Positions 1-64,000 of a DNA stretch of 64,000 nt are shown one piece after another. Origin of the DNA: Sphingomonas corticis. GTDB taxonomy: Bacteria > Pseudomonadota > Alphaproteobacteria > Sphingomonadales > Sphingomonadaceae. The notes under the pieces were generated by a model. It saw only the letters and a list, made by a program, of their open reading frames with translations, did not search any database and was not told the origin of the DNA. The stretch covers positions 1 through 64,000 of the forward strand of contig NZ_JAAVJH010000006.1 of assembly GCF_012035195.1 (NCBI RefSeq). The letters are read 5' to 3'. The translations under genes were made by a program, and so were the position numbers. Each line of letters starts with the position of its first letter. Position 1 is the first letter of the stretch.

Positions 1-1
1 G

Positions 2-250
2 TTCATCACGCTCGCCGCCACCTTGTCGATCGTGCCGAGCGTGCCGGTCGCCGGCATGGCGCTGATCCTGGGCGTCGACCGCTTCATGTCCGAGTGCCGC
101 AGCCTGACCAACTTCATCGGCAACGCGGTGGCGACGGTGGTCGTCTCGCGCTGGGAAGGCCGGCTCGACAAGGCGCAGTTCGACGCCGCCCTCGCCGGAC
201 GCGCCCCGCGCGTCGACCAGATGCCCGCCGGCGCGATGCCGGCGGAATAA
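2..250 (+). CDS. Dicarboxylate/amino acid:cation symporter, C-terminal fragment
   Basis: The window opens inside this gene; only the last 82 codons are present. The visible part matches the C-terminal end of the DAACS (DctA/GltP) family: a hydrophobic stretch, then the conserved D-R-F[17 protein letters not shown] block that carries substrate and cation contacts in this family, then a short charged cytoplasmic tail ending at the TAA. Proteins of this family import C4-dicarboxylates or acidic amino acids with Na+ or H+ across the inner membrane. Substrate cannot be decided from this fragment. The next gene follows 38 bp downstream on the same strand. Confidence 0.85.
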
Positions 251-288
251 AGACGGGAGCCGCCGCGCCCGCGCCTCGTTCAGCCCGG

Positions 289-1620
289 ATGAGCGAGGAC
301 GACGAAGGACGGGTGCGGCACCGCGCGGTGCCGAGCGGGCGGATCGCGCGGCTGGGCGGGTTCGGCCGGCTCGCGGGCGGGATCGCGGGCGGGATGCTGG
401 CGGAAGGCGCGCGGCGGCTCGCCGCGGGCGAGCGTCCGCGCATGGGCGACCTCGTCCTCACCCCGGCCAATGCCGCGCGGGTCGCGGACCGGCTGTCGCA
501 CCTGCGCGGTGCGGCGATGAAGCTCGGGCAGATGATCTCGATGGACGCGGGCGACCTGCTGCCCGCCGAGCTGTCCGCCATCCTCGCGCGGCTGCGCGAC
601 CAGGCGTACCGGATGCCGCCGGCGCAGCTGGACGGCGTGCTGCGGCAGGAATGGGGCGCGGACTGGCGCCGCCGCTTCCGCCATTTCGAGGCCGCGCCGA
701 TGGCGGCGGCATCGATCGGGCAGGTGCATCGCGCGACCCTGCCCGACGGACGCGTGCTGGCGGTGAAGGTGCAATATCCCGGCGTGGCGCAGAGCATCGA
801 CGCCGACGTGGACAATGTCGCGACGCTGCTGCGCGTCTCCGGCGTGCTGCCGCCGGGGCTGGATCTCGCGCCGCTGCTCGCCGAGGCGAAACGCCAGCTG
901 AAGGAGGAGGCGGACTACCTGCGCGAGGGCGAGCAGATGCGTGCCTATGCCGCGCGGCTGGCGGGCGACCCGCGCTACGTCGTCCCCGTGGCCGAGGACG
1001 CGCTGACGACGCGCCGCGCCCTGGCGATGAGCTTCGTCGAGGGGCGGCCGGTGGAGGCGCTGGCGGAGGCGCCGCAGGAGGCGCGCGACACGGCGATGAC
1101 CGCGCTGGTCGAGCTGGTGCTGCGCGAGCTGTTCGAGTTCGGCGCGATGCAGACCGATCCGAACTTCGCCAATTACCGCTGGCAGCCGGAAACGGGCGCG
1201 CTGGTGCTGCTCGATTTCGGCGCCACCCGCGCGGTGCCGGGGGAGACCGCCGCGGCCTATCGCCGGCTGATCGAGGCGGGGCTGGCGCGCGACCTGCCGC
1301 AGGTGCGCGCGGTGGCGATCGAGACCGGCTTCCTCGGCGAGGCGGCGGCGGCGGCGCACGGCGCGGCGGTCGACCGCATCATCGCCGCGATCGACGCCGC
1401 GCTGAACCGTCCCGGCCCGTTCGACTTCGGCGACCGCGCCTTCGTGCCGGTGGTGCGCGAGGAGGCGAAGGCGATGATCGCCGATCGCGCCACCTGGCAC
1501 GTGCCCCACGTCGAGACCCTGTTCGTGCAGCGCAAGGTGAGCGGCACCGCGCTGCTCGCCGCGCGGCTGAAGGCGCGGGTCGACGTCCGCGCATTGGCCG
1601 CGGCCGCGATCGGGCGCTAG
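289..1620 (+). CDS. ABC1/AarF (UbiB-like) atypical kinase family protein
   Basis: The product is 443 aa from the ATG at 289; the frame is open further upstream but that stretch overlaps the preceding symporter. Family hallmarks are in order: K-L-G-Q (about residues 78-81), the Ala-rich replacement of the glycine loop A-A-A-S-I-G-Q (139-145), the V-K-V-Q-Y-P-G lysine (K160), Q-T-D-P-N-F-A-N (288-295) and the metal-binding D-F-G (309-311). UbiB/Coq8 relatives use ATP to support ubiquinone biosynthesis. This protein lacks the long C-terminal transmembrane pair of true UbiB, so it fits the shorter AarF/ABC1 group. Its substrate is unknown. It may be cotranscribed with the MBL-fold gene 9 bp downstream. 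Confidence 0.88.
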   Translation: MSEDDEGRVRHRAVPSGRIARLGGFGRLAGGIAGGMLAEGARRLAAGERPRMGDLVLTPANAARVADRLSHLRGAAMKLGQMISMDAGDLLPAELSAILARLRDQAYRMPPAQLDGVLRQEWGADWRRRFRHFEAAPMAAASIGQVHRATLPDGRVLAVKVQYPGVAQSIDADVDNVATLLRVSGVLPPGLDLAPLLAEAKRQLKEEADYLREGEQMRAYAARLAGDPRYVVPVAEDALTTRRALAMSFVEGRPVEALAEAPQEARDTAMTALVELVLRELFEFGAMQTDPNFANYRWQPETGALVLLDFGATRAVPGETAAAYRRLIEAGLARDLPQVRAVAIETGFLGEAAAAAHGAAVDRIIAAIDAALNRPGPFDFGDRAFVPVVREEAKAMIADRATWHVPHVETLFVQRKVSGTALLAARLKARVDVRALAAAAIGR

Positions 1621-1629
1621 ATCGGGCGC

Positions 1630-2607
1630 ATGGCGACGAACCGCTACTATCAGGGGCCGCCGAGCGACCATTTCGACGGCACCCGCTTCTTCAACCCGGG
1701 TCAGGCTTCCACCGACCGCGGGCTGGCGGCACTGCTGCGCTGGAAGCTGGCGGGGGCGGCGGCGCGCTGGCCGCGCTCCGTGCCGGTTGTGCCCGCCCGA
1801 CCGGACGCTCGGGTAGAGGGGCTGCGCGTCACGATGATCGGCCATGCCTCGCTGCTGATCCAGGCGGCGGGGGTGAACGTGCTGACGGACCCGGTCTTCT
1901 CCGATCGCGCCAGCCCCTTCGCACGCGTGGGCCCGCGACGGGTGACCGCCCCCGGCATCGCCTTCGACCACCTGCCGCCGATCGACGCGGTGCTGTTGAG
2001 CCATGCCCATTACGACCACATGGACGTCGCCACGCTGCGCCGGCTGCACGCGCGCGACGCGCCGTTGATGGCGATGCCGCTCGGCAACGACGCGGTCGTG
2101 CGCGCCGCGGTGCCCGGTGCGCGCGCGGTGGCGGGAAACTGGTGGGAGCGGATCGCGCTGGGCGAGGGGATCGCGACGACGCTGACGCCCGCCTGTCACT
2201 GGTCCAACCGCTGGCCGAGCGACACGCGGATGATGCTGTGGTCGGGCCATTGGCTCGACACGCCGGCGGGAGCGGTCTGGTTCGTCGGCGACACCGGCTA
2301 CGGCGACGGACGCATCTTCGCCGACGTGCGCCAACGGCTGGGCAGCCCGCGCGCGGCGCTGATCCCGATCGGCGCCTACGAACCGCGCTGGTTCATGGCG
2401 GCGCAGCACGTGAACCCGGCGGAGGCGGTGCGCATCTTCGACGACGTCGGCGCCGGACGCGCGCTCGGCATCCACTGGGGCACGTTCCAGCTGACCGACG
2501 AGGCACGCGACGCGCCACGGGAAGCGCTGGCGGCGGCGCTGGCCAAGCGCGGGATCGCGGCGGAGCGGTTCGTCGCGGCGGAGGCTGGCGGGGTGTACGA
2601 TTGGTAA
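1630..2607 (+). CDS. MBL-fold metallohydrolase (NAPE-PLD/UlaG-like)
   Basis: A 325-aa metallo-beta-lactamase-fold protein without signal peptide. The metal-site motif H-A-H-Y-D-H is at residues 125-130, preceded by a G-H-A-S strand (71-74) and followed by C-H-W-S, G-D-T-G-Y-G and a late I-H-W-G-T-F containing further histidines. The N-terminal Y-x-G-P-P-S-D-H-F-D-G-x-x-F-x-N-P pattern is typical of the NAPE-hydrolysing phospholipase D-like branch rather than of beta-lactamases. It probably acts on a phosphodiester or lactone. It begins 9 bp after the ABC1 kinase gene, which suggests one transcript; a lipid-related role is inference. Confidence 0.85.
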   Translation: MATNRYYQGPPSDHFDGTRFFNPGQASTDRGLAALLRWKLAGAAARWPRSVPVVPARPDARVEGLRVTMIGHASLLIQAAGVNVLTDPVFSDRASPFARVGPRRVTAPGIAFDHLPPIDAVLLSHAHYDHMDVATLRRLHARDAPLMAMPLGNDAVVRAAVPGARAVAGNWWERIALGEGIATTLTPACHWSNRWPSDTRMMLWSGHWLDTPAGAVWFVGDTGYGDGRIFADVRQRLGSPRAALIPIGAYEPRWFMAAQHVNPAEAVRIFDDVGAGRALGIHWGTFQLTDEARDAPREALAAALAKRGIAAERFVAAEAGGVYDW

Positions 2608-2637
2608 GCGACAAACCGTCGCAACCGACTGAAGACG

Positions 2638-2967
2638 TCAGTCTTCCTCCTCCAGCCCGGCATACCAGTCGGCGTAGCGCGTGTTTCTCGCCAGGTGGCG
2701 GTTCAGGTCCTCCCCGCCCGCCCACCACACCGGCCCGCGCTCGCCCAGCGCCACCTTCGCCGCATCCACCGCGGCGCGCGCGTCGGCGAGCGCGGTCTCG
2801 TCGCCCGCCCGCCGCGCGGCACCCACGGCGCGGCGCGCCGTCATCAGCGCGCGAACGTACGCCGCGCGCTCCTTCGCCGGCAGGTGTGGGTTCGCGCGCC
2901 GCCACAGCCGCCCGCGCACGACGATGTAGCGGCCGTCGGGCGTGACCGGCGGCGCGCGCCGGCTCAC
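2638..2967 (-). CDS. Small conserved-type hypothetical protein
   Basis: A 109-aa basic protein whose GTG start overlaps the TGA stop of the TonB-dependent receptor gene (GTGA, 4 nt), so it is translationally coupled to it. It begins with a short R-Y-I-V-V-R-G-R-L-W-R segment and has an Ala/Arg-rich helical middle with W and D residues at the end. I see no signal peptide or membrane segment. The opening P-D-G-R-Y-I-V-V-R-G-R-L-W-R-x-x-N-P pattern looks like a conserved small protein of unknown function found in alphaproteobacteria, but I cannot name it. Confidence 0.6.
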   Translation of the reverse strand: MSRRAPPVTPDGRYIVVRGRLWRRANPHLPAKERAAYVRALMTARRAVGAARRAGDETALADARAAVDAAKVALGERGPVWWAGGEDLNRHLARNTRYADWYAGLEEED

Positions 2968-5792
2968 CGCCGCAGCGTGAAGGACGCGCCGAAGCGGCGG
3001 CCGAGGACGTCGTAGGATTGCGGGAAGGTGTTCGCGTCCGCCGCATTGCCGAAGGCCAGCGGCGGCTGGCGGTCGAACAGATTGTCGACGCCGACGATGA
3101 ACGTCGCCTGCTCGCCGACGTCGAACGACAGCGCCAGGTCAAAGTAATGCTGCGCGCCGATCCGCTCCACGGTGTAGACGGTGGCGGGCGTGTCGTCGGT
3201 CACCGGCCCTTCCATCCGCCACGTGCCGCGCAGCGTCACGCCCCCGCTAATGCCGCTGCCGCCGAGGCTGAGGTCGGTACGGTGGCGGTATTTGGGCAAA
3301 GCGCGCCGTACTTCCAGCCCGCACGTCGCGCCGAACCGGCCGGCGCATTCGATGACGGGGGCGGTGGCGCCGTTCTGCTGTCGCTGGCTCAGCACCACCG
3401 AGCCGGCGTAGCTCAGCCCCGCGCGGACCGCGCCCACGTCGACGCCGTAATCGCCGACGATGTCGATCCCGCGCGACTGCAGCCGGGCGACGTTGATGTC
3501 GGAGCTGTCGACGGAGGCGAGCTGGCCGTTGGGCTGGCGCCGTACCTGCTGGCAGAACAGGTTGTTGATGTCGCGCACGATCACGAAGCAGGTGTCGAGT
3601 GTCGGCTGCGGCAGCACCGCGCCCACCGCATTGTCGATCGTGATGTCGTAGTAATCGGCGCTGAGCGTCAGGCCCGGCAGGAACGTGGGCGTCAACACCG
3701 CGCCCGCGGTCCAGGTCTTGCCCGTTTCCGGCTGGATCGTCGCTCGCCCGCCGAAGATGAACAGCGCGGCGGACAGGTCCTGCACGAAGCCGCCCGCGGG
3801 CGCGCCGCTCGCCACGCACGTCTCTACCGACGCGCCGGAGGCGGCCGGGTTGGCGCACGGATCGACCGCACGGCCGACCAGGCTGATGCTGCTGGTGGCG
3901 CCGAACAGCTCGCCGATGTTCGGCGCGCGCACGACCCGCTGGTAGCTGCCGCGGAAGCGCACGTCGCGCAAGGGCGCCCAGTCGCCGCCCAGTTTCCACG
4001 CGTCGACCCCGCCGCTGGTCGAATAATCGGAGTAGCGGTACGCGCCCTCCACGTTCAGCGCGTGGAAGAACGGGCGGTCGGCGAGCAGCGGCACGCGCAC
4101 CTCGCCGAACACGTCCTTCACGTCGTAGCCGCCCGCGAAGTTGACGCGCGTGCCCTGGTTGAACGTCTGCCCTGCCTGCGCGACCTGGCCGTAGGTGTTG
4201 CGCCCGCGCTCGTCGCGATATTCCGCGCCGACCAGCAGCGCGACCGGCCCGCCGGGCAGCGTCAGGAAGCTGCCGGTGTCGGTGGCAAGCGTCAGCCCCG
4301 CCACCCACTGCTCGCGCCGCCGCCCCTGATCGACCACCTCGCCGATGAAGTCCACCGCGCCCGCGGAGATCGCGCCGGGGCCGAAGATGTTGGCGGGGAC
4401 GCAGCCGTTCGACGCGTCGGCGCACACCGCCGCGCCGCCCGCACCGACGGTGGCGTTGCCGGCCTGCTGGAAGCGCGCGAGCACGCCCTCGCCGGTGATC
4501 GGGCTGCGCTCGTCGCTGATGCCGTACTGCGCATAGGCGTCCCAGCGCACGCCAGCGGCGGTGCCGCGCAGGCCCAGCTGCCCCTGCGCGGTCTCGCGCG
4601 TGGTCTCCGTCACGCGGTCGCCCAGCTCGCCCAGCGAGCGCGTGACTGTCAGCAGCACCGCGTCGGTTCCGCCGAGCGCGCCCGCGTTGGTGCGGTTGAA
4701 CGAGGGGGCGAGGATCGCGCTCAATTGTGGCGTCAGGTACGGATTGTCGCGCCGCACCAGCACGTTGGTGGCCACATTGGCGGGCGGCAGCACGTCGCGC
4801 ACCTTCGTGCGGCTGTACATGGCGCGGCCGTACAGCTCGACCGCGTCGGCCAGGTCGTAATTGCCGAACAGGCTGGCGTTGAGGCGCTGCTGCGACAGCA
4901 GCAGGCTCTCGCGCCCGCTCAGCACGCTACTGGTGGCGAGCGGCGCCAGCGCGCCCGTGTCGGTGAAGCCGAAGGTATTGCCCGCCGCCGCGCCGCCAAC
5001 GCCGGTGAGGTTGAATACCGCGGCGCTGTCGCTGCGACGGAAGAAGCCGCCCAGCGGGCGCGCGGTGGTGACGGCGGTGTCGGTCCGCTCCGGCGCGGCG
5101 AAGCTGCGGTCGGCCTTGACCAGCGGGTCGCGTTCCGACCAGCCGAGGAAGCCGCTGACATTGCCCCGATCGCCCAGGTTCTTGCCGAAGGTCAGGTTCG
5201 CGCCGCGCGTCACGCCCTCGCCGCGCTCGGTGAAGTTGGAGACGACGCTCGCCTCCACGCCCTCGAAATCCTTCCGCGTGATGAAGTTGACGACGCCCGC
5301 CACCGCGTCCGAGCCGTAGACCGCAGCGGCGCCGCCGGTCAGCACGTCGACCCGGCTCACCAGCGGGGCAGGGATGGAATTGAGGTCGACCGAGTTGCGG
5401 AAGCCGAACGGCGCGCCGCGCGTGCCGTCGATCAGCACCAGGGTGCGGTTCTGCCCCAGCCCGCGCAGGTCCGCGGTCGCCGCGCCGCGCGAATCCGCGC
5501 CGTTGGACACGCCGCCGAAGCTGCCGGTGAATTGCGGCAGGCGGTTCAGCACGCTCTCGATATTGAGCGCGCGGTCGAGCGCGATGGCTTCCTGATCGAC
5601 CGAGGCGACTGGGCTGATCGCGGTGAGCCCCGGGGCCTGGATGCGCGATCCGGTGACGGTGATGTCCGCCTCCCCGCCCTCCGCCTCGACGGGCGCCACC
5701 GCTCCGCCGGGCGCCACCTGCGCCATCGCGGGCAGCGCCGCCGAAGAGAGGAGGATCGTCACCGCGAGGCGGAATGGGGAAACGGCACGCAT
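2964..5792 (-). CDS. TonB-dependent outer membrane receptor
   Basis: A 942-aa outer membrane receptor. A signal peptide (hydrophobic core L-A-V-T-I-L-L-S-S-A-A-L-P, cleavage near A-M-A-Q) is followed by a TonB-box-like D-I-T-V-T-G-S-R and a plug domain containing V-L-I-D-G-T-R and V-D-V-L-T-G-G-A-A-A-V-Y-G-S-D-A-V-A-G-V, the signature of catecholate/oligomer-type receptors. A long beta-rich barrel ends in the aromatic-containing strand F-G-A-S-F-T-L. The ATG at 5792 is preferred to the in-frame TTG at 5801 because a strong AGGAGGT lies 9 nt upstream of the ATG. Ligand unknown; no dedicated periplasmic or ABC partner is adjacent. Confidence 0.92.
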   Translation of the reverse strand: MRAVSPFRLAVTILLSSAALPAMAQVAPGGAVAPVEAEGGEADITVTGSRIQAPGLTAISPVASVDQEAIALDRALNIESVLNRLPQFTGSFGGVSNGADSRGAATADLRGLGQNRTLVLIDGTRGAPFGFRNSVDLNSIPAPLVSRVDVLTGGAAAVYGSDAVAGVVNFITRKDFEGVEASVVSNFTERGEGVTRGANLTFGKNLGDRGNVSGFLGWSERDPLVKADRSFAAPERTDTAVTTARPLGGFFRRSDSAAVFNLTGVGGAAAGNTFGFTDTGALAPLATSSVLSGRESLLLSQQRLNASLFGNYDLADAVELYGRAMYSRTKVRDVLPPANVATNVLVRRDNPYLTPQLSAILAPSFNRTNAGALGGTDAVLLTVTRSLGELGDRVTETTRETAQGQLGLRGTAAGVRWDAYAQYGISDERSPITGEGVLARFQQAGNATVGAGGAAVCADASNGCVPANIFGPGAISAGAVDFIGEVVDQGRRREQWVAGLTLATDTGSFLTLPGGPVALLVGAEYRDERGRNTYGQVAQAGQTFNQGTRVNFAGGYDVKDVFGEVRVPLLADRPFFHALNVEGAYRYSDYSTSGGVDAWKLGGDWAPLRDVRFRGSYQRVVRAPNIGELFGATSSISLVGRAVDPCANPAASGASVETCVASGAPAGGFVQDLSAALFIFGGRATIQPETGKTWTAGAVLTPTFLPGLTLSADYYDITIDNAVGAVLPQPTLDTCFVIVRDINNLFCQQVRRQPNGQLASVDSSDINVARLQSRGIDIVGDYGVDVGAVRAGLSYAGSVVLSQRQQNGATAPVIECAGRFGATCGLEVRRALPKYRHRTDLSLGGSGISGGVTLRGTWRMEGPVTDDTPATVYTVERIGAQHYFDLALSFDVGEQATFIVGVDNLFDRQPPLAFGNAADANTFPQSYDVLGRRFGASFTLRR

Positions 5793-5800
5793 GACGGACA

Positions 5801-5807
5801 ACCTCCT
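5801..5807 (-). promoter_or_regulatory. Ribosome binding site deciding the receptor start
   Basis: On the minus strand AGGAGGT sits 8-9 nt before the ATG at 5792. A TTG in the same frame at 5801 would overlap this site and is therefore unlikely to be the start. Confidence 0.7.
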
Positions 5808-5838
5808 GAACCTGTGACGGTATCATCGCAGGGCGGGC

Positions 5839-5850
5839 TGACGATCGTCA
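5839..5850. promoter_or_regulatory. Perfect 12-bp palindrome upstream of the TonB receptor
   Basis: TGACGATCGTCA is a perfect palindrome about 47 bp upstream of the receptor start, inside the roughly 140 bp between copC and the receptor gene. Its place suits an operator for the receptor, but no regulator is adjacent and I found no second copy in the window. Confidence 0.35.
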
Positions 5851-5930
5851 AAGGGCGAAGGCGCCTTGCCGGCTGGTTGTCGCGCGGCTGTTTCCCCCGG
5901 GCCACACCTTCACGTCACCGACGTGGGAGG

Positions 5931-6296
5931 TCACTTCGCCGTGAAGCGGATCGTACCCGTGTTGGGCTTCCCGTCGGCGCCGACGGCCCGCCATCTCAGG
6001 TCGTAGCTGCCCGCGGGCAGCGCGCGGGGGAGGGGGGCGGTCAGCGACCGGCCGTCCCTGTCCACCGCCGCCGCGAAGCCACGGATCGGCATCGGCGGAT
6101 GGTCCTTCATTCCCGGCATGCCGGTCATGACGAGCTCCACGGTGCTGGCCGGCGCGATCGGCTCGGAGAAGGTGAGCGACAGCCGCGTCACCTTCGCCAC
6201 GCTCGCGCCGTTCGCGGGTGCTGCGGCGACGAGCGCCGGCTCCGCCGCGGCGGGGGTGGCGAGCAGGATCAGGGGGAGGAACAGGGCAGGGCGCAT
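5931..6296 (-). CDS. copC: CopC-like periplasmic copper-binding protein
   Basis: A 121-aa CopC/YcnJ-type beta-sandwich protein with a signal peptide ending near T-P-A-A-A. The Met-rich loop M-T-G-M-P-G-M-K-D-H-P-P-M-P (residues 57-70) resembles the Cu(I) site of CopC. The Cu(II) site looks lost: the family's N-terminal His of the mature protein is replaced (mature N-terminus begins E-P-A-L-V) and the later D-G-H-P motif reads D-G-K-P. An upstream in-frame ATG at 6308 is an alternative start; neither has a strong ribosome site. The gene is divergent from the cnr-cop operon. A small 6-bp-stem inverted repeat (5911-5925) follows its stop codon and may help end the transcript. Confidence 0.85.
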   Translation of the reverse strand: MRPALFLPLILLATPAAAEPALVAAAPANGASVAKVTRLSLTFSEPIAPASTVELVMTGMPGMKDHPPMPIRGFAAAVDRDGRSLTAPLPRALPAGSYDLRWRAVGADGKPNTGTIRFTAK

Positions 6297-6420
6297 GGGA
6301 AGATCCATCGATGGAAGTGACGGCAACGATACGCGCGCGCTTGCCCCACCCCTCGTGGCGCAGGCATGAACGAGGGATCGGCGCGGCGGCTGCGTATCAG
6401 CCGGTGGAAGGACGGCAGCG

Positions 6421-6675
6421 ATGGACGATCTCGACGGGCTGTTACACCGGATGCGCGGCGAACCTGTCGACGCGCGCCTCGCCGCGCTGGGCGACGCGGT
6501 GATGGCGGGGCTGGAGGCGCGTCGCGAGCGCGCGGCGGCGCGGCGCGCGGTGGCGCTCGCCGCGGCGCTGGCGCTGGGCGTTGGCGTGGTGGGCGGCACG
6601 CTGCCCGCCGCGCCTGCGCGGGCGGTGGCGCTCGGACTGTCGGACCTGGCGCCGTCGCGACTGCTGGCGGAGTGA
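6421..6675 (+). CDS. CnrY-like single-span membrane anti-sigma factor (probable)
   Basis: An 84-aa protein with a charged N-terminal cytoplasmic stretch (about 40 residues), one transmembrane segment (Ala/Leu/Val-rich, about residues 43-63) and a short periplasmic tail. Sequence similarity to known anti-sigma factors is too weak to see by eye; the call rests on size, topology and position. It is followed, with overlapping stop and start codons, by a CnrX-type sensor and then an ECF sigma factor, the same Y-X-H order as the cnr operon of Cupriavidus metallidurans, where CnrY is a 95-aa membrane protein that sequesters sigma CnrH. Likely role: hold the sigma factor at the membrane until metal is sensed. 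Confidence 0.6.
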   Translation: MDDLDGLLHRMRGEPVDARLAALGDAVMAGLEARRERAAARRAVALAAALALGVGVVGGTLPAAPARAVALGLSDLAPSRLLAE

Positions 6676-7106
6676 TGCGCCGCTACGCGCTGGTGGCGCT
6701 GGTCGCCTTCCTCGCCGCGCTGGCGGGGGTGGCGGCGGCGCGGCTCGCCACCGCACCGCGCGCCGCGGGCGAGAGCGAACTGCACGCGCTGCTCCACAAC
6801 GGGCTGCGGCTCGATGCCGCGCAACAGCGGCGCGTGGCGGCGCTGGAACGCGACTTCGCGCAGCGCCGCGCCGCGCTGGACGAGGCGATGCGGGCGCAGA
6901 ACCGCGTCCTGGCGCGCGCCATCGCGGCGGAGCACGGCTACGGTCCGCGGGTCGCCGCCGCGGTCGATCGCTCGCACCAGGTGATGGGCGAGGTGCAGAA
7001 GGAGACGCTGAAGCACGTCTTCGCCATGCGCGGCGTGCTGCGCGCCGATCAGGCCGCGCGCTACGACGCCGCGGTGGTGCGGACGCTGACCGCGCCGTCG
7101 CGGTGA
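6675..7106 (+). CDS. CnrX-like periplasmic heavy-metal sensor
   Basis: A 143-aa membrane-anchored protein of the CnrX/Spy/CpxP-like family: one N-terminal transmembrane segment (residues 4-22), then a helical periplasmic domain. H37, H41, E58, H114 and M118 have exactly the spacing of the CnrX metal ligands H42, H46, E63, H119 and M123 (4, 17, 56 and 4 residues apart), so a functional metal site is likely. The start ATG overlaps the stop of the upstream anti-sigma gene (ATGA) and its own stop overlaps the sigma-factor start (GTGA). Role: sense a divalent metal, or copper, in the periplasm and release the sigma factor. Confidence 0.82.
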   Translation: MRRYALVALVAFLAALAGVAAARLATAPRAAGESELHALLHNGLRLDAAQQRRVAALERDFAQRRAALDEAMRAQNRVLARAIAAEHGYGPRVAAAVDRSHQVMGEVQKETLKHVFAMRGVLRADQAARYDAAVVRTLTAPSR

Positions 7107-7672
7107 CGGACCCGAGCGACGCGGACCTCGCCGCGCGAGCGATCGGCGGCGATCAGACGGCGTATGCCGCGCTGATGACGCGCCACCGCGACGCCGTGTA
7201 CCGGATGGCGCGCGGCGCCACTGGCGACGCCGACGCGGCGCTGGACGTCACGCAGGAGGCGTTCGTCGCCGCCTTCGCCGCGCTGTCCCGCTACGATCCG
7301 GCGCGGCCGTTCCGTCACTGGCTGGCGCGGATCGCGCTCAACAAGGCGCGCGACCACGCCCGCCGCCGCGCCGTGCGTCGCTTCTTCGCGCGCGCCCGCC
7401 CGCTGGACGAGGCGCTGGACGCCGCCGATCCCGCCCCCACGCCCGAGGAAGCCGCGGACGATCGCCGGCGGCTCGCCCGCGCGCGCGCCGCCATCGCCGC
7501 GCTGCCCGCCGCGCTGCGCGAGGTCCTGCTGCTGCGCGGCGTGGAGCAGATGTCGCAGGCGGAGACCGCCGCTGTCCTCGGCATCGGCGAGAAGGCGGTG
7601 GAGACGCGGCTGTACCGCGCCCGCCGGCGGCTGGCCGAGACGATGAGGGAAAGCGCGCCGCCGCGCGTATAG
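7103..7672 (+). CDS. ECF-type RNA polymerase sigma factor (CnrH-like)
   Basis: A 189-aa sigma-70 factor with only regions 2 and 4. Region 2 shows D-V-T-Q-E-A-F-V-A-A-F and the W-L-x-R-I-A-L-N-K-A-R-D core-binding segment; region 4 has L-R-E-V-L-L-L-R-G-V-E-Q-M-S and the helix-turn-helix G-I-G-E-K-A-V-E-T-R-L-Y-R-A-R. The GTG start at 7103 overlaps the sensor stop; an upstream in-frame extension would run across the sensor gene and is rejected. Its gene ends 7 bp before copA, so it presumably drives its own operon including copAB. Confidence 0.9.
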   Translation: MTDPSDADLAARAIGGDQTAYAALMTRHRDAVYRMARGATGDADAALDVTQEAFVAAFAALSRYDPARPFRHWLARIALNKARDHARRRAVRRFFARARPLDEALDAADPAPTPEEAADDRRRLARARAAIAALPAALREVLLLRGVEQMSQAETAAVLGIGEKAVETRLYRARRRLAETMRESAPPRV

Positions 7673-7679
7673 ACGAGTC

Positions 7680-9443
7680 ATGCCTCCCCTTGCTTCGACG
7701 GCGATCGACCGCCGCACCCTGATCCGCGGCGCCGGTGCGCTGGCGCTCGCGCCGGCGCTGCCCGCCTGGGCGCGGAGCGGGCACGCCGGCCTCGCCACGG
7801 CGCCCGGCACGCTATCGGGCGATACGATCGCGCTGACCGTGGGCGAGCGCCATTTCCGCACCGGCGGCCGGTCCGCGCACGCGGTCGCCGTCAACGGCAC
7901 GCTGCCCGCGCCGCTGATCCGGCTTCGCGAGGGGCAGCACGTCCGCCTGTCCGTCACCAACACGCTGAAGGAGGACACGTCGATCCACTGGCACGGGCTG
8001 CTCGTGCCCTTCGCGATGGACGGCGTGCCCGGCATCAGCTTCCCCGGCATCCGCCCCGGCGAGACCTTCGTCTACGACTTTCCGGTGCGCCAGTCGGGCA
8101 CCTATTGGTATCACAGCCACTCGGGCATGCAGGAGGCGATGGGCCTCTACGGCGCGATCGTGATCGACCCCGCCGCACCCGATCCGGTCGCCAGCGAGCG
8201 CGAGTACGTGCTGGTCCTGTCCGACTGGAGTCCGATGCACCCGCACGCGCAGCTGCGCCGGCTGAAGCAGCAGGGCGGGTATTTCAACATGCAGCGCCAG
8301 ACGCTGGCGGGGCTGATCGCCGGGCGCGACCAGCCGCTCGAGGAGCGGCTGCACTGGGGCGCGATGCGGATGGATCCGACCGACGTCTCCGACGTGACGG
8401 GCAGCACGTACCACTACCTCGTCAACGGCCACGGGACGCAGGAGAACTGGACCGGGCTGTTCACCGCGGGGGAGCGCGTGCGGCTGCGCCTCGTCAACGC
8501 CTCGGCGATGACCAACTTCAACGTCCGCCTGCCCGGCCTGGCGATGACGGTCGTGCAGGCCGACGGGCAGGCCGTGCAACCGGTGGAGACCGACGAGCTG
8601 CAGATCGGCATCGCCGAGACCTACGACGTGATCGTCCGCCCGGTCGAGTCGCGTGCGCACGCGATCGTCGCGGAGGCGATCGACCGTTCCGGCCTGGTGC
8701 GGGCCACGCTGGCGCCGCGCATCGGCATGGCCGGCGCCATCCCGCCGCGCCGCCCGCGCCCCGTCCTGACGATGAAGGACATGGGGATGGACATGAGCGG
8801 CATGGGGGAGGGCGGCATGGGAGATGCCGTCATCGACCTCAGCCAGCCCGCCGGCGATCCCCACGCCGGCCACTCCATGAAGATGCGCGACCCCGCGAAT
8901 GCGCCCGGCGTGCGGATGGGACCGGGGGTGGCGACGATCTCGCCGATGCCGGTCGATCGCATCGCCGACCGCCCCACCGGGCTGGAGGCGGAGGAGCATC
9001 GCGTCCTCACCTACGCGCAGCTGAAGTCGGCGACGCGCAATCCCGACACCCGCGCGCCTTCGCGCACGCTCGACATCCACCTGACGGCGAACATGGAGCG
9101 CTACATGTGGTCGTTCGACGGCGTGAAGCTGTCGGAGGGCGCCGAGCCGATCGCCTTCCGCCACGGCGAGCGGGTTCGCGTGACCCTGGTGAACGACACG
9201 ATGATGCCGCACCCGATCCACCTCCACGGCCATTTCTTCGAACTGGTGAACGGCGCGGGCGACCACGCGCCGCGCAAGCACACGGTGAACGTGCTGCCCG
9301 GCGGCAAGGCCAGCTTCGACCTGACCGCCGACGCGCTCGGCGACTGGGCGTTCCACTGCCATATGCTGATGCACATGCATTCGGGCATGATGCGCGTGGT
9401 GACGGTGCGGCACGAGGGCGGCGGGGTGGAGGACGCGGCGTGA
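7680..9443 (+). CDS. copA: Copper resistance multicopper oxidase CopA
   Basis: A 587-aa periplasmic multicopper oxidase that oxidises Cu(I) and binds excess copper. A twin-arginine signal peptide is present (R-R-T-L-I-R-G at 11-17). Copper-site motifs are H-W-H-G (103-106), Y-H-S-H-S-G (144-149), H-P-I-H-L-H-G-H-F-F (511-520) and H-C-H-M-L-M-H (559-565), covering type 1, 2 and 3 centres. A Met-rich segment, M-K-D-M-G-M-D-M-S-G-M, and a second H/M-rich stretch in the middle fit CopA of copper resistance operons rather than laccases. copB overlaps its stop codon. Confidence 0.95.
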   Translation: MPPLASTAIDRRTLIRGAGALALAPALPAWARSGHAGLATAPGTLSGDTIALTVGERHFRTGGRSAHAVAVNGTLPAPLIRLREGQHVRLSVTNTLKEDTSIHWHGLLVPFAMDGVPGISFPGIRPGETFVYDFPVRQSGTYWYHSHSGMQEAMGLYGAIVIDPAAPDPVASEREYVLVLSDWSPMHPHAQLRRLKQQGGYFNMQRQTLAGLIAGRDQPLEERLHWGAMRMDPTDVSDVTGSTYHYLVNGHGTQENWTGLFTAGERVRLRLVNASAMTNFNVRLPGLAMTVVQADGQAVQPVETDELQIGIAETYDVIVRPVESRAHAIVAEAIDRSGLVRATLAPRIGMAGAIPPRRPRPVLTMKDMGMDMSGMGEGGMGDAVIDLSQPAGDPHAGHSMKMRDPANAPGVRMGPGVATISPMPVDRIADRPTGLEAEEHRVLTYAQLKSATRNPDTRAPSRTLDIHLTANMERYMWSFDGVKLSEGAEPIAFRHGERVRVTLVNDTMMPHPIHLHGHFFELVNGAGDHAPRKHTVNVLPGGKASFDLTADALGDWAFHCHMLMHMHSGMMRVVTVRHEGGGVEDAA

Positions 9444-10249
9444 TCCTGCTGCTCCTCGCCGCCGCCGCGCAGCACCATGCCGGCCACGCCCCGGCTTCCC
9501 CGGCACCCGCCACGGAGCGCGCCGGCCCGCCTGCGCCCGCGGACCACGCCGCCGACGCGGTCTACGATCCGTCGGCGATGGCGCGCGCCCGCGCCGCGAT
9601 GACGCGCGAGCACGGCGGCGGCACCTTCTCGCAGGTGCTGGTCGACCGGCTCGAGTATCGCGCCGTACGCGGGCGCGACGGCTATGCCTGGGAGGCGGAC
9701 GGCTGGATCGGCGGCGACATCCATCGTTTCGCGCTGGCGACGGAGGGCGAGGGCGAGTTCGGCCACGCACCCGACGAAGCGGAGGTGCAGGCGCTCTACC
9801 GCCGCGCGATCGGCCCGTGGTTCAACGCGGAGGCGGGCGTGCGGCAGGATCTGGGGCGCGGCGGGCGGCGGACGCATGCGGTGATCGGCATCGACGGCCT
9901 CGCGCCCTATTGGTTTGACGTCAGCGCGCAGGCGTTCCTCTCCACCCGCGGCGAGCTGCAGACCCGGCTGGAGGCGAGCTACGACCAGCGCATCACGCAG
10001 CGGCTGATCCTGCAACCCGCCGCGGAGGTGACGCTGGCGGCGCAGGACGTGCCCGAGCTGGCGGTCGGCGCCGGCGTGTCGGAGGCGGAGCTGGGCCTGC
10101 GACTGCGCTACGAGATCCGCCGCGAGTTCGCGCCCTATGTGGGCGTGCATCGCGAACGCAAGTTCGGTGCCGCGGCGCGGTTCGCGCGGGCGGAAGGGGA
10201 AAGGGCGTCGGCGACGAACTGGGTCGCGGGGGTGCGGTTCTGGTTCTGA
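9440..10249 (+). CDS. copB: Copper resistance outer membrane protein CopB
   Basis: A 269-aa CopB-family protein. The GTG start overlaps the copA stop (GTGA). A short signal peptide (L-L-L-L-A-A-A-A) is followed by a brief His-containing segment Q-H-H-A-G-H and a Pro/Ala linker, much shorter than the Met/His-rich N-terminus of plasmid-borne CopB. The remainder is the conserved beta-barrel domain (W-E-A-D-G-W-I-G-G-D, Y-R-R-A-I-G-P-W-F-N, L-A-P-Y-W-F-D, F-A-P-Y-V-G-V) ending in a terminal F, typical of outer membrane proteins. It probably binds or exports copper at the outer membrane together with CopA. Confidence 0.93.
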   Translation: MILLLLAAAAQHHAGHAPASPAPATERAGPPAPADHAADAVYDPSAMARARAAMTREHGGGTFSQVLVDRLEYRAVRGRDGYAWEADGWIGGDIHRFALATEGEGEFGHAPDEAEVQALYRRAIGPWFNAEAGVRQDLGRGGRRTHAVIGIDGLAPYWFDVSAQAFLSTRGELQTRLEASYDQRITQRLILQPAAEVTLAAQDVPELAVGAGVSEAELGLRLRYEIRREFAPYVGVHRERKFGAAARFARAEGERASATNWVAGVRFWF

Positions 10250-10268
10250 GCCGCCCTCCCTCCAACAC

Positions 10269-10393
10269 CCGTTCGTGCTGAGCGAAGTCGCAGCACAGCC
10301 ACGGCGCGCATCGCCCTCGACTTCGGCACGACGTGCCGAAGCCTGTCCTGAGCGCCTGCCTTGGCAGGCAGTCGAAGGGCTCAGGCCGAACGG
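10269..10393. repeat. Interspersed palindromic repeat, long variant
   Basis: Starts with CCGTTCGTGCTGAGCGAAG and ends with an inverted match GGGCTCAGGCCGAACGG. The same ends bound the 70-bp element at 57094-57163. A middle insertion with its own inverted repeats (TTCGGCACGACGTGCCGAA and GCCTGCCTTGGCAGGC) makes this copy longer. It separates the ends of copB and argJ, which converge here, and could act as a transcript-end hairpin. Confidence 0.7.
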
Positions 10394-10420
10394 AGGGCGG
10401 TGGCGCTCACGACTTTCTGC

Positions 10421-11647
10421 TCAACTCCGATAATCCGCGTTGATCGAAATGTAGCCGTGGGTCAGGTCGCAGGTCCACACCCGCGCGCTGCCCTCGCCCA
10501 GACCGAGGTCGACGCCGATCTCCACTTCCCTGCCCTTCAGGTGGGCGGCGACCGGCGCCTCGTCATAGCCTTCCACCGCCAGCCCCGCCTCGGCCACCGG
10601 CGTCGCGCCGAAGCGGATCGACAGGCGGTCGCGCTCGGCCGGCTCGCCCGCCTTGCCCACCGCCATCACGACGCGTCCCCAATTGGCGTCCTCGCCCGCG
10701 ATGGCGGTCTTCACCAGCGGCGAGTTGGCGATCGACATCGCGATGCGATGCGCCGAGCGGTCGCTTTCCGCGCCCTCGACGATCACCTCGATCAGCTTCG
10801 ATGCGCCCTCGCCGTCGCGCACCACCAGCAGCGCGAGCTGCCGGCACAGGTCCGCCAGCGCGGCGCGGAAGGCGTCGGCGCCCGCGTTCTCCTCGCTTGC
10901 CAGCGGGGCGTTGCCCGCCGCACCGGTGGCGAAGGCCAGCACCGTGTCGCTCGTCGAGGTGTCGCCGTCCACGGTAATGCAGGAGAAGGTGCGCGCGTTG
11001 GCGTCGGCGAGCGCGCGCTGGAGGAACCCCGCCTCCACCGCCGCGTCGGTGAAGACGAAGCCGAGCATCGTCGCCATGTCCGGCGCGATCATGCCCGACC
11101 CCTTGACGATCCCCGCCAGCGTCACCGTCCGCCCGTCGACCATCGCGGTGACGGTGGCGCCCTTGGGATAGGTGTCCGTGGTGCCGATCGCCTCCGCCGC
11201 GGCGCGCCAGTCCGCGGGGGCGGCGGCGACGGCGGCGTCCAGTCCCGCCTCCGCCTTGTCGATCGGCAGCGGCACGCCGATGACGCCGGTGGAGGCGACG
11301 AACACGTCCGAGGGCTTGCACCCAAAGGCGGCGGCCGCGCGCGCCGCGATCGCCTCCACCGCGGCGCGCCCGCGATGCCCGGTGAAGGCGTTGGAATTGC
11401 CCGCGTTGACGACCAGCGCGCGCGCCTCGCCCAGCACCAGCGCGCGGCGGCACCATTCCACCTCCGGCGACGGGCATCGGGATTGCGTCAGCACCCCCGC
11501 CACGACGGTGCCCGGCGCCAGTTCGGCCACGGTCAGGTCGCAGCGATCCCACTCCTTGTACCGCGCCCGCGCGACGCGCAGCGTGACGCCGGCGACGGGG
11601 CTCATGTCGGGAAAGGGGAGGGCGAGGGGGGAGATGGACGTGGACAT
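10421..11647 (-). CDS. argJ: Bifunctional ornithine acetyltransferase / N-acetylglutamate synthase
   Basis: A 408-aa ArgJ. It transfers acetyl from N-acetylornithine to glutamate, and in bifunctional members also uses acetyl-CoA, in the cyclic arginine pathway. The self-cleavage and nucleophile region K-G-S-G-M-I-A-P-D-M-A-T-M-L is present; cleavage before the Thr of A-T-M-L gives alpha and beta chains. Other family blocks: V-N-A-G-N-S-N-A-F-T-G, S-T-G-V-I-G, D-G-D-T-S-T-S-D and the C-terminal Y-I-S-I-N-A-D-Y. The ATG at 11647 fits the family; the frame continues 45 codons upstream, but that stretch would overlap the divergent TonB-C gene. It is divergent from that gene with about 43 bp between starts. 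Confidence 0.95.
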   Translation of the reverse strand: MSTSISPLALPFPDMSPVAGVTLRVARARYKEWDRCDLTVAELAPGTVVAGVLTQSRCPSPEVEWCRRALVLGEARALVVNAGNSNAFTGHRGRAAVEAIAARAAAAFGCKPSDVFVASTGVIGVPLPIDKAEAGLDAAVAAAPADWRAAAEAIGTTDTYPKGATVTAMVDGRTVTLAGIVKGSGMIAPDMATMLGFVFTDAAVEAGFLQRALADANARTFSCITVDGDTSTSDTVLAFATGAAGNAPLASEENAGADAFRAALADLCRQLALLVVRDGEGASKLIEVIVEGAESDRSAHRIAMSIANSPLVKTAIAGEDANWGRVVMAVGKAGEPAERDRLSIRFGATPVAEAGLAVEGYDEAPVAAHLKGREVEIGVDLGLGEGSARVWTCDLTHGYISINADYRS

Positions 11648-11690
11648 GCGCCGCGCATAGGCTGGGTCCGATCGGCGAAAAAGGGGTGGC

Positions 11691-12527
11691 GTGAGCGACA
11701 GGGAGCTGTTCCCGCGGACGCGGGTGCTGGACCACGGCCGCGATCCGACGCGGGCGCGGCCGGAGCCTTGGTTCGTGGGCAACGGGCGCGGACTGATGAT
11801 CGGCGTGCTGGCGCTGGTCGGCGCGCTGCTGCTGGTGCGCGCGGTCTCGATGCTGTGGCTGGCGGAACGGGCGTGGACGTGGGTGACCGCCCGGGGGGCG
11901 TCGGGCGTGCGATCCGTTTCCGGCGGCGCGCCTCCCGCGCCTCCGCCGCCGGGCCTTCACGACTGGATCGGTGCCGGGGACTATCCCGCCGCCGCGCGCC
12001 CGGCACGGGCGGAAGGCGTCGTCGACATCGCGTGGGACGTCGCGCGCGACGGCCGCATCGCGCGCTGCACGGTGCTGCGGTCGAGCGGCAACGCCATTCT
12101 CGACGCCACCACCTGCCGCCTCCTGCGCGAGCGCGGGCGCTACGCACCGGTCCGCGTCGAGGGGGCGCAGCGGTTCCGCCGCTTCTCCGGCGCCTATCGG
12201 TGGCGCCTGCCGCCGGTCGCCGGCGACGCGGTCGCGGTGCCGGCGATGGGCATGGCGGACGAGGCCAGCTGGATCGGTCCGGACGACTATCCGGTGGAAT
12301 CCGCCCGTCGTAACGAACAGGGGACCGTCCGCATCGACTGGACGATCGGCGCGGACGGAAGGGCGCGCGACTGCCAGGCCGTGGAGACGAGCGGCCATCC
12401 CCGCCTCGACAAGGCCGCCTGCGCGGCGATCATGAACCGTGCCCGCTACCGCCCGGCGCGCGACGCGGCGGGGCGCGCCGTCGCCACCTCGAAGTCGCGG
12501 CGGGTGACGTGGCGGCTGCCCGATTGA
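11691..12527 (+). CDS. Membrane protein with two tandem TonB C-terminal-like domains
   Basis: A 278-aa protein with GTG start preceded by AAGGGGTGG. It has an N-terminal cytoplasmic part, one transmembrane segment (about residues 35-57), a Pro-rich spacer (P-P-A-P-P-P-P) and two copies of a TonB_C-like domain (about 93-165 and 188-275). Both repeats share D-Y-P, a D-x-x-x-x-x-D-G-R core, a Cys (C-T-V and C-Q-A), a second Cys and R-x-R-Y-x-P. Two domains in one polypeptide are unusual for an energy transducer, and no exbBD lies nearby, so it may be a structural or signalling protein rather than a receptor energiser. Confidence 0.75.
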   Translation: MSDRELFPRTRVLDHGRDPTRARPEPWFVGNGRGLMIGVLALVGALLLVRAVSMLWLAERAWTWVTARGASGVRSVSGGAPPAPPPPGLHDWIGAGDYPAAARPARAEGVVDIAWDVARDGRIARCTVLRSSGNAILDATTCRLLRERGRYAPVRVEGAQRFRRFSGAYRWRLPPVAGDAVAVPAMGMADEASWIGPDDYPVESARRNEQGTVRIDWTIGADGRARDCQAVETSGHPRLDKAACAAIMNRARYRPARDAAGRAVATSKSRRVTWRLPD

Positions 12528-12571
12528 CCGCAGGCTGCCGCGACAGGTGGACGCCGCCGCCGTCGCATCCT

Positions 12572-12835
12572 ATGTCCGCGCGCGTGAACCTGCTGCTGCT
12601 CCTCTCCGCACTCCTCTCCGCCCTCACCGGCGTGGGTGCGAGCGCGCGGCAGCCGCAGGTGGCGCAGGCGGTGGCGCAGCAGGCGCGGGTCGCCGCGCCT
12701 CGGCTCGCCGCCGCCCCGGCCGCGCGACCCGTGGCCGCGCTCCCCGCGCCCGCACTGCTGGCCGCGGCCCCGCTGGCGGCCCGCTGGACGCTCGCCGCGG
12801 CCGAGCCGCTGTTCGCCGGGCGGCGGCGCGAATAG
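12572..12835 (+). CDS. Small secreted Ala-rich hypothetical protein
   Basis: An 87-aa protein from the ATG at 12572. It opens with a clear signal peptide (N-L-L-L-L-L-S-A-L-L-S-A-L) ending near A-S-A, then an Ala/Pro/Gln-rich low-complexity body. I do not recognise it. It starts 44 bp after the TonB-C gene and ends about 100 bp before secA. Coding status rests on the signal peptide and the open frame only. Confidence 0.5.
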   Translation: MSARVNLLLLLSALLSALTGVGASARQPQVAQAVAQQARVAAPRLAAAPAARPVAALPAPALLAAAPLAARWTLAAAEPLFAGRRRE

Positions 12836-12885
12836 CCGCGTCGGCCGTACCCCGGCCGTCCTCCATCGCCCCATCACCAGCGCGG

Positions 12886-12901
12886 GCCGCATCGATGCGG
12901 C
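12886..12901 (+). promoter_or_regulatory. Perfect palindrome in the secA leader
   Basis: GCCGCATCGATGCGGC is a 16-bp perfect palindrome ending 33 nt before the secA ATG. It can form a stable hairpin in the secA leader RNA or serve as an operator. It has no T-run, so it is not a typical intrinsic terminator. Confidence 0.35.
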
Positions 12902-12934
12902 GACCGCGCCATACGCAGATACAGGAACCCGCCC

Positions 12935-15670
12935 ATGTTCGGTGGCATCGCCAAGTCGCTCTTCGGTTCGTCCAACGACCGCTACGTCAAGTCGCTCGAC
13001 CCGATCCTGAAGAAGATCGCTTCGTTCGAACCCGCGTTGCAGGCGATGGACGACGCCACCCTCGCCAACCAGACGACGCTGTTCCGCGAGCGGCTGGCCG
13101 CGGGCGAGACGCTCGACAAGATCCTGCCCGAGGCCTTCGCCACGGTGCGTGAGGCGGCGAGCCGCGTCCTCGGCCAGCGCCACTACGACGTGCAGATGGT
13201 CGGCGGCATCGTCCTCCACCGCGGCGAGATCGCGGAGATGCGGACGGGCGAGGGCAAGACGCTGGTCGCCACGCTCGCCACCTATCTCAACGCGCTGCCG
13301 GGCGAGGGCGTCCACGTCATCACCGTCAACGACTATCTCGCCAGCCGCGACGCCGACTGGATGGGCCGCGTGTACCGCTTCCTCGGCCTCACCGTGGGCG
13401 TGATCGTGCCGAACCTGACCGACGAGCAGCGCCGCGCCGCCTACAACGCCGACATCACCTACGGCACGAACAACGAATTCGGCTTCGACTATCTGCGCGA
13501 CAACATGAAGTACGAGCGCGCCAGCATGGTGCAGCGCCCGTTCGCCATGGCGATCGTCGACGAGGTCGATTCGGTGCTGATCGACGAGGCGCGCACGCCG
13601 CTCATCATCTCCGGCCCGACCGACGACAAGTCCGAGCTCTACCTGCAGGTCGACGCCGTCGTGAAGCAGCTGGACGAGGGCGATTACGAGAAGGACGAGA
13701 AGCAGAAGACGATCGTGCTGACCGAGGATGGCACGGAGAAGATCGAGCGGATGCTGGAGGCGGCCGGGCTGCTGGAAGGCGCGAACCTCTACGATTTCGA
13801 GAACACGCAGGTCGTCCACCACCTGAACCAGGCGCTGCGCGCGAACGTGATGTTCAAGGTGGATACCGACTATATCGTGAAGGACGGCAAGATCGTCATC
13901 ATCGACGAATTCACTGGTCGCATGATGGACGGGCGCCGCTGGTCCGACGGGCTGCACCAGGCGGTGGAGGCGAAGGAGGGCGTCAATATCGAGCCCGAGA
14001 ACCAGACCATGGCCTCGATTACCTTCCAGAACTATTTCCGCATGTATCCCAAGCTGGCGGGCATGACCGGCACCGCCGCGACCGAGGCGGCCGAATTCTA
14101 CGATATCTACAAGATGAACGTCGTTACCATCCCGACCAACCGGGAAATCCGCCGCGTCGACGAGGAGGACGAGTTCTACAAGGACACGCAGGACAAGTTC
14201 CGCGCCATCGCGAAGAAGATCCGCGAGCACGCGGACAAGGGACAGCCGGTGCTGGTCGGCACCGTGTCGATCGAGAAGTCCGAGCTGCTGAGCGAGTTCC
14301 TGCGCCAGGAGGGCGTCGACCATTCGGTGCTGAACGCCCGCTACCACGAGCAGGAGGCGCATATCGTGGCGCAGGCCGGGCGGCTGGGCGCGGTGACGAT
14401 CGCGACCAACATGGCGGGCCGCGGCACCGACATCCAGCTGGGCGGCAACCTGGAATTCCGTGTCGAGGACGAGCTTGCCGGCATGGCCGAGGGGCCAGAC
14501 CGCGATGCTGCGATCGAGGCGATCCGCCGCGAGATCGAGGCGGAGAAGGCGCGCGTGCTGGAAGCGGGCGGCCTGTTCGTGCTGGGCACCGAGCGGCACG
14601 AATCGCGCCGCATCGACAACCAGCTTCGCGGCCGTTCGGGTCGCCAGGGCGACCCCGGGCTCAGCCGCTTCTACCTCAGCCTGGACGACGACCTGCTGCG
14701 CATCTTCGGTCCCGACACGCTGTTCGCGAAGATGATGCGCAACAACATCGCGGACGGCGAGGCGATCGGCAGCAAGTGGCTGACCAAGGCGATCGAGACC
14801 GCGCAGAAGAAGGTCGAGGCGCGCAACTACGACATCCGCAAGCAGGTCGTCGAATACGACGACGTGATGAACGACCAGCGCAAGGTGATCTACGAGCAGC
14901 GCGCCGACATCATGGACGCGGACACCGTGGGCGACGTGGTGGAGGACATGCGAGCCGAGACGGTGAACGCCATCGTCGGCGACGCGTGCCCGCCCAATTC
15001 CTATCCCGAGCAGTGGGACGTGGAGGGCATGAAGGCGCGGCTGGCCGACGTGCTGGCGATGGAGCCCCCGGTCGACGAGTGGCTGAAGGAGGAGGCGATC
15101 GATCCTGAGATCGTCACCGAGCGGGTCCAGGCGGAGGCGGACGCGGCGGTCGCGGCGAAGGCGGCGGAGCTGGAGCCGGAGACTTGGGTGCAGATCGAAA
15201 AGTCGATCATGCTCCAGAACCTGGACCACCACTGGAAGGAGCATCTCGCCACGCTCGACGCGCTGCGCCAGGTGGTGCACCTGCGCGCCTACGCGCAGAA
15301 GACGCCGATCAACGAGTACAAGCAGGAGGCGTTCGCGCTGTTCCAGCGGATGCTGGACGCGATCCGCGAGGACGTGACGAAGACGATCGCGCACGCGCAG
15401 TTCCGCATGCAGGCGCCGCCGCCGATGCCCGAGCTGCCCGACTTCATCACCACCCACTTCGACCCGTTCACGGGCGAGGACAATTCGAACGACATCGACG
15501 CGGGCACGCTGGGGCTGGTCCAGACGCAGCTGCCGCCGTTGCAGATCGTGCAGCCCAATGCGGTGGAGCTGGGCGAGGACCCCGCGTCGTGGGAAGGCGT
15601 GGTGAGCCGCAACGCGCCGTGCCCGTGCGGCTCGGGCCGCAAGTACAAGCATTGTCACGGCGCGGCATGA
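12935..15670 (+). CDS. secA: Preprotein translocase ATPase SecA
   Basis: A 911-aa SecA motor that drives preproteins through SecYEG. Walker A is M-R-T-G-E-G-K-T (about 103-110) and the DEAD-box-type Walker B is V-D-E-V-D-S (about 209-214). The preprotein cross-linking and scaffold regions follow, with helicase motifs such as [15 protein letters not shown] and [10 protein letters not shown]. The C-terminal zinc motif [13 protein letters not shown] for SecB and lipid binding is intact. Length is normal for alphaproteobacteria. A 16-bp palindrome lies in its leader. Confidence 0.98.
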
Positions 15671-15722
15671 CGGGGTGCGGACCTGATCCAGCGAGGCTGA
15701 AGCGCATCCGCGTGCGGCCGGA

Positions 15723-17404
15723 TCAGTCCGCGCCGATCGTCGCCGGGTCGGGCGCCAGCTCTCCTCGATAGGCCACGATCAGCCCCACCACCGGCGCGCG
15801 GATCTCGACGTCGAAGCGGAACCGGCCGTCCTCCTCCGCCTCGAAGCTCTCGCCGCGCGGCAGCAGGGCGCGGGGCAGGGGAAGGCCGAGGAAGGACCAG
15901 CGGCGCGGCACGAGCAGCAAGCGCCCTGCGTCGACGACCAGCGCGATCGCCACGGCGATCCCGCCGAACCGCTCGACCAGGAGGTGGCGGTCGCGCCCGC
16001 GACCGCTGGACTGGACGGACGAGAAGCGGCGGCCGTCGAAGGTTCGCGTCCAGCGCTCGGTCGCCCCTTCCGGAACCAGGTCCACCGTCACGGCCACGTC
16101 GTCGCCGGGCCGCGGGAAGCGGAACAGCGCGCAGACCGCCCGCGCCAGCAACCCGGTACCGCGCCGCACCCGCGCGCGCCCGCTCCAGCGCCGCGGCACG
16201 CGCACGGCGTGGAGCTCGCGCACGCGCGCGGGAAGGGTGTCGAAGGCCGATCCGAGGATGTTCGGGTAGATCGCGCCCGCTTCTCGGCGTCGTCGTCGCG
16301 ACATCCCGTGTAGATCGCGCGGCCGGCGAACAGTGCGTCGTAGTCGGCCAGGTCGAGCGCGTGCGTGCCGGGGCGGGCGCCCGCGTCGGGCCGCTCTCCC
16401 GCCAGCAGCTTGCGCACGATCGCCTCCACCGCCATCGACGGGATGTACGGGCCGTCGTCGCCTTCGGCCAGCAGGTGCCAGCTACGCGTGACGCGCCGCC
16501 CCGCCACGGTTCCGCGCGCACGCACGATCATGCCGCCGCGATGCTCGCCGAACTTCATCGCGTTGAGCACCAGGTAGAACAGGCGCGAGAACGGCACCAG
16601 CGACGGCAGCCGGAACGCCGCACGCGCCCTCGCCAGCAAGTTGAGCGCGCGGTGCAGGATCTCCGGCACCGGTCCCGCGCCCATCCAGATGTCGGTCATC
16701 ATGGGATAGTCCGGCGGGATCACCTGCAGGTCGGGCACGTCGACCAGTGAGAAGCGCAGATCGCGCAGCGGGACCCGCCCCGGCACGGCGACCGTGAAGC
16801 GCCGGCTCTCCGCCAGGCCGATGCCGTGCGCCGTCGCTCCGCCGCGCCGCAGCGTCACCGGCGCGCCGGCGTAGCCGACGACCGCGCGCATCACGTTCAG
16901 GCCGATGCCCGCGTAAGGGGAGGGCGCGATCCCTCCCTCCACGGCGGTGATCTCCATGTCGCTCGCCATGGCGCGCAGCACGGCGGCCGTCAGCACGGGA
17001 AAGCTGCTGATGCCCGACAGCGCGAAGACGCCGGCGGTCCTCGCCTCCGCGTCGAAGCGCGACACGCCGAACACGAAGTCGGCCGCGTCGGCGAAGTCGA
17101 GATAGTCGATGCCCGCCGCGATACAGGCCGCGATCACGCCGTAGCGCCTCTCGCCGTAATGCTGGAACGGACCGGATGCGTCGACGACCAGGTCCGGTGT
17201 CAGCCGCCGCAGTCCGTCCTCGATGTCGCGCCGGTCGAGGAGGATCGGACGAACGGACGCCTGCCCGCGGAAGCGCGCGCAGAACGCCTGCGCGCGCGTG
17301 AGGTCGCGACCGCAGATCAGCAGTTCCAGCCCGGCCGCGTCGGATAGCAGTTCCGCAAGCCGGCCGCCGAACACGCCATAGCCGCCGAGGATCAGAACCT
17401 TCAT
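15723..17404 (-). pseudogene. Saccharopine dehydrogenase-like / DUF4166 protein, frameshifted
   Basis: Two frames make one family-length product of about 560 aa. The 5' part (17404 down to about 16285) begins M-K-V-L-I-L-G-G-Y-G-V-F-G-G-R, an NAD(P)-binding Rossmann motif, and continues through a saccharopine dehydrogenase/reductase-like body to I-Y-T-G-C-R-D-D-D-A-E-K. The expected continuation G-A-I-Y-P-N-I-L-G-S-A-F-D-T-L-P, the start of a DUF4166 domain that usually follows in the same protein, lies in the -1 frame and runs to 15723. Without a shift the first frame reads on as Arg/Ser-rich nonsense to 16088. A one-base loss near 16275-16290, beside a GAC repeat, explains this. A separate start for the second part at 16304 is possible but would overlap by over 200 bp. 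Confidence 0.75.
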
Positions 17405-17465
17405 CGCGCCCCCCGCCGCGGTGCGGCGATGGACGGGCGGCAGCTCGTGCCGCCCGTTCCCGTCG

Positions 17466-18764
17466 TCAGTGGTGCTCGTACGCCTTGGGCAGCGCGCCCT
17501 CGGTCGGCGTCAGGTAGCGATCGCGCAGGTCCGTCTGGCGCGATCGCATCGGCTGCGCCACGCCGTCGATCCACACCGCCACCGGCTGCGACGACAGCTC
17601 CAGCGGGTCGCCGTCCCACAGCACGACGTCGGCGCGGCGGCCGGCGCGAAGCGAGCCGAAATCCGCGCCCATGCCCATCGCCTCCGCCGGGCCGCTGGTG
17701 ATCGCGGCGAACGCCTGGCCCCAGTCGAGCCCGGTGTGCCCCGGCACCTTCGTGATGGCGACCAGGTTGCCCGCGAACTGGCGCAGCACGTGGTCGCCGC
17801 CCGACGCGCCGATCGACGCGAGCGCCACCTGCACGCCCGCCGCGCGCATCCGCCCGACGTTCGATTCGGTCGCGGCCACCTGCTCGAACGAGGCGGGCAG
17901 GTCGGCCAGCGCGCTGGCGATCACCGGCACGCGCGCGGCGGCGATCTCGCGCGCCACCATCCAGCCCTCCGCCGCGCCGACCAGCACCAGCTTCAGCCGG
18001 GGATAGTCGCGCGGCAGCGACAGCACGGTACGGATGTCGCTCGCCCGCTCGACGTGGACGACCATCGGCATCGTGCCGTCCAGCACCTTCAGCAGCGCCT
18101 CCGCGTCGGCACGCTTCAGCAGCGCGTCCTTGCCGCGACCGTCGAAGCCCGCCGGGTTGCGGCGATAGTCCTGCGCCTGCGCGAAGGCGTCCCGCAGCAT
18201 CGCATAGGCCGCGGGGCGCGTGCCGCCCGCGTTCGATCCGCCGTCCTCGCCCAGCTCGACGAACTGGAAGGCGCGCGGGCGCGTCACCGCCTCCGCGTCG
18301 GCGGCGAGGTCGATGACGGCGCCCTGCCCGGCGAAGATCGACGTCGCGGCCGAGGGCGTGATGATGGCGCGGGTGACGCCCAGCACGCGCTCGTTGGCGA
18401 TCTTGATGCTGTTCGGGTTCACCGCCACGGACACGTCGATGGCGGCGTTGAACGGCGTCTCGCGCGCGCGCACGTCGCTCGATTCGCGCACGCCCTCGCT
18501 GTCGACCAGCGACAGGTCGGTCGGTGCGGAAACCATGCCCGCGGCGATCCATTTTCCGGTGGCGTCCACCACCTGCGCGCCCGCGGGCACCGCCACGCCG
18601 CGCCCGGCGGCGACGATGCGGCCGTTGGCGATGACGACGGTGCCGCCCTCGATCGGCTGCGATCCGTCGCCGATCGCGACGGTGCCGCCGGTGATGGCGA
18701 TGGTCTGGCCCAACGCCGGGGTCGCCAGCATCGTGGCGGCGAGGAGGAGAAGAGCGCGCTTCAC
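17466..18764 (-). CDS. Amidohydrolase-family protein lacking the HxH metal motif
   Basis: A 432-aa exported protein (signal peptide ending A-L-G-Q) with the amidohydrolase fold: N-terminal beta-sandwich (I-T-G-G-T-V-A-I-G-D-G), TIM-barrel and C-terminal G-R-R-A-D-V-V-L-W-D-G-D-P strand. At the place where active members have H-x-H it reads G-M-V-S-A-P-T-D-L, so the first metal-site pair is missing. The GTG start overlaps the stop of the upstream amidohydrolase gene (GTGA). It may be a catalytically impaired partner of that enzyme. Substrate unknown. Confidence 0.85.
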   Translation of the reverse strand: MKRALLLLAATMLATPALGQTIAITGGTVAIGDGSQPIEGGTVVIANGRIVAAGRGVAVPAGAQVVDATGKWIAAGMVSAPTDLSLVDSEGVRESSDVRARETPFNAAIDVSVAVNPNSIKIANERVLGVTRAIITPSAATSIFAGQGAVIDLAADAEAVTRPRAFQFVELGEDGGSNAGGTRPAAYAMLRDAFAQAQDYRRNPAGFDGRGKDALLKRADAEALLKVLDGTMPMVVHVERASDIRTVLSLPRDYPRLKLVLVGAAEGWMVAREIAAARVPVIASALADLPASFEQVAATESNVGRMRAAGVQVALASIGASGGDHVLRQFAGNLVAITKVPGHTGLDWGQAFAAITSGPAEAMGMGADFGSLRAGRRADVVLWDGDPLELSSQPVAVWIDGVAQPMRSRQTDLRDRYLTPTEGALPKAYEHH

Positions 18765-20167
18765 TTGACGTCTCCCGAGCCGGGCTGGCCGAGTTCGAAA
18801 TCGCTGACCGGTCGCCGCTTCGGATCATTCGCGTCGTACAGCAGCGCGCCGTCCACCCACACCTTCTCCGGCCGGGTGTAGACGCTGAACGGATTGCCGT
18901 TCCACAGCACCACGTCCGCCATCTTGCCCGGCTTCAGCGATCCGGTGCGGTCGGCGATGCCCAGCGCGGTCGCGGGGCCGAGCGACAGCCACTTCCACGC
19001 CGCCTCGTCGCTGATCTGCACGCCGGAATGGCGCGCGGAGGACAGGACCTTGGCCACTTCCTGGTTGAGCCGCTGGATGCCGTTGGCGTCGTCCGAATGG
19101 ATCATCCCGCACGCACCCGTCTTCTCGAGGATGGCCAGGTTCTCGCCGATCCCGTCGTAGCTCTCCATCTTGAAGCCGTACCAGTCGGCCCACACCGCGG
19201 CGCAGGTGCCGCGCGCCTTGAGCAGATCGGCGATCTTGTAGGCTTCCACCGCATGGTGGAAGGCGGTGACCTTGTAGCCGAACTCAGCCGCCATATCGAG
19301 GACGATGGCCATCTCGTCGGCGCGGTAGCAATGGTTCTGGATCAGGATCTCGCCCGACAGGACGCCGCGCAGCGTGTCCATCGCGATGTCGCGGTCGGGC
19401 ATGTCGCCGCCGTCCTTCTCGTACTTGTCCCACTTGCGCTTGTAGGCGCTCGCCTTCGCCCACGTCTGCCGGTCGACGGCGACGTTGCCCATGCGCGTCG
19501 ACGGGATGCGGCCCTTGCCGCCGTAGACGCGCTTCGGGTTCTCGCCGCACGCCATCTTCAGGCCATAGGGGGCGCCGGGGAACTTCATGCCCTGCATGGT
19601 GCGCGCGTAGACGTTCTTCAGCACAACGCTCCGCCCGCCCATCAGATTGGCCGAGCCGGGCAGGATCTGCAACGTGGTGACGCCGCCGTTGGCCAGCGCG
19701 CGGCTGAAACCCGGATCCTGCGGCCATACGCTGTGTTCCGCCCACACCTCGGCGGTCACGGGCGCGGTCGCCTCGTTGCCGTCGGAATGCGCCTGCACGC
19801 CCGGGCTGGGATAATCGCCCAGGTGGCTGTGGATGTCGACGACGCCCGGCGTCACGAACTTGCCCTGGCCGTCGATCACCGTCGCGCCGGCGGGCGCGTC
19901 CACGGTCTGGCCGATCGCCACCACCTTGCCATCGGCGAACAGCACCTGCCCGTTCTCGATCCGCCCGCCCTCGCCGTCGAAGACGGTGACGTTGCGCAGC
20001 AGCGTCGGCACGCCGGGATAGGCGCGGTAGGTGGAGGGGTAGGGATCGCGCGAATAGGGCTGCGGCGGCGCCTTGGCGGAGGCCGACTTGGGCCGGTCGG
20101 CCGAGGCGGAACAGGCGGCGAGTGCCAGCGTCACGGCCAGCACGCCGCCCGCGCGACGTATCCTCAT
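18761..20167 (-). CDS. Amidohydrolase, predicted periplasmic lipoprotein
   Basis: A 468-aa amidohydrolase. The N-terminus has a lipobox L-A-A-C with Cys19, so it is probably a lipoprotein. The metal site H-x-H is in V-D-I-H-S-H-L-G (H113, H115); later N-H-C-Y, F-H-H-A and M-I-H-S-D-D supply the remaining His/Asp ligands. The C-terminal D-V-V-L-W-N-G-N-P strand is typical of imidazolonepropionase/dipeptidase-like members. It is the first gene of a two-gene operon with the metal-site-deficient paralogue and is divergent from mucR. Its location suggests scavenging of a cyclic amide or dipeptide in the periplasm; the substrate is not evident. Confidence 0.9.
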   Translation of the reverse strand: MRIRRAGGVLAVTLALAACSASADRPKSASAKAPPQPYSRDPYPSTYRAYPGVPTLLRNVTVFDGEGGRIENGQVLFADGKVVAIGQTVDAPAGATVIDGQGKFVTPGVVDIHSHLGDYPSPGVQAHSDGNEATAPVTAEVWAEHSVWPQDPGFSRALANGGVTTLQILPGSANLMGGRSVVLKNVYARTMQGMKFPGAPYGLKMACGENPKRVYGGKGRIPSTRMGNVAVDRQTWAKASAYKRKWDKYEKDGGDMPDRDIAMDTLRGVLSGEILIQNHCYRADEMAIVLDMAAEFGYKVTAFHHAVEAYKIADLLKARGTCAAVWADWYGFKMESYDGIGENLAILEKTGACGMIHSDDANGIQRLNQEVAKVLSSARHSGVQISDEAAWKWLSLGPATALGIADRTGSLKPGKMADVVLWNGNPFSVYTRPEKVWVDGALLYDANDPKRRPVSDFELGQPGSGDVK

Positions 20168-20495
20168 GATGGAAACCCCTTTTTCTTTCTATGCCGTTCA
20201 TCATGGGCGTGGGGCGTCGTGCCGGTCAAGCGACAGCACGCCCCCATCCTCGTCTTTTCCGCCGACGCGCGTGGTCTGGCCGTCGTGATGCGGGCAAGTT
20301 GTGGCCGAACAACCATGGTCGAATTTTTGCAATGATGTGCCAGCCCGCCGATCGGCGCCAAAATGCTGGTTCGGCTGCTGGACGCGCGATCATTTGCCCT
20401 CTTAATCAGGATCAAAGATCATTTTTCGCCGCCCATGTTGACCGGAAAGCCGCAAGGCGTAGAACACGCGCAAACGACTGCGGGAGTAGAAGACG
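20168..20495. promoter_or_regulatory. Divergent control region between amidohydrolase operon and mucR
   Basis: A 328-bp stretch without a gene, visibly richer in A+T than its surroundings between about 20310 and 20430. A direct repeat GATCATTT occurs at 20388-20395 and 20417-20424 (29 bp apart). A candidate mucR promoter is TTGACC (20438-20443), 16 bp, TAGAAC (20460-20465), which would give a leader of about 25 nt. The repeats lie just upstream of it. MucR/Ros proteins bind A+T-rich sites and often repress their own genes, so autoregulation here is a reasonable inference. Confidence 0.45.
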
Positions 20496-21011
20496 ATGAC
20501 CGATGACGCCGCCGGCAACAATGCGGTGGAGCTTGCGACCGAATTGACGATCGCGTGGCTGTCCAATCCCAACACCCGCGCCGCCAGCGAGGACGTCCCC
20601 GCTTTCCTGCGCACCATGCACGACGCGGTCGCCAATCTGTCCGACAGCGGCGTCGCCACCCCCGCCGATGAACCGCAGAGCGACTACACGCCGGCGGTGT
20701 CGGTGCGTAAGTCGCTGGCGTCGAAGGATCATCTGATCTCACTGATCGACGGCAAGCCGTACAAGACGCTGCGTCGCCATCTCGCCGGCCACGGCCTGAC
20801 CCCGGACGATTATCGCCAGCGCTACGGCCTGAAGCCCGACTATCCGATGGTTGCGGAGAATTACTCGGCTGCCCGCCGCGACATGGCGAAGAAGATCGGC
20901 CTCGGTCGCAAGCCCGGCGCGCGCCGCGGCGAGGCGGCCGAGGGTGAGGGCGCCCCGGCCGAGAAGGCGCCGCGCGGTCGCCGCAAGGCGGCGGCGCCGG
21001 CCGACGCCTGA
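20496..21011 (+). CDS. MucR/Ros-family transcriptional regulator
   Basis: A 171-aa protein. The N-terminal helical part (residues 10-50) and the V-S-V-R-K-S-L motif lead into the Ros-type domain L-I-S-L-I-D-G-K-P-Y-K-T-L-R-R-H-L (80-96) and L-T-P-D-D-Y-R-Q-R-Y-G-L. The usual zinc-binding Cys is Ser82; Asp85, His95 and His99 remain, so zinc binding may be altered or absent. The C-terminal tail is Lys/Arg/Ala-rich, which would strengthen non-specific DNA contact. MucR-type proteins act as global, H-NS-like regulators of surface polysaccharide and cell cycle genes in alphaproteobacteria. Confidence 0.9.
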   Translation: MTDDAAGNNAVELATELTIAWLSNPNTRAASEDVPAFLRTMHDAVANLSDSGVATPADEPQSDYTPAVSVRKSLASKDHLISLIDGKPYKTLRRHLAGHGLTPDDYRQRYGLKPDYPMVAENYSAARRDMAKKIGLGRKPGARRGEAAEGEGAPAEKAPRGRRKAAAPADA

Positions 21012-21026
21012 CGGTAACCGGCCGGC

Positions 21027-21860
21027 GTGGCGCTGACCGCGAACGTCCGCGACACGCTGGCCGAGCGGCTCCGCTCCCTCGTCGGGAGCGGGAGCGTGGA
21101 TCTGGCGCGCCCGCCCGGCGACGACGGGCTGTTCGGCCCGGGGTCGCCGGCGTGGCGCGTCCACGGCGATTTCTCCGCCATGATGATCGGCGGCATTTCG
21201 GCGCTGCTGCTGCAGATGCTGCATCCCCTCGCGCTCGCCGGGGTGTGGGACCACAGCAACTTCCGGCAGGACCGGTTGCGCCGGCTGCGCGGCACGGCGC
21301 GCTTCATCGCCGCCACCACCTTCGGCTCGACCGCCACGGCGGAGGCGTCGATCGCGCAGGTGCGCGCGATCCATGACCGCGTCCACGGCACGCTTCCCGA
21401 CGGCACGCGCTACGACGCCAACGATCCCGCGCTGCTCACGTGGGTCCATGTCGCGGAGGTCGACAGCTTCCTGCGCGCCTATCTGCGCTACCGCGATCCC
21501 GGCATGACGCCCACCGATCAGGACCTGTACCTGCAACACAGCGCGCTGGTGGCCGAACGACTGGGCGCCACCGCCGTGCCGAAGTCGCGCGCCGCCATCG
21601 CCGACTATTACGCCGCGGTGCGCCCGGCGCTGCGCTTCGACCACCGCACTCGCGAGGTCGCCGACGCGCTGCTGGAACGCGGGGACGATGCCGCGGTGGA
21701 CGCCGGCATGCGCGTGGCGGTGGCCGCGGCGGAGGACCTGCTGCCGGGCTGGGCCGCGACGATGCACGGCCGCACGCGCTCTCCGCTCGCCCGTCCCGCG
21801 ATCCGCGCGGGGGCGGGCACGCTCAGCAGCGTCGTCCGCTGGGCGCTGGCGCGGCGGTAG
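21027..21860 (+). CDS. MpaB/DUF2236-family oxygenase-like protein
   Basis: A 277-aa protein starting with GTG 15 bp after mucR. It shows the DUF2236 layout: G-P-G-S-P-A-W-R-V-H-G-D near the start, a Leu-rich helix L-L-L-Q-M-L-H-P-L-A-L-A-G-V, then T-T-F-G-S-T-A-T-A-E and A-L-L-T-W-V-H-V-A-E-V-D-S-F with His and Glu in positions compatible with the heme/metal-binding oxygenase MpaB and latex-clearing protein relatives. No signal peptide. Function in bacteria is mostly unknown. Confidence 0.82.
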   Translation: MALTANVRDTLAERLRSLVGSGSVDLARPPGDDGLFGPGSPAWRVHGDFSAMMIGGISALLLQMLHPLALAGVWDHSNFRQDRLRRLRGTARFIAATTFGSTATAEASIAQVRAIHDRVHGTLPDGTRYDANDPALLTWVHVAEVDSFLRAYLRYRDPGMTPTDQDLYLQHSALVAERLGATAVPKSRAAIADYYAAVRPALRFDHRTREVADALLERGDDAAVDAGMRVAVAAAEDLLPGWAATMHGRTRSPLARPAIRAGAGTLSSVVRWALARR

Positions 21861-21891
21861 CGCGCTCGCGCTTGCCGCCGCGCTGCCGGCC

Positions 21892-22410
21892 TCAGTTCGT
21901 CACCGCCACCGTCACCGCGCGGCGGTTCTGCGCCCAGCTCTCCTCGTCGGAGCCGAGCGCCAGCGGACGCTCCTTGCCGTAGCTGATCGTCGTGATCCGC
22001 GACGCGGCGATGCCCTTCGCGGCGAGATAGTTCTTCGCCGCATTGGCGCGCCGGTCGCCGAGCGCCAGGTTGTACTCGCGCGTGCCGCGCTCGTCCGCGT
22101 GGCCTTCCAGCTGGATGCGCACGTTGGGATAGCGCTGCAGCCACTCGGCCTGGCTGTCGAGGATGGTGCGCGCCGTGGCGTCGACGTCGGCCTGGTCGAG
22201 GCCGAAGTTGACCGTGTCGCTGGTGATCGAGCGCCGGAAGTCTGCGGCCGAGCCCGGCGCCACGCCGTCGGTCGGCGGCGCGCCGGGGGCGGGGGTGGCG
22301 GCGGGCGCCTCGCCCGGCGCCGGCGGCAGCACCTCGGGCCGCTTCTTCGAGCAGGCGGCGGTCGCGGCCAGCGCGGTCGCCAGGAGGAGGGTGGTCGTCA
22401 GTCTAGCCAT
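21892..22410 (-). CDS. pal: Peptidoglycan-associated lipoprotein Pal
   Basis: A 172-aa OmpA-family lipoprotein of the Tol-Pal system. Lipobox A-A-C (Cys20) follows an N-terminal hydrophobic segment, then a Pro/Ala-rich linker, then the peptidoglycan-binding domain with V-N-F-G-L-D-Q-A-D-V-D, L-E-G-H-A-D-E-R-G-T-R-E-Y-N and I-S-Y-G-K-E-R-P. The ATG at 22410 begins the signal sequence; the frame is open 12 codons further upstream without lipoprotein features. It is the last gene of the tol-pal operon, 52 bp after tolB. Confidence 0.95.
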   Translation of the reverse strand: MARLTTTLLLATALAATAACSKKRPEVLPPAPGEAPAATPAPGAPPTDGVAPGSAADFRRSITSDTVNFGLDQADVDATARTILDSQAEWLQRYPNVRIQLEGHADERGTREYNLALGDRRANAAKNYLAAKGIAASRITTISYGKERPLALGSDEESWAQNRRAVTVAVTN

Positions 22411-22462
22411 CGGCGGTCTCCTTGTGTGTCGTGTCGCCCCGTTCATGCCCCCATGAACCGTT

Positions 22463-23878
22463 TCACGGCCGAAGCGGTCCCCAGCCCGGATCGGACCCGT
22501 CCAGCGGCGTCGGCACGCGCCGCTCGTTCACGCCGGTCAGGTCGACGGACCACAGGTCCGCCTTGCCCGCGCTGCCGCGCCCGGCGCGGTAGAACATCAG
22601 CACGCGGCCGTTGGGGCTCCACGACGGGCCCTCGTCCTGCCAGCTGTTCGTCAGCAGCTTCTCGCCCGACCCGCCGGGCGACATGATGCCGATGCGGAAC
22701 GCGCCCGCGATCTTCGTGAAGGCGATCAGGTCGCCGCGCGGGCTCCAGACCGGCGTGGCGTAGCGCCCGCCGCCGAAGCTGATGCGCTGCTGGTTCGATC
22801 CGTCGGCGTTCATCACGTACAGCTGTTGCCCGCCGGAGCGGTCGCTCTCGAACACGATGCGCGATCCGTCGGGCGAGTAGCTGCCGCCGGTGTCGATCCC
22901 GGGCGAATTGGTCAGCCGCTGTGGCGAACCGCCGGCGGCGGGCACGCGATACAGGTCGGTGTTGCCGCCCGTCGCCATGGAGAACAGGATCCAGCGTCCG
23001 TCGGGCGAGAAGCGCGGGGCGAAGGTGGTCGCGACGTTCTGCACCACCAGCCGCTGGCGGCCCGACCCGATGTCGTAGACGTAGATCGACGGCGCCTTGC
23101 CGACGTAGCTCATGTAGACGATCGATTGCTGGTTCGGCGCGAACCGCGGCGTCAGCGCAATGGCCGAGCCGGTGGTCAGGAAGCGGTGGTTGGCGCCGTC
23201 CTGGTCCATGATCGCCAGCCGCTTGATGCGGTTCCCCTTGGGGCCGGTCTCGCTGATATAGGCGACGCGGCTGTCGAAATACGGCCCCTCGCCGGTCAGC
23301 CGCTGATAGACGGTGTCGGCGCATTTGTGCGCGGCGCGGCGCCAGTCCGACGGCGGCACGACGAAGCCCTGCCGCGTCAGCTCGGTCCGCGCCGACACGT
23401 CGTAGAGGTAGCAGCCGACCGTCAGCGAGCCGTCGCCGTTGGCGCGGATATATCCCTGCACCAGCGCCTGCGCGCCCGATCCGCCCCAGTAATCGAACGC
23501 GGGCGCGGTCACTTCCGGCACCACGACGGCGCGCAGCTGCGCCGGGGGCAGGGGAGTGAACAGGCCCGAATTGCGCAGGTCGTTGGCGATGATCTCCGAC
23601 AATTGCCGGCCGAGCGTATCGGTGCTGCCCGCGGGGGTGGAGGCGACCGCGGGGGTGGGCATCGCCGGGATCGCGATCGGCATCGGCGCGGAGATGCCGC
23701 CGGTCACGTCCACCTCCAGCGGCCCGCCGCCCTGTGGCGCGGACGTCGGCGCGGACGTCGGTGCGGTCAGCGGGGGCGGCGTGACCTGCGCGTTCGCCGG
23801 CAAGGCGGGCGTCACGGTGGCGAAGGCGAGTGCCAGCAGGGAAACGGCACCGGTCCGTAGGGGATGGAGGATGGTCAT
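22463..23878 (-). CDS. tolB: Tol-Pal system beta-propeller protein TolB
   Basis: A 471-aa periplasmic protein with signal peptide ending P-A-N-A-Q, a Pro/Thr-rich linker, the TolB N-terminal domain (about 75-200) and a six-bladed WD40-like propeller with repeats such as F-S-P-D-G-R-W-I-L-F, Y-S-P-D-G-S-R-I-V-F and W-S-P-N-G-R-V-L-M-F. It links Pal, TolA and OmpA-like proteins during envelope constriction. Its ATG shares one base with the tolA stop codon (TGATG). Confidence 0.96.
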   Translation of the reverse strand: MTILHPLRTGAVSLLALAFATVTPALPANAQVTPPPLTAPTSAPTSAPQGGGPLEVDVTGGISAPMPIAIPAMPTPAVASTPAGSTDTLGRQLSEIIANDLRNSGLFTPLPPAQLRAVVVPEVTAPAFDYWGGSGAQALVQGYIRANGDGSLTVGCYLYDVSARTELTRQGFVVPPSDWRRAAHKCADTVYQRLTGEGPYFDSRVAYISETGPKGNRIKRLAIMDQDGANHRFLTTGSAIALTPRFAPNQQSIVYMSYVGKAPSIYVYDIGSGRQRLVVQNVATTFAPRFSPDGRWILFSMATGGNTDLYRVPAAGGSPQRLTNSPGIDTGGSYSPDGSRIVFESDRSGGQQLYVMNADGSNQQRISFGGGRYATPVWSPRGDLIAFTKIAGAFRIGIMSPGGSGEKLLTNSWQDEGPSWSPNGRVLMFYRAGRGSAGKADLWSVDLTGVNERRVPTPLDGSDPGWGPLRP

Positions 23879-24867
23879 CACCGCAGCTTCCAGTTGAAGT
23901 TGATGTTGCTCCACCCGCCGTTCGCGGTGGAATAATATTCGGCCGGCAGCTTCAGCGGCGAGCAGCCCTTGAACGCCGCGATGCCCAGGTCGACGACACG
24001 GCGGGCATAGCGCTGGTTCTCGTCGTTGAGCCCCGACTGGCTCACCATCGTCGGCGTGGCCGCCAGCGTGCCGTCGCGGTTGAGGCGGAGGTTCAGCTTC
24101 GTCACGATCTGGTTCGCGCCCGGACCGGGATCGACCTGGCGGTCCGCGCACGGCTGGATCTGGCGTGCGATCGCCTGGACGATGCTGGCCATCGCCCGGC
24201 CGTCGATGCGCGCGGCGGGGGGCGCGTCGCTCTCCGGCGCCTTGCTCTTCTCCGCGGTCAGCCCCTTCAGGAAATCGTCGCCCAGCCGGCCGCCGCGCGG
24301 CTTGGGCGCGGGCGCCGCCGGCGTCTTGCCCGCGCCACGCTGCGCCGCCTGCGCCTTTGGCGAGGATTTGGACGGGGCGGCGGTCTGCGTCGGCTTGGAC
24401 GGACGCGCGGGCGCCTTCTCCGCCGCGGGCGTGGGGCGCTTGGGCTGCGGCTTGGGCTGCGGCGCGGGCTTGGGTGCCGGCGCCGGCTTGGGTGCGGGCT
24501 TGGGTGGAGCGGGCTTCGGCGGGGCGGGTTTGGGCGGGGCGGGTTTGGGCGGCGCGGGCGTCGGCGGCTGCGGCGCGGTTCTGGGCGCGGGCGCCGGCTG
24601 CGGCTCGGGCTGTGGGGCTGGCTCGGGCGCGGGTGGGGGCGAATCCACCGGCTCGCCCGTCTCCGGCGCCTGCGAGGTGGAGGGCGCCTCGGTCGCGGCG
24701 GTCGCGGCGGCCTCCAGCGCGACGTCCTGCACCAGGCTCACCTCGACCGGGCTCGGCTTCAGCCGGTCCGGGTTGGGCGTGTCGAGGAAGCCGAGCGACA
24801 TGGCGCCGAGCAGCAGCAGGTGTCCTGCCGCCGCGACGCCCAGCCCGACCTTCTCCGCGCGCTCCAT
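23878..24867 (-). CDS. tolA: Cell envelope protein TolA, proline-rich form
   Basis: A 329-aa inner-membrane-anchored protein: N-terminal transmembrane helix (about 8-27), long linker, and C-terminal TolA/TonB-like domain (from about 225) with paired Cys (I-Q-P-C-A-D and F-K-G-C-S-P) and the final N-I-N-F-N-W-K-L. The linker is dominated by Pro/Lys/Ala with four tandem P-P-K-P-A units (about 105-125) instead of the long Ala/Glu/Lys helix of enteric TolA, so it looks like a TonB-type extended spacer. Position between tolR and tolB fixes the identity. Confidence 0.9.
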   Translation of the reverse strand: MERAEKVGLGVAAAGHLLLLGAMSLGFLDTPNPDRLKPSPVEVSLVQDVALEAAATAATEAPSTSQAPETGEPVDSPPPAPEPAPQPEPQPAPAPRTAPQPPTPAPPKPAPPKPAPPKPAPPKPAPKPAPAPKPAPQPKPQPKRPTPAAEKAPARPSKPTQTAAPSKSSPKAQAAQRGAGKTPAAPAPKPRGGRLGDDFLKGLTAEKSKAPESDAPPAARIDGRAMASIVQAIARQIQPCADRQVDPGPGANQIVTKLNLRLNRDGTLAATPTMVSQSGLNDENQRYARRVVDLGIAAFKGCSPLKLPAEYYSTANGGWSNINFNWKLR

Positions 24868-24869
24868 CG

Positions 24870-25301
24870 TCAGTCGTCGCCCACCGTCACCAGCGCGACG
24901 CGGTTGAGGCCGGCGGCGTTCAGCTCGCCCATCACGCGCATCACGCGGCCATAGTCGAGCCCCCGGTCGGCGCGCAGGTACACCTGCGGCACCTCGCCCC
25001 CGCGCCCGGAAGCGGCCAGCGCCGCCAGCCGCGCGGGCAGCGCGTCGGCGGACACTTCCTCCTTGGCGAGGAAGATGCGCCCGGCCTCGTCCAGCGAGAT
25101 CTCGGTCGGCTCCTTGTCCTGGTCCAGCGGCTTGGCGCGGCTGTCGGGCAGGTTCACCGGCACGCCCTGCGTCAGCAGCGGCGCGGTGACCATGAAGATG
25201 ATGAGCAGCACCAGCATGACGTCGACCAGCGGCGTCACGTTGATCTCCGCCATCGGCGCGCGCCGGCCGTGGGAGCGCTGGGAGGGGAGGTTCATCGCCA
25301 T
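24870..25301 (-). CDS. tolR: Tol-Pal system proton-channel subunit TolR (ExbD family)
   Basis: A 143-aa ExbD/TolR protein. A short cytoplasmic N-terminus with M-A-E-I-N-V-T-P-L-V-D-V-M-L-V contains the essential transmembrane Asp; the periplasmic domain follows, ending in V-M-G-E-L-N-A-A-G. It forms the proton-driven motor with TolQ that energises TolA. Two in-frame ATGs (25301 and 25295) are possible. It lies 7 bp after tolQ and 2 bp before tolA. Confidence 0.95.
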   Translation of the reverse strand: MAMNLPSQRSHGRRAPMAEINVTPLVDVMLVLLIIFMVTAPLLTQGVPVNLPDSRAKPLDQDKEPTEISLDEAGRIFLAKEEVSADALPARLAALAASGRGGEVPQVYLRADRGLDYGRVMRVMGELNAAGLNRVALVTVGDD

Positions 25302-25308
25302 CGGCGGA

Positions 25309-26001
25309 TCACCGTTCCGCGTCCAGCTGCCGCGACAGCGTCGCGTGGAAGGCGTCGGCGAAGCGGTTCAGCCGGGCCTCGATGCGGTTGATGGCGTGGC
25401 TGAAGCGGTTGTACGCGATCACCGCGGGGATCGCCGCGAACAGGCCGATGGCGGTGGCGAACAGCGCCTCGGCGATGCCCGGCGCCACGACGGCCAGGCT
25501 GGTGTTCTGCTGGCTGGCGATGCTGGTGAAGCTGCGCATGATCCCCCACACGGTGCCGAACAGGCCGACGAACGGCGCGACCGATCCGATCGTGGCGAGC
25601 ACGTTCAGCCGGTCGGACAGTTCGTCGATCTCCTTCGCCACGGCGGATCCCATCGCCGTCGCCAGCCGCTCGCGCGTGCCCTCGCGGTCGATCGTCGATC
25701 CGTGGGTGGAGCGGCGCCATTCCGCCACCGCGGCGGCCAGCACGCGCGCGCTGGGCAGGTCGGCCTGCCCGTTCGCCTTGTAGAAGGCGTCTATGTCGTC
25801 CGCCTTCCAGAAATCCGCCTCGAACCGCTCGCTCGCCTTGCGGATGCGGCCCACCTTCACGCGGAACATGACGATGATGGCCCAGGTCCAGACGCTGGCG
25901 GCGAGCAGCCCGAGCATCACCGCCTTCACCACCCAGTCGGCCTGGAGGAACAGCGCGATGGGCGACAGCGTCGCGGGATCGGTGGCGAGAACGGGATTCA
26001 A
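25309..26001 (-). CDS. tolQ: Tol-Pal system motor subunit TolQ
   Basis: A 230-aa MotA/TolQ/ExbB proton-channel protein with three transmembrane segments (about 20-42, 130-155 and 170-195) and conserved G-L-F-G-T-V-W-G-I-M and A-P-G-I-A-E-A-L-F-A-T-A-I-G-L. The start is a TTG that overlaps the ybgC stop (TTGA); this gives the family N-terminus N-P-V-L-A-T-D-P. A longer frame upstream would run deep into ybgC. The rare start suggests output is coupled to ybgC translation. Confidence 0.93.
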   Translation of the reverse strand: MNPVLATDPATLSPIALFLQADWVVKAVMLGLLAASVWTWAIIVMFRVKVGRIRKASERFEADFWKADDIDAFYKANGQADLPSARVLAAAVAEWRRSTHGSTIDREGTRERLATAMGSAVAKEIDELSDRLNVLATIGSVAPFVGLFGTVWGIMRSFTSIASQQNTSLAVVAPGIAEALFATAIGLFAAIPAVIAYNRFSHAINRIEARLNRFADAFHATLSRQLDAER

Positions 26002-26465
26002 GGCTGGTCTTCCCCTTCGACGACGAGCTGGCGGTACAGGTCGACCCACGCCGCGGGCTGGCGCCGCGGCCTGCCGTCGGGTCCGACCAGCGCGGCGGTG
26101 ACGCGCGCCGCGGTCAACAAGACCGATGCGCGCCTGACTGACTGATGAATGACGATTTTCGCCGGCGTGACGGCGCGGACCTCGGACGCCACGACCAGCG
26201 CGTCGTCCAGTCGCGCCGCGGCGCGATAGCGGATGGCGAGGTCGACGACCGCATAGGCGCCGCCGCCCGCCTCGAACACGGCGCGCTGGTCGATGCCGGC
26301 GACGCGCAGCATGTCCGATCGCGCCCGCTCCATGAAGCGCAGGTAATTGGCGTGGTAGACCACGCCGGACAGGTCCGTGTCCTCGAAATAGACGCGCAGC
26401 GGAAAGAGGTGGGTCTCGCCGTCGAAGCGTCCGCCCGCGGGCTCGTCTCTCTCGTCCGCCGTCAT
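25998..26465 (-). CDS. ybgC: Tol-Pal-associated acyl-CoA thioesterase YbgC
   Basis: A 155-aa hotdog-fold thioesterase. The catalytic motif Y-F-E-D-T-D-L-S-G-V-V-Y-H-A-N-Y holds the conserved Asp and the N-terminal hotdog helix, followed by R-A-R-S-D-M-L. YbgC hydrolyses acyl-CoA or acyl-ACP thioesters and is commonly the first gene of the tol-pal operon, as here. It starts the run ybgC-tolQ-tolR-tolA-tolB-pal; no cpoB (ybgF) follows pal. Confidence 0.93.
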   Translation of the reverse strand: MTADERDEPAGGRFDGETHLFPLRVYFEDTDLSGVVYHANYLRFMERARSDMLRVAGIDQRAVFEAGGGAYAVVDLAIRYRAAARLDDALVVASEVRAVTPAKIVIHQSVRRASVLLTAARVTAALVGPDGRPRRQPAAWVDLYRQLVVEGEDQP

Positions 26466-26523
26466 CGCGCCGGCTGTTAACCGTTCGTCCGACGCGACGG
26501 AACCCCGCGCGCGCTATCCTGGA

Positions 26524-27012
26524 TCAGTTGTCGCCGGACGGGCAGCCCGAAGCCGGCGTCTCGCCCGCGCCGGCGGGATACCAGCGCGCGACGTTCCGGT
26601 CCTGATCGTAGTAGCAGACCGCGCCGCCCGACCCGTCGCGGCGGATCGCGATCGCCCAATTGTGCGGCCCGCAATTGTGCGGCTCGCAGCCGAAGGACAG
26701 CAGGCGGTCGCCGTCGAGCACGATCGGCGTCGCGGTGACGTCGCGGTCGAGCACGCGCGCGCGGACATCGGCGTCGGGCACGACGCCTGCGACCGTGGCG
26801 CGCACCGCGGGATCGTTGAGGAAAGCGCCCCCCGACACCTCGTCCAGCGGATAACGGCCGATGTATTTTGCCAGCGCGGCGGGGGCCGCGGGGGGCGAGG
26901 GGGAGGGCGTGGCGACCGGCGTCGCCGCGGTCGTCTCTTTGCGTGGTTCCGGCGCGCGGTCGCACGCGGCGAGCGCAGCGACGGCGGCGAGGGGGAAAAG
27001 AGAACGCGTCAT
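26524..27012 (-). CDS. Putative Ivy-like lysozyme inhibitor lipoprotein
   Basis: A 162-aa protein with a lipobox L-A-A-C (Cys17), a Pro/Ser/Ala linker, and a C-terminal domain of about 110 residues. The motif G-C-E-P-H-N-C-G-P-H-N-W closely matches the C-K-P-H-D-C loop that inserts into the lysozyme active site in the Ivy family; the preceding F-L-N-D-P-A-V-R-A-T-V layout also fits. I therefore propose an inhibitor of C-type lysozyme anchored in the envelope. It is a remote similarity judged by eye. It sits 58 bp before the tol-pal operon start on the same strand but probably has its own promoter or reads from the GntR gene upstream. Confidence 0.65.
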   Translation of the reverse strand: MTRSLFPLAAVAALAACDRAPEPRKETTAATPVATPSPSPPAAPAALAKYIGRYPLDEVSGGAFLNDPAVRATVAGVVPDADVRARVLDRDVTATPIVLDGDRLLSFGCEPHNCGPHNWAIAIRRDGSGGAVCYYDQDRNVARWYPAGAGETPASGCPSGDN

Positions 27013-27043
27013 CGTCGCTTCAACGCCGCCGGGCACCGGCGGT

Positions 27044-27400
27044 TCAGGCGTGCTCGTTCTCGATCAGCGTCGCCATGTCGAGGCCGAGCAGGTCGATGCG
27101 CGCGCGGATGCGGGGCCACTGGTGCGCGACGAAGTCCGCCCGCTCCGCCTCGCGCAGCCGCTCCGCCGCACCCGCCAGCACGAACATGCCGACGCCGCGG
27201 CGCACCTCGACATAACCGTCTTCCTGAAAGCTCTGGTACGCCTTGGCGACGGTCAGCGGATTGGCGCCGTGTTCCGCCGCCAGCGCGCGGACCGAGGGGA
27301 GCTGGTCCCCCGCGGCATAGTCCCCGCGCAGGATGCCCGCCGCGATCGTGCCGCGCAGGCGGAGGTAGACGGGACTGTCGTCGCTGCTGAGCGCTGCCAT
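27044..27400 (-). CDS. GntR-family (YtrA-like) transcriptional regulator
   Basis: A 118-aa short GntR protein: winged helix with I-A-A-G-I-L-R-G-D-Y-A-A-G-D-Q-L-P-S-V-R-A-L-A and N-P-L-T-V-A-K-A-Y-Q, then a small C-terminal helical part without a ligand domain. This layout is YtrA-type; such regulators usually precede ABC transporter genes, which are absent here. Downstream, 31 bp away, is the Ivy-like lipoprotein gene, a possible target. Confidence 0.88.
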   Translation of the reverse strand: MAALSSDDSPVYLRLRGTIAAGILRGDYAAGDQLPSVRALAAEHGANPLTVAKAYQSFQEDGYVEVRRGVGMFVLAGAAERLREAERADFVAHQWPRIRARIDLLGLDMATLIENEHA

Positions 27401-27438
27401 GGTGCCTTAGTACACCAACTGGCTTTCGTGTCGAGTCC

Positions 27439-28017
27439 TCACCCCTCCCACGTGGAGACCAGTCGCGCCGGATCGGGGCGTGGCCGTTCCTCCAGCGCGC
27501 GTGCGGGAGTGCCGATGAAGACGAAGCCCGCGATCCGCTCCGGCGCCGCGCCGAAGGCGTCGCGCACGCGGTCTGAAAAGGCGGGCCAGCCGGTCAGCCA
27601 GCCCGCGGCGAACCCCATCGCGTGCGCGGCATGGACGAGGTTCATCGTCGCCGCGCCCGCGGACAGCTCCTGCTCCCACAACGGGATATGGCTTTCCGTC
27701 CGCGGCGAGGAGAGCGCGACGATCAGTGCCGGGGCCTGCCGCGCGAACTGCTCCATCGCGTCCAGCTCCGCCCGCTTCGCCTCGGGCCGTTCCTCGCGAT
27801 AGGCGGCGACCAGCAGCGCGGCGAGCGCGTCGCGGCGGTCGTTGGGCACGATCACGAAGCGCCACGGCGCCAGCTTGCCGTGGTCGGGCGTGCGGCCGGC
27901 CAGCAGCGCGATCTCGCGCAGCTGCTCCGGCGAGGGGCCGGGCGCGGCCAGGTCCCGCGGCTTGCCCGATCGCCGGGTGGAAAGGTGCGCTAGGGGAGAG
28001 GAGAGGTCGTTGAACAT
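27439..28017 (-). CDS. Nitroreductase-family protein (YdjA-like)
   Basis: A 192-aa FMN-dependent nitroreductase-fold protein. R-R-S-G-K near the N-terminus and T-P-D-H-G-K-L-A-P-W-R-F (P-D-H-G-K-L-x-P-W type) are typical of the YdjA group; A-A-T-M-N-L-V-H-A-A and G-F-V-F-I-G-T-P complete the fold. In-frame ATGs at 28029 and 28047 are alternative starts. Likely a flavin-dependent reductase of nitro compounds or quinones; physiological substrate unknown. Confidence 0.85.
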   Translation of the reverse strand: MFNDLSSPLAHLSTRRSGKPRDLAAPGPSPEQLREIALLAGRTPDHGKLAPWRFVIVPNDRRDALAALLVAAYREERPEAKRAELDAMEQFARQAPALIVALSSPRTESHIPLWEQELSAGAATMNLVHAAHAMGFAAGWLTGWPAFSDRVRDAFGAAPERIAGFVFIGTPARALEERPRPDPARLVSTWEG

Positions 28018-28148
28018 GGGCGCGGCCATAGCCGATCCCGGACGCACCGGGGAGGATTTACACGCGCCCCTTTCCCGCTAGTCTCACGCGCAACCAACGC
28101 GCCGCGCGTGCAGAACGGCGCCGTGCACACCCAGGGAGCGTCTCTTAC

Positions 28149-29945
28149 ATGGTGGAAACCCCGACCGCGGATACCCCGCGCGAGCCGGACATCAGCCACG
28201 TCAATCCGGCAGCCGAGGCCACCTGGTTCGGCCACCCGCGCCAGCTCGCGCGGCTGTTCACGACGGAGATGTGGGAGCGGTTCGGCTTCTACGGGATGCG
28301 GGCGCTCCTCACGCTCTACCTGACGAAGCATTTCCTGTTCGGCGATCGCGCGGCGACGGGCCTGTACGGCGGCTTCACCGCGCTCGTCTATCTGACGCCG
28401 CTGATCGGCGGCTATCTGGCGGACCAGTACCTCGGGTCCAAGCGTGCGGTGAAGTTCGGCGCGATCCTGATGGCGCTCGGCTATTTCACGCTCTGCTTCG
28501 GCGGCGAGACCTCGCGCCCCTATGCGCTGGTCGACGGCCAGCGCTACGAGGTGGCGATCGACACGCGGGAAGGCGTGGAGACGCGCTACGTCGTCGACGG
28601 CGCGCAGCGGCTGGCGATCAAGGGCAACGAGGACGGCACCGTCTCGCTCCTCGATCCCGCGGGCGCGACCGCGCGCACGGTGGCGGCCGGCGCGTTCCAG
28701 TCGGAGGCGGACCGCAGCCCGTTCTTCGTCACGTTGATGCTGCTGGCACTGTGCATGGTCTCCGTGGGCAACGGCTTCTTCAAGCCGAACATCTCGACCA
28801 TGGTGGGCGATCTGTACCGCCCCGGCGACCGGCGGCGCGACACCGGCTTCACCATCTTCTACATGGGCATCAACCTCGGCTCGCTCGGCTCGCAACTGCT
28901 GTGCCCGCTGCTGGCGACGACGATCGGCTGGTGGGCGGGCTTCGGCCTCGCCGCGCTGGGGATGCTGTTCAGCTGGTTCCTGATCCAGTTCGACGGCGGA
29001 AGGCTCAACGGATATGGCGAGCCGCCGTTGACGGAGGGGGGCAAGGACCGCGCGCTCGGCATCTACGCCGCCGCGCTGATCGGCGTGCCGATCTTCTACC
29101 TGCTGTTCACCAACCTGATGAACGCTCCCGCCCCGGTGGAGGGCGCGGGGATCGTGGGCTATGTCCTGGCGCTGCCGCTGATGGGCAAGCTGCTGTTCGG
29201 CACGTTCCTCGTCGCCGTTCCCGGCATCCTGATCTGGTCGGCGGCGAAGGGCAGCCGCACCGAGTTCCAGATGATGGTCGCCGCGATGATCCTGATCGTC
29301 TTCAACGTCGTCTTCTGGACGCTGTTCGAGCAGGCGGGCTCCAGCCTGACGCTGTTCGCCGACCGCAACACCGACCTCAGCATCTTCGGCCTGTTCTCGA
29401 TCTCCGCGGGGCAGACGCAGTTCTTCAACGCCTTCTTCATCGTCGTCTTCGCGCCGATCATGGCGGCGATGTGGACGAAGCTGGCCGCGGCGGGGAAGGA
29501 GCCGTCGATCCCGGTGAAGTTCGGCCTCGCGCTGATCGGCGTCGGTGCGGGCTTTCTGTTCCTCGTGTGGGGCGGGCAGTTCGCGGGCAGCGACTTCAAG
29601 GTGGCGATCTGGTGGCTCGCCGGCCTCTACCTGATCCACTCGGTGGCGGAGCTGTGCATCTCCCCGGTGGGTCTGTCGATGATCACCAAGCTGTCGATCG
29701 CGCGCATCGTCGGGCTGATGATGGGCGTTTGGTTCCTCTCCATTTCCGTCGCGCAATACGTCGCGGGCATCGTCGCGCAGGTGGCGAGCGTGGAGACGGT
29801 GGGCGGGCAGGTGACCAATCTGAAGGTCAGCCTCGACACGTACAACCAGGTGTTCTGGACGATCGGCCTCGCCGCCGCCGCGATCGGCCTCGTGCTGCTC
29901 GCGCTGTCGCCGCTGATTCGCAAGTGGATGCACGGGGTGCAATAG
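28149..29945 (+). CDS. POT-family proton-dependent peptide transporter
   Basis: A 598-aa major-facilitator protein of the proton-coupled oligopeptide family (PTR2). The POT signature E-M-W-E-R-F-G-F-Y-G-M-R is at about residues 39-50, and G-F-T-I-F-Y-M-G-I-N-L-G-S and F-W-T-L-F-E-Q are conserved later blocks. About 80 residues (roughly 120-195) after the third transmembrane helix form a polar, repeat-like insertion that is absent from standard 450-500 aa members. Imports di- and tripeptides. NnrU follows 16 bp downstream. Confidence 0.92.
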   Translation: MVETPTADTPREPDISHVNPAAEATWFGHPRQLARLFTTEMWERFGFYGMRALLTLYLTKHFLFGDRAATGLYGGFTALVYLTPLIGGYLADQYLGSKRAVKFGAILMALGYFTLCFGGETSRPYALVDGQRYEVAIDTREGVETRYVVDGAQRLAIKGNEDGTVSLLDPAGATARTVAAGAFQSEADRSPFFVTLMLLALCMVSVGNGFFKPNISTMVGDLYRPGDRRRDTGFTIFYMGINLGSLGSQLLCPLLATTIGWWAGFGLAALGMLFSWFLIQFDGGRLNGYGEPPLTEGGKDRALGIYAAALIGVPIFYLLFTNLMNAPAPVEGAGIVGYVLALPLMGKLLFGTFLVAVPGILIWSAAKGSRTEFQMMVAAMILIVFNVVFWTLFEQAGSSLTLFADRNTDLSIFGLFSISAGQTQFFNAFFIVVFAPIMAAMWTKLAAAGKEPSIPVKFGLALIGVGAGFLFLVWGGQFAGSDFKVAIWWLAGLYLIHSVAELCISPVGLSMITKLSIARIVGLMMGVWFLSISVAQYVAGIVAQVASVETVGGQVTNLKVSLDTYNQVFWTIGLAAAAIGLVLLALSPLIRKWMHGVQ

Positions 29946-29961
29946 CCGGGAGGGGAGACGC

Positions 29962-30648
29962 ATGGAGGAAGTGACGGCGGCCGCGGCCGCGTTCGTGGGA
30001 ACGCATTTCCTCCTGTCGCACCCGCTGCGCGCGCCGCTGGTCGCGCGCACCGGAGAGCGTGGTTTCCTCCTCCTCTACTCGCTGGTCGCCTTCGCCACGC
30101 TGGGGTGGCTGATCTTCGCCTATCGCGCCGCGCCGGCCTCGCCGCCGCTGTGGCCCGTCGGCGACGGGCTGTGGCTGGGGGCGACGGTGCTGATGCTGGT
30201 CGCCAGCATCCTGTTCATGGGCTCGCTGATCCGCAACCCGGCGCTGCCCGATCCCGGCGGCGCGGCGCGGCCGGTGCCGACGCCCGCGGGCGTGCTGGCG
30301 ATCACGCGGCACCCGATGCTGTGGTCGTTCGCGCTGTGGGGCGTCGCGCACATCCTCGTCTTTCCCGATCCGAGCAACGTCGTCCTGTGCGGCGCGATCG
30401 TTCTGCTGGCGCTGGTCGGCGCGCACCTGCAGGACCGCAAGAAGCGCGCGCTCCAGCCCGATTTCTGGCCCGAGTGGCAGCGGCGGACCAGCTACGTCCC
30501 CTTCGCCGCCATCGCCTCCGGACGCGCGCGGCCGGGCCGCATCGGCGCGCACGCGCTGGGCGGCGGCATCGTCGTGTGGCTGGTCGCGACCTGGGCGCAC
30601 CTGCCGCTGGTCGGGTGGGACGCGGGCATCTGGCGCTGGGTGAGCTAA
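29962..30648 (+). CDS. NnrU-family membrane protein
   Basis: A 228-aa integral membrane protein preceded by a good GGGAGGGGAG ribosome site. It has about six transmembrane segments and the NnrU motifs T-H-F-L-L-S-H-P-L-R near the N-terminus and I-T-R-H-P-M-L-W-S-F-A-L-W-G in the middle, resembling the isoprenylcysteine methyltransferase-like fold. NnrU was named from nitric-oxide metabolism clusters, but no denitrification genes are here. It may be cotranscribed with the peptide transporter. Confidence 0.85.
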   Translation: MEEVTAAAAAFVGTHFLLSHPLRAPLVARTGERGFLLLYSLVAFATLGWLIFAYRAAPASPPLWPVGDGLWLGATVLMLVASILFMGSLIRNPALPDPGGAARPVPTPAGVLAITRHPMLWSFALWGVAHILVFPDPSNVVLCGAIVLLALVGAHLQDRKKRALQPDFWPEWQRRTSYVPFAAIASGRARPGRIGAHALGGGIVVWLVATWAHLPLVGWDAGIWRWVS

Positions 30649-30732
30649 CAGAAGTTACGTCGGCACTGGCGACATCAATCGAAACACGACAAGAGCGACC
30701 GCATCGGTCATGATGCGGAAGGCGGGAGAGCG

Positions 30733-31890
30733 ATGGCGACGGAGATCGCGGCAAAGGTGGAGGCGTTCGTGCGCGAGGTGGTCGCTCCCTACGAGCGCGA
30801 CCCGCGCTGCGGCGCGCACGGGCCATCGGACGCGCTGGTCGCCGAAATGCGCGACAAGGCGCGCGCCGCCGGCGTCCTGACGCCGCACATCCTCGCCGAC
30901 GGCACGCACCTGCACCACCGCGACGTCGCGATCGTGCTGCGCGCGGCCGGCCTGTCGCCGCTCGGCCCCGTGGCGGTGAACGTCGCCGCGCCGGACGAAG
31001 GCAACATGTACCTCCTCGGCAAGCGCGCCACCTCGGAGCAGAAGGCCCGCTTCCTCGACCCGCTGATCGCGGGCGAGGCGCGCTCCGCCTTTTTCATGAC
31101 CGAGCCGGCGGAGGAGGGCGGCGCGGGCAGCGACCCGTCGATGATGAAGACGACCGCGCGCCGCGACGGCAACCATTGGGTGGTCGACGGGCGCAAGGCG
31201 TTCATCACCGGGGCGGAGGGCGCCAGGGTGGGCATCGTGATGGCGAGGGCCGACGAGGGCGCGACGATGTTCCTCGTCGACCTTCCCGATCCGGCGATCC
31301 GCATCGAACGCGTGCTCGATACGATCGACAGCTCCATGCCCGGCGGGCACGCCGTGGTCGCGATCGAGAACCTGCGCATTCCCGCCGACCAGATGCTGGG
31401 CAACCCGGGCGAGGGCTTCCAGCTGGCGCAGGTCCGCCTCGCGCCGGCGCGACTGACGCACTGCATGCGCTGGCTCGGTGCCTGCACCCGCGCGCACGAG
31501 ATCGCGACCAACTACGCCAACCGCCGCCGTGCCTTCGGGAAAGCCCTGATCGACCATGAGGGCGTCGGCTTCATGCTGGCGGAGAATCTGATCGACCTGA
31601 AGCAGGCCGAGCTGATGATCGACTGGTGCGCCGGGGTGCTGGACGCCGGCGAGCTGGGCACGGCGGAGAGCAGCATGGCGAAGGTCGCGGTCAGCGAGGC
31701 GCTGATGCGCATCGCCGATCGCTGCGTTCAGGTGATGGGGGGCACCGGCGTGACCGGCGACACGATCGTCGAGCAGGTGTTCAGAGAGGTGCGCGCCTTC
31801 CGCATCTACGACGGGCCGACCGAGGTGCACAAATGGAGCCTGGCCAAGAAGGTGAAGCGCGACTGGAAGGCGGCGCAGGAGAAACACTGA
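30733..31890 (+). CDS. Acyl-CoA dehydrogenase family protein
   Basis: A 385-aa FAD flavoprotein. Conserved blocks: F-F-M-T-E-P-A-E-E-G-G-A-G-S-D-P, W-V-V-D-G-R-K-A-F-I-T-G-A, V-M-G-G-T-G-V-T-G-D-T-I-V-E and the C-terminal R-I-Y-D-G-P-T-E-V-H-K-W. The last block fits the ACAD10/11-like group rather than short-chain dehydrogenases. It would introduce a double bond into an acyl-CoA. It lies upstream of an acyl-CoA ligase on the same strand, separated by a repeat element, suggesting linked fatty-acid use. Confidence 0.92.
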   Translation: MATEIAAKVEAFVREVVAPYERDPRCGAHGPSDALVAEMRDKARAAGVLTPHILADGTHLHHRDVAIVLRAAGLSPLGPVAVNVAAPDEGNMYLLGKRATSEQKARFLDPLIAGEARSAFFMTEPAEEGGAGSDPSMMKTTARRDGNHWVVDGRKAFITGAEGARVGIVMARADEGATMFLVDLPDPAIRIERVLDTIDSSMPGGHAVVAIENLRIPADQMLGNPGEGFQLAQVRLAPARLTHCMRWLGACTRAHEIATNYANRRRAFGKALIDHEGVGFMLAENLIDLKQAELMIDWCAGVLDAGELGTAESSMAKVAVSEALMRIADRCVQVMGGTGVTGDTIVEQVFREVRAFRIYDGPTEVHKWSLAKKVKRDWKAAQEKH

Positions 31891-31891
31891 T

Positions 31892-31992
31892 CCGTTCGTG
31901 CCGAGGAGGGGCTGAGCAAAGTCAAAGACCCGTCTCGAAGCATCCTTCGGAACGCCGCTTCGGCAGGCTCAGCGGGTCTTCAGGACGGACGG
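31892..31992. repeat. Degenerate interspersed palindromic repeat
   Basis: Begins CCGTTCGTGC just after the acyl-CoA dehydrogenase stop, includes GAGCAAAGTCAAAG and an inverted GCAGGCTCAGCGGG, and ends GGACGG. It is a diverged relative of the elements at 10269-10393 and 57094-57163. It fills most of the gap before the ligase gene, whose ribosome site follows immediately. Confidence 0.55.
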
Positions 31993-32012
31993 AATTTGGG
32001 AGAGGTGAGAAC

Positions 32013-33623
32013 GTGCTGGGATTGATGCAGGACGGGCAGCTGACGGTCGACAAGATCCTGGACCACGCCGCGCAATGGCACGGCGACCGGGAGATCGTCA
32101 GCCGGGAAGCGGACGGATCGGTGACGCGCAGCGACTATGCCGCGCTGCATCGCACCGCCAAGCAGGTGTCGAACGCGCTGGCGGCGGCGGGGATCAGGCC
32201 GGGCGACCGCGTCGCGACGATGGGCTGGAACGGCTTTCGCCACCTCGCCGCCTGGTACGGCACGGCGAACATGGGCGCGGTGCTCCACACGCTGAACCCG
32301 CGGCTCTTTCCGGAACAGATCGCCTATATCGCGAACCACGCCGGCGACCGCATCCTCCTCGCCGATCCGGCCTGCGCGCCGCTGGTGCCCGCGCTGCTGA
32401 AGGCCGCGCCGACGATCGAGCGCGTGGTCTATCTCGCCGCCGAGGCGCCCGAGGGCGGCACCGCCTTCGACGCCTGGATCGCCGGCCAGCCGACCGAATA
32501 CGCCTGGGGCGGCTTTGACGAGCGCGAGGCGTGCGGTCTGTGCTACACCAGCGGCACGACGGGCAATCCCAAGGGCGTGCTCTACTCGCACCGCTCGAAC
32601 TTCATCCACACGTTGATGACGTTGCAGGCCGATGCGCTGGCGCTTTCGCAGCGCGACACGGTGCTGCTGATCGTGCCGATGTACCACGCCAATGCCTGGG
32701 GGGTCGTCTATTCCGCGCCGGCGGTCGGCGCGAAGATGGTGCTGCCGGGGCAGAAGATGGACGGCGCCTCGATCTTCCAGCAGATCGAGGAGGAGGGCGT
32801 CACCTTCTCCGCCGCGGTGCCGACGGTGTGGCAGGGGCTGCTCCAGCACCTGAACGCCACGGGCGAGCGCTTCTCGACGCTGAAGCGCGTGGTGATCGGC
32901 GGGTCGGCGGTGCCCGAATCGCTGATCCGCGGGTTCCAGGACGGGCACGGCGTGGAGGTGATCCAGGGCTGGGGCATGACGGAGACGTCGCCGCTGGCCA
33001 CGCTCTCCTCCCCCACCGCCGAGGTGAACGCGCAATCGCCCGACGAGCAGGTGCGCCGCCGCGCCATGCAGGGACGGCCGGTGTGCGGCATCGAACTGAA
33101 GCTGACCGACGACGACGGCAACCGCCTGCCCCACGACGGCAGGAGCGCGGGGCGGCTGAAGATCAAGGGGCCGACGATCACCTCGGGCTATTTCGGCGGC
33201 GAGGGCGGCGACGTGCTGGACGAGGAAGGGTTTTTCGACACCGGCGACGTCTCGACGATCGACGCGTCCGGCTACATGCAGATCACCGACCGCGCGAAGG
33301 ACATCGTGAAGTCGGGCGGCGAGTGGATCAGCTCGATCGAGATCGAGAACATCGCCACCGGTCATCCCGCCGTCGCCATCGCCGCGGTCATCGGCGTCGC
33401 GCATCCGAAATGGGACGAGCGGCCGATCCTGCTGGTGCAGCAGGCGCCGGGGCAGGCATGTTGCCGCGACGACATGCTCGCCTATCTCGACGGGAAGATC
33501 GCGAAATGGTGGATGCCCGACGACGTGGTGATCGTCGAGACGATCCCGCTCGGCGCGACGGGCAAGATCGACAAGAAGCTGATCCGCCAGCAGATGGCGA
33601 ACTATCGGCTGCCGGGGGCGTAG
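32013..33623 (+). CDS. Long-chain fatty acid-CoA ligase (AMP-forming)
   Basis: A 536-aa adenylate-forming ligase. The phosphate-binding loop Y-T-S-G-T-T-G-N-P-K-G-V is at about 181-192, and later motifs include G-W-G-M-T-E-T-S-P, F-F-D-T-G-D-V and D-R-A-K-D-I-V-K-S-G-G-E-W-I-S-S. The catalytic Lys lies near the C-terminus in A-T-G-K-I-D-K. The GTG start at 32013 has GGGAGAG about 10 nt upstream and gives the family N-terminus L-G-L-M-Q-D; the frame continues upstream through the repeat and into the dehydrogenase gene and is rejected. Activates medium/long-chain or aromatic acids. Confidence 0.92.
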   Translation: MLGLMQDGQLTVDKILDHAAQWHGDREIVSREADGSVTRSDYAALHRTAKQVSNALAAAGIRPGDRVATMGWNGFRHLAAWYGTANMGAVLHTLNPRLFPEQIAYIANHAGDRILLADPACAPLVPALLKAAPTIERVVYLAAEAPEGGTAFDAWIAGQPTEYAWGGFDEREACGLCYTSGTTGNPKGVLYSHRSNFIHTLMTLQADALALSQRDTVLLIVPMYHANAWGVVYSAPAVGAKMVLPGQKMDGASIFQQIEEEGVTFSAAVPTVWQGLLQHLNATGERFSTLKRVVIGGSAVPESLIRGFQDGHGVEVIQGWGMTETSPLATLSSPTAEVNAQSPDEQVRRRAMQGRPVCGIELKLTDDDGNRLPHDGRSAGRLKIKGPTITSGYFGGEGGDVLDEEGFFDTGDVSTIDASGYMQITDRAKDIVKSGGEWISSIEIENIATGHPAVAIAAVIGVAHPKWDERPILLVQQAPGQACCRDDMLAYLDGKIAKWWMPDDVVIVETIPLGATGKIDKKLIRQQMANYRLPGA

Positions 33624-33785
33624 GGGCGCCGACGGCTCGCGCCGGCGCGGGCGGCAGGTGGTTCACGCGGAGACGCCGAGGGTCTCGCGCGCGGTGATCC
33701 TCCCGCGCAGCGGCAGCCTTCATCCCGCGGCGGGTTGAGAACGCCGAGCGGTCGAGCGAAGCATCCCGGCGCTTCGCGCGGCCCC

Positions 33786-34673
33786 TCAATCCCACGCGCC
33801 TTCGTCCACCACCTCGCGCAGGAAGGCGACGAACGCCGTCACCGCCGCGGGTACCGCGCCCGGGGCGTGGACGGCGTAGACGGCCACGTCCGCCGATCCC
33901 TCCCATTCCGGCAGCACGCGCACCAGCGCGCCCGTGCGGAGCGCCGCGCCGACGTCCCATCGCGAGCGCAGCGCGATGCCCACGCCGGTCAGCGCCAGCT
34001 CGCGCACCATTTCGCTTGAATTGGTGGCGACCGCGCTGTGCACCTCCACCGTCGCGGCGCGGCGGCCCGCGGCGAGGCGCCACGGCGACTGGCCTTCCGC
34101 GGCGAGCAGGCGGTGGCGCGACAGATCGGCGATGGAGGCCGGCGCGCCGGCCGCGTCGAGATAGGCGGGCGCCGCGCACAGCACGCGGCGGCTGGCGGCG
34201 AGCCGGTGCGCCACCAGCGGCGGCGGCACCGCCGCGGCGATCCGCACCGCCACGTCGATCCGCCCCGCCGTCAGGTCGGCGAAGCCGTCGGACAGGTCGA
34301 GCGACAGCGCCACCGCCGGATGCGCCGCGAGGAACCGGTGCAGGTGCGGCGCGACGTGGAGCCGTCCGAACGAGGTCGGCGCGGTGACGCGCAGCGGCCC
34401 CGCCGGCGTCAGCCGCGCGCCCGCGACCCGCGCCTCCGCCGCCTCCAGCGCCGCGAGGATCGGCGACAGGTCGGCGCGGAACCGCTCCCCTGCCGATGTC
34501 AGCACCAGCCGCCGGGTGGTGCGGTGGACCAGCCGGACCCCCAGCCGCTGCTCCAGCCGCGCCAGCCGCTTGGACACCTGCGCCGGCGACTGGCCGATCG
34601 CCCGCGCCGCCGCCGACAGGCTGCCTTCCGTGGCGACGCGCAGGAACAGCGCGTAATCGGGATCGAGCGGCAC
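33786..34673 (-). CDS. LysR-family transcriptional regulator
   Basis: A 295-aa LysR regulator with GTG start. The N-terminal helix-turn-helix reads S-L-S-A-A-A-R-A-I-G-Q-S-P-A-Q-V-S-K-R (about 15-33), followed by the linker helix and a type 2 periplasmic-binding-like effector domain. The pattern R-L-V-H-R-T-T-R-R-L is typical of the CrgA/AaeR-like branch. It faces the acyl-CoA ligase tail to tail; the 162 bp between them contain GC-rich inverted repeats but no gene. Target genes unknown; the downstream CsaA-like gene is read toward it and is not divergent. Confidence 0.92.
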   Translation of the reverse strand: MPLDPDYALFLRVATEGSLSAAARAIGQSPAQVSKRLARLEQRLGVRLVHRTTRRLVLTSAGERFRADLSPILAALEAAEARVAGARLTPAGPLRVTAPTSFGRLHVAPHLHRFLAAHPAVALSLDLSDGFADLTAGRIDVAVRIAAAVPPPLVAHRLAASRRVLCAAPAYLDAAGAPASIADLSRHRLLAAEGQSPWRLAAGRRAATVEVHSAVATNSSEMVRELALTGVGIALRSRWDVGAALRTGALVRVLPEWEGSADVAVYAVHAPGAVPAAVTAFVAFLREVVDEGAWD

Positions 34674-34682
34674 GGGTCCCCG

Positions 34683-35054
34683 CTAGAACAGGCGTCCGCC
34701 GTCCGGCACCGGGCGATCCGGCGCGACCAGGACGACGCGGCCCTGCGCGTCGGGAAAGCCCAAGGTGAGCACCTCGCTCATGAACTTGCCGATCTGTCGC
34801 GGCGGGAAGTTGACCACCGCCGCCACCTGTCGCCCCACCAGCGCCTCCGCCGTGTAGAGCTCGGTGATCTGCGCCGACGACCGCTTGCGGCCGATCGCCG
34901 GGCCGAAGTCGATCAACAGCTTGATCGCCGGCTTTCGCGCCTCCGGAAAGGCGTCCACCGACACGATCGTGCCGACGCGCACGTCCACCTTCATGAAATC
35001 GTCGAAGGCGATGGCGGGCGCCGCGCCCGCGTCGGGATCGGGAACGACGTGCAT
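34683..35054 (-). CDS. csaA: CsaA-type tRNA-binding domain protein
   Basis: A 123-aa OB-fold protein of the tRNA_bind/CsaA family: F-M-K-V-D-V-R-V-G-T-I, P-A-I-K-L-L-I-D-F-G, K-R-S-S-A-Q-I-T, V-V-N-F-P-P-R-Q-I-G and S-E-V-L-T-L-G. CsaA is a small dimeric chaperone-like or tRNA-binding protein. The ATG at 35054 lies 5 bp after the glutathione transferase gene, so the two are probably cotranscribed. Confidence 0.88.
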   Translation of the reverse strand: MHVVPDPDAGAAPAIAFDDFMKVDVRVGTIVSVDAFPEARKPAIKLLIDFGPAIGRKRSSAQITELYTAEALVGRQVAAVVNFPPRQIGKFMSEVLTLGFPDAQGRVVLVAPDRPVPDGGRLF

Positions 35055-35059
35055 GGCGG

Positions 35060-35731
35060 TCAGAAGTCCGGATTCTCGTAGTAGTTCGGCGGCTCGATCC
35101 CGCTCAGCCGCTCGGCCAGCAGCGGGCGGAAGCTGCGGCGGCTCTTGAACGCGGCGTACCATGCCTTCGCGTGCGCGTGCCCGGTCCAGTCGATCCCGCC
35201 GAGATAGTCGGCGACGCTGATCTGCGCCGCGGCGGCGAGATCGGCGAGGCTGATCGTCGCTCCCGCGATCCACTTCCGGTGGTCGAGCAGGAAGTCGATA
35301 TAATCGAGGTGCCCGACCGCAGACTTCATCGCCTCGCGCAGCCGCGAGGCGTCGGGCGCCGTGCGGTGGACGACGCGCTTCAGCATCCGCTCGTCCAGCA
35401 GCGGCTGCGTCACGTCGCGATAGAAATGCGTGTCGAACCAGGTGACGAGGCGGCGGATCTCCGCACGGTTGGAGGCGGTGCCGTTGATCATCGCGACGCG
35501 ATCGACGGTCTCCTCGAGATATTCGCAGATCGCCATCGAATCGACCAGCACCACGTCGCGCTCGCCGTCGACCATCACCGGGGTCTGTCCCGCTGGGTTC
35601 ATGTCGATGAAGGCGTCGCGCCGCTCCCACGGGTTCTCGCGCACCAGCTGGTAGCCGACGTCCTTCTCGTTGAGGAGGATGCGGACCTTGCGCGTGAAGG
35701 GGCACAGGGGGAACTGGTGCAACTGCCACAT
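35060..35731 (-). CDS. Glutathione S-transferase family protein
   Basis: A 223-aa protein with an N-terminal thioredoxin-like domain (Q-F-P-L-C-P-F-T-R-K-V-R; C-P-F in the active-site position) and I-D-M-N-P-A-G-Q-T-P-V-M-V-D for glutathione binding. The C-terminal all-helical domain has the N-capping motif I-A-G-A-T-I-S-L-A-D-L. The closing P-P-N-Y-Y-E-N-P-D-F is a recurrent tail in alphaproteobacterial relatives. The role (conjugation or glutathione-dependent reduction) cannot be decided. There is no link to the phenylalanine pathway genes further along, despite maleylacetoacetate isomerase being a GST. Confidence 0.9.
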   Translation of the reverse strand: MWQLHQFPLCPFTRKVRILLNEKDVGYQLVRENPWERRDAFIDMNPAGQTPVMVDGERDVVLVDSMAICEYLEETVDRVAMINGTASNRAEIRRLVTWFDTHFYRDVTQPLLDERMLKRVVHRTAPDASRLREAMKSAVGHLDYIDFLLDHRKWIAGATISLADLAAAAQISVADYLGGIDWTGHAHAKAWYAAFKSRRSFRPLLAERLSGIEPPNYYENPDF

Positions 35732-35793
35732 GACGTGCCTGTTACGGCGAAAGGGCCCGGTGGGGGAAGGGGGAGGCTGGGGAATCCGGCCGG

Positions 35794-35823
35794 TTCTAGA
35801 ACACGGCTTGGCATGTTATAGAA
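35794..35823 (+). promoter_or_regulatory. Candidate VapBC operator/promoter boxes
   Basis: The palindrome TTCTAGAA (35794-35801) is followed 22 bp later by a one-mismatch copy TTATAGAA (35816-35823), i.e. two helical turns apart and directly before the vapB ATG. The second box could also hold the -10 element (TATAGA). Such paired boxes suit cooperative autorepression by a VapBC complex; this is inference. Confidence 0.4.
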
Positions 35824-35827
35824 AGCC

Positions 35828-36070
35828 ATGGGCATCAGCATCAAGCACGACGAGATCGAGCGCGCGATCCGCCAGCTGGCGAGCGAGCGCAACCTGTCGC
35901 TGACCGACGCGATCGGGCTGGCGGTGCGGCGCGAGCTGGAGCGGTCGGAAGGCACGCCGACCCTGGCGGAGAAGATCCGGCGCATCCAGGATCGGGTGGC
36001 GGCGCGAGGCGTGACCTTCATCGATGCCGACGAGATCATCGGATATGACGAGAACGGATTGCCGACTTGA
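35828..36070 (+). CDS. vapB: VapB-family antitoxin
   Basis: An 80-aa protein of the short VapB/Rv0623-like (PSK) transcription-factor family: I-S-I-K-H-D-E-I-E-R-A-I-R-Q-L-A at the start and S-L-T-D-A-I-G-L-A-V-R-R-E-L form the DNA-binding half; the C-terminal tail wraps the toxin and contains G-Y-D-E-N-G-L-P. The stop codon overlaps the vapC TTG start, so antitoxin and toxin are translationally coupled. Confidence 0.88.
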   Translation: MGISIKHDEIERAIRQLASERNLSLTDAIGLAVRRELERSEGTPTLAEKIRRIQDRVAARGVTFIDADEIIGYDENGLPT

Positions 36071-36456
36071 TCGCGGTCGACACGTCGGCATTGATCGCGA
36101 TCTTGAAGGGCGAACCCGAAGCGGCGGCTCTGGCCAGGGCGATCGACCGCGCCGATCGCATCCTCTTCGGCGCACCTTCGCTGTTGGAGGCCAGGATCGT
36201 GGCGAGGCAACAGCGTCCTCCGGTCGACGATCTGCTCGACGAGCTCCTCCTCGATATCGGTGCCGAGATCGTCGACTTCACCGCCGCCCACGTCGATGCC
36301 GCTACCGACGCCTTCCTGAGCTACGGCAAGGGGCGGCACCCGGCCGCGCTGAACTACGGCGACTGCATGGCCTATGCGATCGCCCGCGTCGCCGGCTGCC
36401 CGTTGCTCTACAAGGGCGAGGATTTCGCGCGGACCGACGTCCGTCGGGCCGGATAG
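36067..36456 (+). CDS. vapC: VapC-family PIN-domain toxin ribonuclease
   Basis: A 129-aa PIN-domain protein that cleaves RNA, often initiator tRNA or the sarcin-ricin loop. The acidic metal ligands are visible: D5 in V-D-T-S-A-L-I-A, E41 in S-L-L-E-A-R, D99 in L-N-Y-G-D-C and D119 in K-G-E-D-F. All four are present, so the toxin appears intact. The rare TTG start overlapping the antitoxin stop (TTGA) would keep toxin output below antitoxin output. Confidence 0.9.
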   Translation: MIAVDTSALIAILKGEPEAAALARAIDRADRILFGAPSLLEARIVARQQRPPVDDLLDELLLDIGAEIVDFTAAHVDAATDAFLSYGKGRHPAALNYGDCMAYAIARVAGCPLLYKGEDFARTDVRRAG

Positions 36457-36949
36457 ATGCCGCCGGCCATCGTCGCGGCGCTCGGCACCGCGATCGCCTT
36501 CGCCATCGGGCTGACCTTGCCCGACGCGGACCTTCACCTGTGGCTCGGCCACCGCAGCGGCGTGACGCACAGCATCCTGCCCGCCGCGCTGCTGCTCGCC
36601 CGGCGCGCGTGGCGCGCTGCGGCCTGCGGCATGGCGGCGGGGACTGGGCTGCATCTGGCGGCGGACAGCTTCCCCAACCGCATGGTCGGTTACGCCACCG
36701 TGAAGCTGCCCGGCCTCGGCGCGCTGCCCGCGGCGGAAAGCTACGCCTGGCTCGCGCTCAACGCGGTGGCGGCACTCGCGCTCGCGGCGTGGCTGGCGCG
36801 ACGGCTCCACGCGCCGGCGGCCGCGCTGCTGCTGGCGGGCGGCTTCCTGTTCGCCGGCGCGGGCTATCTGTGGCGCACGGACGGCGGCTGGCCGGTGCTC
36901 GCCATCGTCGCCGCGCTCGGCTGGGCGGGATGGCGAGTCCGGCGGCGGA

Positions 36950-36969
<20 letters not shown>
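36457..36969 (+). CDS. Small integral membrane protein (YdjM-like metal-dependent hydrolase fold)
   Basis: A 170-aa protein whose ATG directly follows the vapC stop. It has about four hydrophobic helices. The motif H-R-S-G-V-T-H-S-I-L (about 31-40) and G-L-H-L-A-A-D-S-F-P (66-75) resemble the H-R-x-x-T-H-S and H-x-x-x-D motifs of YdjM/membrane-bound metal-dependent hydrolases. Function unknown. Its 3' end overlaps the gltB 3' end by 20 bp (convergent), which is a tight arrangement. Confidence 0.68.
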
Positions 36970-41469
<4,500 letters not shown>

Positions 41470-41473
<4 letters not shown>

Positions 41474-42249
41474 GGCGTGGTTCCGTTGGGAAGGGAGGTG
41501 GCGGGCGGATCGGAGAGGGCGTCGTCCTCGACGCGCAGCAGCGCGGCGAGCCGCTTTCGCTCGGCCGGCGACAGGTCGGCCATGCGGCGCGGCTTGGGCA
41601 GGGCGGCGGTGGCCGCCTCCGCCGTCTTCGCCATCGCGGGCAGGTCCTTCAGCAGCTCGGGCGCGAAGGCCTGCATCTCGGCCATCAGCTCGGGATCCAT
41701 GTAGATCCCCATCGACTCCGCGGCGTAATAGCTGCCGGTGGCCGTGCGGAAGAAGGCGTCAAGGTCGCGCAACTGGCCCAGGTCGAACTTGCGCGCATAG
41801 GCGCGCGCGAGGCCGCTGCGCACCCGGGGTTCCAGGCGCGTCATCGTCACGCTCATCGCGTCCATCATGGCGCGCATCCCGATCCGCGTCCGCTCGCGGT
41901 AGTGCGGGTCGTAGATCTCCATCACCTGCGCCAGCGACGCCTGCGGCAGCTTGGACGCTTCCGCCTCGTCCATCCCGCCGATCGCCGCCAGCTGGCGCAT
42001 CGGCAGCGCCCCCGCGGTGTCGACGATGCTGCCGAGCATCCGGTCCATCGTGCCGCCCATCAGCCTCTTGTAGGTGCCGACCGGGAACACCTTGTCGACG
42101 ACGACGGTCGCCAGCGCGAGCCGCTGCGGATCGATCGCGGGGGCGGCGGGCACGGAAGGGGCGGCGGCCGGCACCACGGGCGCCTGCGCGGCGGCGGACG
42201 GGACCGCTGCAGCGACGGCGGCGGCCAGGAGAAGGCGCCGCGCCATCAT
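41470..42249 (-). CDS. Secreted DUF2059-like protein, longer copy
   Basis: A 259-aa exported protein. The signal peptide is L-L-L-A-A-A-V-A-A-A-V-P-S-A-A-A and a Pro/Ala/Val linker follows. The middle resembles DUF2059: Y-A-R-K-F-D-L-G-Q-L-R-D-L-D-A-F-F-R-T-A-T-G with the family F-(S/D)-x-x-(E/Q)-L-x-x-L-x-x-F-(F/Y) pattern. A charged tail with L-S-P-A-E-R-K-R-L follows. It overlaps both neighbours by 4 nt (ATGA), in gltD-DUF2059-DUF2059-gltB. Role unknown; probably periplasmic. Confidence 0.78.
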
Positions 42250-42827
42250 TTCGGCACCGCGGTGGAGGCGGCGGCGATGCTGGCGGAGATCCGCGGCTGC
42301 GCCCGCTGGAGGAAGGCGGTCATCTCCTGCGCCATCGCCATGCGCAGCGAGGAGGATCGCTCCGCCTCCTTGCGCCCCACGGCGGACGAGAGATAGGCGG
42401 TGATGGCATCGCGATGCGCCGCCGGCAGCTCCAGCGTGCCGCCGCGTCCCGCCGCCTGCTGCATCGCGCGCGTCAGCGCCGCGCCCGCCGGCGACGACCA
42501 GAAGGCGGCGACCGACGCCAGCTCGTCCGCCGAGTAATTGTTGCGGTAATCGCGCTCCACCAGCGCCACCAGCCGCGGGATGCCGTCGCCGTTCAGCTGG
42601 CGCGACAGCTCGGTGCGTCCCGCGGCGCGCATCCGCGCCAGCCGCTTCTTCTCCACCGGCGTCGCCGCCTTGCCCCCGCTGCGCGCGAAGCTGGCGGCGA
42701 ACTGGCGGTCGAACTGTGCCAGCGCCTCGGCCAGCGCGCGCGGCGGCTGCACCGTCGCGAGCGCGATCCGCTGCGCCGCGCCGGACGGCGCCGGCGCGGC
42801 GGCGAGCATGGCGACGGCGACGATCAT
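42246..42827 (-). CDS. Secreted DUF2059-family protein, shorter copy
   Basis: A 193-aa protein with a weak signal peptide (I-V-A-V-A-M-L-A-A-A-P-A). The DUF2059 core Y-S-A-D-E-L-A-S-V-A-A-F-W-S-S-P-A-G-A-A-L is clear at about 98-118. It is a diverged paralogue of the next gene. Its ATG overlaps the gltD stop and its stop overlaps the longer copy, so all four genes in this operon are coupled. Function unknown. Confidence 0.8.
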   Translation of the reverse strand: MIVAVAMLAAAPAPSGAAQRIALATVQPPRALAEALAQFDRQFAASFARSGGKAATPVEKKRLARMRAAGRTELSRQLNGDGIPRLVALVERDYRNNYSADELASVAAFWSSPAGAALTRAMQQAAGRGGTLELPAAHRDAITAYLSSAVGRKEAERSSSLRMAMAQEMTAFLQRAQPRISASIAAASTAVPK

Positions 42828-44266
42828 GCCGCCACCTTCTCCCCGGCGCGCGCCTTGGCCTTCAGCCACTTGTGCATCGTCGCCGCCACGTCGCGGCCGT
42901 CGCGGATCGCCCACACCACCAGGCTGGCGCCGCGCACGATGTCGCCCGCGGCGAACACGCCGTCCAGGCTGGTCATCAGCGACTTGGGATCGACCAGCAG
43001 CGTACCCCAGCGCGTCACGCCCAGCTCCGGCGCGTTCCACAGGTGCGGCAGCTCTTCCGCGTCGAAGCCCAGCGCCTTGATGACCATGTCCGCCGGCAAA
43101 TCCTGCGTCGCGCCGGGGTCCACCTCCGGCGCGCGCCGGCCGCTGGCGTCGGCGCGGCCCAGCCGCATCCGGTTGGCGCGTACCGCCGTCACCCGGTCCG
43201 CGTCGACGGCGAATCGCTCCGGCGCGGCGAGCCACACGAACTCGACGCCCTCCTCCTCGGCATTGGCCACCTCGCGCTGGCTGCCGGGCATGTTGGCGCG
43301 GTCGCGGCGATAGAGGCAGCGGACCGAGGCGGCGCCCTGCCGCACCGCCGTCCGCACGCAATCCATCGCGGTGTCGCCGCCGCCGATCACGACGACGTGC
43401 TTGCCCGCCGCGTTCAGGCTGCCGTCCTCGAACTCGGGCACCGCGTCGCCGAAGCTCTTGCGGTTGGAGGCGGTGAGATAGTCGAGCGCGGCGATGACGC
43501 CGCCCGCCTCGTTCCCGGCCACGTCGATCGCCCGCGCCTTGTAGACACCCGTCGCGACCAGCAGCGCGTCGTGCCGCGCGCGCAGCTCCGCCAGCGTCGC
43601 GTCGCGCCCCACTTCGAAGCCTTCGTGGAAGACGATGCCGCCCTCCTTCAGCCGGTCGACCCGGCGCATGACGACGGGCTTCTCCAGCTTGAAGCCCGGG
43701 ATGCCATAGGTCAGCAATCCGCCCGCGCGGTCGTGGCGGTCGTAGACGTGGACGTCGTAGCCGTGCCCGCGCAGATATTCCGCCGCGGTCAGGCCCGCCG
43801 GCCCGGCGCCGATCACGCCCACCGACTGTCCCCGCGCCGGGCCGGGCACCAATGGCTCGACCCAGCCCTCCGCCCAGGCGGTGTCGGTGATGAACTTCTC
43901 GACCGAGCCGATCGTCACCGCGCCGTGGCCGGTGAACTCGATCACGCAATTGCCCTCGCACAGTCGATCCTGCGGGCAGATGCGGCCGCAGATCTCCGGC
44001 ATCGTCGAGGTGCTGTTGCTCAGCTCATAGGCCTCGCGCAGCCGCCCCTCGGCGGTCAGGCGCAGCCAGTCGGGGATGTGGTTGTGCAGCGGGCAGTGAA
44101 CCGAGCAATAGGGCACGCCACACTGCGAACAGCGCCCGGCCTGGTCCTCCGCCGCGGGCGGAGCGTAGCGCTCCGCGATCTCGCGGAAGTCCGCGGCCCG
44201 CGCCGTCGCATCGCGCTTGGCGGGATAGCTCTGGGAGCGATCTACGAACTTCAGCATGTCGGCCAT
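42824..44266 (-). CDS. gltD: Glutamate synthase (NADPH) small subunit
   Basis: A 480-aa GOGAT beta subunit that passes electrons from NADPH to the large subunit. N-terminal 4Fe-4S cysteines: C-S-Q-C-G-V-P-Y-C-S-V-H-C-P and C-G-R-I-C-P-Q-D-R-L-C-E-G-N-C. The FAD motif is G-V-I-G-A-G-P-A-G-L and the NADPH motif V-V-V-I-G-G-G-D-T-A-M-D-C. The ATG at 44266 has GGAAGGA upstream and starts the family N-terminus; the frame is open 12 codons further upstream. First gene of the operon. Confidence 0.97.
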   Translation of the reverse strand: MADMLKFVDRSQSYPAKRDATARAADFREIAERYAPPAAEDQAGRCSQCGVPYCSVHCPLHNHIPDWLRLTAEGRLREAYELSNSTSTMPEICGRICPQDRLCEGNCVIEFTGHGAVTIGSVEKFITDTAWAEGWVEPLVPGPARGQSVGVIGAGPAGLTAAEYLRGHGYDVHVYDRHDRAGGLLTYGIPGFKLEKPVVMRRVDRLKEGGIVFHEGFEVGRDATLAELRARHDALLVATGVYKARAIDVAGNEAGGVIAALDYLTASNRKSFGDAVPEFEDGSLNAAGKHVVVIGGGDTAMDCVRTAVRQGAASVRCLYRRDRANMPGSQREVANAEEEGVEFVWLAAPERFAVDADRVTAVRANRMRLGRADASGRRAPEVDPGATQDLPADMVIKALGFDAEELPHLWNAPELGVTRWGTLLVDPKSLMTSLDGVFAAGDIVRGASLVVWAIRDGRDVAATMHKWLKAKARAGEKVAA

Positions 44267-44421
44267 CGGTGCGTCCTTCCGAGGCCGAACTCTCACAATC
44301 ACGCGCCAGAGTCACGTGCTTTCACACAGATGGGGCGCGAACCGGACCTATAAAGTTCGCGGATCACCTGTCCTGAGAGCGTATCGCAACAACCTGGCGC
44401 TAAATCAATACCGATCCGGAC

Positions 44422-45219
44422 CTAACTGTACAAAAACCCTAGGGCCAGGGCACCCGCGACGATCCGATACCAGGCGAACGGGGCAAATCCGTGCTTCGTC
44501 ACGACCGCCAGGAACGCCTTCACCACGGCGAGCGCCACCACGAAGGACACGACGAACCCGATCGCGATCAGCTGCACGTCGCCCCCGGTGATCGCGTCGC
44601 GATGCTTAACGAGCTGCAGCACGGTGGCGCCCGTCAGCGTCGGCAGCGCCAGGAAGAACGAGAATTCCGCCGCGGTCCGGCGGTCGATGCCGAGCGCCAT
44701 CGCGCCCATGATGGTCGCGCCCGACCGGCTGACCCCCGGGATCATCGCGATGCATTGCACCAGCCCGATCTTCAGCGACTGGCCGCTCGACACGCCCGAG
44801 ATGCCGCCGACCGTGTGCGTCTTCGCCAGCCGCTCGATGACGAGGATCGCGATGCCGCCGGCGATCAGCGCCCAGGCGACCGTCACCGCGCTCTCCAGCA
44901 GCGCCTCGATCTCATCGTTGAAGGCGAGCCCCAGCGCCACCGCGGGCACGAAGGCGAGCAGCAGATTGCGCACGAACGCGACCGACTGCGGCTCGCGCTT
45001 GGCGAGGCCCGTCGCGACGGCGAGGAAGGTGCGCCAGTACAGCGCCACGATGGCGAGGATCGCGCCGGGCTGGATCGCGATGTTGAACACCGCCCAGCGC
45101 TTGGGATCGTAGCCGAGCAGTTCGGTCGCGAGCACCAGGTGCCCAGTGGAAGACACGGGCAGGAATTCCGTCACCCCCTCCACGATGCCGAGGAGGATGG
45201 CGGTCAGGACGTCGTTCAC
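44422..45219 (-). CDS. uppP: Undecaprenyl-diphosphatase (UppP/BacA)
   Basis: A 265-aa multi-pass membrane protein that recycles the lipid carrier for peptidoglycan and O-antigen and gives bacitracin tolerance. The N-terminal G-I-V-E-G-V-T-E-F-L-P-V-S-S-T-G-H-L and the C-terminal I-P-G-V-S-R-S-G-A-T motifs hold the catalytic residues. GTG start with an AGGAG ribosome site that overlaps the upstream stop codon, so it is coupled to the preceding reductase gene. Confidence 0.96.
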   Translation of the reverse strand: MNDVLTAILLGIVEGVTEFLPVSSTGHLVLATELLGYDPKRWAVFNIAIQPGAILAIVALYWRTFLAVATGLAKREPQSVAFVRNLLLAFVPAVALGLAFNDEIEALLESAVTVAWALIAGGIAILVIERLAKTHTVGGISGVSSGQSLKIGLVQCIAMIPGVSRSGATIMGAMALGIDRRTAAEFSFFLALPTLTGATVLQLVKHRDAITGGDVQLIAIGFVVSFVVALAVVKAFLAVVTKHGFAPFAWYRIVAGALALGFLYS

Positions 45220-45231
45220 GGGTGCGATCTC

Positions 45232-46161
45232 CTAGGCGCGGGCGCTCGCCTGCTGGCCGAACCGCCCGGCACGGACGTAGCGGACCAGCCACTTGTCGGC
45301 CACCGCCTCCAGCGGGGTGCGCGCCACGCCCAGCGCGTCGAGCCCCTCGGCACCGTTCGCCACCACCGCGTCGCGCTGCAGCAGCTTCCACTGGTCGCCC
45401 GACAGCGGCGAGAAGGGGAGGGCGGCGACCACGCCGCCGAGCACGTCGGGCAGCGGCAGCAGCCGGGGCTTGCGGCCGATCAACGCGGCGATCCGCTCGT
45501 GCAGCGCCAGCATGGTCAGCACTTCCGGACCGCCGAGCTCGAAGGTGCGCCCGCCGAACGCCGCCGGATCGCCCAGCGCGGCCATCACCGCCTGCGCGAC
45601 GTCGCCGACGAACACGGGCTGGAAGCGGGTGTCGGGCTTCAGCACCGGCACGACCGGCAGGGCGGCAATCATCCCGGCGAAGCGGTTGATGAATTGATCC
45701 TCGCGGCCGAACACGGTGGTGGGACGCAGGATCGTCGCGCCGGCATGCGCGCCACGCACCGCCTCTTCGCCCGCCGCCTTGGTGCGGGCATAACGCGCGG
45801 GCGATGCCGCGTCGGCCCCGACCGCGGACACGTGGACCAGCGACGCCCCGCCCGCCGCAGCGGCCTCGGCGATCGCGCGCGGCCCCTCCACGTGGATCCG
45901 CTCGAGATTGCCGTCGAACGCGCCGACCAGGTTCACCACCGCGTCCGCGCCGTGGACGGCGCGCGCGATCGTGTCCGGCCGGGTGACGTCGGCGGCGACG
46001 AACTGCGTCTGCCCCAGCGCGCTCAGCGGGCGCAGGAAGAACGCCTTGCGCGGATCCCGCTCCGCCACGCGCACCCGCGCGCCGGTGGAGAGCAGCGCCT
46101 GCGCGACGTAGCGGCCGATAAAGCCGCCGCCGCCGATCAGCGTGACCAGTTTGTCCTTCAT
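45232..46161 (-). CDS. NDUFA9-like NAD(P)-binding protein (atypical SDR)
   Basis: A 309-aa atypical short-chain dehydrogenase. The dinucleotide motif G-G-G-G-F-I-G-R is close to the N-terminus (8-15), with V-N-L-V-G-A-F and a Y-x-x-x-K-type segment R-Y-A-R-T-K-A-A-G-E. This is the complex I NDUFA9-like group common in alphaproteobacteria, where it may assist complex I or lipid metabolism. It starts at 46161 (ATG); the frame is open upstream. The uppP gene follows 12 bp downstream. Confidence 0.85.
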   Translation of the reverse strand: MKDKLVTLIGGGGFIGRYVAQALLSTGARVRVAERDPRKAFFLRPLSALGQTQFVAADVTRPDTIARAVHGADAVVNLVGAFDGNLERIHVEGPRAIAEAAAAGGASLVHVSAVGADAASPARYARTKAAGEEAVRGAHAGATILRPTTVFGREDQFINRFAGMIAALPVVPVLKPDTRFQPVFVGDVAQAVMAALGDPAAFGGRTFELGGPEVLTMLALHERIAALIGRKPRLLPLPDVLGGVVAALPFSPLSGDQWKLLQRDAVVANGAEGLDALGVARTPLEAVADKWLVRYVRAGRFGQQASARA

Positions 46162-46220
46162 CACCACAACCCGCCTCGCACCTTTTTTCGCTGCGCCGCC
46201 TCTGCCGTGCGAAACCCCCG

Positions 46221-46250
46221 TTGACAAGGTCGCTGACCCTCTCGTAGAGG
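46221..46250 (+). promoter_or_regulatory. Probable tRNA-Leu promoter
   Basis: A TTGACA hexamer at 46221-46226 is followed, after 18 bp, by TAGAGG (46245-46250), about 35 bp before the tRNA. The -35 is a perfect consensus; the -10 is weak, as is common in GC-rich alphaproteobacteria. Confidence 0.5.
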
Positions 46251-46285
46251 CGCCCGCCTACCGGGGCTTCACCGAGGCCCCCCGT

Positions 46286-46372
46286 GCCCAGATGGCGGAA
46301 TTGGTAGACGCACCGTCTTCAGGTGGCGGCGCTGGTAACGGCGTGGAGGTTCGAGTCCTCTTCTGGGCACCA
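46286..46372 (+). tRNA. tRNA-Leu (anticodon CAG)
   Basis: An 87-nt class II tRNA with CCA encoded. Acceptor GCCCAGA (46286-46292) pairs with TCTGGGC (46362-46368); discriminator A and CCA follow. D-loop has AATTGGTAGAC; anticodon stem CCGTC/GGCGG encloses loop TTCAGGT, giving CAG (reads CUG, a dominant Leu codon in GC-rich genes). A long variable arm (GCGCTGGTAACGGCGT) and GGTTCGAGTCC T-arm are present. Confidence 0.97.
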
Positions 46373-46411
46373 CTTTCTTTCTGCACGATATTTCCCCTCA
46401 CGGGGACCGCG

Positions 46412-46882
46412 TCACACCGGGAAGGCGGTCGTGTATTTCGTCATCGACAGCGCGAAATGCGACGAGGCGCCCGCGACGGAGGGGTGGCCCAGCAGCGTCT
46501 GCATGAGGAAATGGTTGTAGTCGCCCACGTCGGCGACGACGATCCGCAGCAGATAGTCCCAGTCGCCCGACATCGAGAAGCTCTCGATGATCTCCGGCCG
46601 GCCGTCGACGAAGCGTTCGAAATCCTGTCGCGCCTCGATCGCGTGGGTGCGCATCCGCACGTTGCACAGCACGTTCACGCCACGCCCCACCGCCGCGGGA
46701 TCGACCAGCCGCACCGTGCGCGTCAGCACGCCCGCCGCCTCCAGCGCCTTCACGCGCCGCCAGCACGAGGCGGGAGAGGCGCCGACCCGCTCGGCGAGGT
46801 CGGCGTTGCTGAGCGTGGCGTCGTGCTGGAGCGATGCGACGATCTTGCGGTCGATCGCGTCGAGTTGCTGAACCTGTTTCAT
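46412..46882 (-). CDS. Lrp/AsnC-family transcriptional regulator
   Basis: A 156-aa Lrp/AsnC protein: N-terminal helix-turn-helix (L-D-A-I-D-R-K-I-V-A-S-L then L-S-N-A-D-L-A-E-R-V-G-A-S-P-A-S-C-W-R-R) and a C-terminal RAM effector domain (S-G-D-W-D-Y-L-L-R-I-V-V). It is divergent from phhA with 96 bp between starts, and Lrp-type regulators next to phenylalanine hydroxylase genes are typical, so it probably activates phhA-hppD-hmgA in response to phenylalanine or tyrosine. It converges with the tRNA-Leu. Confidence 0.93.
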   Translation of the reverse strand: MKQVQQLDAIDRKIVASLQHDATLSNADLAERVGASPASCWRRVKALEAAGVLTRTVRLVDPAAVGRGVNVLCNVRMRTHAIEARQDFERFVDGRPEIIESFSMSGDWDYLLRIVVADVGDYNHFLMQTLLGHPSVAGASSHFALSMTKYTTAFPV

Positions 46883-46935
46883 CCATCACACGTTAATCGA
46901 AACGGCATTTCGCCTCCACCCGTTTGAGGAGGGAA

Positions 46936-46950
46936 GAATGATAAGCATTC
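46936..46950. promoter_or_regulatory. 15-bp palindrome between asnC-like gene and phhA
   Basis: GAATGATAAGCATTC is a 15-bp palindrome (GAATG, 5 bp, CATTC). Lrp-family boxes are typically 15-bp imperfect palindromes, so this is a likely binding site of the divergent AsnC-type regulator, controlling the phenylalanine pathway. Confidence 0.45.
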
Positions 46951-46997
46951 GTCGTCCCGTCCTGCCATCATCCGCGCCATGGCCGACGCTTCGCTGA
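46938..46997 (+). CDS. Possible 19-codon upstream ORF overlapping phhA start
   Basis: ATG at 46938 is preceded 5 nt upstream by a very good ribosome site (GGAGGG), whereas the phhA ATG at 46979 has none within 15 nt. The small frame reads M-I-S-I-R-R-P-V-L-P-S-S-A-P-W-P-T-L-R and ends inside phhA (TGA 46995-46997), in a different frame. It may be a leader that feeds ribosomes to phhA or a control peptide. It could also be chance. Confidence 0.3.
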   Translation: MISIRRPVLPSSAPWPTLR

Positions 46998-47863
46998 CCC
47001 GTCCCGCAGGGGCCGCCGCCGACTGGACCATCCCGCAGGGGTGGGACCGCTACTCGGCCGAGGATCACGCCACCTGGGACACGCTGTTCGAGCGGCAGGC
47101 GAAGCTGCTGCCCGGCCGCGTCGCGCCCGAGTTCATCGCCGGCCTGGACGTGCTTCGTTTGTCGAAGCCGGGGATACCCGATTTCGACGAGCTGTCCGAC
47201 CGGCTGATGAAGGCGACCGGGTGGCAGGTGGTGGCCGTGCCCGGGCTGGTGCCCGACGACGTGTTCTTCGATCACCTCGCCAACCGCCGTTTCGTCTCCG
47301 GCAACTTCATCCGGCGGCCCGAGCAGCTCGACTATCTGCAGGAACCGGACGTCTTCCACGACGTGTTCGGCCACGTCCCGCTGCTCGCCCATCCCGTCTT
47401 CGCCGATTACATGCAGGCGTACGGCCAGGGCGGGCAGCGTGCGGCGGGACTGGGCGCGATCCAGCGGCTGTCGCGGCTCTACTGGTACACGGTCGAGTTC
47501 GGGCTGATCCGCGATGGGGACGGCATGAAGCTGTACGGCGCGGGCATCGTCTCCTCCTCCGCCGAATCGATCTTCGCGCTGGAGGATCCGTCGCCCAACC
47601 GCATCGGCTTCGATCTCGCCCGCGTGATGCGCACCGAGTACCGGATCGACGATTTCCAGCAGAATTATTTCGTCATCGACAGCTTCGACGACCTGCTGGA
47701 CCGCACGCTCAACACCGATTTCGGCCCGCTCTACGCCGAACTCGCCGGGCAGCCGGACATCCCCGTCGGCGCGCTGCTGCCCGACGACCACGTCTTCACC
47801 CGCGGCACGCAGGCCCACGCCCGCGCGAACCACGCCGCCTCCTCGCAAAGGCTGACATCATGA
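46979..47863 (+). CDS. phhA: Phenylalanine 4-monooxygenase
   Basis: A 294-aa monomeric bacterial phenylalanine hydroxylase using tetrahydropterin and Fe(II). The iron ligands are H127 and H132 in F-H-D-V-F-G-H-V-P-L and E173 in Y-W-Y-T-V-E-F-G. No N-terminal ACT regulatory domain, as usual in bacteria. Product tyrosine feeds, after transamination, into the next gene. Its stop overlaps the hppD start (ATGA). No ribosome site lies close to its ATG; see the overlapping upstream ORF. Confidence 0.96.
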   Translation: MADASLTRPAGAAADWTIPQGWDRYSAEDHATWDTLFERQAKLLPGRVAPEFIAGLDVLRLSKPGIPDFDELSDRLMKATGWQVVAVPGLVPDDVFFDHLANRRFVSGNFIRRPEQLDYLQEPDVFHDVFGHVPLLAHPVFADYMQAYGQGGQRAAGLGAIQRLSRLYWYTVEFGLIRDGDGMKLYGAGIVSSSAESIFALEDPSPNRIGFDLARVMRTEYRIDDFQQNYFVIDSFDDLLDRTLNTDFGPLYAELAGQPDIPVGALLPDDHVFTRGTQAHARANHAASSQRLTS

Positions 47864-48912
47864 CGGACAACCCGCTGGGTCTCGACGGCTTCGAGTTCTG
47901 CGAATTCACCTCGCCCGATGCGGACGCGCTGGCCGCGCAGTTCGAGGCGATGGGCTTCGTCGCCTCGCACCGCCACCCGACGAAGGACGTGACCCGCTAT
48001 CGCCAGGGGCGCATCAACCTGCTGCTCAATCGCGAGGCCGAGGGGCAGGCCGCCGATTTCCGCGCCGAGCACGGCCCGTCCGCCAGCGGCATGGCGTTCC
48101 GCGTCGCCGATCCGGCGGCCGCCTACCGCCACGGGCTGGCCGAGGGCGCGAGCGCGGTGGACGCGGGCCGGGGCACGCTGGGGGAGGGCAGCTGCGCGAT
48201 CGAGGGGATCGGCGGCAGCTACCTCTATCTCGTGAAGGCGGGCGCGGACCTCTACGCCGACTGGAACGAGATCGAGGGCTGGCAGGAGGCGGCGGCGCGG
48301 AACAACGTCGGGCTCGACCTGCTCGACCACCTGACGCACAACGTGCGCCGCGGCGAGATGCGGACCTGGTCCAGCTTCTACGGCCGCCTGTTCGGGTTCG
48401 AGGAACAGAAGTATTTCGACATCAAGGGCAAGGCGACCGGCCTGTTCAGCCAGGCGATGATTGCACCCGACGGCGCCATCCGCATCCCGCTGAACGAATC
48501 GCAGGACGAGAAGTCGCAGATCGAGGAATTCATCCGCGAGTATAACGGCGAGGGGATCCAGCACCTCGCGCTGACCACCGACGACATTTACGGCACGGTG
48601 GAGAAGCTGCGTGCGCGCGGCGTGCGGTTGCAGGACACGATCGAGACCTATTACGAGCTGGTCGACAAGCGCGTGCCCGGCCATGGCGAGGATTTGGCGC
48701 GGCTGAAGCGCAACCGCATCCTGATCGACGGCAACGTCGGCGAGGAGGGCATCCTGCTCCAGATTTTCACCGAGAACATGGTCGGCCCGATCTTCTTCGA
48801 GATCATCCAGCGCAAGGGCAACCAGGGCTTCGGCAACGGCAATTTTCAGGCATTGTTCGAGAGCATTGAGCTGGACCAGATCCGTCGCGGCGTCATCACG
48901 GTGGATGCGTAA
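47860..48912 (+). CDS. hppD: 4-Hydroxyphenylpyruvate dioxygenase
   Basis: A 350-aa Fe(II) dioxygenase converting 4-hydroxyphenylpyruvate to homogentisate. Two vicinal-oxygen-chelate domains; iron ligands in L-L-D-H-L-T-H-N-V, G-I-Q-H-L-A-L and G-P-I-F-F-E-I-I-Q-R. The conserved C-terminal G-F-G-x-G-N-F-x-A-L-F-E-S-I-E is complete. ATG overlaps the phhA stop. Confidence 0.97.
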   Translation: MTDNPLGLDGFEFCEFTSPDADALAAQFEAMGFVASHRHPTKDVTRYRQGRINLLLNREAEGQAADFRAEHGPSASGMAFRVADPAAAYRHGLAEGASAVDAGRGTLGEGSCAIEGIGGSYLYLVKAGADLYADWNEIEGWQEAAARNNVGLDLLDHLTHNVRRGEMRTWSSFYGRLFGFEEQKYFDIKGKATGLFSQAMIAPDGAIRIPLNESQDEKSQIEEFIREYNGEGIQHLALTTDDIYGTVEKLRARGVRLQDTIETYYELVDKRVPGHGEDLARLKRNRILIDGNVGEEGILLQIFTENMVGPIFFEIIQRKGNQGFGNGNFQALFESIELDQIRRGVITVDA

Positions 48913-49016
48913 GCATCCAGCGATGCGCGCGCGAAGGGCCAGCGTGGCGGAGCCGGCGCACAAGGCGCGGCTTTGCCGCGACTGACGCGCCGGCGGGTGC
49001 GATGAAGGAAGCTGGA

Positions 49017-49034
49017 CCCCGGCCTTCGCCGGGG
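49017..49034. repeat. REP-like hairpin before hmgA
   Basis: CCCCGGC, a 4-nt loop CTTC, then GCCGGGG form a perfect 7-bp stem, inside a CTGGACC...GGTGACGG context typical of short repeats in sphingomonad genomes. It ends 4 nt before the hmgA ribosome site, so it could influence translation or mRNA stability. Confidence 0.55.
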
Positions 49035-49038
49035 TGAC

Positions 49039-49044
49039 GGAGGA
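49039..49044 (+). promoter_or_regulatory. Ribosome binding site deciding the hmgA start
   Basis: GGAGGA lies 4 nt before the GTG at 49049. An in-frame GTG at 49034 lies upstream of this site and inside the hairpin, so it is unlikely to be used. Confidence 0.65.
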
Positions 49045-49048
49045 TAAG

Positions 49049-50350
49049 GTGACGGACGCGGCAGACTACATCCCCGGCTTCGGCAACCACGTCGCGACGG
49101 AGGCGGTCGCGGGCGCGCTGCCGATCGGGCGCAACAGCCCGCAGAAGGTGCCGTTCGGCCTCTACGCCGAGCAGCTCTCCGGCAGCGCCTTCACCGCGCC
49201 GCGGCACGAGAACCGCCGGTCCTGGCTCTACCGCCTTCGCCCCACCGCCAACCATCCCGCCTTCACCCGCTACGACGGCGCGCCGCACCTCGCCTCCGCG
49301 CCGTTCGACGCGGTGCCGCCCAGCCCCAACCGGCTGCGCTGGGACGCGTTGCCCTGGCCCGAGGGGGCGAGCGACTTCGTGGATGCGCTGGTCAGCTACG
49401 GCGGCACCGGCAGCGTGGCGGAGCAGACGGGCGTCGGCATCCACGGCTACGCCGCCACCGCCGACATGGCGCGCGCCTTCTTCAGCGCGGACGGCGAGTG
49501 GCTGATCGTGCCGCAGGAGGGGCGGCTGTCGATCGCCACCGAGCTCGGCCGCATCGACGTCGCGCCGCAGCAGATCGCGGTGATCCCGCGCGGCGTCCGC
49601 TTTCGCGTGGCGCTGCCGGACGGGCGCGCGCGCGGCTACGTCTGCGAGAATTACGGCGCGCCGTTCCGCCTGCCCGACCTGGGCCCGATCGGCGCCAACG
49701 GCCTCGCCAATCCGCGCGACTTCGAGACGCCGGTCGCCTGGTTCGAGGATGTCGACGCCGCGTGCGAGGTGGTGCAGAAGTTCCAGGGCGGGCTGTGGAC
49801 GACCACGCTCGACCACTCGCCGTTCGACGTCGTCGCCTGGCACGGCAACCTGGCGCCCTATCGCTACGATCTGACGCGTTTCAACACGATCAACACGGTC
49901 AGCTTCGACCATCCCGACCCCTCGATCTTCACCGTGCTGACCAGTCCGTCGGACACGCCGGGCACCGCCAGTTGCGATTTCGTGATCTTCCCGCCGCGCT
50001 GGATGGTGGCGGAGGGGACGTTCCGCCCGCCGTGGTTCCACCGCAACGTGATGAGCGAGTTCATGGGGCTGATCGCGGGCGCGTACGACGCCAAGGAAGG
50101 CGGCGGCTTCGTTCCCGGCGGGGCGAGCCTGCACAACCAGATGAACGGCCACGGGCCCGACAAGGCGGCCTACGACAAGGCGGTCGCGGCCGAGCTGACG
50201 CCGGTGAAGATCGACGGCACCATGGCCTTCATGTTCGAGACGCGCCACGTCGTCCGCCTGTCGCGCTGGGCGGAAGCGACGCCGACGCGCCAGCTCGACT
50301 ACGACGACGTGTGGACCGGCTTCGCCAAGGCGTCGGTGCCGCGCGGATGA
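49049..50350 (+). CDS. hmgA: Homogentisate 1,2-dioxygenase
   Basis: A 433-aa Fe(II) dioxygenase opening homogentisate to maleylacetoacetate. N-terminal [13 protein letters not shown] and [15 protein letters not shown] are diagnostic; iron ligands are in [12 protein letters not shown] and N-G-H-G-P-D. Maleylacetoacetate isomerase and fumarylacetoacetase genes are not in this run and must lie elsewhere. Its stop overlaps the following Rieske gene. Confidence 0.97.
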
Positions 50351-50709
50351 GCGAGACCGCGCGGCTGGCCGCGACGCCGCCCGGCGTGCGCCTCGGCCCG
50401 CTTTCGCTGATCGCCGACGGCGCGGCGCGCAACTTCGTCCTGCAGTTGCGCGCCGGGCGCTTCCACGGCTTCGTCGTGCGCCGCGGCGATGCCGTCCACG
50501 GCTATGTCGACCGTTGCCCCCACGCCGGGCTGCCGCTCGCACAGAGGCTCGACGACTATCTGACCGCGGACGGCCGGCTGATCGCGTGCAGCTGGCACGG
50601 CGCACTGTTCGATCCCGCGGACGGCCGCTGCGTGGGCGGACCGTGCGCGGGGCAGGCGCTGACGCCCTGGCCGGTCGACGTGATCGACGGGGAGATCCGC
50701 ACCGTCTGA
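50347..50709 (+). CDS. Small Rieske [2Fe-2S] protein coupled to hmgA
   Basis: A 120-aa cytoplasmic Rieske-type protein; its ATG overlaps the hmgA stop (ATGA). Cluster ligands: C57 and H59 in C-P-H-A-G, C81 and H84 in C-S-W-H-G. Small Rieske proteins act as ferredoxins for dioxygenases or carry redox sensing. None of the three preceding enzymes is known to need one (phhA uses pterin; hppD and hmgA are mononuclear Fe). It may maintain iron reduction or serve another enzyme; no reductase gene is adjacent. Confidence 0.88.
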
Positions 50710-50769
50710 CGTGACAGCGCCGGCGAACCGCGCCATCGTGCCGCCCTGGACGGCAGAAGGGGCGGATCG

Positions 50770-52060
50770 ATGACGGCATTCCTCGCGGCGATGGCGCTGG
50801 TGGCACAGGCCGCGCCGGCACAGGTAGAGCGCGACCGCGTGGCCGCCGCGGCCACCGCGATCCAGCCCAAGGTGGTGGCGTGGCGGCGCGACATCCACGA
50901 GCATCCCGAACTCTCCAATCAGGAGGCGCGCACCGCCGCGCTGGTCGCCGCGCATCTCCGCCGCCTGGGGTACGAGGTGCGCACCGGCGTCGCCCGACAC
51001 GGCGTGGTCGGCGTGCTGAAGGGCGCTCGCCCCCGGCAAGGTGGTGGCGCTGCGCGCGGACATGGACGCGCTGCCCGTCGCCGAGCAGACCGGGCTGCCC
51101 TTCGCGTCGAAGGCGACCGCCACCTTCGCCGGGCGCAACGTGCCCGTCATGCACGCCTGCGGCCACGACGCGCACGTCGCGATGCTGATGGGCGCGGCGG
51201 AAATCCTGGCGGGCATGAAGGACCGGATCGCGGGCACGGTCGTGCTGGTGTTCCAGCCCGCGGAGGAAGGCCCGCCGGTGGGCGAGAAGGGCGGCGCGCC
51301 GCTGATGGTGGCCGAGCGCGCGCTGGCCGCGCCGAAGCCCGACGCGATCTTCGGCCTCCACGTCTTTCCTGGCGAGGTCGGCTCGCTGGTGTGGCGCTCC
51401 GGCCCGTTCATGGCGGGATCGGACACGTGGGAGATGACGGTCACGGGGCGGCAGACGCACGGCGCCATGCCGTGGAACGGCGTGGACGCGGCGTCGGTGT
51501 CGGCCAGCATCGTGCAGGCGTTCAACCAGATCGCGGCGCGCCAGCTGAACGTCGCGCACGCGCCCACGGTGCTGACCGTGGGCGAGATCCGGCTGGGAAC
51601 GCGCCACAACATCATCCCCGGCACCTTCGAGATGACGGGCACGCTGCGCACCTTCGATCCGGCGATGCGCACCGACGTGATGGCGCGGATCGACGGCGCG
51701 CTGAAGGCGATCGGCGCGCAATATGGCGCGGGCATCGCGCTGCGCTGGGTCGGCCGCAACGCGGTCACCGCCAACGATCCCGCACTGGCCCGCGCGATGG
51801 AGCCGACGCTGGCGCGCGCCGCCGGGGCCGGGGTGCGCGGCGATGCCGACTACGTGATGGGCGCGGAGGATTTCTCCGCCTTCGCCGCGGTGGCGCCCAC
51901 CATGTTCTATCACCTGGGCATCGGCGCGGATGCGGCGCCCAACCACTCCCCGCAATTCACCGTGGACGAGGCCGCGCTCCCCGTCGGCGTGCGCGCCCAC
52001 GTGCTGACCGCGCTCGATTTCCTGAACGGCGCGGGCGCCGCGCCGGCGCAGGCGAAGTGA
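50770..52060 (+). pseudogene. M20-family amidohydrolase/peptidase, frameshifted
   Basis: Codons from 50770 encode a signal peptide (F-L-A-A-M-A-L-V-A-Q-A-A) and the start of an M20D amidohydrolase (W-R-R-D-I-H-E-H-P-E-L-S). After G-V-L-K-G-A-R-P the frame is lost. The rest ([42 protein letters not shown]) continues in another frame from about 51041 to 52060. Removing one C from the five-C run at 51030-51034 restores a single 430-aa product with all metal ligands. It is either a sequencing error or a recent or phase-variable mutation. Intact members hydrolyse N-acyl amino acids or peptides. Confidence 0.8.
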
Positions 52061-52208
52061 GCGAGGATGGGATGGCCGACGTCCGCCAGGACGAGCCGCG
52101 TCGAACCGCATCGGGCTTGGTGCTGATCGATCGGGAAGCCAGCCGGACGCTGTCGAACGGATGCACCTCACCCGTCGTCGTAATTGGCTGATTCCTGCGG
52201 CGGAGGGG

Positions 52209-52284
<76 letters not shown>

Positions 52285-52341
52285 ATGACCGTGGAGGGTC
52301 GGTCGCGAGGACCGGTCCCGATCGGGAAGCGCGCCGTTAGC

Positions 52342-52373
52342 AAGGGGCGGCGCGCCGTGTAAACCCCTTTTTT
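52342..52373 (+). terminator. Candidate intrinsic terminator (plus strand)
   Basis: AAGGGG (52342-52347) can pair with CCCCTT (52364-52369), with an inner CGGCGCGCCG palindrome, followed by a T-run (52368-52373). It would stop plus-strand transcription before the rodA antisense direction. On the minus strand no T-run follows, so it is less likely to end the rodA transcript. Confidence 0.45.
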
Positions 52374-52376
52374 GCG

Positions 52377-53483
52377 CTACCAGCGCGCGGACCGGCGATT
52401 GTCGCGGTCGATCGCCATCAGCAGGCCGAGTGAGATCAGCACCGTCATCTGCGCGGATCCGCCGAAGCTGACGAGGGGCAGGGGGATCCCGACCACGGGG
52501 GCGAGGCCCATCACCATCATCAGGTTGATCGCGACATAGTAGAAGATCGTCGCCGACAGCCCCGCCGCGGTCAGCTTGGCGAAGCGCGTCTCCGCCTTCA
52601 CCCCCACGTTCACGCCCCAGCGGATGACGAGCAGGAAGGCGGCGATGACGAACACGCCGCCGGCGAGACCCCATTCCTCCGCCATGGTCGCGAAGACGAA
52701 GTCGGTGTGTCCCTCGGGCAGATAGTCGAGGTGGCTCTGCGTCCCGTTCAGGAAGCCCTTGCCGAAGAGACCGCCCGATCCGATCGCGATCTTCGACTGG
52801 CTGATGTGGTAGCCGGTGCCCAGCGGGTCGCTCTCCGGATCCATGAAGATCAGCACGCGGTTGCGCTGATAGTCGTGGAGCAGGAACATGAACGCTAGCG
52901 GCGCCGCCACCGCCACCCCCGCCGCGCCGCCGATGAACAGGCGCAGCGGAACGCCGGCGAGGAACATGACGGTGCCGCCGCCGGCGCAGATCATCAGCGC
53001 GGTGCCCAGGTCCGGCTGCAGCATCACCAGCACCGCCGGCAGGCCGATCAGCACCGCCGCCGGCCAGATCGCCTGGAACCGCCGCGTCTCCGCCGCGGGC
53101 AGCAGTTCGTAGAAGCGCGCGCAGGCGAGCACGATCGCCAGCTTCATCAGCTCCGACGGCTGCAACCGGATGAAGCCCAGGTCCAGCCAGCGCTGGCTGC
53201 CGCCGCGCACCGCGCCCAGCATCTCGACCAGCAGCAGCGCGATCAGCAGCGCGCCGTAAGCGGGAAAGGCGGCGCGCCGCACCCAGTCCAGCGGGATGCG
53301 CGACAGCACGACCGCGCCCGTCAGGAAGACGACGAACCGCACCCCCTGCGGCAGCGCCCAGGGGCGCAGGCTGCCGTTCGCGGCGGAGAAGAGGACGACC
53401 AGGCCGAAGCCGCCGATCGCGGCGACCATCAGCAGCACCCGCCACGGCAGGCCGGCGAGCGGGGCGGGAAGGGCGGGGCGCAT
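52377..53483 (-). CDS. rodA: Rod-shape SEDS glycosyltransferase RodA
   Basis: A 368-aa SEDS-family membrane peptidoglycan polymerase with about ten transmembrane segments. Conserved blocks: L-Q-P-S-E-L-M-K-L, L-Q-P-D-L-G-T-A-L-M, Y-H-I-S-Q-S-K-I-A-I-G-S-G-G-L-F-G-K-G, E-G-H-T-D-F-V-F-A and G-I-P-L-P-L-V-S-F-G-G-S. It pairs with PBP2 (mrdA), whose stop shares a base with the rodA ATG. Last gene of the mreC-mreD-mrdA-rodA run. Confidence 0.97.
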   Translation of the reverse strand: MRPALPAPLAGLPWRVLLMVAAIGGFGLVVLFSAANGSLRPWALPQGVRFVVFLTGAVVLSRIPLDWVRRAAFPAYGALLIALLLVEMLGAVRGGSQRWLDLGFIRLQPSELMKLAIVLACARFYELLPAAETRRFQAIWPAAVLIGLPAVLVMLQPDLGTALMICAGGGTVMFLAGVPLRLFIGGAAGVAVAAPLAFMFLLHDYQRNRVLIFMDPESDPLGTGYHISQSKIAIGSGGLFGKGFLNGTQSHLDYLPEGHTDFVFATMAEEWGLAGGVFVIAAFLLVIRWGVNVGVKAETRFAKLTAAGLSATIFYYVAINLMMVMGLAPVVGIPLPLVSFGGSAQMTVLISLGLLMAIDRDNRRSARW

Positions 53484-55627
53484 CAGCGGCGCGCGCCCGC
53501 GGCGGGTGCGTCGTCGGCGAGCGGGGTGGCGCGCCGCTCCGCCTCCGTCTCCGGCTCGGGCGATCCGACGCGCGCCGGCCCCTCGCCGTTGCGCACGTCG
53601 CGCGCCACCGCCTCCGCGCTGGCGTTGGAGGCGTCGGTGGCGGCGCCCACCGCGTTGGAGACGCTGGCCGCCGGCACGTCGTCGGCGGTCGCCGCGGCCT
53701 CCGCGACGGGGACCTGCGCCGCGCGATAGGCCGCCTCCTGCGCCGCCATGCGGGTGCGGATGTCGCCGCCCCAGGTCGGCTCCACCTCGGCCAGGCTCTT
53801 CAGCGCGCGCTCGCGGTCGAACAGGTACGTCATGATGTCGCGCCCGATCAGCGGGGTGTCGAGATTGCGCACGGTATGGCCGTTGTGCTCCAGCACGATG
53901 GCGGCGGCGTAGCGCGGATTGTCGTAAGGGGCGAAGCAGACGAACAGCGCGTGGTCGCGCAGCTTGAAGGGCAGCTGCGCATTGCTCAGCACGCCGCCGC
54001 GCCGCTCCGCCATGGTGATGCGCCGCACCTGCGCGGTGCCGGTCTTCGCGGCGAGGCCGACGCCCGGCACCTGCATCCGCGCCGCGCCGCCGGTGCCCCC
54101 GCCGTTGACCACGCCGTACATCGCCTCCCGGATGATGCGGAAATGGTCCGCGTCGATGCCGAGCGCGCGCGCGCCGGGCTTGAACGGATCACGCAGCAGC
54201 GTGGGGATTGTGTCGAGGCCGGAGGCGAGCCGCGTCGCCATCACGGCGAGCTGGAGCGGGTTGGCGAGGACGTAGCCCTGGCCGATCGAGGCGTTGAGCG
54301 AATCGGCGACCTTCCAGTCGCTCCTGTACTTGCGCTGCTTCCACGCGCTGTCGGGCACCGTGCCGTAGCGCTGCGTGCTGAACGGCAGGTCGAACTTCTG
54401 GCCCAGCCCCAGCATTCGCGCGACCGGCGCGATCCGGTCGTAGCCGACGCGGCGCACCATTTCGTAGAAATAGATGTCGCAGCTCTGCTCGATCGCTTGG
54501 CGAAGGTTGAGCGGCCCGTGCCCGCGGCGCTTGTGGCAGTGGAACACGCCGGTGCCGACGCGCAGCGCGCCCGAGCAGAACACGCGCTCCTCCGCCTTCA
54601 CCCCGGCGGCGAGCAGGGCGAGGCCGTTCATCGGCTTCACGGTGGAACCCGGCGGGTAGAGCCCCTGCGTCACCTTGTTCATCAAGGGCACGTGGTCGTC
54701 GTCCGACAGCATCTTCCATTCCAGATGGCTGATCCCGTCGGAAAAGCTGTTCGGGTCGTAGGCCGGCATGGAGACCATGCACAGCATCTCGCCCGACTTT
54801 ACGTCGAAGACGACGGCCGAGCCGGAGTTGGTGCCCAGCCGCCGCGCGGCATATTCCTGCAACCCCGCGTCGATCGTCAGGTGGACGGTGCGCCCCGGCG
54901 TGTCGACCCGGGTGGCGAGTTCCTTCACCAGCTTGCCGCGCGCCGTTACCTCGATCCGCTTGGCGCCGGGCTTGCCGCGCAGGATCGGCTCCAGCGTCTT
55001 CTCCAGTCCGTCCTTGCCCAGCTTGAAGCCGGGGGTGACGAGCAGGGGATCGCGCGTCTCCTTGTACTGCTCGGCATTGGCGGCGCCGACGTAGCCGGTC
55101 AGGTGCGCCACCGCCGCACCCGCGGGATAGTGGCGCGCGAAGCCGCGGGTGGGGGCGACGCCGGGCAGCTCGGGCTGGCGCACCTGCACGGCGGCGAACC
55201 GCTCCCAGTCGATGTTGTCGACGATCTCCACGGGCTGGAACCCGGCGGCCTTCTTCATGTCCGCCTCGATCCGCTGCATGTCCTCGGGCGTCAGGCGCAG
55301 GAGCTGGCGCAGGATCTCCAGCACGCGGTCGGGCTCGCGCAGGCGGTCGGGGATCACGTCGACGCGGAAGTCGGTGCGGTTGCTGGCGATCGGCTGGCCG
55401 TAGCGGTCGACGATCCAGCCGCGCCGCGGCGGGATCAGCGTGGCGTTGACGCGGTTCGATTCGGAGAGGAGGTTGTAGCGCTCGTTCTCCGCGATCGCGA
55501 GCCAGCCCATGCGGCCGATCAGCAGCCCGCCGACGCCCAGCTGCGCCGCGCCGAGCAGCCAGGCGCGGCGCGAGAAGCTCAGCGCCTGCGCCGCCTCGGT
55601 CAGGACGCGGGGCGCGCGGCGCATCAT
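53483..55627 (-). CDS. mrdA: Penicillin-binding protein 2 (transpeptidase)
   Basis: A 714-aa class B PBP for cell elongation. N-terminal transmembrane helix (about 23-45), dimerisation/pedestal domain with R-G-W-I-V-D-R-Y-G-Q-P-I-A, then the transpeptidase: S-T-V-K (Ser328), S-C-D (382-384) and K-T-G in A-A-K-T-G-T-A. The last roughly 100 residues are an Ala/Glu/Pro-rich low-complexity tail not found in enteric PBP2. It starts at the first of two adjacent ATGs, overlapping the mreD stop (ATGA). Confidence 0.95.
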   Translation of the reverse strand: MMRRAPRVLTEAAQALSFSRRAWLLGAAQLGVGGLLIGRMGWLAIAENERYNLLSESNRVNATLIPPRRGWIVDRYGQPIASNRTDFRVDVIPDRLREPDRVLEILRQLLRLTPEDMQRIEADMKKAAGFQPVEIVDNIDWERFAAVQVRQPELPGVAPTRGFARHYPAGAAVAHLTGYVGAANAEQYKETRDPLLVTPGFKLGKDGLEKTLEPILRGKPGAKRIEVTARGKLVKELATRVDTPGRTVHLTIDAGLQEYAARRLGTNSGSAVVFDVKSGEMLCMVSMPAYDPNSFSDGISHLEWKMLSDDDHVPLMNKVTQGLYPPGSTVKPMNGLALLAAGVKAEERVFCSGALRVGTGVFHCHKRRGHGPLNLRQAIEQSCDIYFYEMVRRVGYDRIAPVARMLGLGQKFDLPFSTQRYGTVPDSAWKQRKYRSDWKVADSLNASIGQGYVLANPLQLAVMATRLASGLDTIPTLLRDPFKPGARALGIDADHFRIIREAMYGVVNGGGTGGAARMQVPGVGLAAKTGTAQVRRITMAERRGGVLSNAQLPFKLRDHALFVCFAPYDNPRYAAAIVLEHNGHTVRNLDTPLIGRDIMTYLFDRERALKSLAEVEPTWGGDIRTRMAAQEAAYRAAQVPVAEAAATADDVPAASVSNAVGAATDASNASAEAVARDVRNGEGPARVGSPEPETEAERRATPLADDAPAAGARR

Positions 55628-56133
55628 CCCGCGCGCTTCAGGTCGACGAACGCGACCGATCGCGCGACCAGCGGAAAGGCGAGGACCGACAGCACGATCT
55701 GCACGCAAAGCGCCAGCAGGACGGGCGCGGTCCACGGCGTCGCGATGACGCGCCCGGCAAGCAGGACGAGCGCGATCGCGAAGGAGGCGATCAGCCAGAT
55801 CGTCCAGAAGTCGCGCACCCCCGACCGCGCCTCCAGCGCGTCGGCGAGGAAATAGGCGAGGGGCCACAGCAGCGTGGCGCTGCCCACCGGCTGGCCGGAG
55901 ACGAGATCGTCGAAGAAGCCGAGCAGCGCGGGCGCCCACAGCCGCAGCGCCAGCGGCGCGAGCAGCCGCCAGGCGAGCAGCACCAGCAGCCCGAACGGCG
56001 GCAGCAGCGGCAAGGTGGCGCCCAGCGGCAGGATGGTGACGAGCGACCCCGCCATCACCGTCGTCCACGGCAGCAGCCGCGCCCGGCCCGCGGCCATCGG
56101 CTCGGCGAAGGGCGCGCGCGGCGGCAGCGTCAC
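55624..56133 (-). CDS. mreD: Rod-shape protein MreD
   Basis: A 169-aa inner-membrane protein with about five transmembrane segments (L-P-P-F-G-L-L-V-L-L-A-W-R-L-L and F-F-D-D-L-V-S-G-Q-P-V-G are typical of alphaproteobacterial MreD). GTG start overlaps the mreC stop (GTGA). It joins MreC and PBP2/RodA in the elongasome. Confidence 0.9.
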   Translation of the reverse strand: MTLPPRAPFAEPMAAGRARLLPWTTVMAGSLVTILPLGATLPLLPPFGLLVLLAWRLLAPLALRLWAPALLGFFDDLVSGQPVGSATLLWPLAYFLADALEARSGVRDFWTIWLIASFAIALVLLAGRVIATPWTAPVLLALCVQIVLSVLAFPLVARSVAFVDLKRAG

Positions 56134-57047
56134 GGCGCCGCGCTCGGGCTGGGCGAGGGGGAGGGTGCGGGGGACGGGGCGGGCGCCGGCGGCGGGGGCG
56201 CGAAATACTGGCGCGAGACCATCGCCACGTCGAGCGAATCGGGGCGCGCGAACGGCTGCGCCGCGGCGCTGTCCGTGCCCCGCGCGGTGCCGATCGCGAC
56301 CGCGACGCCGGGCGTGTAGATGCCGCCGACCCCCGTCGTCACGTAGACGTCGCCGGGGCGGAACTGGCCGTCCGCGGTGTCGATCGTGCGCACGTCGACC
56401 AGCCCGTCGCCGCGCCCCGCCACCAGCGCGGCGCGCCCGTCGCGCAGGCGGCGGACGGGCACCACGCTTTCCGGATCGGTCACCAGCAGCACGCGCGCGG
56501 TGTTCGGCCCCGCCTCCAGCACGCGGCCGATCAGCCCCTCGGGTCCGCGAACCGGCTGGCCCTCCTCCACGCCCTGCCAGCGACCGGCGTTGAGCAGGCC
56601 GTAGCGGCGCGTGCTGCTGGCCGAGGTGCTGACGATCCGCGCGGTGGCGACCACGCCCTCGTCACGCTCGCGAAAGGCCAGGAGACGGCGCAGCCGCGCA
56701 TTCTCGATCACCGCGGCACGCCCCGTCATCAGCGCGCCGGCGGCGCGATCCATTCGCGCCTTCAGCCGCGCGTTCTCGCCGTGGACGTCGATCCAGCCGC
56801 CGATCGCCTGCGGCACCGATGCGATGCCGCGCACGACGACGGCGATCCCGCCCGACGCCGGCGCGGTCAGTTCCGCCACGCCGCTGCGCAGCGCCGCGAA
56901 TCCCGCGGGGTTGACGGTGGACAGCGCGAGCAGGGCGGCCCCCACCACCGCCCCGGCGATGCCGAGGACGTAGGTGACGAACAGCCCGTATTGCGCCCGC
57001 CTGGAGAAGCCGGGACGCCGATCGCGCGACGGCGCCATTGCCGCCAT
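56130..57047 (-). CDS. mreC: Rod-shape protein MreC
   Basis: A 305-aa membrane-anchored periplasmic scaffold: one transmembrane helix (about 20-42), a short coiled coil (E-N-A-R-L-K-A-R), and beta-rich domains (V-V-A-T-A-R-I-V-S, Y-G-L-L-N-A-G-R-W-Q-G-V, V-T-D-P-E-S-V-V-P-V). A Pro/Ser repeat tail (P-A-P-S-P-A-P-S-P-S) ends it. In-frame ATG at 57038 is an alternative start. Separated from mreB by a 183-bp gap holding a repeat element. Confidence 0.95.
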   Translation of the reverse strand: MAAMAPSRDRRPGFSRRAQYGLFVTYVLGIAGAVVGAALLALSTVNPAGFAALRSGVAELTAPASGGIAVVVRGIASVPQAIGGWIDVHGENARLKARMDRAAGALMTGRAAVIENARLRRLLAFRERDEGVVATARIVSTSASSTRRYGLLNAGRWQGVEEGQPVRGPEGLIGRVLEAGPNTARVLLVTDPESVVPVRRLRDGRAALVAGRGDGLVDVRTIDTADGQFRPGDVYVTTGVGGIYTPGVAVAIGTARGTDSAAAQPFARPDSLDVAMVSRQYFAPPPPAPAPSPAPSPSPSPSAAP

Positions 57048-57093
57048 TCTCCCAAACTAACCGTTTCCCACTGTCGCGGACCGCAACTCCGCT

Positions 57094-57163
57094 CCGTTCG
57101 TGCTGAGCGAGGTCGAAGCACAGCCGACAGCGTATGGCCTTCGACGTCGCTCAGGCCGAACGG
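57094..57163. repeat. Interspersed palindromic repeat, short copy
   Basis: CCGTTCGTGCTGAGCGAGG at one end and an inverted near-match CGTCGCTCAGGCCGAACGG at the other make a 70-bp hairpin-forming element between mreB and mreC. It is the compact form of the repeat at 10269-10393. It may cut the mreB transcript from mreCD-mrdA-rodA, changing stoichiometry. Confidence 0.75.
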
Positions 57164-57230
57164 GGTGGTGTCGATTCTGACGAAGCGTGGTCTAGCGACC
57201 TTGCAACAAAGTGGAAGCGGCGAGTCGCTT

Positions 57231-58319
<1,089 letters not shown>

Positions 58320-58402
58320 TCATCCCGCCCGGCCGATGCGCGCGGTGGCGGGGCAACTTCCAGGCTCGCGGGATGGGGCCGCTTGGGCTAGGGACCTGCC
58401 CC

Positions 58403-60214
58403 GTGTCAATACGCCGCCTCCCGTCGCATCTCGTCAACCGGATCGCCGCCGGTGAAGTGGTGGAAAGACCGGCCAGCGCGTTGAAGGAGCTGGTGGAGAA
58501 TGCGCTGGACGCGGGCGCGGCACGGGTCGCCGTGGTGCTCGCCGGCGGCGGCGTCGACCGGATCGAGGTGGCGGACGACGGCCGCGGCATGGCGCCCGAC
58601 GAGATTCGGCTGGCGCTGGAGCGTCACGCCACGTCGAAGCTGCCCACCGACGACATCGACACCGTCGCCACGCTGGGTTTCCGCGGCGAGGCGCTGCCCT
58701 CGATCGCCTCGGTCGCGCGGCTGACGATCGAGAGCCGCCCGCCGGGATGCGAGGGCTGGGCGGTGACGATCGACAACGGCGTGGCTGAACGCGAGGGGCC
58801 GGCGGCCATGCCGCCCGGCACCCGCGTCGTCGCCGAGGGGCTGTTCGCGCGCGTCCCCGCCCGCCGCAAGTTCCTGCGCTCCGCCCGCGCCGAATATGCC
58901 GCCTGCCTGGACGTGGTGAAGCGCCTCGCCATGGCGCGGCCGGAGGTCGCCTTCAGCGTCGAGCACGACGGCCGCCGCGCGCTGTCCGTCGCGGCGGCGC
59001 AGCACCGGCCCGATCGCGTCGCCGCGCTCACCGACCGCGCGCTCGCCGACAATGCGGTCGCGATCGACTTCGAGCGGGAGGGGCACGTGCTGGGTGGGGT
59101 CGCGGGCCTGCCGACCTTCCATCGCGGCGTGGCCGACCATCAGTATCTGTTCGTGAACGGCCGCCCGGTGAAGGACCGGCTGCTGATCGGCGCGATCCGC
59201 GGCGCCTATGCGGAGATGATGCCGCGCGACCGCCACGCCGTGGTCGCGCTGTTCCTCGACGTCCCCCCGTCGGAGGTCGATGTCAACGTCCACCCGGCGA
59301 AGACCGAGGTCCGCTTCCGCGATCCCCAGCTGGTCCGCGGCCTGATCGTCTCCGGCCTGCGCCGCGCGCTGGATGCGGCGGGGCACCGGGTGGCGCATTC
59401 GGCGCCGGCCGACGTGATGGCGCTATGGTCTCATGAAAGCCCCCGCCCCTACGGGGAGGGGGTTGGGGGAGGGGCGGAAGTCTCACCGAGCGACACGTTC
59501 GCGGCGGCGCCTCACCCAACCCTCTCCCCACAGGGAAGAGGGCTTTCCTTCCACGATCCCCGCCCCACCTTCTTCGCGCCGCCTCCCGCCGCGCGCGCGG
59601 AGCCGGCGACCGCCGCGCCACCCGCCACCACCGACCACCCGCTCGGCGTCGCGCGCGGGCAGGTGGCGAAGACCTATATCGTGGCCGAAGCCGGCGACGG
59701 CCTCGTCCTCGTCGACCAGCACGCCGCGCACGAGCGGCTGGTGCTCGAACGGATGCGCCGTGCGCTCGCGGGCGGGCGCGTCGCGGCGCAGGCGCTGCTG
59801 CTGCCCGAGGTGGTGGAGCTGGACGAGCCCGCCTGCGACCGGCTGGAGGCGCGCGCCGCCGAACTGTCCGACTTCGGCCTCGACCTCGAACGCTTCGGCC
59901 CGCGCGCCATGCTGGTCCGCGCGACCCCCGCGCTGCTCGGCCAGGCCGATCCCGCCGGCCTCGTCGCCGACCTCGCCGACGAACTCGCCGCCTATGACGA
60001 GGCGCTGTCCCTGCGCGAGCGGCTGGACGCGGTGGCAGGCACCATGGCCTGCCACGGCTCGGTCCGCGCCGGCCGCGTCCTGTCCGTGGCGGAAATGAAC
60101 GCGCTGCTGCGCGAGATGGAGGTGACGCCGCACTCGGGCCAGTGCAACCACGGGCGACCGACCTGGGTGAAGCTGGCGCACGGCGACATCGAGAAGCTGT
60201 TCGGACGGCGCTGA
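58403..60214 (+). CDS. mutL: DNA mismatch repair protein MutL
   Basis: A 603-aa GHKL ATPase of mismatch repair. N-terminal motifs: L-V-E-N-A-L-D-A-G, D-D-G-R-G-M, T-L-G-F-R-G-E-A-L and F-V-N-G-R-P-V-K; D-V-N-V-H-P-A-K-T-E-V-R-F ends the ATPase part (about 330). The C-terminal dimerisation domain begins near residue 415 (L-G-V-A-R-G-Q-V) with V-D-Q-H-A-A-H-E-R and ends with the H-G-R-P-T-W zinc-site-like segment. The linker at about 345-382 is encoded by an in-frame palindromic element. GTG start at 58403 gives the family N-terminus; an open frame continues upstream. Confidence 0.96.
   Translation: MSIRRLPSHLVNRIAAGEVVERPASALKELVENALDAGAARVAVVLAGGGVDRIEVADDGRGMAPDEIRLALERHATSKLPTDDIDTVATLGFRGEALPSIASVARLTIESRPPGCEGWAVTIDNGVAEREGPAAMPPGTRVVAEGLFARVPARRKFLRSARAEYAACLDVVKRLAMARPEVAFSVEHDGRRALSVAAAQHRPDRVAALTDRALADNAVAIDFEREGHVLGGVAGLPTFHRGVADHQYLFVNGRPVKDRLLIGAIRGAYAEMMPRDRHAVVALFLDVPPSEVDVNVHPAKTEVRFRDPQLVRGLIVSGLRRALDAAGHRVAHSAPADVMALWSHESPRPYGEGVGGGAEVSPSDTFAAAPHPTLSPQGRGLSFHDPRPTFFAPPPAARAEPATAAPPATTDHPLGVARGQVAKTYIVAEAGDGLVLVDQHAAHERLVLERMRRALAGGRVAAQALLLPEVVELDEPACDRLEARAAELSDFGLDLERFGPRAMLVRATPALLGQADPAGLVADLADELAAYDEALSLRERLDAVAGTMACHGSVRAGRVLSVAEMNALLREMEVTPHSGQCNHGRPTWVKLAHGDIEKLFGRR
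59435..59549 (+). repeat. In-frame palindromic repeat element inside mutL
   Basis: About 115 bp in the linker of mutL. The left arm (from 59435, GAAAGCCCCCGCCCCTACGG) and right arm (ending 59549, reverse complement starting GAAAGCCCTCTTCCCTGTGG) match at roughly 34 of 43 positions and flank about 30 bp. Most mismatches are transitions, so the RNA could still pair. The encoded peptide has the low-complexity look of repeat read-through (P-Y-G-E-G-V-G-G-G and H-P-T-L-S-P-Q-G-R-G). Such CTCACCC...CTCTCCCC repeats are normally intergenic. Confidence 0.75.
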
Positions 60215-60270
60215 GGGGGCTGCACCCGACGTCATCCCGGGACAACCCCGGGAAGACCTGCCGAGGGCCA

Positions 60271-60288
60271 CGCGCCCCCCGGGGCGCG
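60271..60288. repeat. GC palindrome between mutL and STAS-like gene
   Basis: CGCGCCCC and GGGGCGCG flank two C's: a perfect 8-bp inverted repeat, with a smaller CCCGGG pair just before it (60236-60252). It lies between two convergent genes (mutL and the STAS-like gene) and could slow transcription from either side; there is no T-run. Confidence 0.4.
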
Positions 60289-60290
60289 GG

Positions 60291-60668
60291 CTATCCCGCC
60301 TGCCCGTCCCCGCCGGCGAGCAGCCACGCCTCCGCCTCCTCGCGATGCTCGAAGATGGCGACGTCGTCGCGCGCACCCGCGATGCGGCGGGCCTGCATGC
60401 GGGCGAGCGCGCGCCCGGTGTACATGGCGAGGCGCCGCGCCTTGCCCTCGGACCCGATCTCCGACTGGAACGCGCTGGCGACGTCTTGGATCTGCAGCGG
60501 ACAATCGGTCAGGTCGACGATGCACAGATGATCGCCCAGGCGACATCCCATCGCCGCGATCGCCGCGTGCTCCTGCCGGTACAGGTCGGCGACGCCGTCG
60601 CGAGTCAGCATCCCCGTCAGTCTCAGGCGGACCAGCTTGTGCTGCGGCTCGGTGCTGATCTCGAACAT
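60291..60668 (-). CDS. SpoIIAA/STAS-like hypothetical protein
   Basis: A 125-aa cytoplasmic protein: F-E-I-S-T-E-P-Q-H-K-L-V-R-L-R-L-T-G start, L-C-I-V-D-L-T-D-C-P strand and R-R-L-A-M-Y-T-G-R-A-L-A late. The beta-alpha arrangement and the D-L-T pattern fit the SpoIIAA-like (STAS) domain of single-gene hypothetical proteins in alphaproteobacteria. Function unknown. It converges with mutL. Confidence 0.7.
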   Translation of the reverse strand: MFEISTEPQHKLVRLRLTGMLTRDGVADLYRQEHAAIAAMGCRLGDHLCIVDLTDCPLQIQDVASAFQSEIGSEGKARRLAMYTGRALARMQARRIAGARDDVAIFEHREEAEAWLLAGGDGQAG

Positions 60669-60781
60669 GGGCGGCAGGAAGACACAGGGCGCTTAACATC
60701 CCGTAACCGAACACGTTTTACCCGTCGCGTCTGGCGCGCGCGGCGCGGCCCCGGCATAGCGCTACCAACGGGAGAGGCGGG

Positions 60782-62065
60782 ATGGCGGAATCGGCGGGGG
60801 TCAGCGCAATCGACGGAGAGGCGACGCTGCGCCGCATCAGCCGGCGGCTCATGCCGCTGCTCTTCATCCTCTACCTCGTCGCCTATATCGACCGGCAGAA
60901 CGTCTCCTACGCCAAGCTGGAGATGGTCGGCGCGCTCGGCCTGTCGGAAGCGGCGTACGGGCTGGGCGCCAGCCTGTTCTTCCTCGGCTATTTCCTGTTC
61001 GAGGCGCCGTCGAACCTGATCCTCGCCCGTGTCGGCGCGCGGCTGTGGTTCGCGCGCATCCTGTTCACCTGGGGTCTCGTCACGGTCGCGCTCGGCTTCA
61101 CCACCGGGCCGACGATGTTCTACGTCCTGCGCTTCCTGCTCGGCGCGGCGGAGGCGGGATTCTTTCCCGGCGTGCTCTACCTCCTGACTTTGTGGTACCC
61201 GCAGGCCAGGCGCGCGCGCATGGTGGGCTGGTTCATGATCGCCTCCGCGCTCGCCAACGCGGTCGGGTCGCTGGTCGGCGGCGCGTTGCTGGAGCTGGAC
61301 GGCGTGGCGGGCTTCGCCGGCTGGCAGTGGATCTTCCTCGCCACCGGCGCGCCCGCGGTGCTGCTCGCGCCGGTGGTGATCCTGGCACTGCCCAGCCGCC
61401 CGGCGGAGGCGCGATTCCTGTCGGACGGCGAGAAGGCGTGGCTCGCCGCCGAGCTGGCGGCGGAGCCTGCGCAGCAGGTGGAGGGATCGGCGTGGCGCGC
61501 GATGCTCGATCGCCGCGTGCTGCTGCTCGCCGCGCTGTATTTCGGCATGCCGCTCGGCGCCTATGGCCTGGGATATTGGCTGCCCACGATCGTGAAGGGG
61601 TTCGGCGCGACCAACCTTCAGAACGGCGTGCTGAACGTCATCCCCTGGCTGTTTGTCGCGCTCGCCTTGTGGTGGGTGCCGCGCCACGCCGCGCGCCACG
61701 GCACCAGCCGGTGGCACATCGTCGCGCCGCTGCTGGTCGCCGCCGCCGCGCTGCTCGGGTCCGTGCTGCTGCCCGGCGCGGCGGCGAAGTTCGCGTGCCT
61801 GTGCCTCGCCGCCGCCGCGGTCTTCGCCGGGCAGCCGGTGTTCTGGTCGGTGCCGCAGCGGCTGCTGACCGGCGCCCACGCCGCCGCCGGGCTGGCGGCG
61901 ATCAACTCGATCGGCAACCTGGGCGGCTTCGCGGCGCAGAACGTCGTCCCCGCGGTGCGCGACGCGACCGGCAGCAACCTGGCGCCGATGGGGCTGCTCT
62001 CCGCCGCGCTCGCCGTGTCCGCGCTCGGCTTCCTCGTGCTGTTGCCGCGGCTGGAACGGCGATAA
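60782..62065 (+). CDS. MFS transporter, anion:cation symporter (ACS) family
   Basis: A 427-aa twelve-helix transporter. N-terminal L-Y-L-V-A-Y-I-D-R-Q-N-V-S-Y-A-K is the ACS signature seen in sugar-acid and tartrate/phthalate carriers (ExuT, GarP, TtuB). F-L-G-Y-F-L-F-E-A-P-S-N-L and G-A-A-E-A-G-F-F-P-G are also conserved. A GGGAGAGGCG ribosome site precedes the ATG. No catabolic genes for a sugar acid adjoin; substrate unknown. Confidence 0.92.
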   Translation: MAESAGVSAIDGEATLRRISRRLMPLLFILYLVAYIDRQNVSYAKLEMVGALGLSEAAYGLGASLFFLGYFLFEAPSNLILARVGARLWFARILFTWGLVTVALGFTTGPTMFYVLRFLLGAAEAGFFPGVLYLLTLWYPQARRARMVGWFMIASALANAVGSLVGGALLELDGVAGFAGWQWIFLATGAPAVLLAPVVILALPSRPAEARFLSDGEKAWLAAELAAEPAQQVEGSAWRAMLDRRVLLLAALYFGMPLGAYGLGYWLPTIVKGFGATNLQNGVLNVIPWLFVALALWWVPRHAARHGTSRWHIVAPLLVAAAALLGSVLLPGAAAKFACLCLAAAAVFAGQPVFWSVPQRLLTGAHAAAGLAAINSIGNLGGFAAQNVVPAVRDATGSNLAPMGLLSAALAVSALGFLVLLPRLERR

Positions 62066-62070
62066 CGATA

Positions 62071-62111
62071 TTGACACCTATGTCAGCGATCATCTATTGA
62101 CAATCGTGTCA
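62071..62111 (+). promoter_or_regulatory. coq4 promoter with two matching operator palindromes
   Basis: TGACACCTATGTCA (62072-62085) and TGACAATCGTGTCA (62098-62111) share the arms TGACA/TGTCA with 4-bp spacers and start 26 bp apart. TTGACA (62071-62076), 17 bp, TCTATT (62094-62099) forms a plausible promoter, so one box covers the -35 and the other the transcription start. The ATG of coq4 follows 16 bp after the second box. Paired palindromes of this size suggest a dimeric repressor, for example TetR or GntR type; no such gene is adjacent. Confidence 0.6.
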
Positions 62112-62126
62112 GCAAGGATCCGTGCC

Positions 62127-62906
62127 ATGGCCAAGCTTCCCCCGTTTCCGGACACCAGCGGCCGCCGCGACTGGGGCACCGCGTTCGACGCGATCCGCAA
62201 GCTGTTGGCGAACGGCGACGACACCACGCAGGTCTTCCGCATCATGCGCGCGCTCAACGTCGGCAACGCGCCGCAGAATTACGCGCGGCTGATCGCCACG
62301 GCGAAGGGGGGCCGCATCGCGCACGATCAGGTGGAACTGGCGGAGCGTTTTTCCGACCCCGCCTTCGTCGCGTCCTTCGCGCCCGGCACCGTCGGCGCGG
62401 CCTATCGCCACTTCCTCGAGAGCACGGGCTATTCCGCCGACGGCCTGGTCGAGGTGAGCAAGCTGGAGCCGGGCGAGGACGACCTGGCGCATCCCTATGC
62501 CTGGATGGGCCGCCGCATCCGCGACACGCACGACATCTGGCACGTCCTCACCGGCTATCAGGCGGACGAGAGCCTGGGCGAGGCGTGCCTGGTCGCGTTC
62601 AGCTACGCGCAGGTCGGCGGTCTCGGCTGGGCCTTCATCGGCGGCGCCGCGGCGCTGAAGAGCCTGAAGGTGACGGGCGGCACGCTGTTCGCGAGGGCGG
62701 TGGTGGAGGGCTATCGTCACGGTCGCGCCGCGAAGTGGATTTCCGGCGAGGATTACCTGACGCTCCTGCACGAGCCGATCGAGGACGTGCGTCGCCGGCT
62801 CAACATCAAGGAGCCGGTGCTGTACCGCCGCGCGCAGCGCGAGCTGGGACCGGCGATGGCCTCCTATCTGAGCGCCCGGCGCGAGGAGCAGCAGCTGGCG
62901 GCGTGA
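62127..62906 (+). CDS. Coq4-family ubiquinone biosynthesis protein
   Basis: A 259-aa Coq4-like protein. The metal-site motif H-D-I-W-H (135-139) with a Glu thirteen residues later (E152) matches the H-D-x-x-H-x(11)-(E/H) signature. Coq4 organises the ubiquinone biosynthetic complex and in recent work is linked to decarboxylation/hydroxylation of the ring. The ATG at 62127 follows AAGGATC; an ATG-less extension to 62097 would run through the operator. Regulated, if the inference holds, by the two palindromes just upstream. Confidence 0.88.
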   Translation: MAKLPPFPDTSGRRDWGTAFDAIRKLLANGDDTTQVFRIMRALNVGNAPQNYARLIATAKGGRIAHDQVELAERFSDPAFVASFAPGTVGAAYRHFLESTGYSADGLVEVSKLEPGEDDLAHPYAWMGRRIRDTHDIWHVLTGYQADESLGEACLVAFSYAQVGGLGWAFIGGAAALKSLKVTGGTLFARAVVEGYRHGRAAKWISGEDYLTLLHEPIEDVRRRLNIKEPVLYRRAQRELGPAMASYLSARREEQQLAA

Positions 62907-62955
62907 CATCGCGGCGGGGTGACGGCCGGCCACGCGGCGCCTACATCCCCGCGCG

Positions 62956-64000
62956 ATGCTCTCGCGGCTGGTCCTCACCGATTATCGCAGCCACGCCGCG
63001 CTGACGATCGCGCCGGCGCGCGACTTCGTCGTGCTGACGGGTCCCAATGGCGCGGGCAAGACCAACGTGCTGGAGGCGGTGTCGCTGCTCGCGCCCGGGC
63101 GCGGGCTGCGCCGGGCGGCGCTGTCCGACATGGCGCGGCACGACGGGGACGGCGGCTTCGGCGTCGCCGCCACGCTGGGCGACGCGGTGGAGCTGTCCAC
63201 CGGCACGCTGGCGAGCGCGCCCGAGCGCCGCGTGGTGCGCGTCAACGGCGCCGCCGCCCCTGCCGCCGCCTTGGCCGAGCGGGCGGCGATCCTGTGGCTC
63301 ACCCCGGCGATGGACCGGCTGTTCGTGGAGCCCGCGGGGGAGCGGCGCCGCTTCCTCGACCGGCTGACGCTCGCGCTCGCCCCCACGCACGCCACCCACG
63401 CCGCGCGCTACGACGCGGCGATGCGCGACCGCAACCGCGTGCTGGCGGACGAGCGGCCCGACGCCGACTGGCTCGCCGCGCTGGAGGCGCAGATGGCGCG
63501 CCACGGCGCCGCGCTCGATGCCGCGCGGCGCGACACGGTCGCCGCGCTCGACGCCGCGCTGGCGGGGACGCCGGGCGGCGATTTCCCGCGCGCCGCGCTC
63601 GCGCTGGAGGGGTGGGAGGGCGACGAGCCCGCGCTGCTCGACGCGCTGGCGCGGTCGCGCGCGCGCGACGCGGCGGCGGGCCGCGCGCTGGTCGGCCCGC
63701 ATCGCGTCGACCTGGTCGTCACCCATGTCGAGAAGGCGCGCGCCGCCGCCCACGCCTCCACCGGGGAGCAGAAGGCGCTGCTGCTCGGCATCGTCCTCGC
63801 GCACGCTGCGCTGGTGGCGGCGCGGCGGCGGACGCGCCCGCTGCTGCTGCTGGACGAAGTCGCCGCCCATCTCGACCCGGCGCGCCGTGCCGCGCTGTTC
63901 GCGCGGCTTCGCGGCATGGGGCAGGTGTGGATGACCGGCACGGAGCCCGCACTTTTTGCGACCCTGCCCGACGAGGCGCAGACCACGCGCCTCCTGCTCT
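62956..64000 (+). CDS. recF: DNA replication/repair protein RecF, 3' end cut off by window
   Basis: The first 348 codons of a RecF-type SMC-like ATPase that loads RecA at gaps. Walker A is G-P-N-G-A-G-K-T (29-36), the signature [11 protein letters not shown] lies near 270, and Walker [13 protein letters not shown] near 295. The frame is open to the window end; only a few codons should be missing, since RecF is usually 350-380 aa. The gene is not next to dnaA/dnaN here, as in other alphaproteobacteria of this group. Confidence 0.95.

Follow-up and report, generated by a model that had tools for sequence, protein, structure and literature searches.

A CnrYXH-type sigma factor switch predicted to control periplasmic copper resistance genes in Sphingomonas corticis

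The window analyzed here, a stretch of 64,000 nucleotides (64 kb) from Sphingomonas corticis, carries five co-directional genes, Y-X-H-copA-copB, between positions 6421 and 10249. The initial annotation had recognized the Y-X-H order of the cnr system, running into copA and copB with overlaps of 1-4 nt or a 7-bp gap, and both the reading frames and the junctions agree with this: Y and X overlap by 1 nt, X and H by 4 nt and copA and copB by 4 nt, and 7 bp separate H from copA. The gene calls for 6421-10249 also stand, but this extent missed the divergent copC, which is part of the unit. The features are as follows.

2964..5801, minus strand: TonB-dependent receptor behind copC, possible member (PF00593, E = 1.7e-26)
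5931..6296, minus strand: copC, divergent, periplasmic copper-binding protein (PF04234, E = 2.6e-17)
6329..6354, minus strand: GAGGG-N16-CGTAT towards copC (17 of 21 loci have it in strict form)
6372..6397, plus strand: GAGGG-N16-CGTAT before Y (19 of 21 loci have it at this place in strict form)
6421..6675, plus strand: Y, small membrane protein of 84 aa, probable anti-sigma factor by position, size and topology
6675..7106, plus strand: X, CnrX-type periplasmic metal sensor of 143 aa, by homology and structural model
7103..7672, plus strand: H, CnrH-type ECF sigma factor of 189 aa, GTG start
7645..7670, plus strand: GAGGG-N16-CGTAT inside the 3'-terminal part of H, 35 bp upstream of copA (copA is likewise preceded by the motif in 18 of 18 further loci that carry copA)
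7680..9443, plus strand: copA, periplasmic multicopper oxidase of the CopA/PcoA type, 587 aa (TIGR01480)
9440..10249, plus strand: copB, outer-membrane copper resistance protein B, 269 aa, GTG start (PF05275)

The copA product scores 791.3 bits against TIGR01480 (cut-off 478.95) and the copB product matches PF05275 with E = 1.4e-86; a multicopper oxidase of this family followed by such a CopB identifies a CopAB periplasmic copper resistance pair. An export ATPase encoded by copA is thereby ruled out. The proposed link to copper genes is borne out by conserved linkage and a common motif, but "export" was a loose term for a periplasmic oxidase. The start of copC was placed at the ATG ahead of a signal-peptide-like stretch; a second ATG lies at 6308. 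The TonB-dependent receptor at 2964..5801 is a weak candidate for membership, and no motif copy of its own was found in the 64-kb window. At another locus, L115, a TonB receptor does stand behind a motif copy. A scan of the seven proteins encoded between 2964 and 10249 showed no histidine kinase or response regulator, and the cnrCBA efflux genes are absent directly after H, where copA and copB are found in their place.

Sensor X matches Pfam Metal_resist (E = 2e-18) and, among CnrX chains searched with phmmer, 3zg1 best (E = 3.4e-17); it is 38% identical to CnrX of pMOL28 over the BLAST alignment. An AlphaFold2 model of X (mean pLDDT 86.8) superimposes on CnrX structures with Z-scores of 12.3-13.1. 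On 2y3d, residues 34-140 cover residues 39-145 without gaps and with a constant offset of 5 (107 residues, Z 13.0, rmsd 1.8). Because helical bundles can reach such Z-scores, the homology of X to CnrX is carried by sequence. The constant offset places H37, H41, E58, H114 and M118 on residues 42, 46, 63, 119 and 123 of CnrX, that is, on H42, H46, E63, H119 and M123, which we take to be its metal ligands. Met123 is described as a metal ligand of CnrX, and the site answers Co and Ni (PMC7689651). The BLAST-only alignment inserts small compensating gaps ahead of E58. All five residues are invariant in 21 of 21 aligned sensors. X as modeled thus has the CnrX fold with all five ligand positions in register, and the ligand-like spacing noted initially holds throughout the structural alignment that had been suggested as a check.

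The sigma factor H is closest among solved chains to CnrH (4cxf; phmmer E = 1e-32) and is 44% identical to CnrH of pMOL28. By sequence, H is a homologue of CnrH, a sigma factor of ECF group 20. Protein Y has a single hydrophobic stretch, with a 19-residue mean hydropathy of 2.13 from residue 43. In 10 of 11 further copA-linked loci, a profile built from 21 Y proteins picks out the gene that precedes X (E of 0.0023 or better). Searched against four cnr-linked loci, the profile did not recover CnrY (E = 9.1), and hhalign of Y against CnrY aligned the first 15 residues with P = 0.027, a control against H giving P = 0.36. The best match of the Y alignment in a PDB profile search was an unrelated enzyme (E = 0.056). 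Position, size and topology fit the anti-sigma role first assigned to Y, which is therefore probably an anti-sigma factor, but kinship to CnrY did not emerge from its sequence.

The promoter-like motif connects these genes. GAGGG-N16-CGTA matches three times in the 64-kb window against 0.27 expected, and 0 of 100 shuffles reach three. It was defined from two of the three copies, the copA copy not being used. Across 80 named loci, a spacer of 16 gives 245 matches and each of thirteen other spacers between 10 and 23 gives 0-9; some copA-linked loci outside Sphingomonadales have a spacer of 17. The motif stands before Y in 74 of the 80 named loci, towards copC in 67 of 80 and before copA in 71 of 76. 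These loci contain 33 extra motif sites; of the proteins examined behind 16 of these sites, 6 lack a match to a copper family or TonB receptor. One motif before copC, Y and copA ties the genes into a single predicted circuit, and H would be the factor that recognizes it.

We consider it highly likely that the locus encodes a CnrYXH-type trans-envelope sigma switch through which a periplasmic metal turns on copper defense, with copper as the most likely inducer. The initial proposal, in which a Cnr-type sensing cassette is linked to copAB, is supported by the homology of X and H, the register of the metal site, the linkage and, above all, the common motif. By analogy with CnrYXH, the membrane protein Y together with X would hold H at the membrane in the resting state. 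Periplasmic metal, most likely copper, would bind the CnrX-like site of X, with H101 and M104 as a possible extra contact, and the metal-bound X-Y complex would change shape and free H. Freed H would then take RNA polymerase to GAGGG-N16-CGTAT promoters: the one before Y would raise Y-X-H itself as feedback, the one inside the end of H would fire copA-copB, and the one on the opposite strand would fire copC. In the periplasm and outer membrane, the products of copA, copB and copC would oxidize copper and bind it.

An H101-x2-M104 pair is present in all 118 distinct copA-linked sensors and in 0 of 4 distinct cnrCBA-linked sensors; CnrX has Glu and Ala at these positions. The distinct sensors (118 copA-linked, 4 cnr-linked and 25 unassigned) come from 130, 13 and 26 loci, respectively. 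One locus with copA plus cnr relatives was counted as copA-linked, and "unassigned" means no copA downstream on the same strand within the stretch, often since the stretch is short; L235 and L237-L240 have no BLAST-level X and were omitted. The pair may provide an added copper contact in X. Alternatively, the switch could answer nickel, cobalt or several divalent metals, with copAB and copC as targets as the metals co-occur in nature. The five ligand positions are indeed those of a Co/Ni sensor, and copA, copB and copC of Sphingobium sp. ba1 go up on nickel according to a report that also mentions a CopS-family system (PMC5557971). We regard this as unlikely, since the recognized genes beside the motif are copper genes, H101 and M104 set the copA-linked sensors apart from the cnr-linked ones, and CnrX itself can also hold copper, a copper-bound crystal form being on record (3epv, from its title).

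Copper control through H was compared with an arrangement in which Y-X-H runs itself or other genes, and an unrelated two-component or MerR-type regulator runs copA, copB and copC. The genome does contain CopS-like and CueR-like genes below the family cut-offs. No CopS-type kinase exceeds its cut-off (best 164.2 bits against 292.55, with 31 more below), in line with the initial suggestion of control other than CopRS; likewise no CueR exceeds its model cut-off, the best of nine MerR-type relatives reaching 127.9 against 147.4. A kinase outside the CopS model or a MerR-type regulator could contribute. Mere neighborhood is nevertheless very improbable and was rejected: the same motif precedes Y, copA and copC, and it moves with copA. 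In L041, L045, L046 and L051, where other genes split copA from H by 0.5-1.4 kb, the motif stays 42-57 bp before copA. Furthermore, copA follows H in 76 of 80 named loci, and in 18 of 20 same-genus loci; the two sets (L079-L158 and L033-L052) probably overlap and their counts are not additive. A CorE-like sigma factor sensing copper itself in the cytoplasm, with X and Y as accessories, has a precedent in CorE, a copper-dependent ECF sigma factor for a multicopper oxidase (PMC3107203), but was rejected as scarcely credible because H has no Cys, ends a few residues past region 4 without a C-terminal Cys-rich domain, and has CnrH as its nearest solved chain.

The S. corticis genome has 12 matches to YGAGGG-N16-CGTA, 9 of them just before copper genes. 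Copies of the motif also lie ahead of the corresponding genes of a second complete module, of CopM-like/DUF411 operons and of a copper-storage-like gene, which makes a wider copper regulon common to both sigma factors probable. The loose motif gives 12 matches against 8 for a reversed control, and the form with the final T gives 9 against 2; in bare genome-wide counts the loose motif is hardly enriched, and the case rests on motif position. Two of the 12 matches, C51:87225 near a CueR-like gene and C12:202339, sit within reading frames and are not followed by a gene start; both were set aside. Another match, C26:13088, faces no clear gene.

The closest known system is CnrYXH of Cupriavidus metallidurans pMOL28, which shares the Y-X-H order with short overlaps, the CnrX fold with its five ligand positions, the CnrH-type sigma factor, and the placement of promoters at two points, ahead of Y and ahead of the leading effector gene. 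The boxes of the cassette are found before cnrC, whose promoter, located by primer extension, is attributed to CnrH (PMC9045368), and a close variant lies before cnrY. The cassette differs in its effectors (copAB and divergent copC instead of cnrCBA), in the GAGGG-CGTA spacer (16 instead of 17), in H101/M104 in place of the Glu and Ala of CnrX, and in a Y that is not recognizably CnrY. In L191 and L241, both cnr-linked, a looser cnr-like motif was not found. CorE of Myxococcus xanthus is likewise an ECF sigma factor over copper genes including a multicopper oxidase (PMC3107203 and PMC10141476), but it carries its own Cys-rich domain and, according to the former, no linked anti-sigma factor was found, whereas H lacks Cys and is accompanied by X and Y. 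The copABCD operons under CopRS/PcoRS have the CopA, CopB and CopC effectors in common with the cassette, which is predicted to be under an ECF sigma factor instead and contains no kinase or response regulator. SigF/NrsF of Caulobacter crescentus is a copper-induced ECF system in an alphaproteobacterium, but with another anti-sigma factor and a reported regulon of DUF692 and DUF2282 proteins and a sulfoxide reductase rather than copABC; in the same study, Cu induced pcoAB in only one of two media, and there in stalked cells alone (PMC8224329). In the open literature searched, we found no description of a CnrYXH-type system controlling copAB. Copper genes in the neighborhood may already have been noted in work on ECF classification, and we therefore do not claim that the arrangement is unpublished. 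The cassette is a new form of a known switch, common rather than a one-off, and the promoter-like motif shared by copC, Y and copA is new in this analysis.

The arrangement is common in Sphingomonadales and in some other Alphaproteobacteria; class- and phylum-level searches scored no more than 10 candidates per genome, so that their counts are lower bounds. In weakly scoring relatives (family f63, L235-L240) few of the CnrX ligands remain. With four of these (L235, L236, L238 and L239) as outgroup, L240 being dropped as no proper H was found and L237 unused, a quick tree of X plus H (84 rows) put the 4 cnr-linked rows in one clade on a long branch (1.14) inside the copA-linked rows, with support 97. 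An AU test did not reject placement of the cnr-linked clade outside the copA-linked rows (p = 0.366). It is tentatively conceivable, though rather doubtful, that the copper form dominates this signaling family and possibly came first, with CnrYXH of Cupriavidus as a small derived branch that lost H101/M104 and in which an RND pump replaced copAB. In that case, the HxxM pair would decide whether a sensor answers copper or nickel/cobalt.

The presence of HxxM in copper-linked sensors and its absence from nickel-linked ones make the metal selectivity of CnrX-type sensors testable. The motif lets the copper regulon of such genomes be read from sequence, and it connects the little-understood DUF305, DUF411 and DUF326 proteins and some TonB receptors to copper. 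A sigma factor released by a sensor, instead of a histidine kinase, may be how Alphaproteobacteria without a recognizable CopRS control copABC.

The five genes Y, X, H, copA and copB form a compact array, with copC divergent from it:

2964-5801, same strand as copC and after it: TonB-dependent receptor
5931-6296, divergent from Y: copC
6421-6675, forward: Y, small membrane protein, probable anti-sigma factor
6675-7106, forward: X, CnrX-type periplasmic sensor (PF13801 Metal_resist, E 2e-18; solved CnrX and NccX chains matched)
7103-7672, forward: H, ECF sigma factor (CnrH match)
7680-9443, forward: copA, multicopper oxidase (TIGR01480)
9440-10249, forward: copB (PF05275)

The frames read in the window overlap by 1, 4 and 4 nt, with a single 7-bp gap, as the initial annotation had it. 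An intergenic stretch after copB (10290-10375) looks like an inverted repeat by eye and may be a dispersed intergenic repeat. The same genome carries a second complete, diverged copC-Y-X-H-copA-copB module on contig C1 (1.5-6.5 kb; 1505-6526 of locus L076), with copD behind copC and a DUF305/DUF411/cation-efflux set after copB.

The initial annotation had also placed H37, H41, E58, H114 and M118 of X in the register of the CnrX metal ligands, which it gave as H42, H46, E63, H119 and M123. These five residues are invariant in a 21-sequence alignment, and the AF2 model of X overlays CnrX 2y3d gaplessly with an offset of 5, so that they fall on the five CnrX positions. The aligned fold gives no sign of residues lying outside one site. 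CnrX itself has been crystallised with copper, according to the title of entry 3epv. A profile of Y was run on 11 copA-linked loci out of a set of 20 and picked up the gene preceding X in 10 of them; it does not reach CnrY. The C-terminal tail LAPSxLL (6646-6666) holds the best conserved residues of this otherwise variable protein and might contact X in the periplasm.

Side-by-side comparison of copC-Y gaps revealed the motif GAGGG-N16-CGTA in both directions. Its strict form points towards Y in 19 of 21 loci (absent in L044 and L048) and towards copC in 17 of 21 (absent in L035, L037, L039 and L040). A third copy lies 25-85 bp before copA in all 18 fetched loci with copA, 35 bp in the window, and stays there even where H and copA are 0.5-1.4 kb apart. 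The window has three matches against 0.27 expected; two of them helped define the motif, the copA copy did not. In 80 named loci, the best 80 of 343 listed, spacer 16 gave 245 matches on both strands and each of thirteen other spacers, 10 to 23, gave 0-9. The consensus, approximately TGAGGG(A/G)-N15-GCGTAT, resembles the cnrC promoter of the Cupriavidus metallidurans plasmid pMOL28, CGAGGGG-N16-CCGTATA, of which the cnrY promoter is a close variant (AAGGGG). An excerpt of PMC9045368 places the cnrC and cnrY transcription starts 25 and 24 bp upstream by primer extension and attributes nickel induction there to CnrH. The one-base spacer difference from cnr is not strict, since some copA-linked loci outside Sphingomonadales have spacer 17 (L187, L189, L197, L202). 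Judged from these sequences, the promoters that H recognises are very probably of the CnrH type.

Genome-wide, YGAGGG-N16-CGTA occurs at 12 sites versus 8 for a reversed control, so site counts alone prove little. Nine of the 12 directly precede copper genes. Six belong to the two modules, each of which has one site before copC, one before Y and one before copA. One lies 36 bp before the likely ATG of a Cys-rich protein (L076 140-537) that matches DUF326 marginally and the copper-storage protein Csp1 weakly. Two precede DUF305 genes with sub-cut-off CopM matches, each followed by DUF411; on contig C26, outer-membrane efflux and CusB/CusF-like genes come next on the same strand. The other three (C26:13088, C12:202339, C51:87225) do not precede copper genes. 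The 80 named loci (best 80 of 343 listed) hold 33 further spacer-16 sites; among proteins scanned behind 16 of these, nine are DUF305/CopM-like, DUF411, CopC or copper P-type ATPase, one is a TonB receptor and six are neither, including a histidine kinase. TonB-dependent receptor frames stand behind the motif near copper modules in L115, L137, L150 and L151, of which only L115 was scanned.

The cassette is common, not rare. Within the genus, 127 of 201 genomes have an X relative, as do 80 of 199 within the family (in 57 of 96 genera) and 60 of 149 in another alphaproteobacterial family, f63. Broader samples gave at least 5 such genomes among 385 across the class and at least 17 among 398 across the phylum. 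Thresholds were not uniform across these counts. Of 72,556 plasmid records, 79 carry one, mostly from Sphingobium, Sphingomonas and Novosphingobium, with six from Cupriavidus. Among the 20 same-genus loci, X is followed by H in 20, copA in 18 and copB in 16; L035 stops at a contig end, L051 is cut by one, L039 lacks copA and L044 has only a copA fragment. The 80 named loci come mainly from Sphingomonadales and, as the best 80 of 343 listed, lean to close kin; H follows X in all 80, with copA in 76, copB in 71 and copC upstream in 70.

Sorted by what follows H, 169 loci comprise 130 copA-linked, 13 cnr-linked (followed by cnrCBA) and 26 unassigned; one relative's genome has both linked kinds. 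Counting each distinct sequence once, the H101/M104 pair is complete in all 118 copA-linked sensors and in 24 of 25 unassigned ones, but in none of the four cnr-linked sensors. The cnr-linked sequences form one clade and so provide one evolutionary contrast, not many. A quick tree places the cnr-linked clade on a long branch inside the copA-linked sequences, without statistical force. In the 118 copA-linked sensors, H37 is replaced by Asp in two and M118 by Leu or Ile in three; L086 and L096, with Leu, retain H101 and M104. A distant X branch in f63 (L235-L240) has lost most CnrX ligands, with Tyr for H114 and Val or an Ile-like residue for M118; an ECF sigma frame adjoins X in four of five loci checked.

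The initial observation is confirmed, and its reading as a Cnr-type cassette wired to copper genes is supported and extended by the motif and predicted regulon. In a Sphingobium, copA, copB and copC genes were raised by nickel, according to an excerpt of PMC5557971; this would fit a nickel-accepting CnrX-like site, if those genes are cassette-linked. The cassette yields a sharp hypothesis on the metal choice of the sensor.
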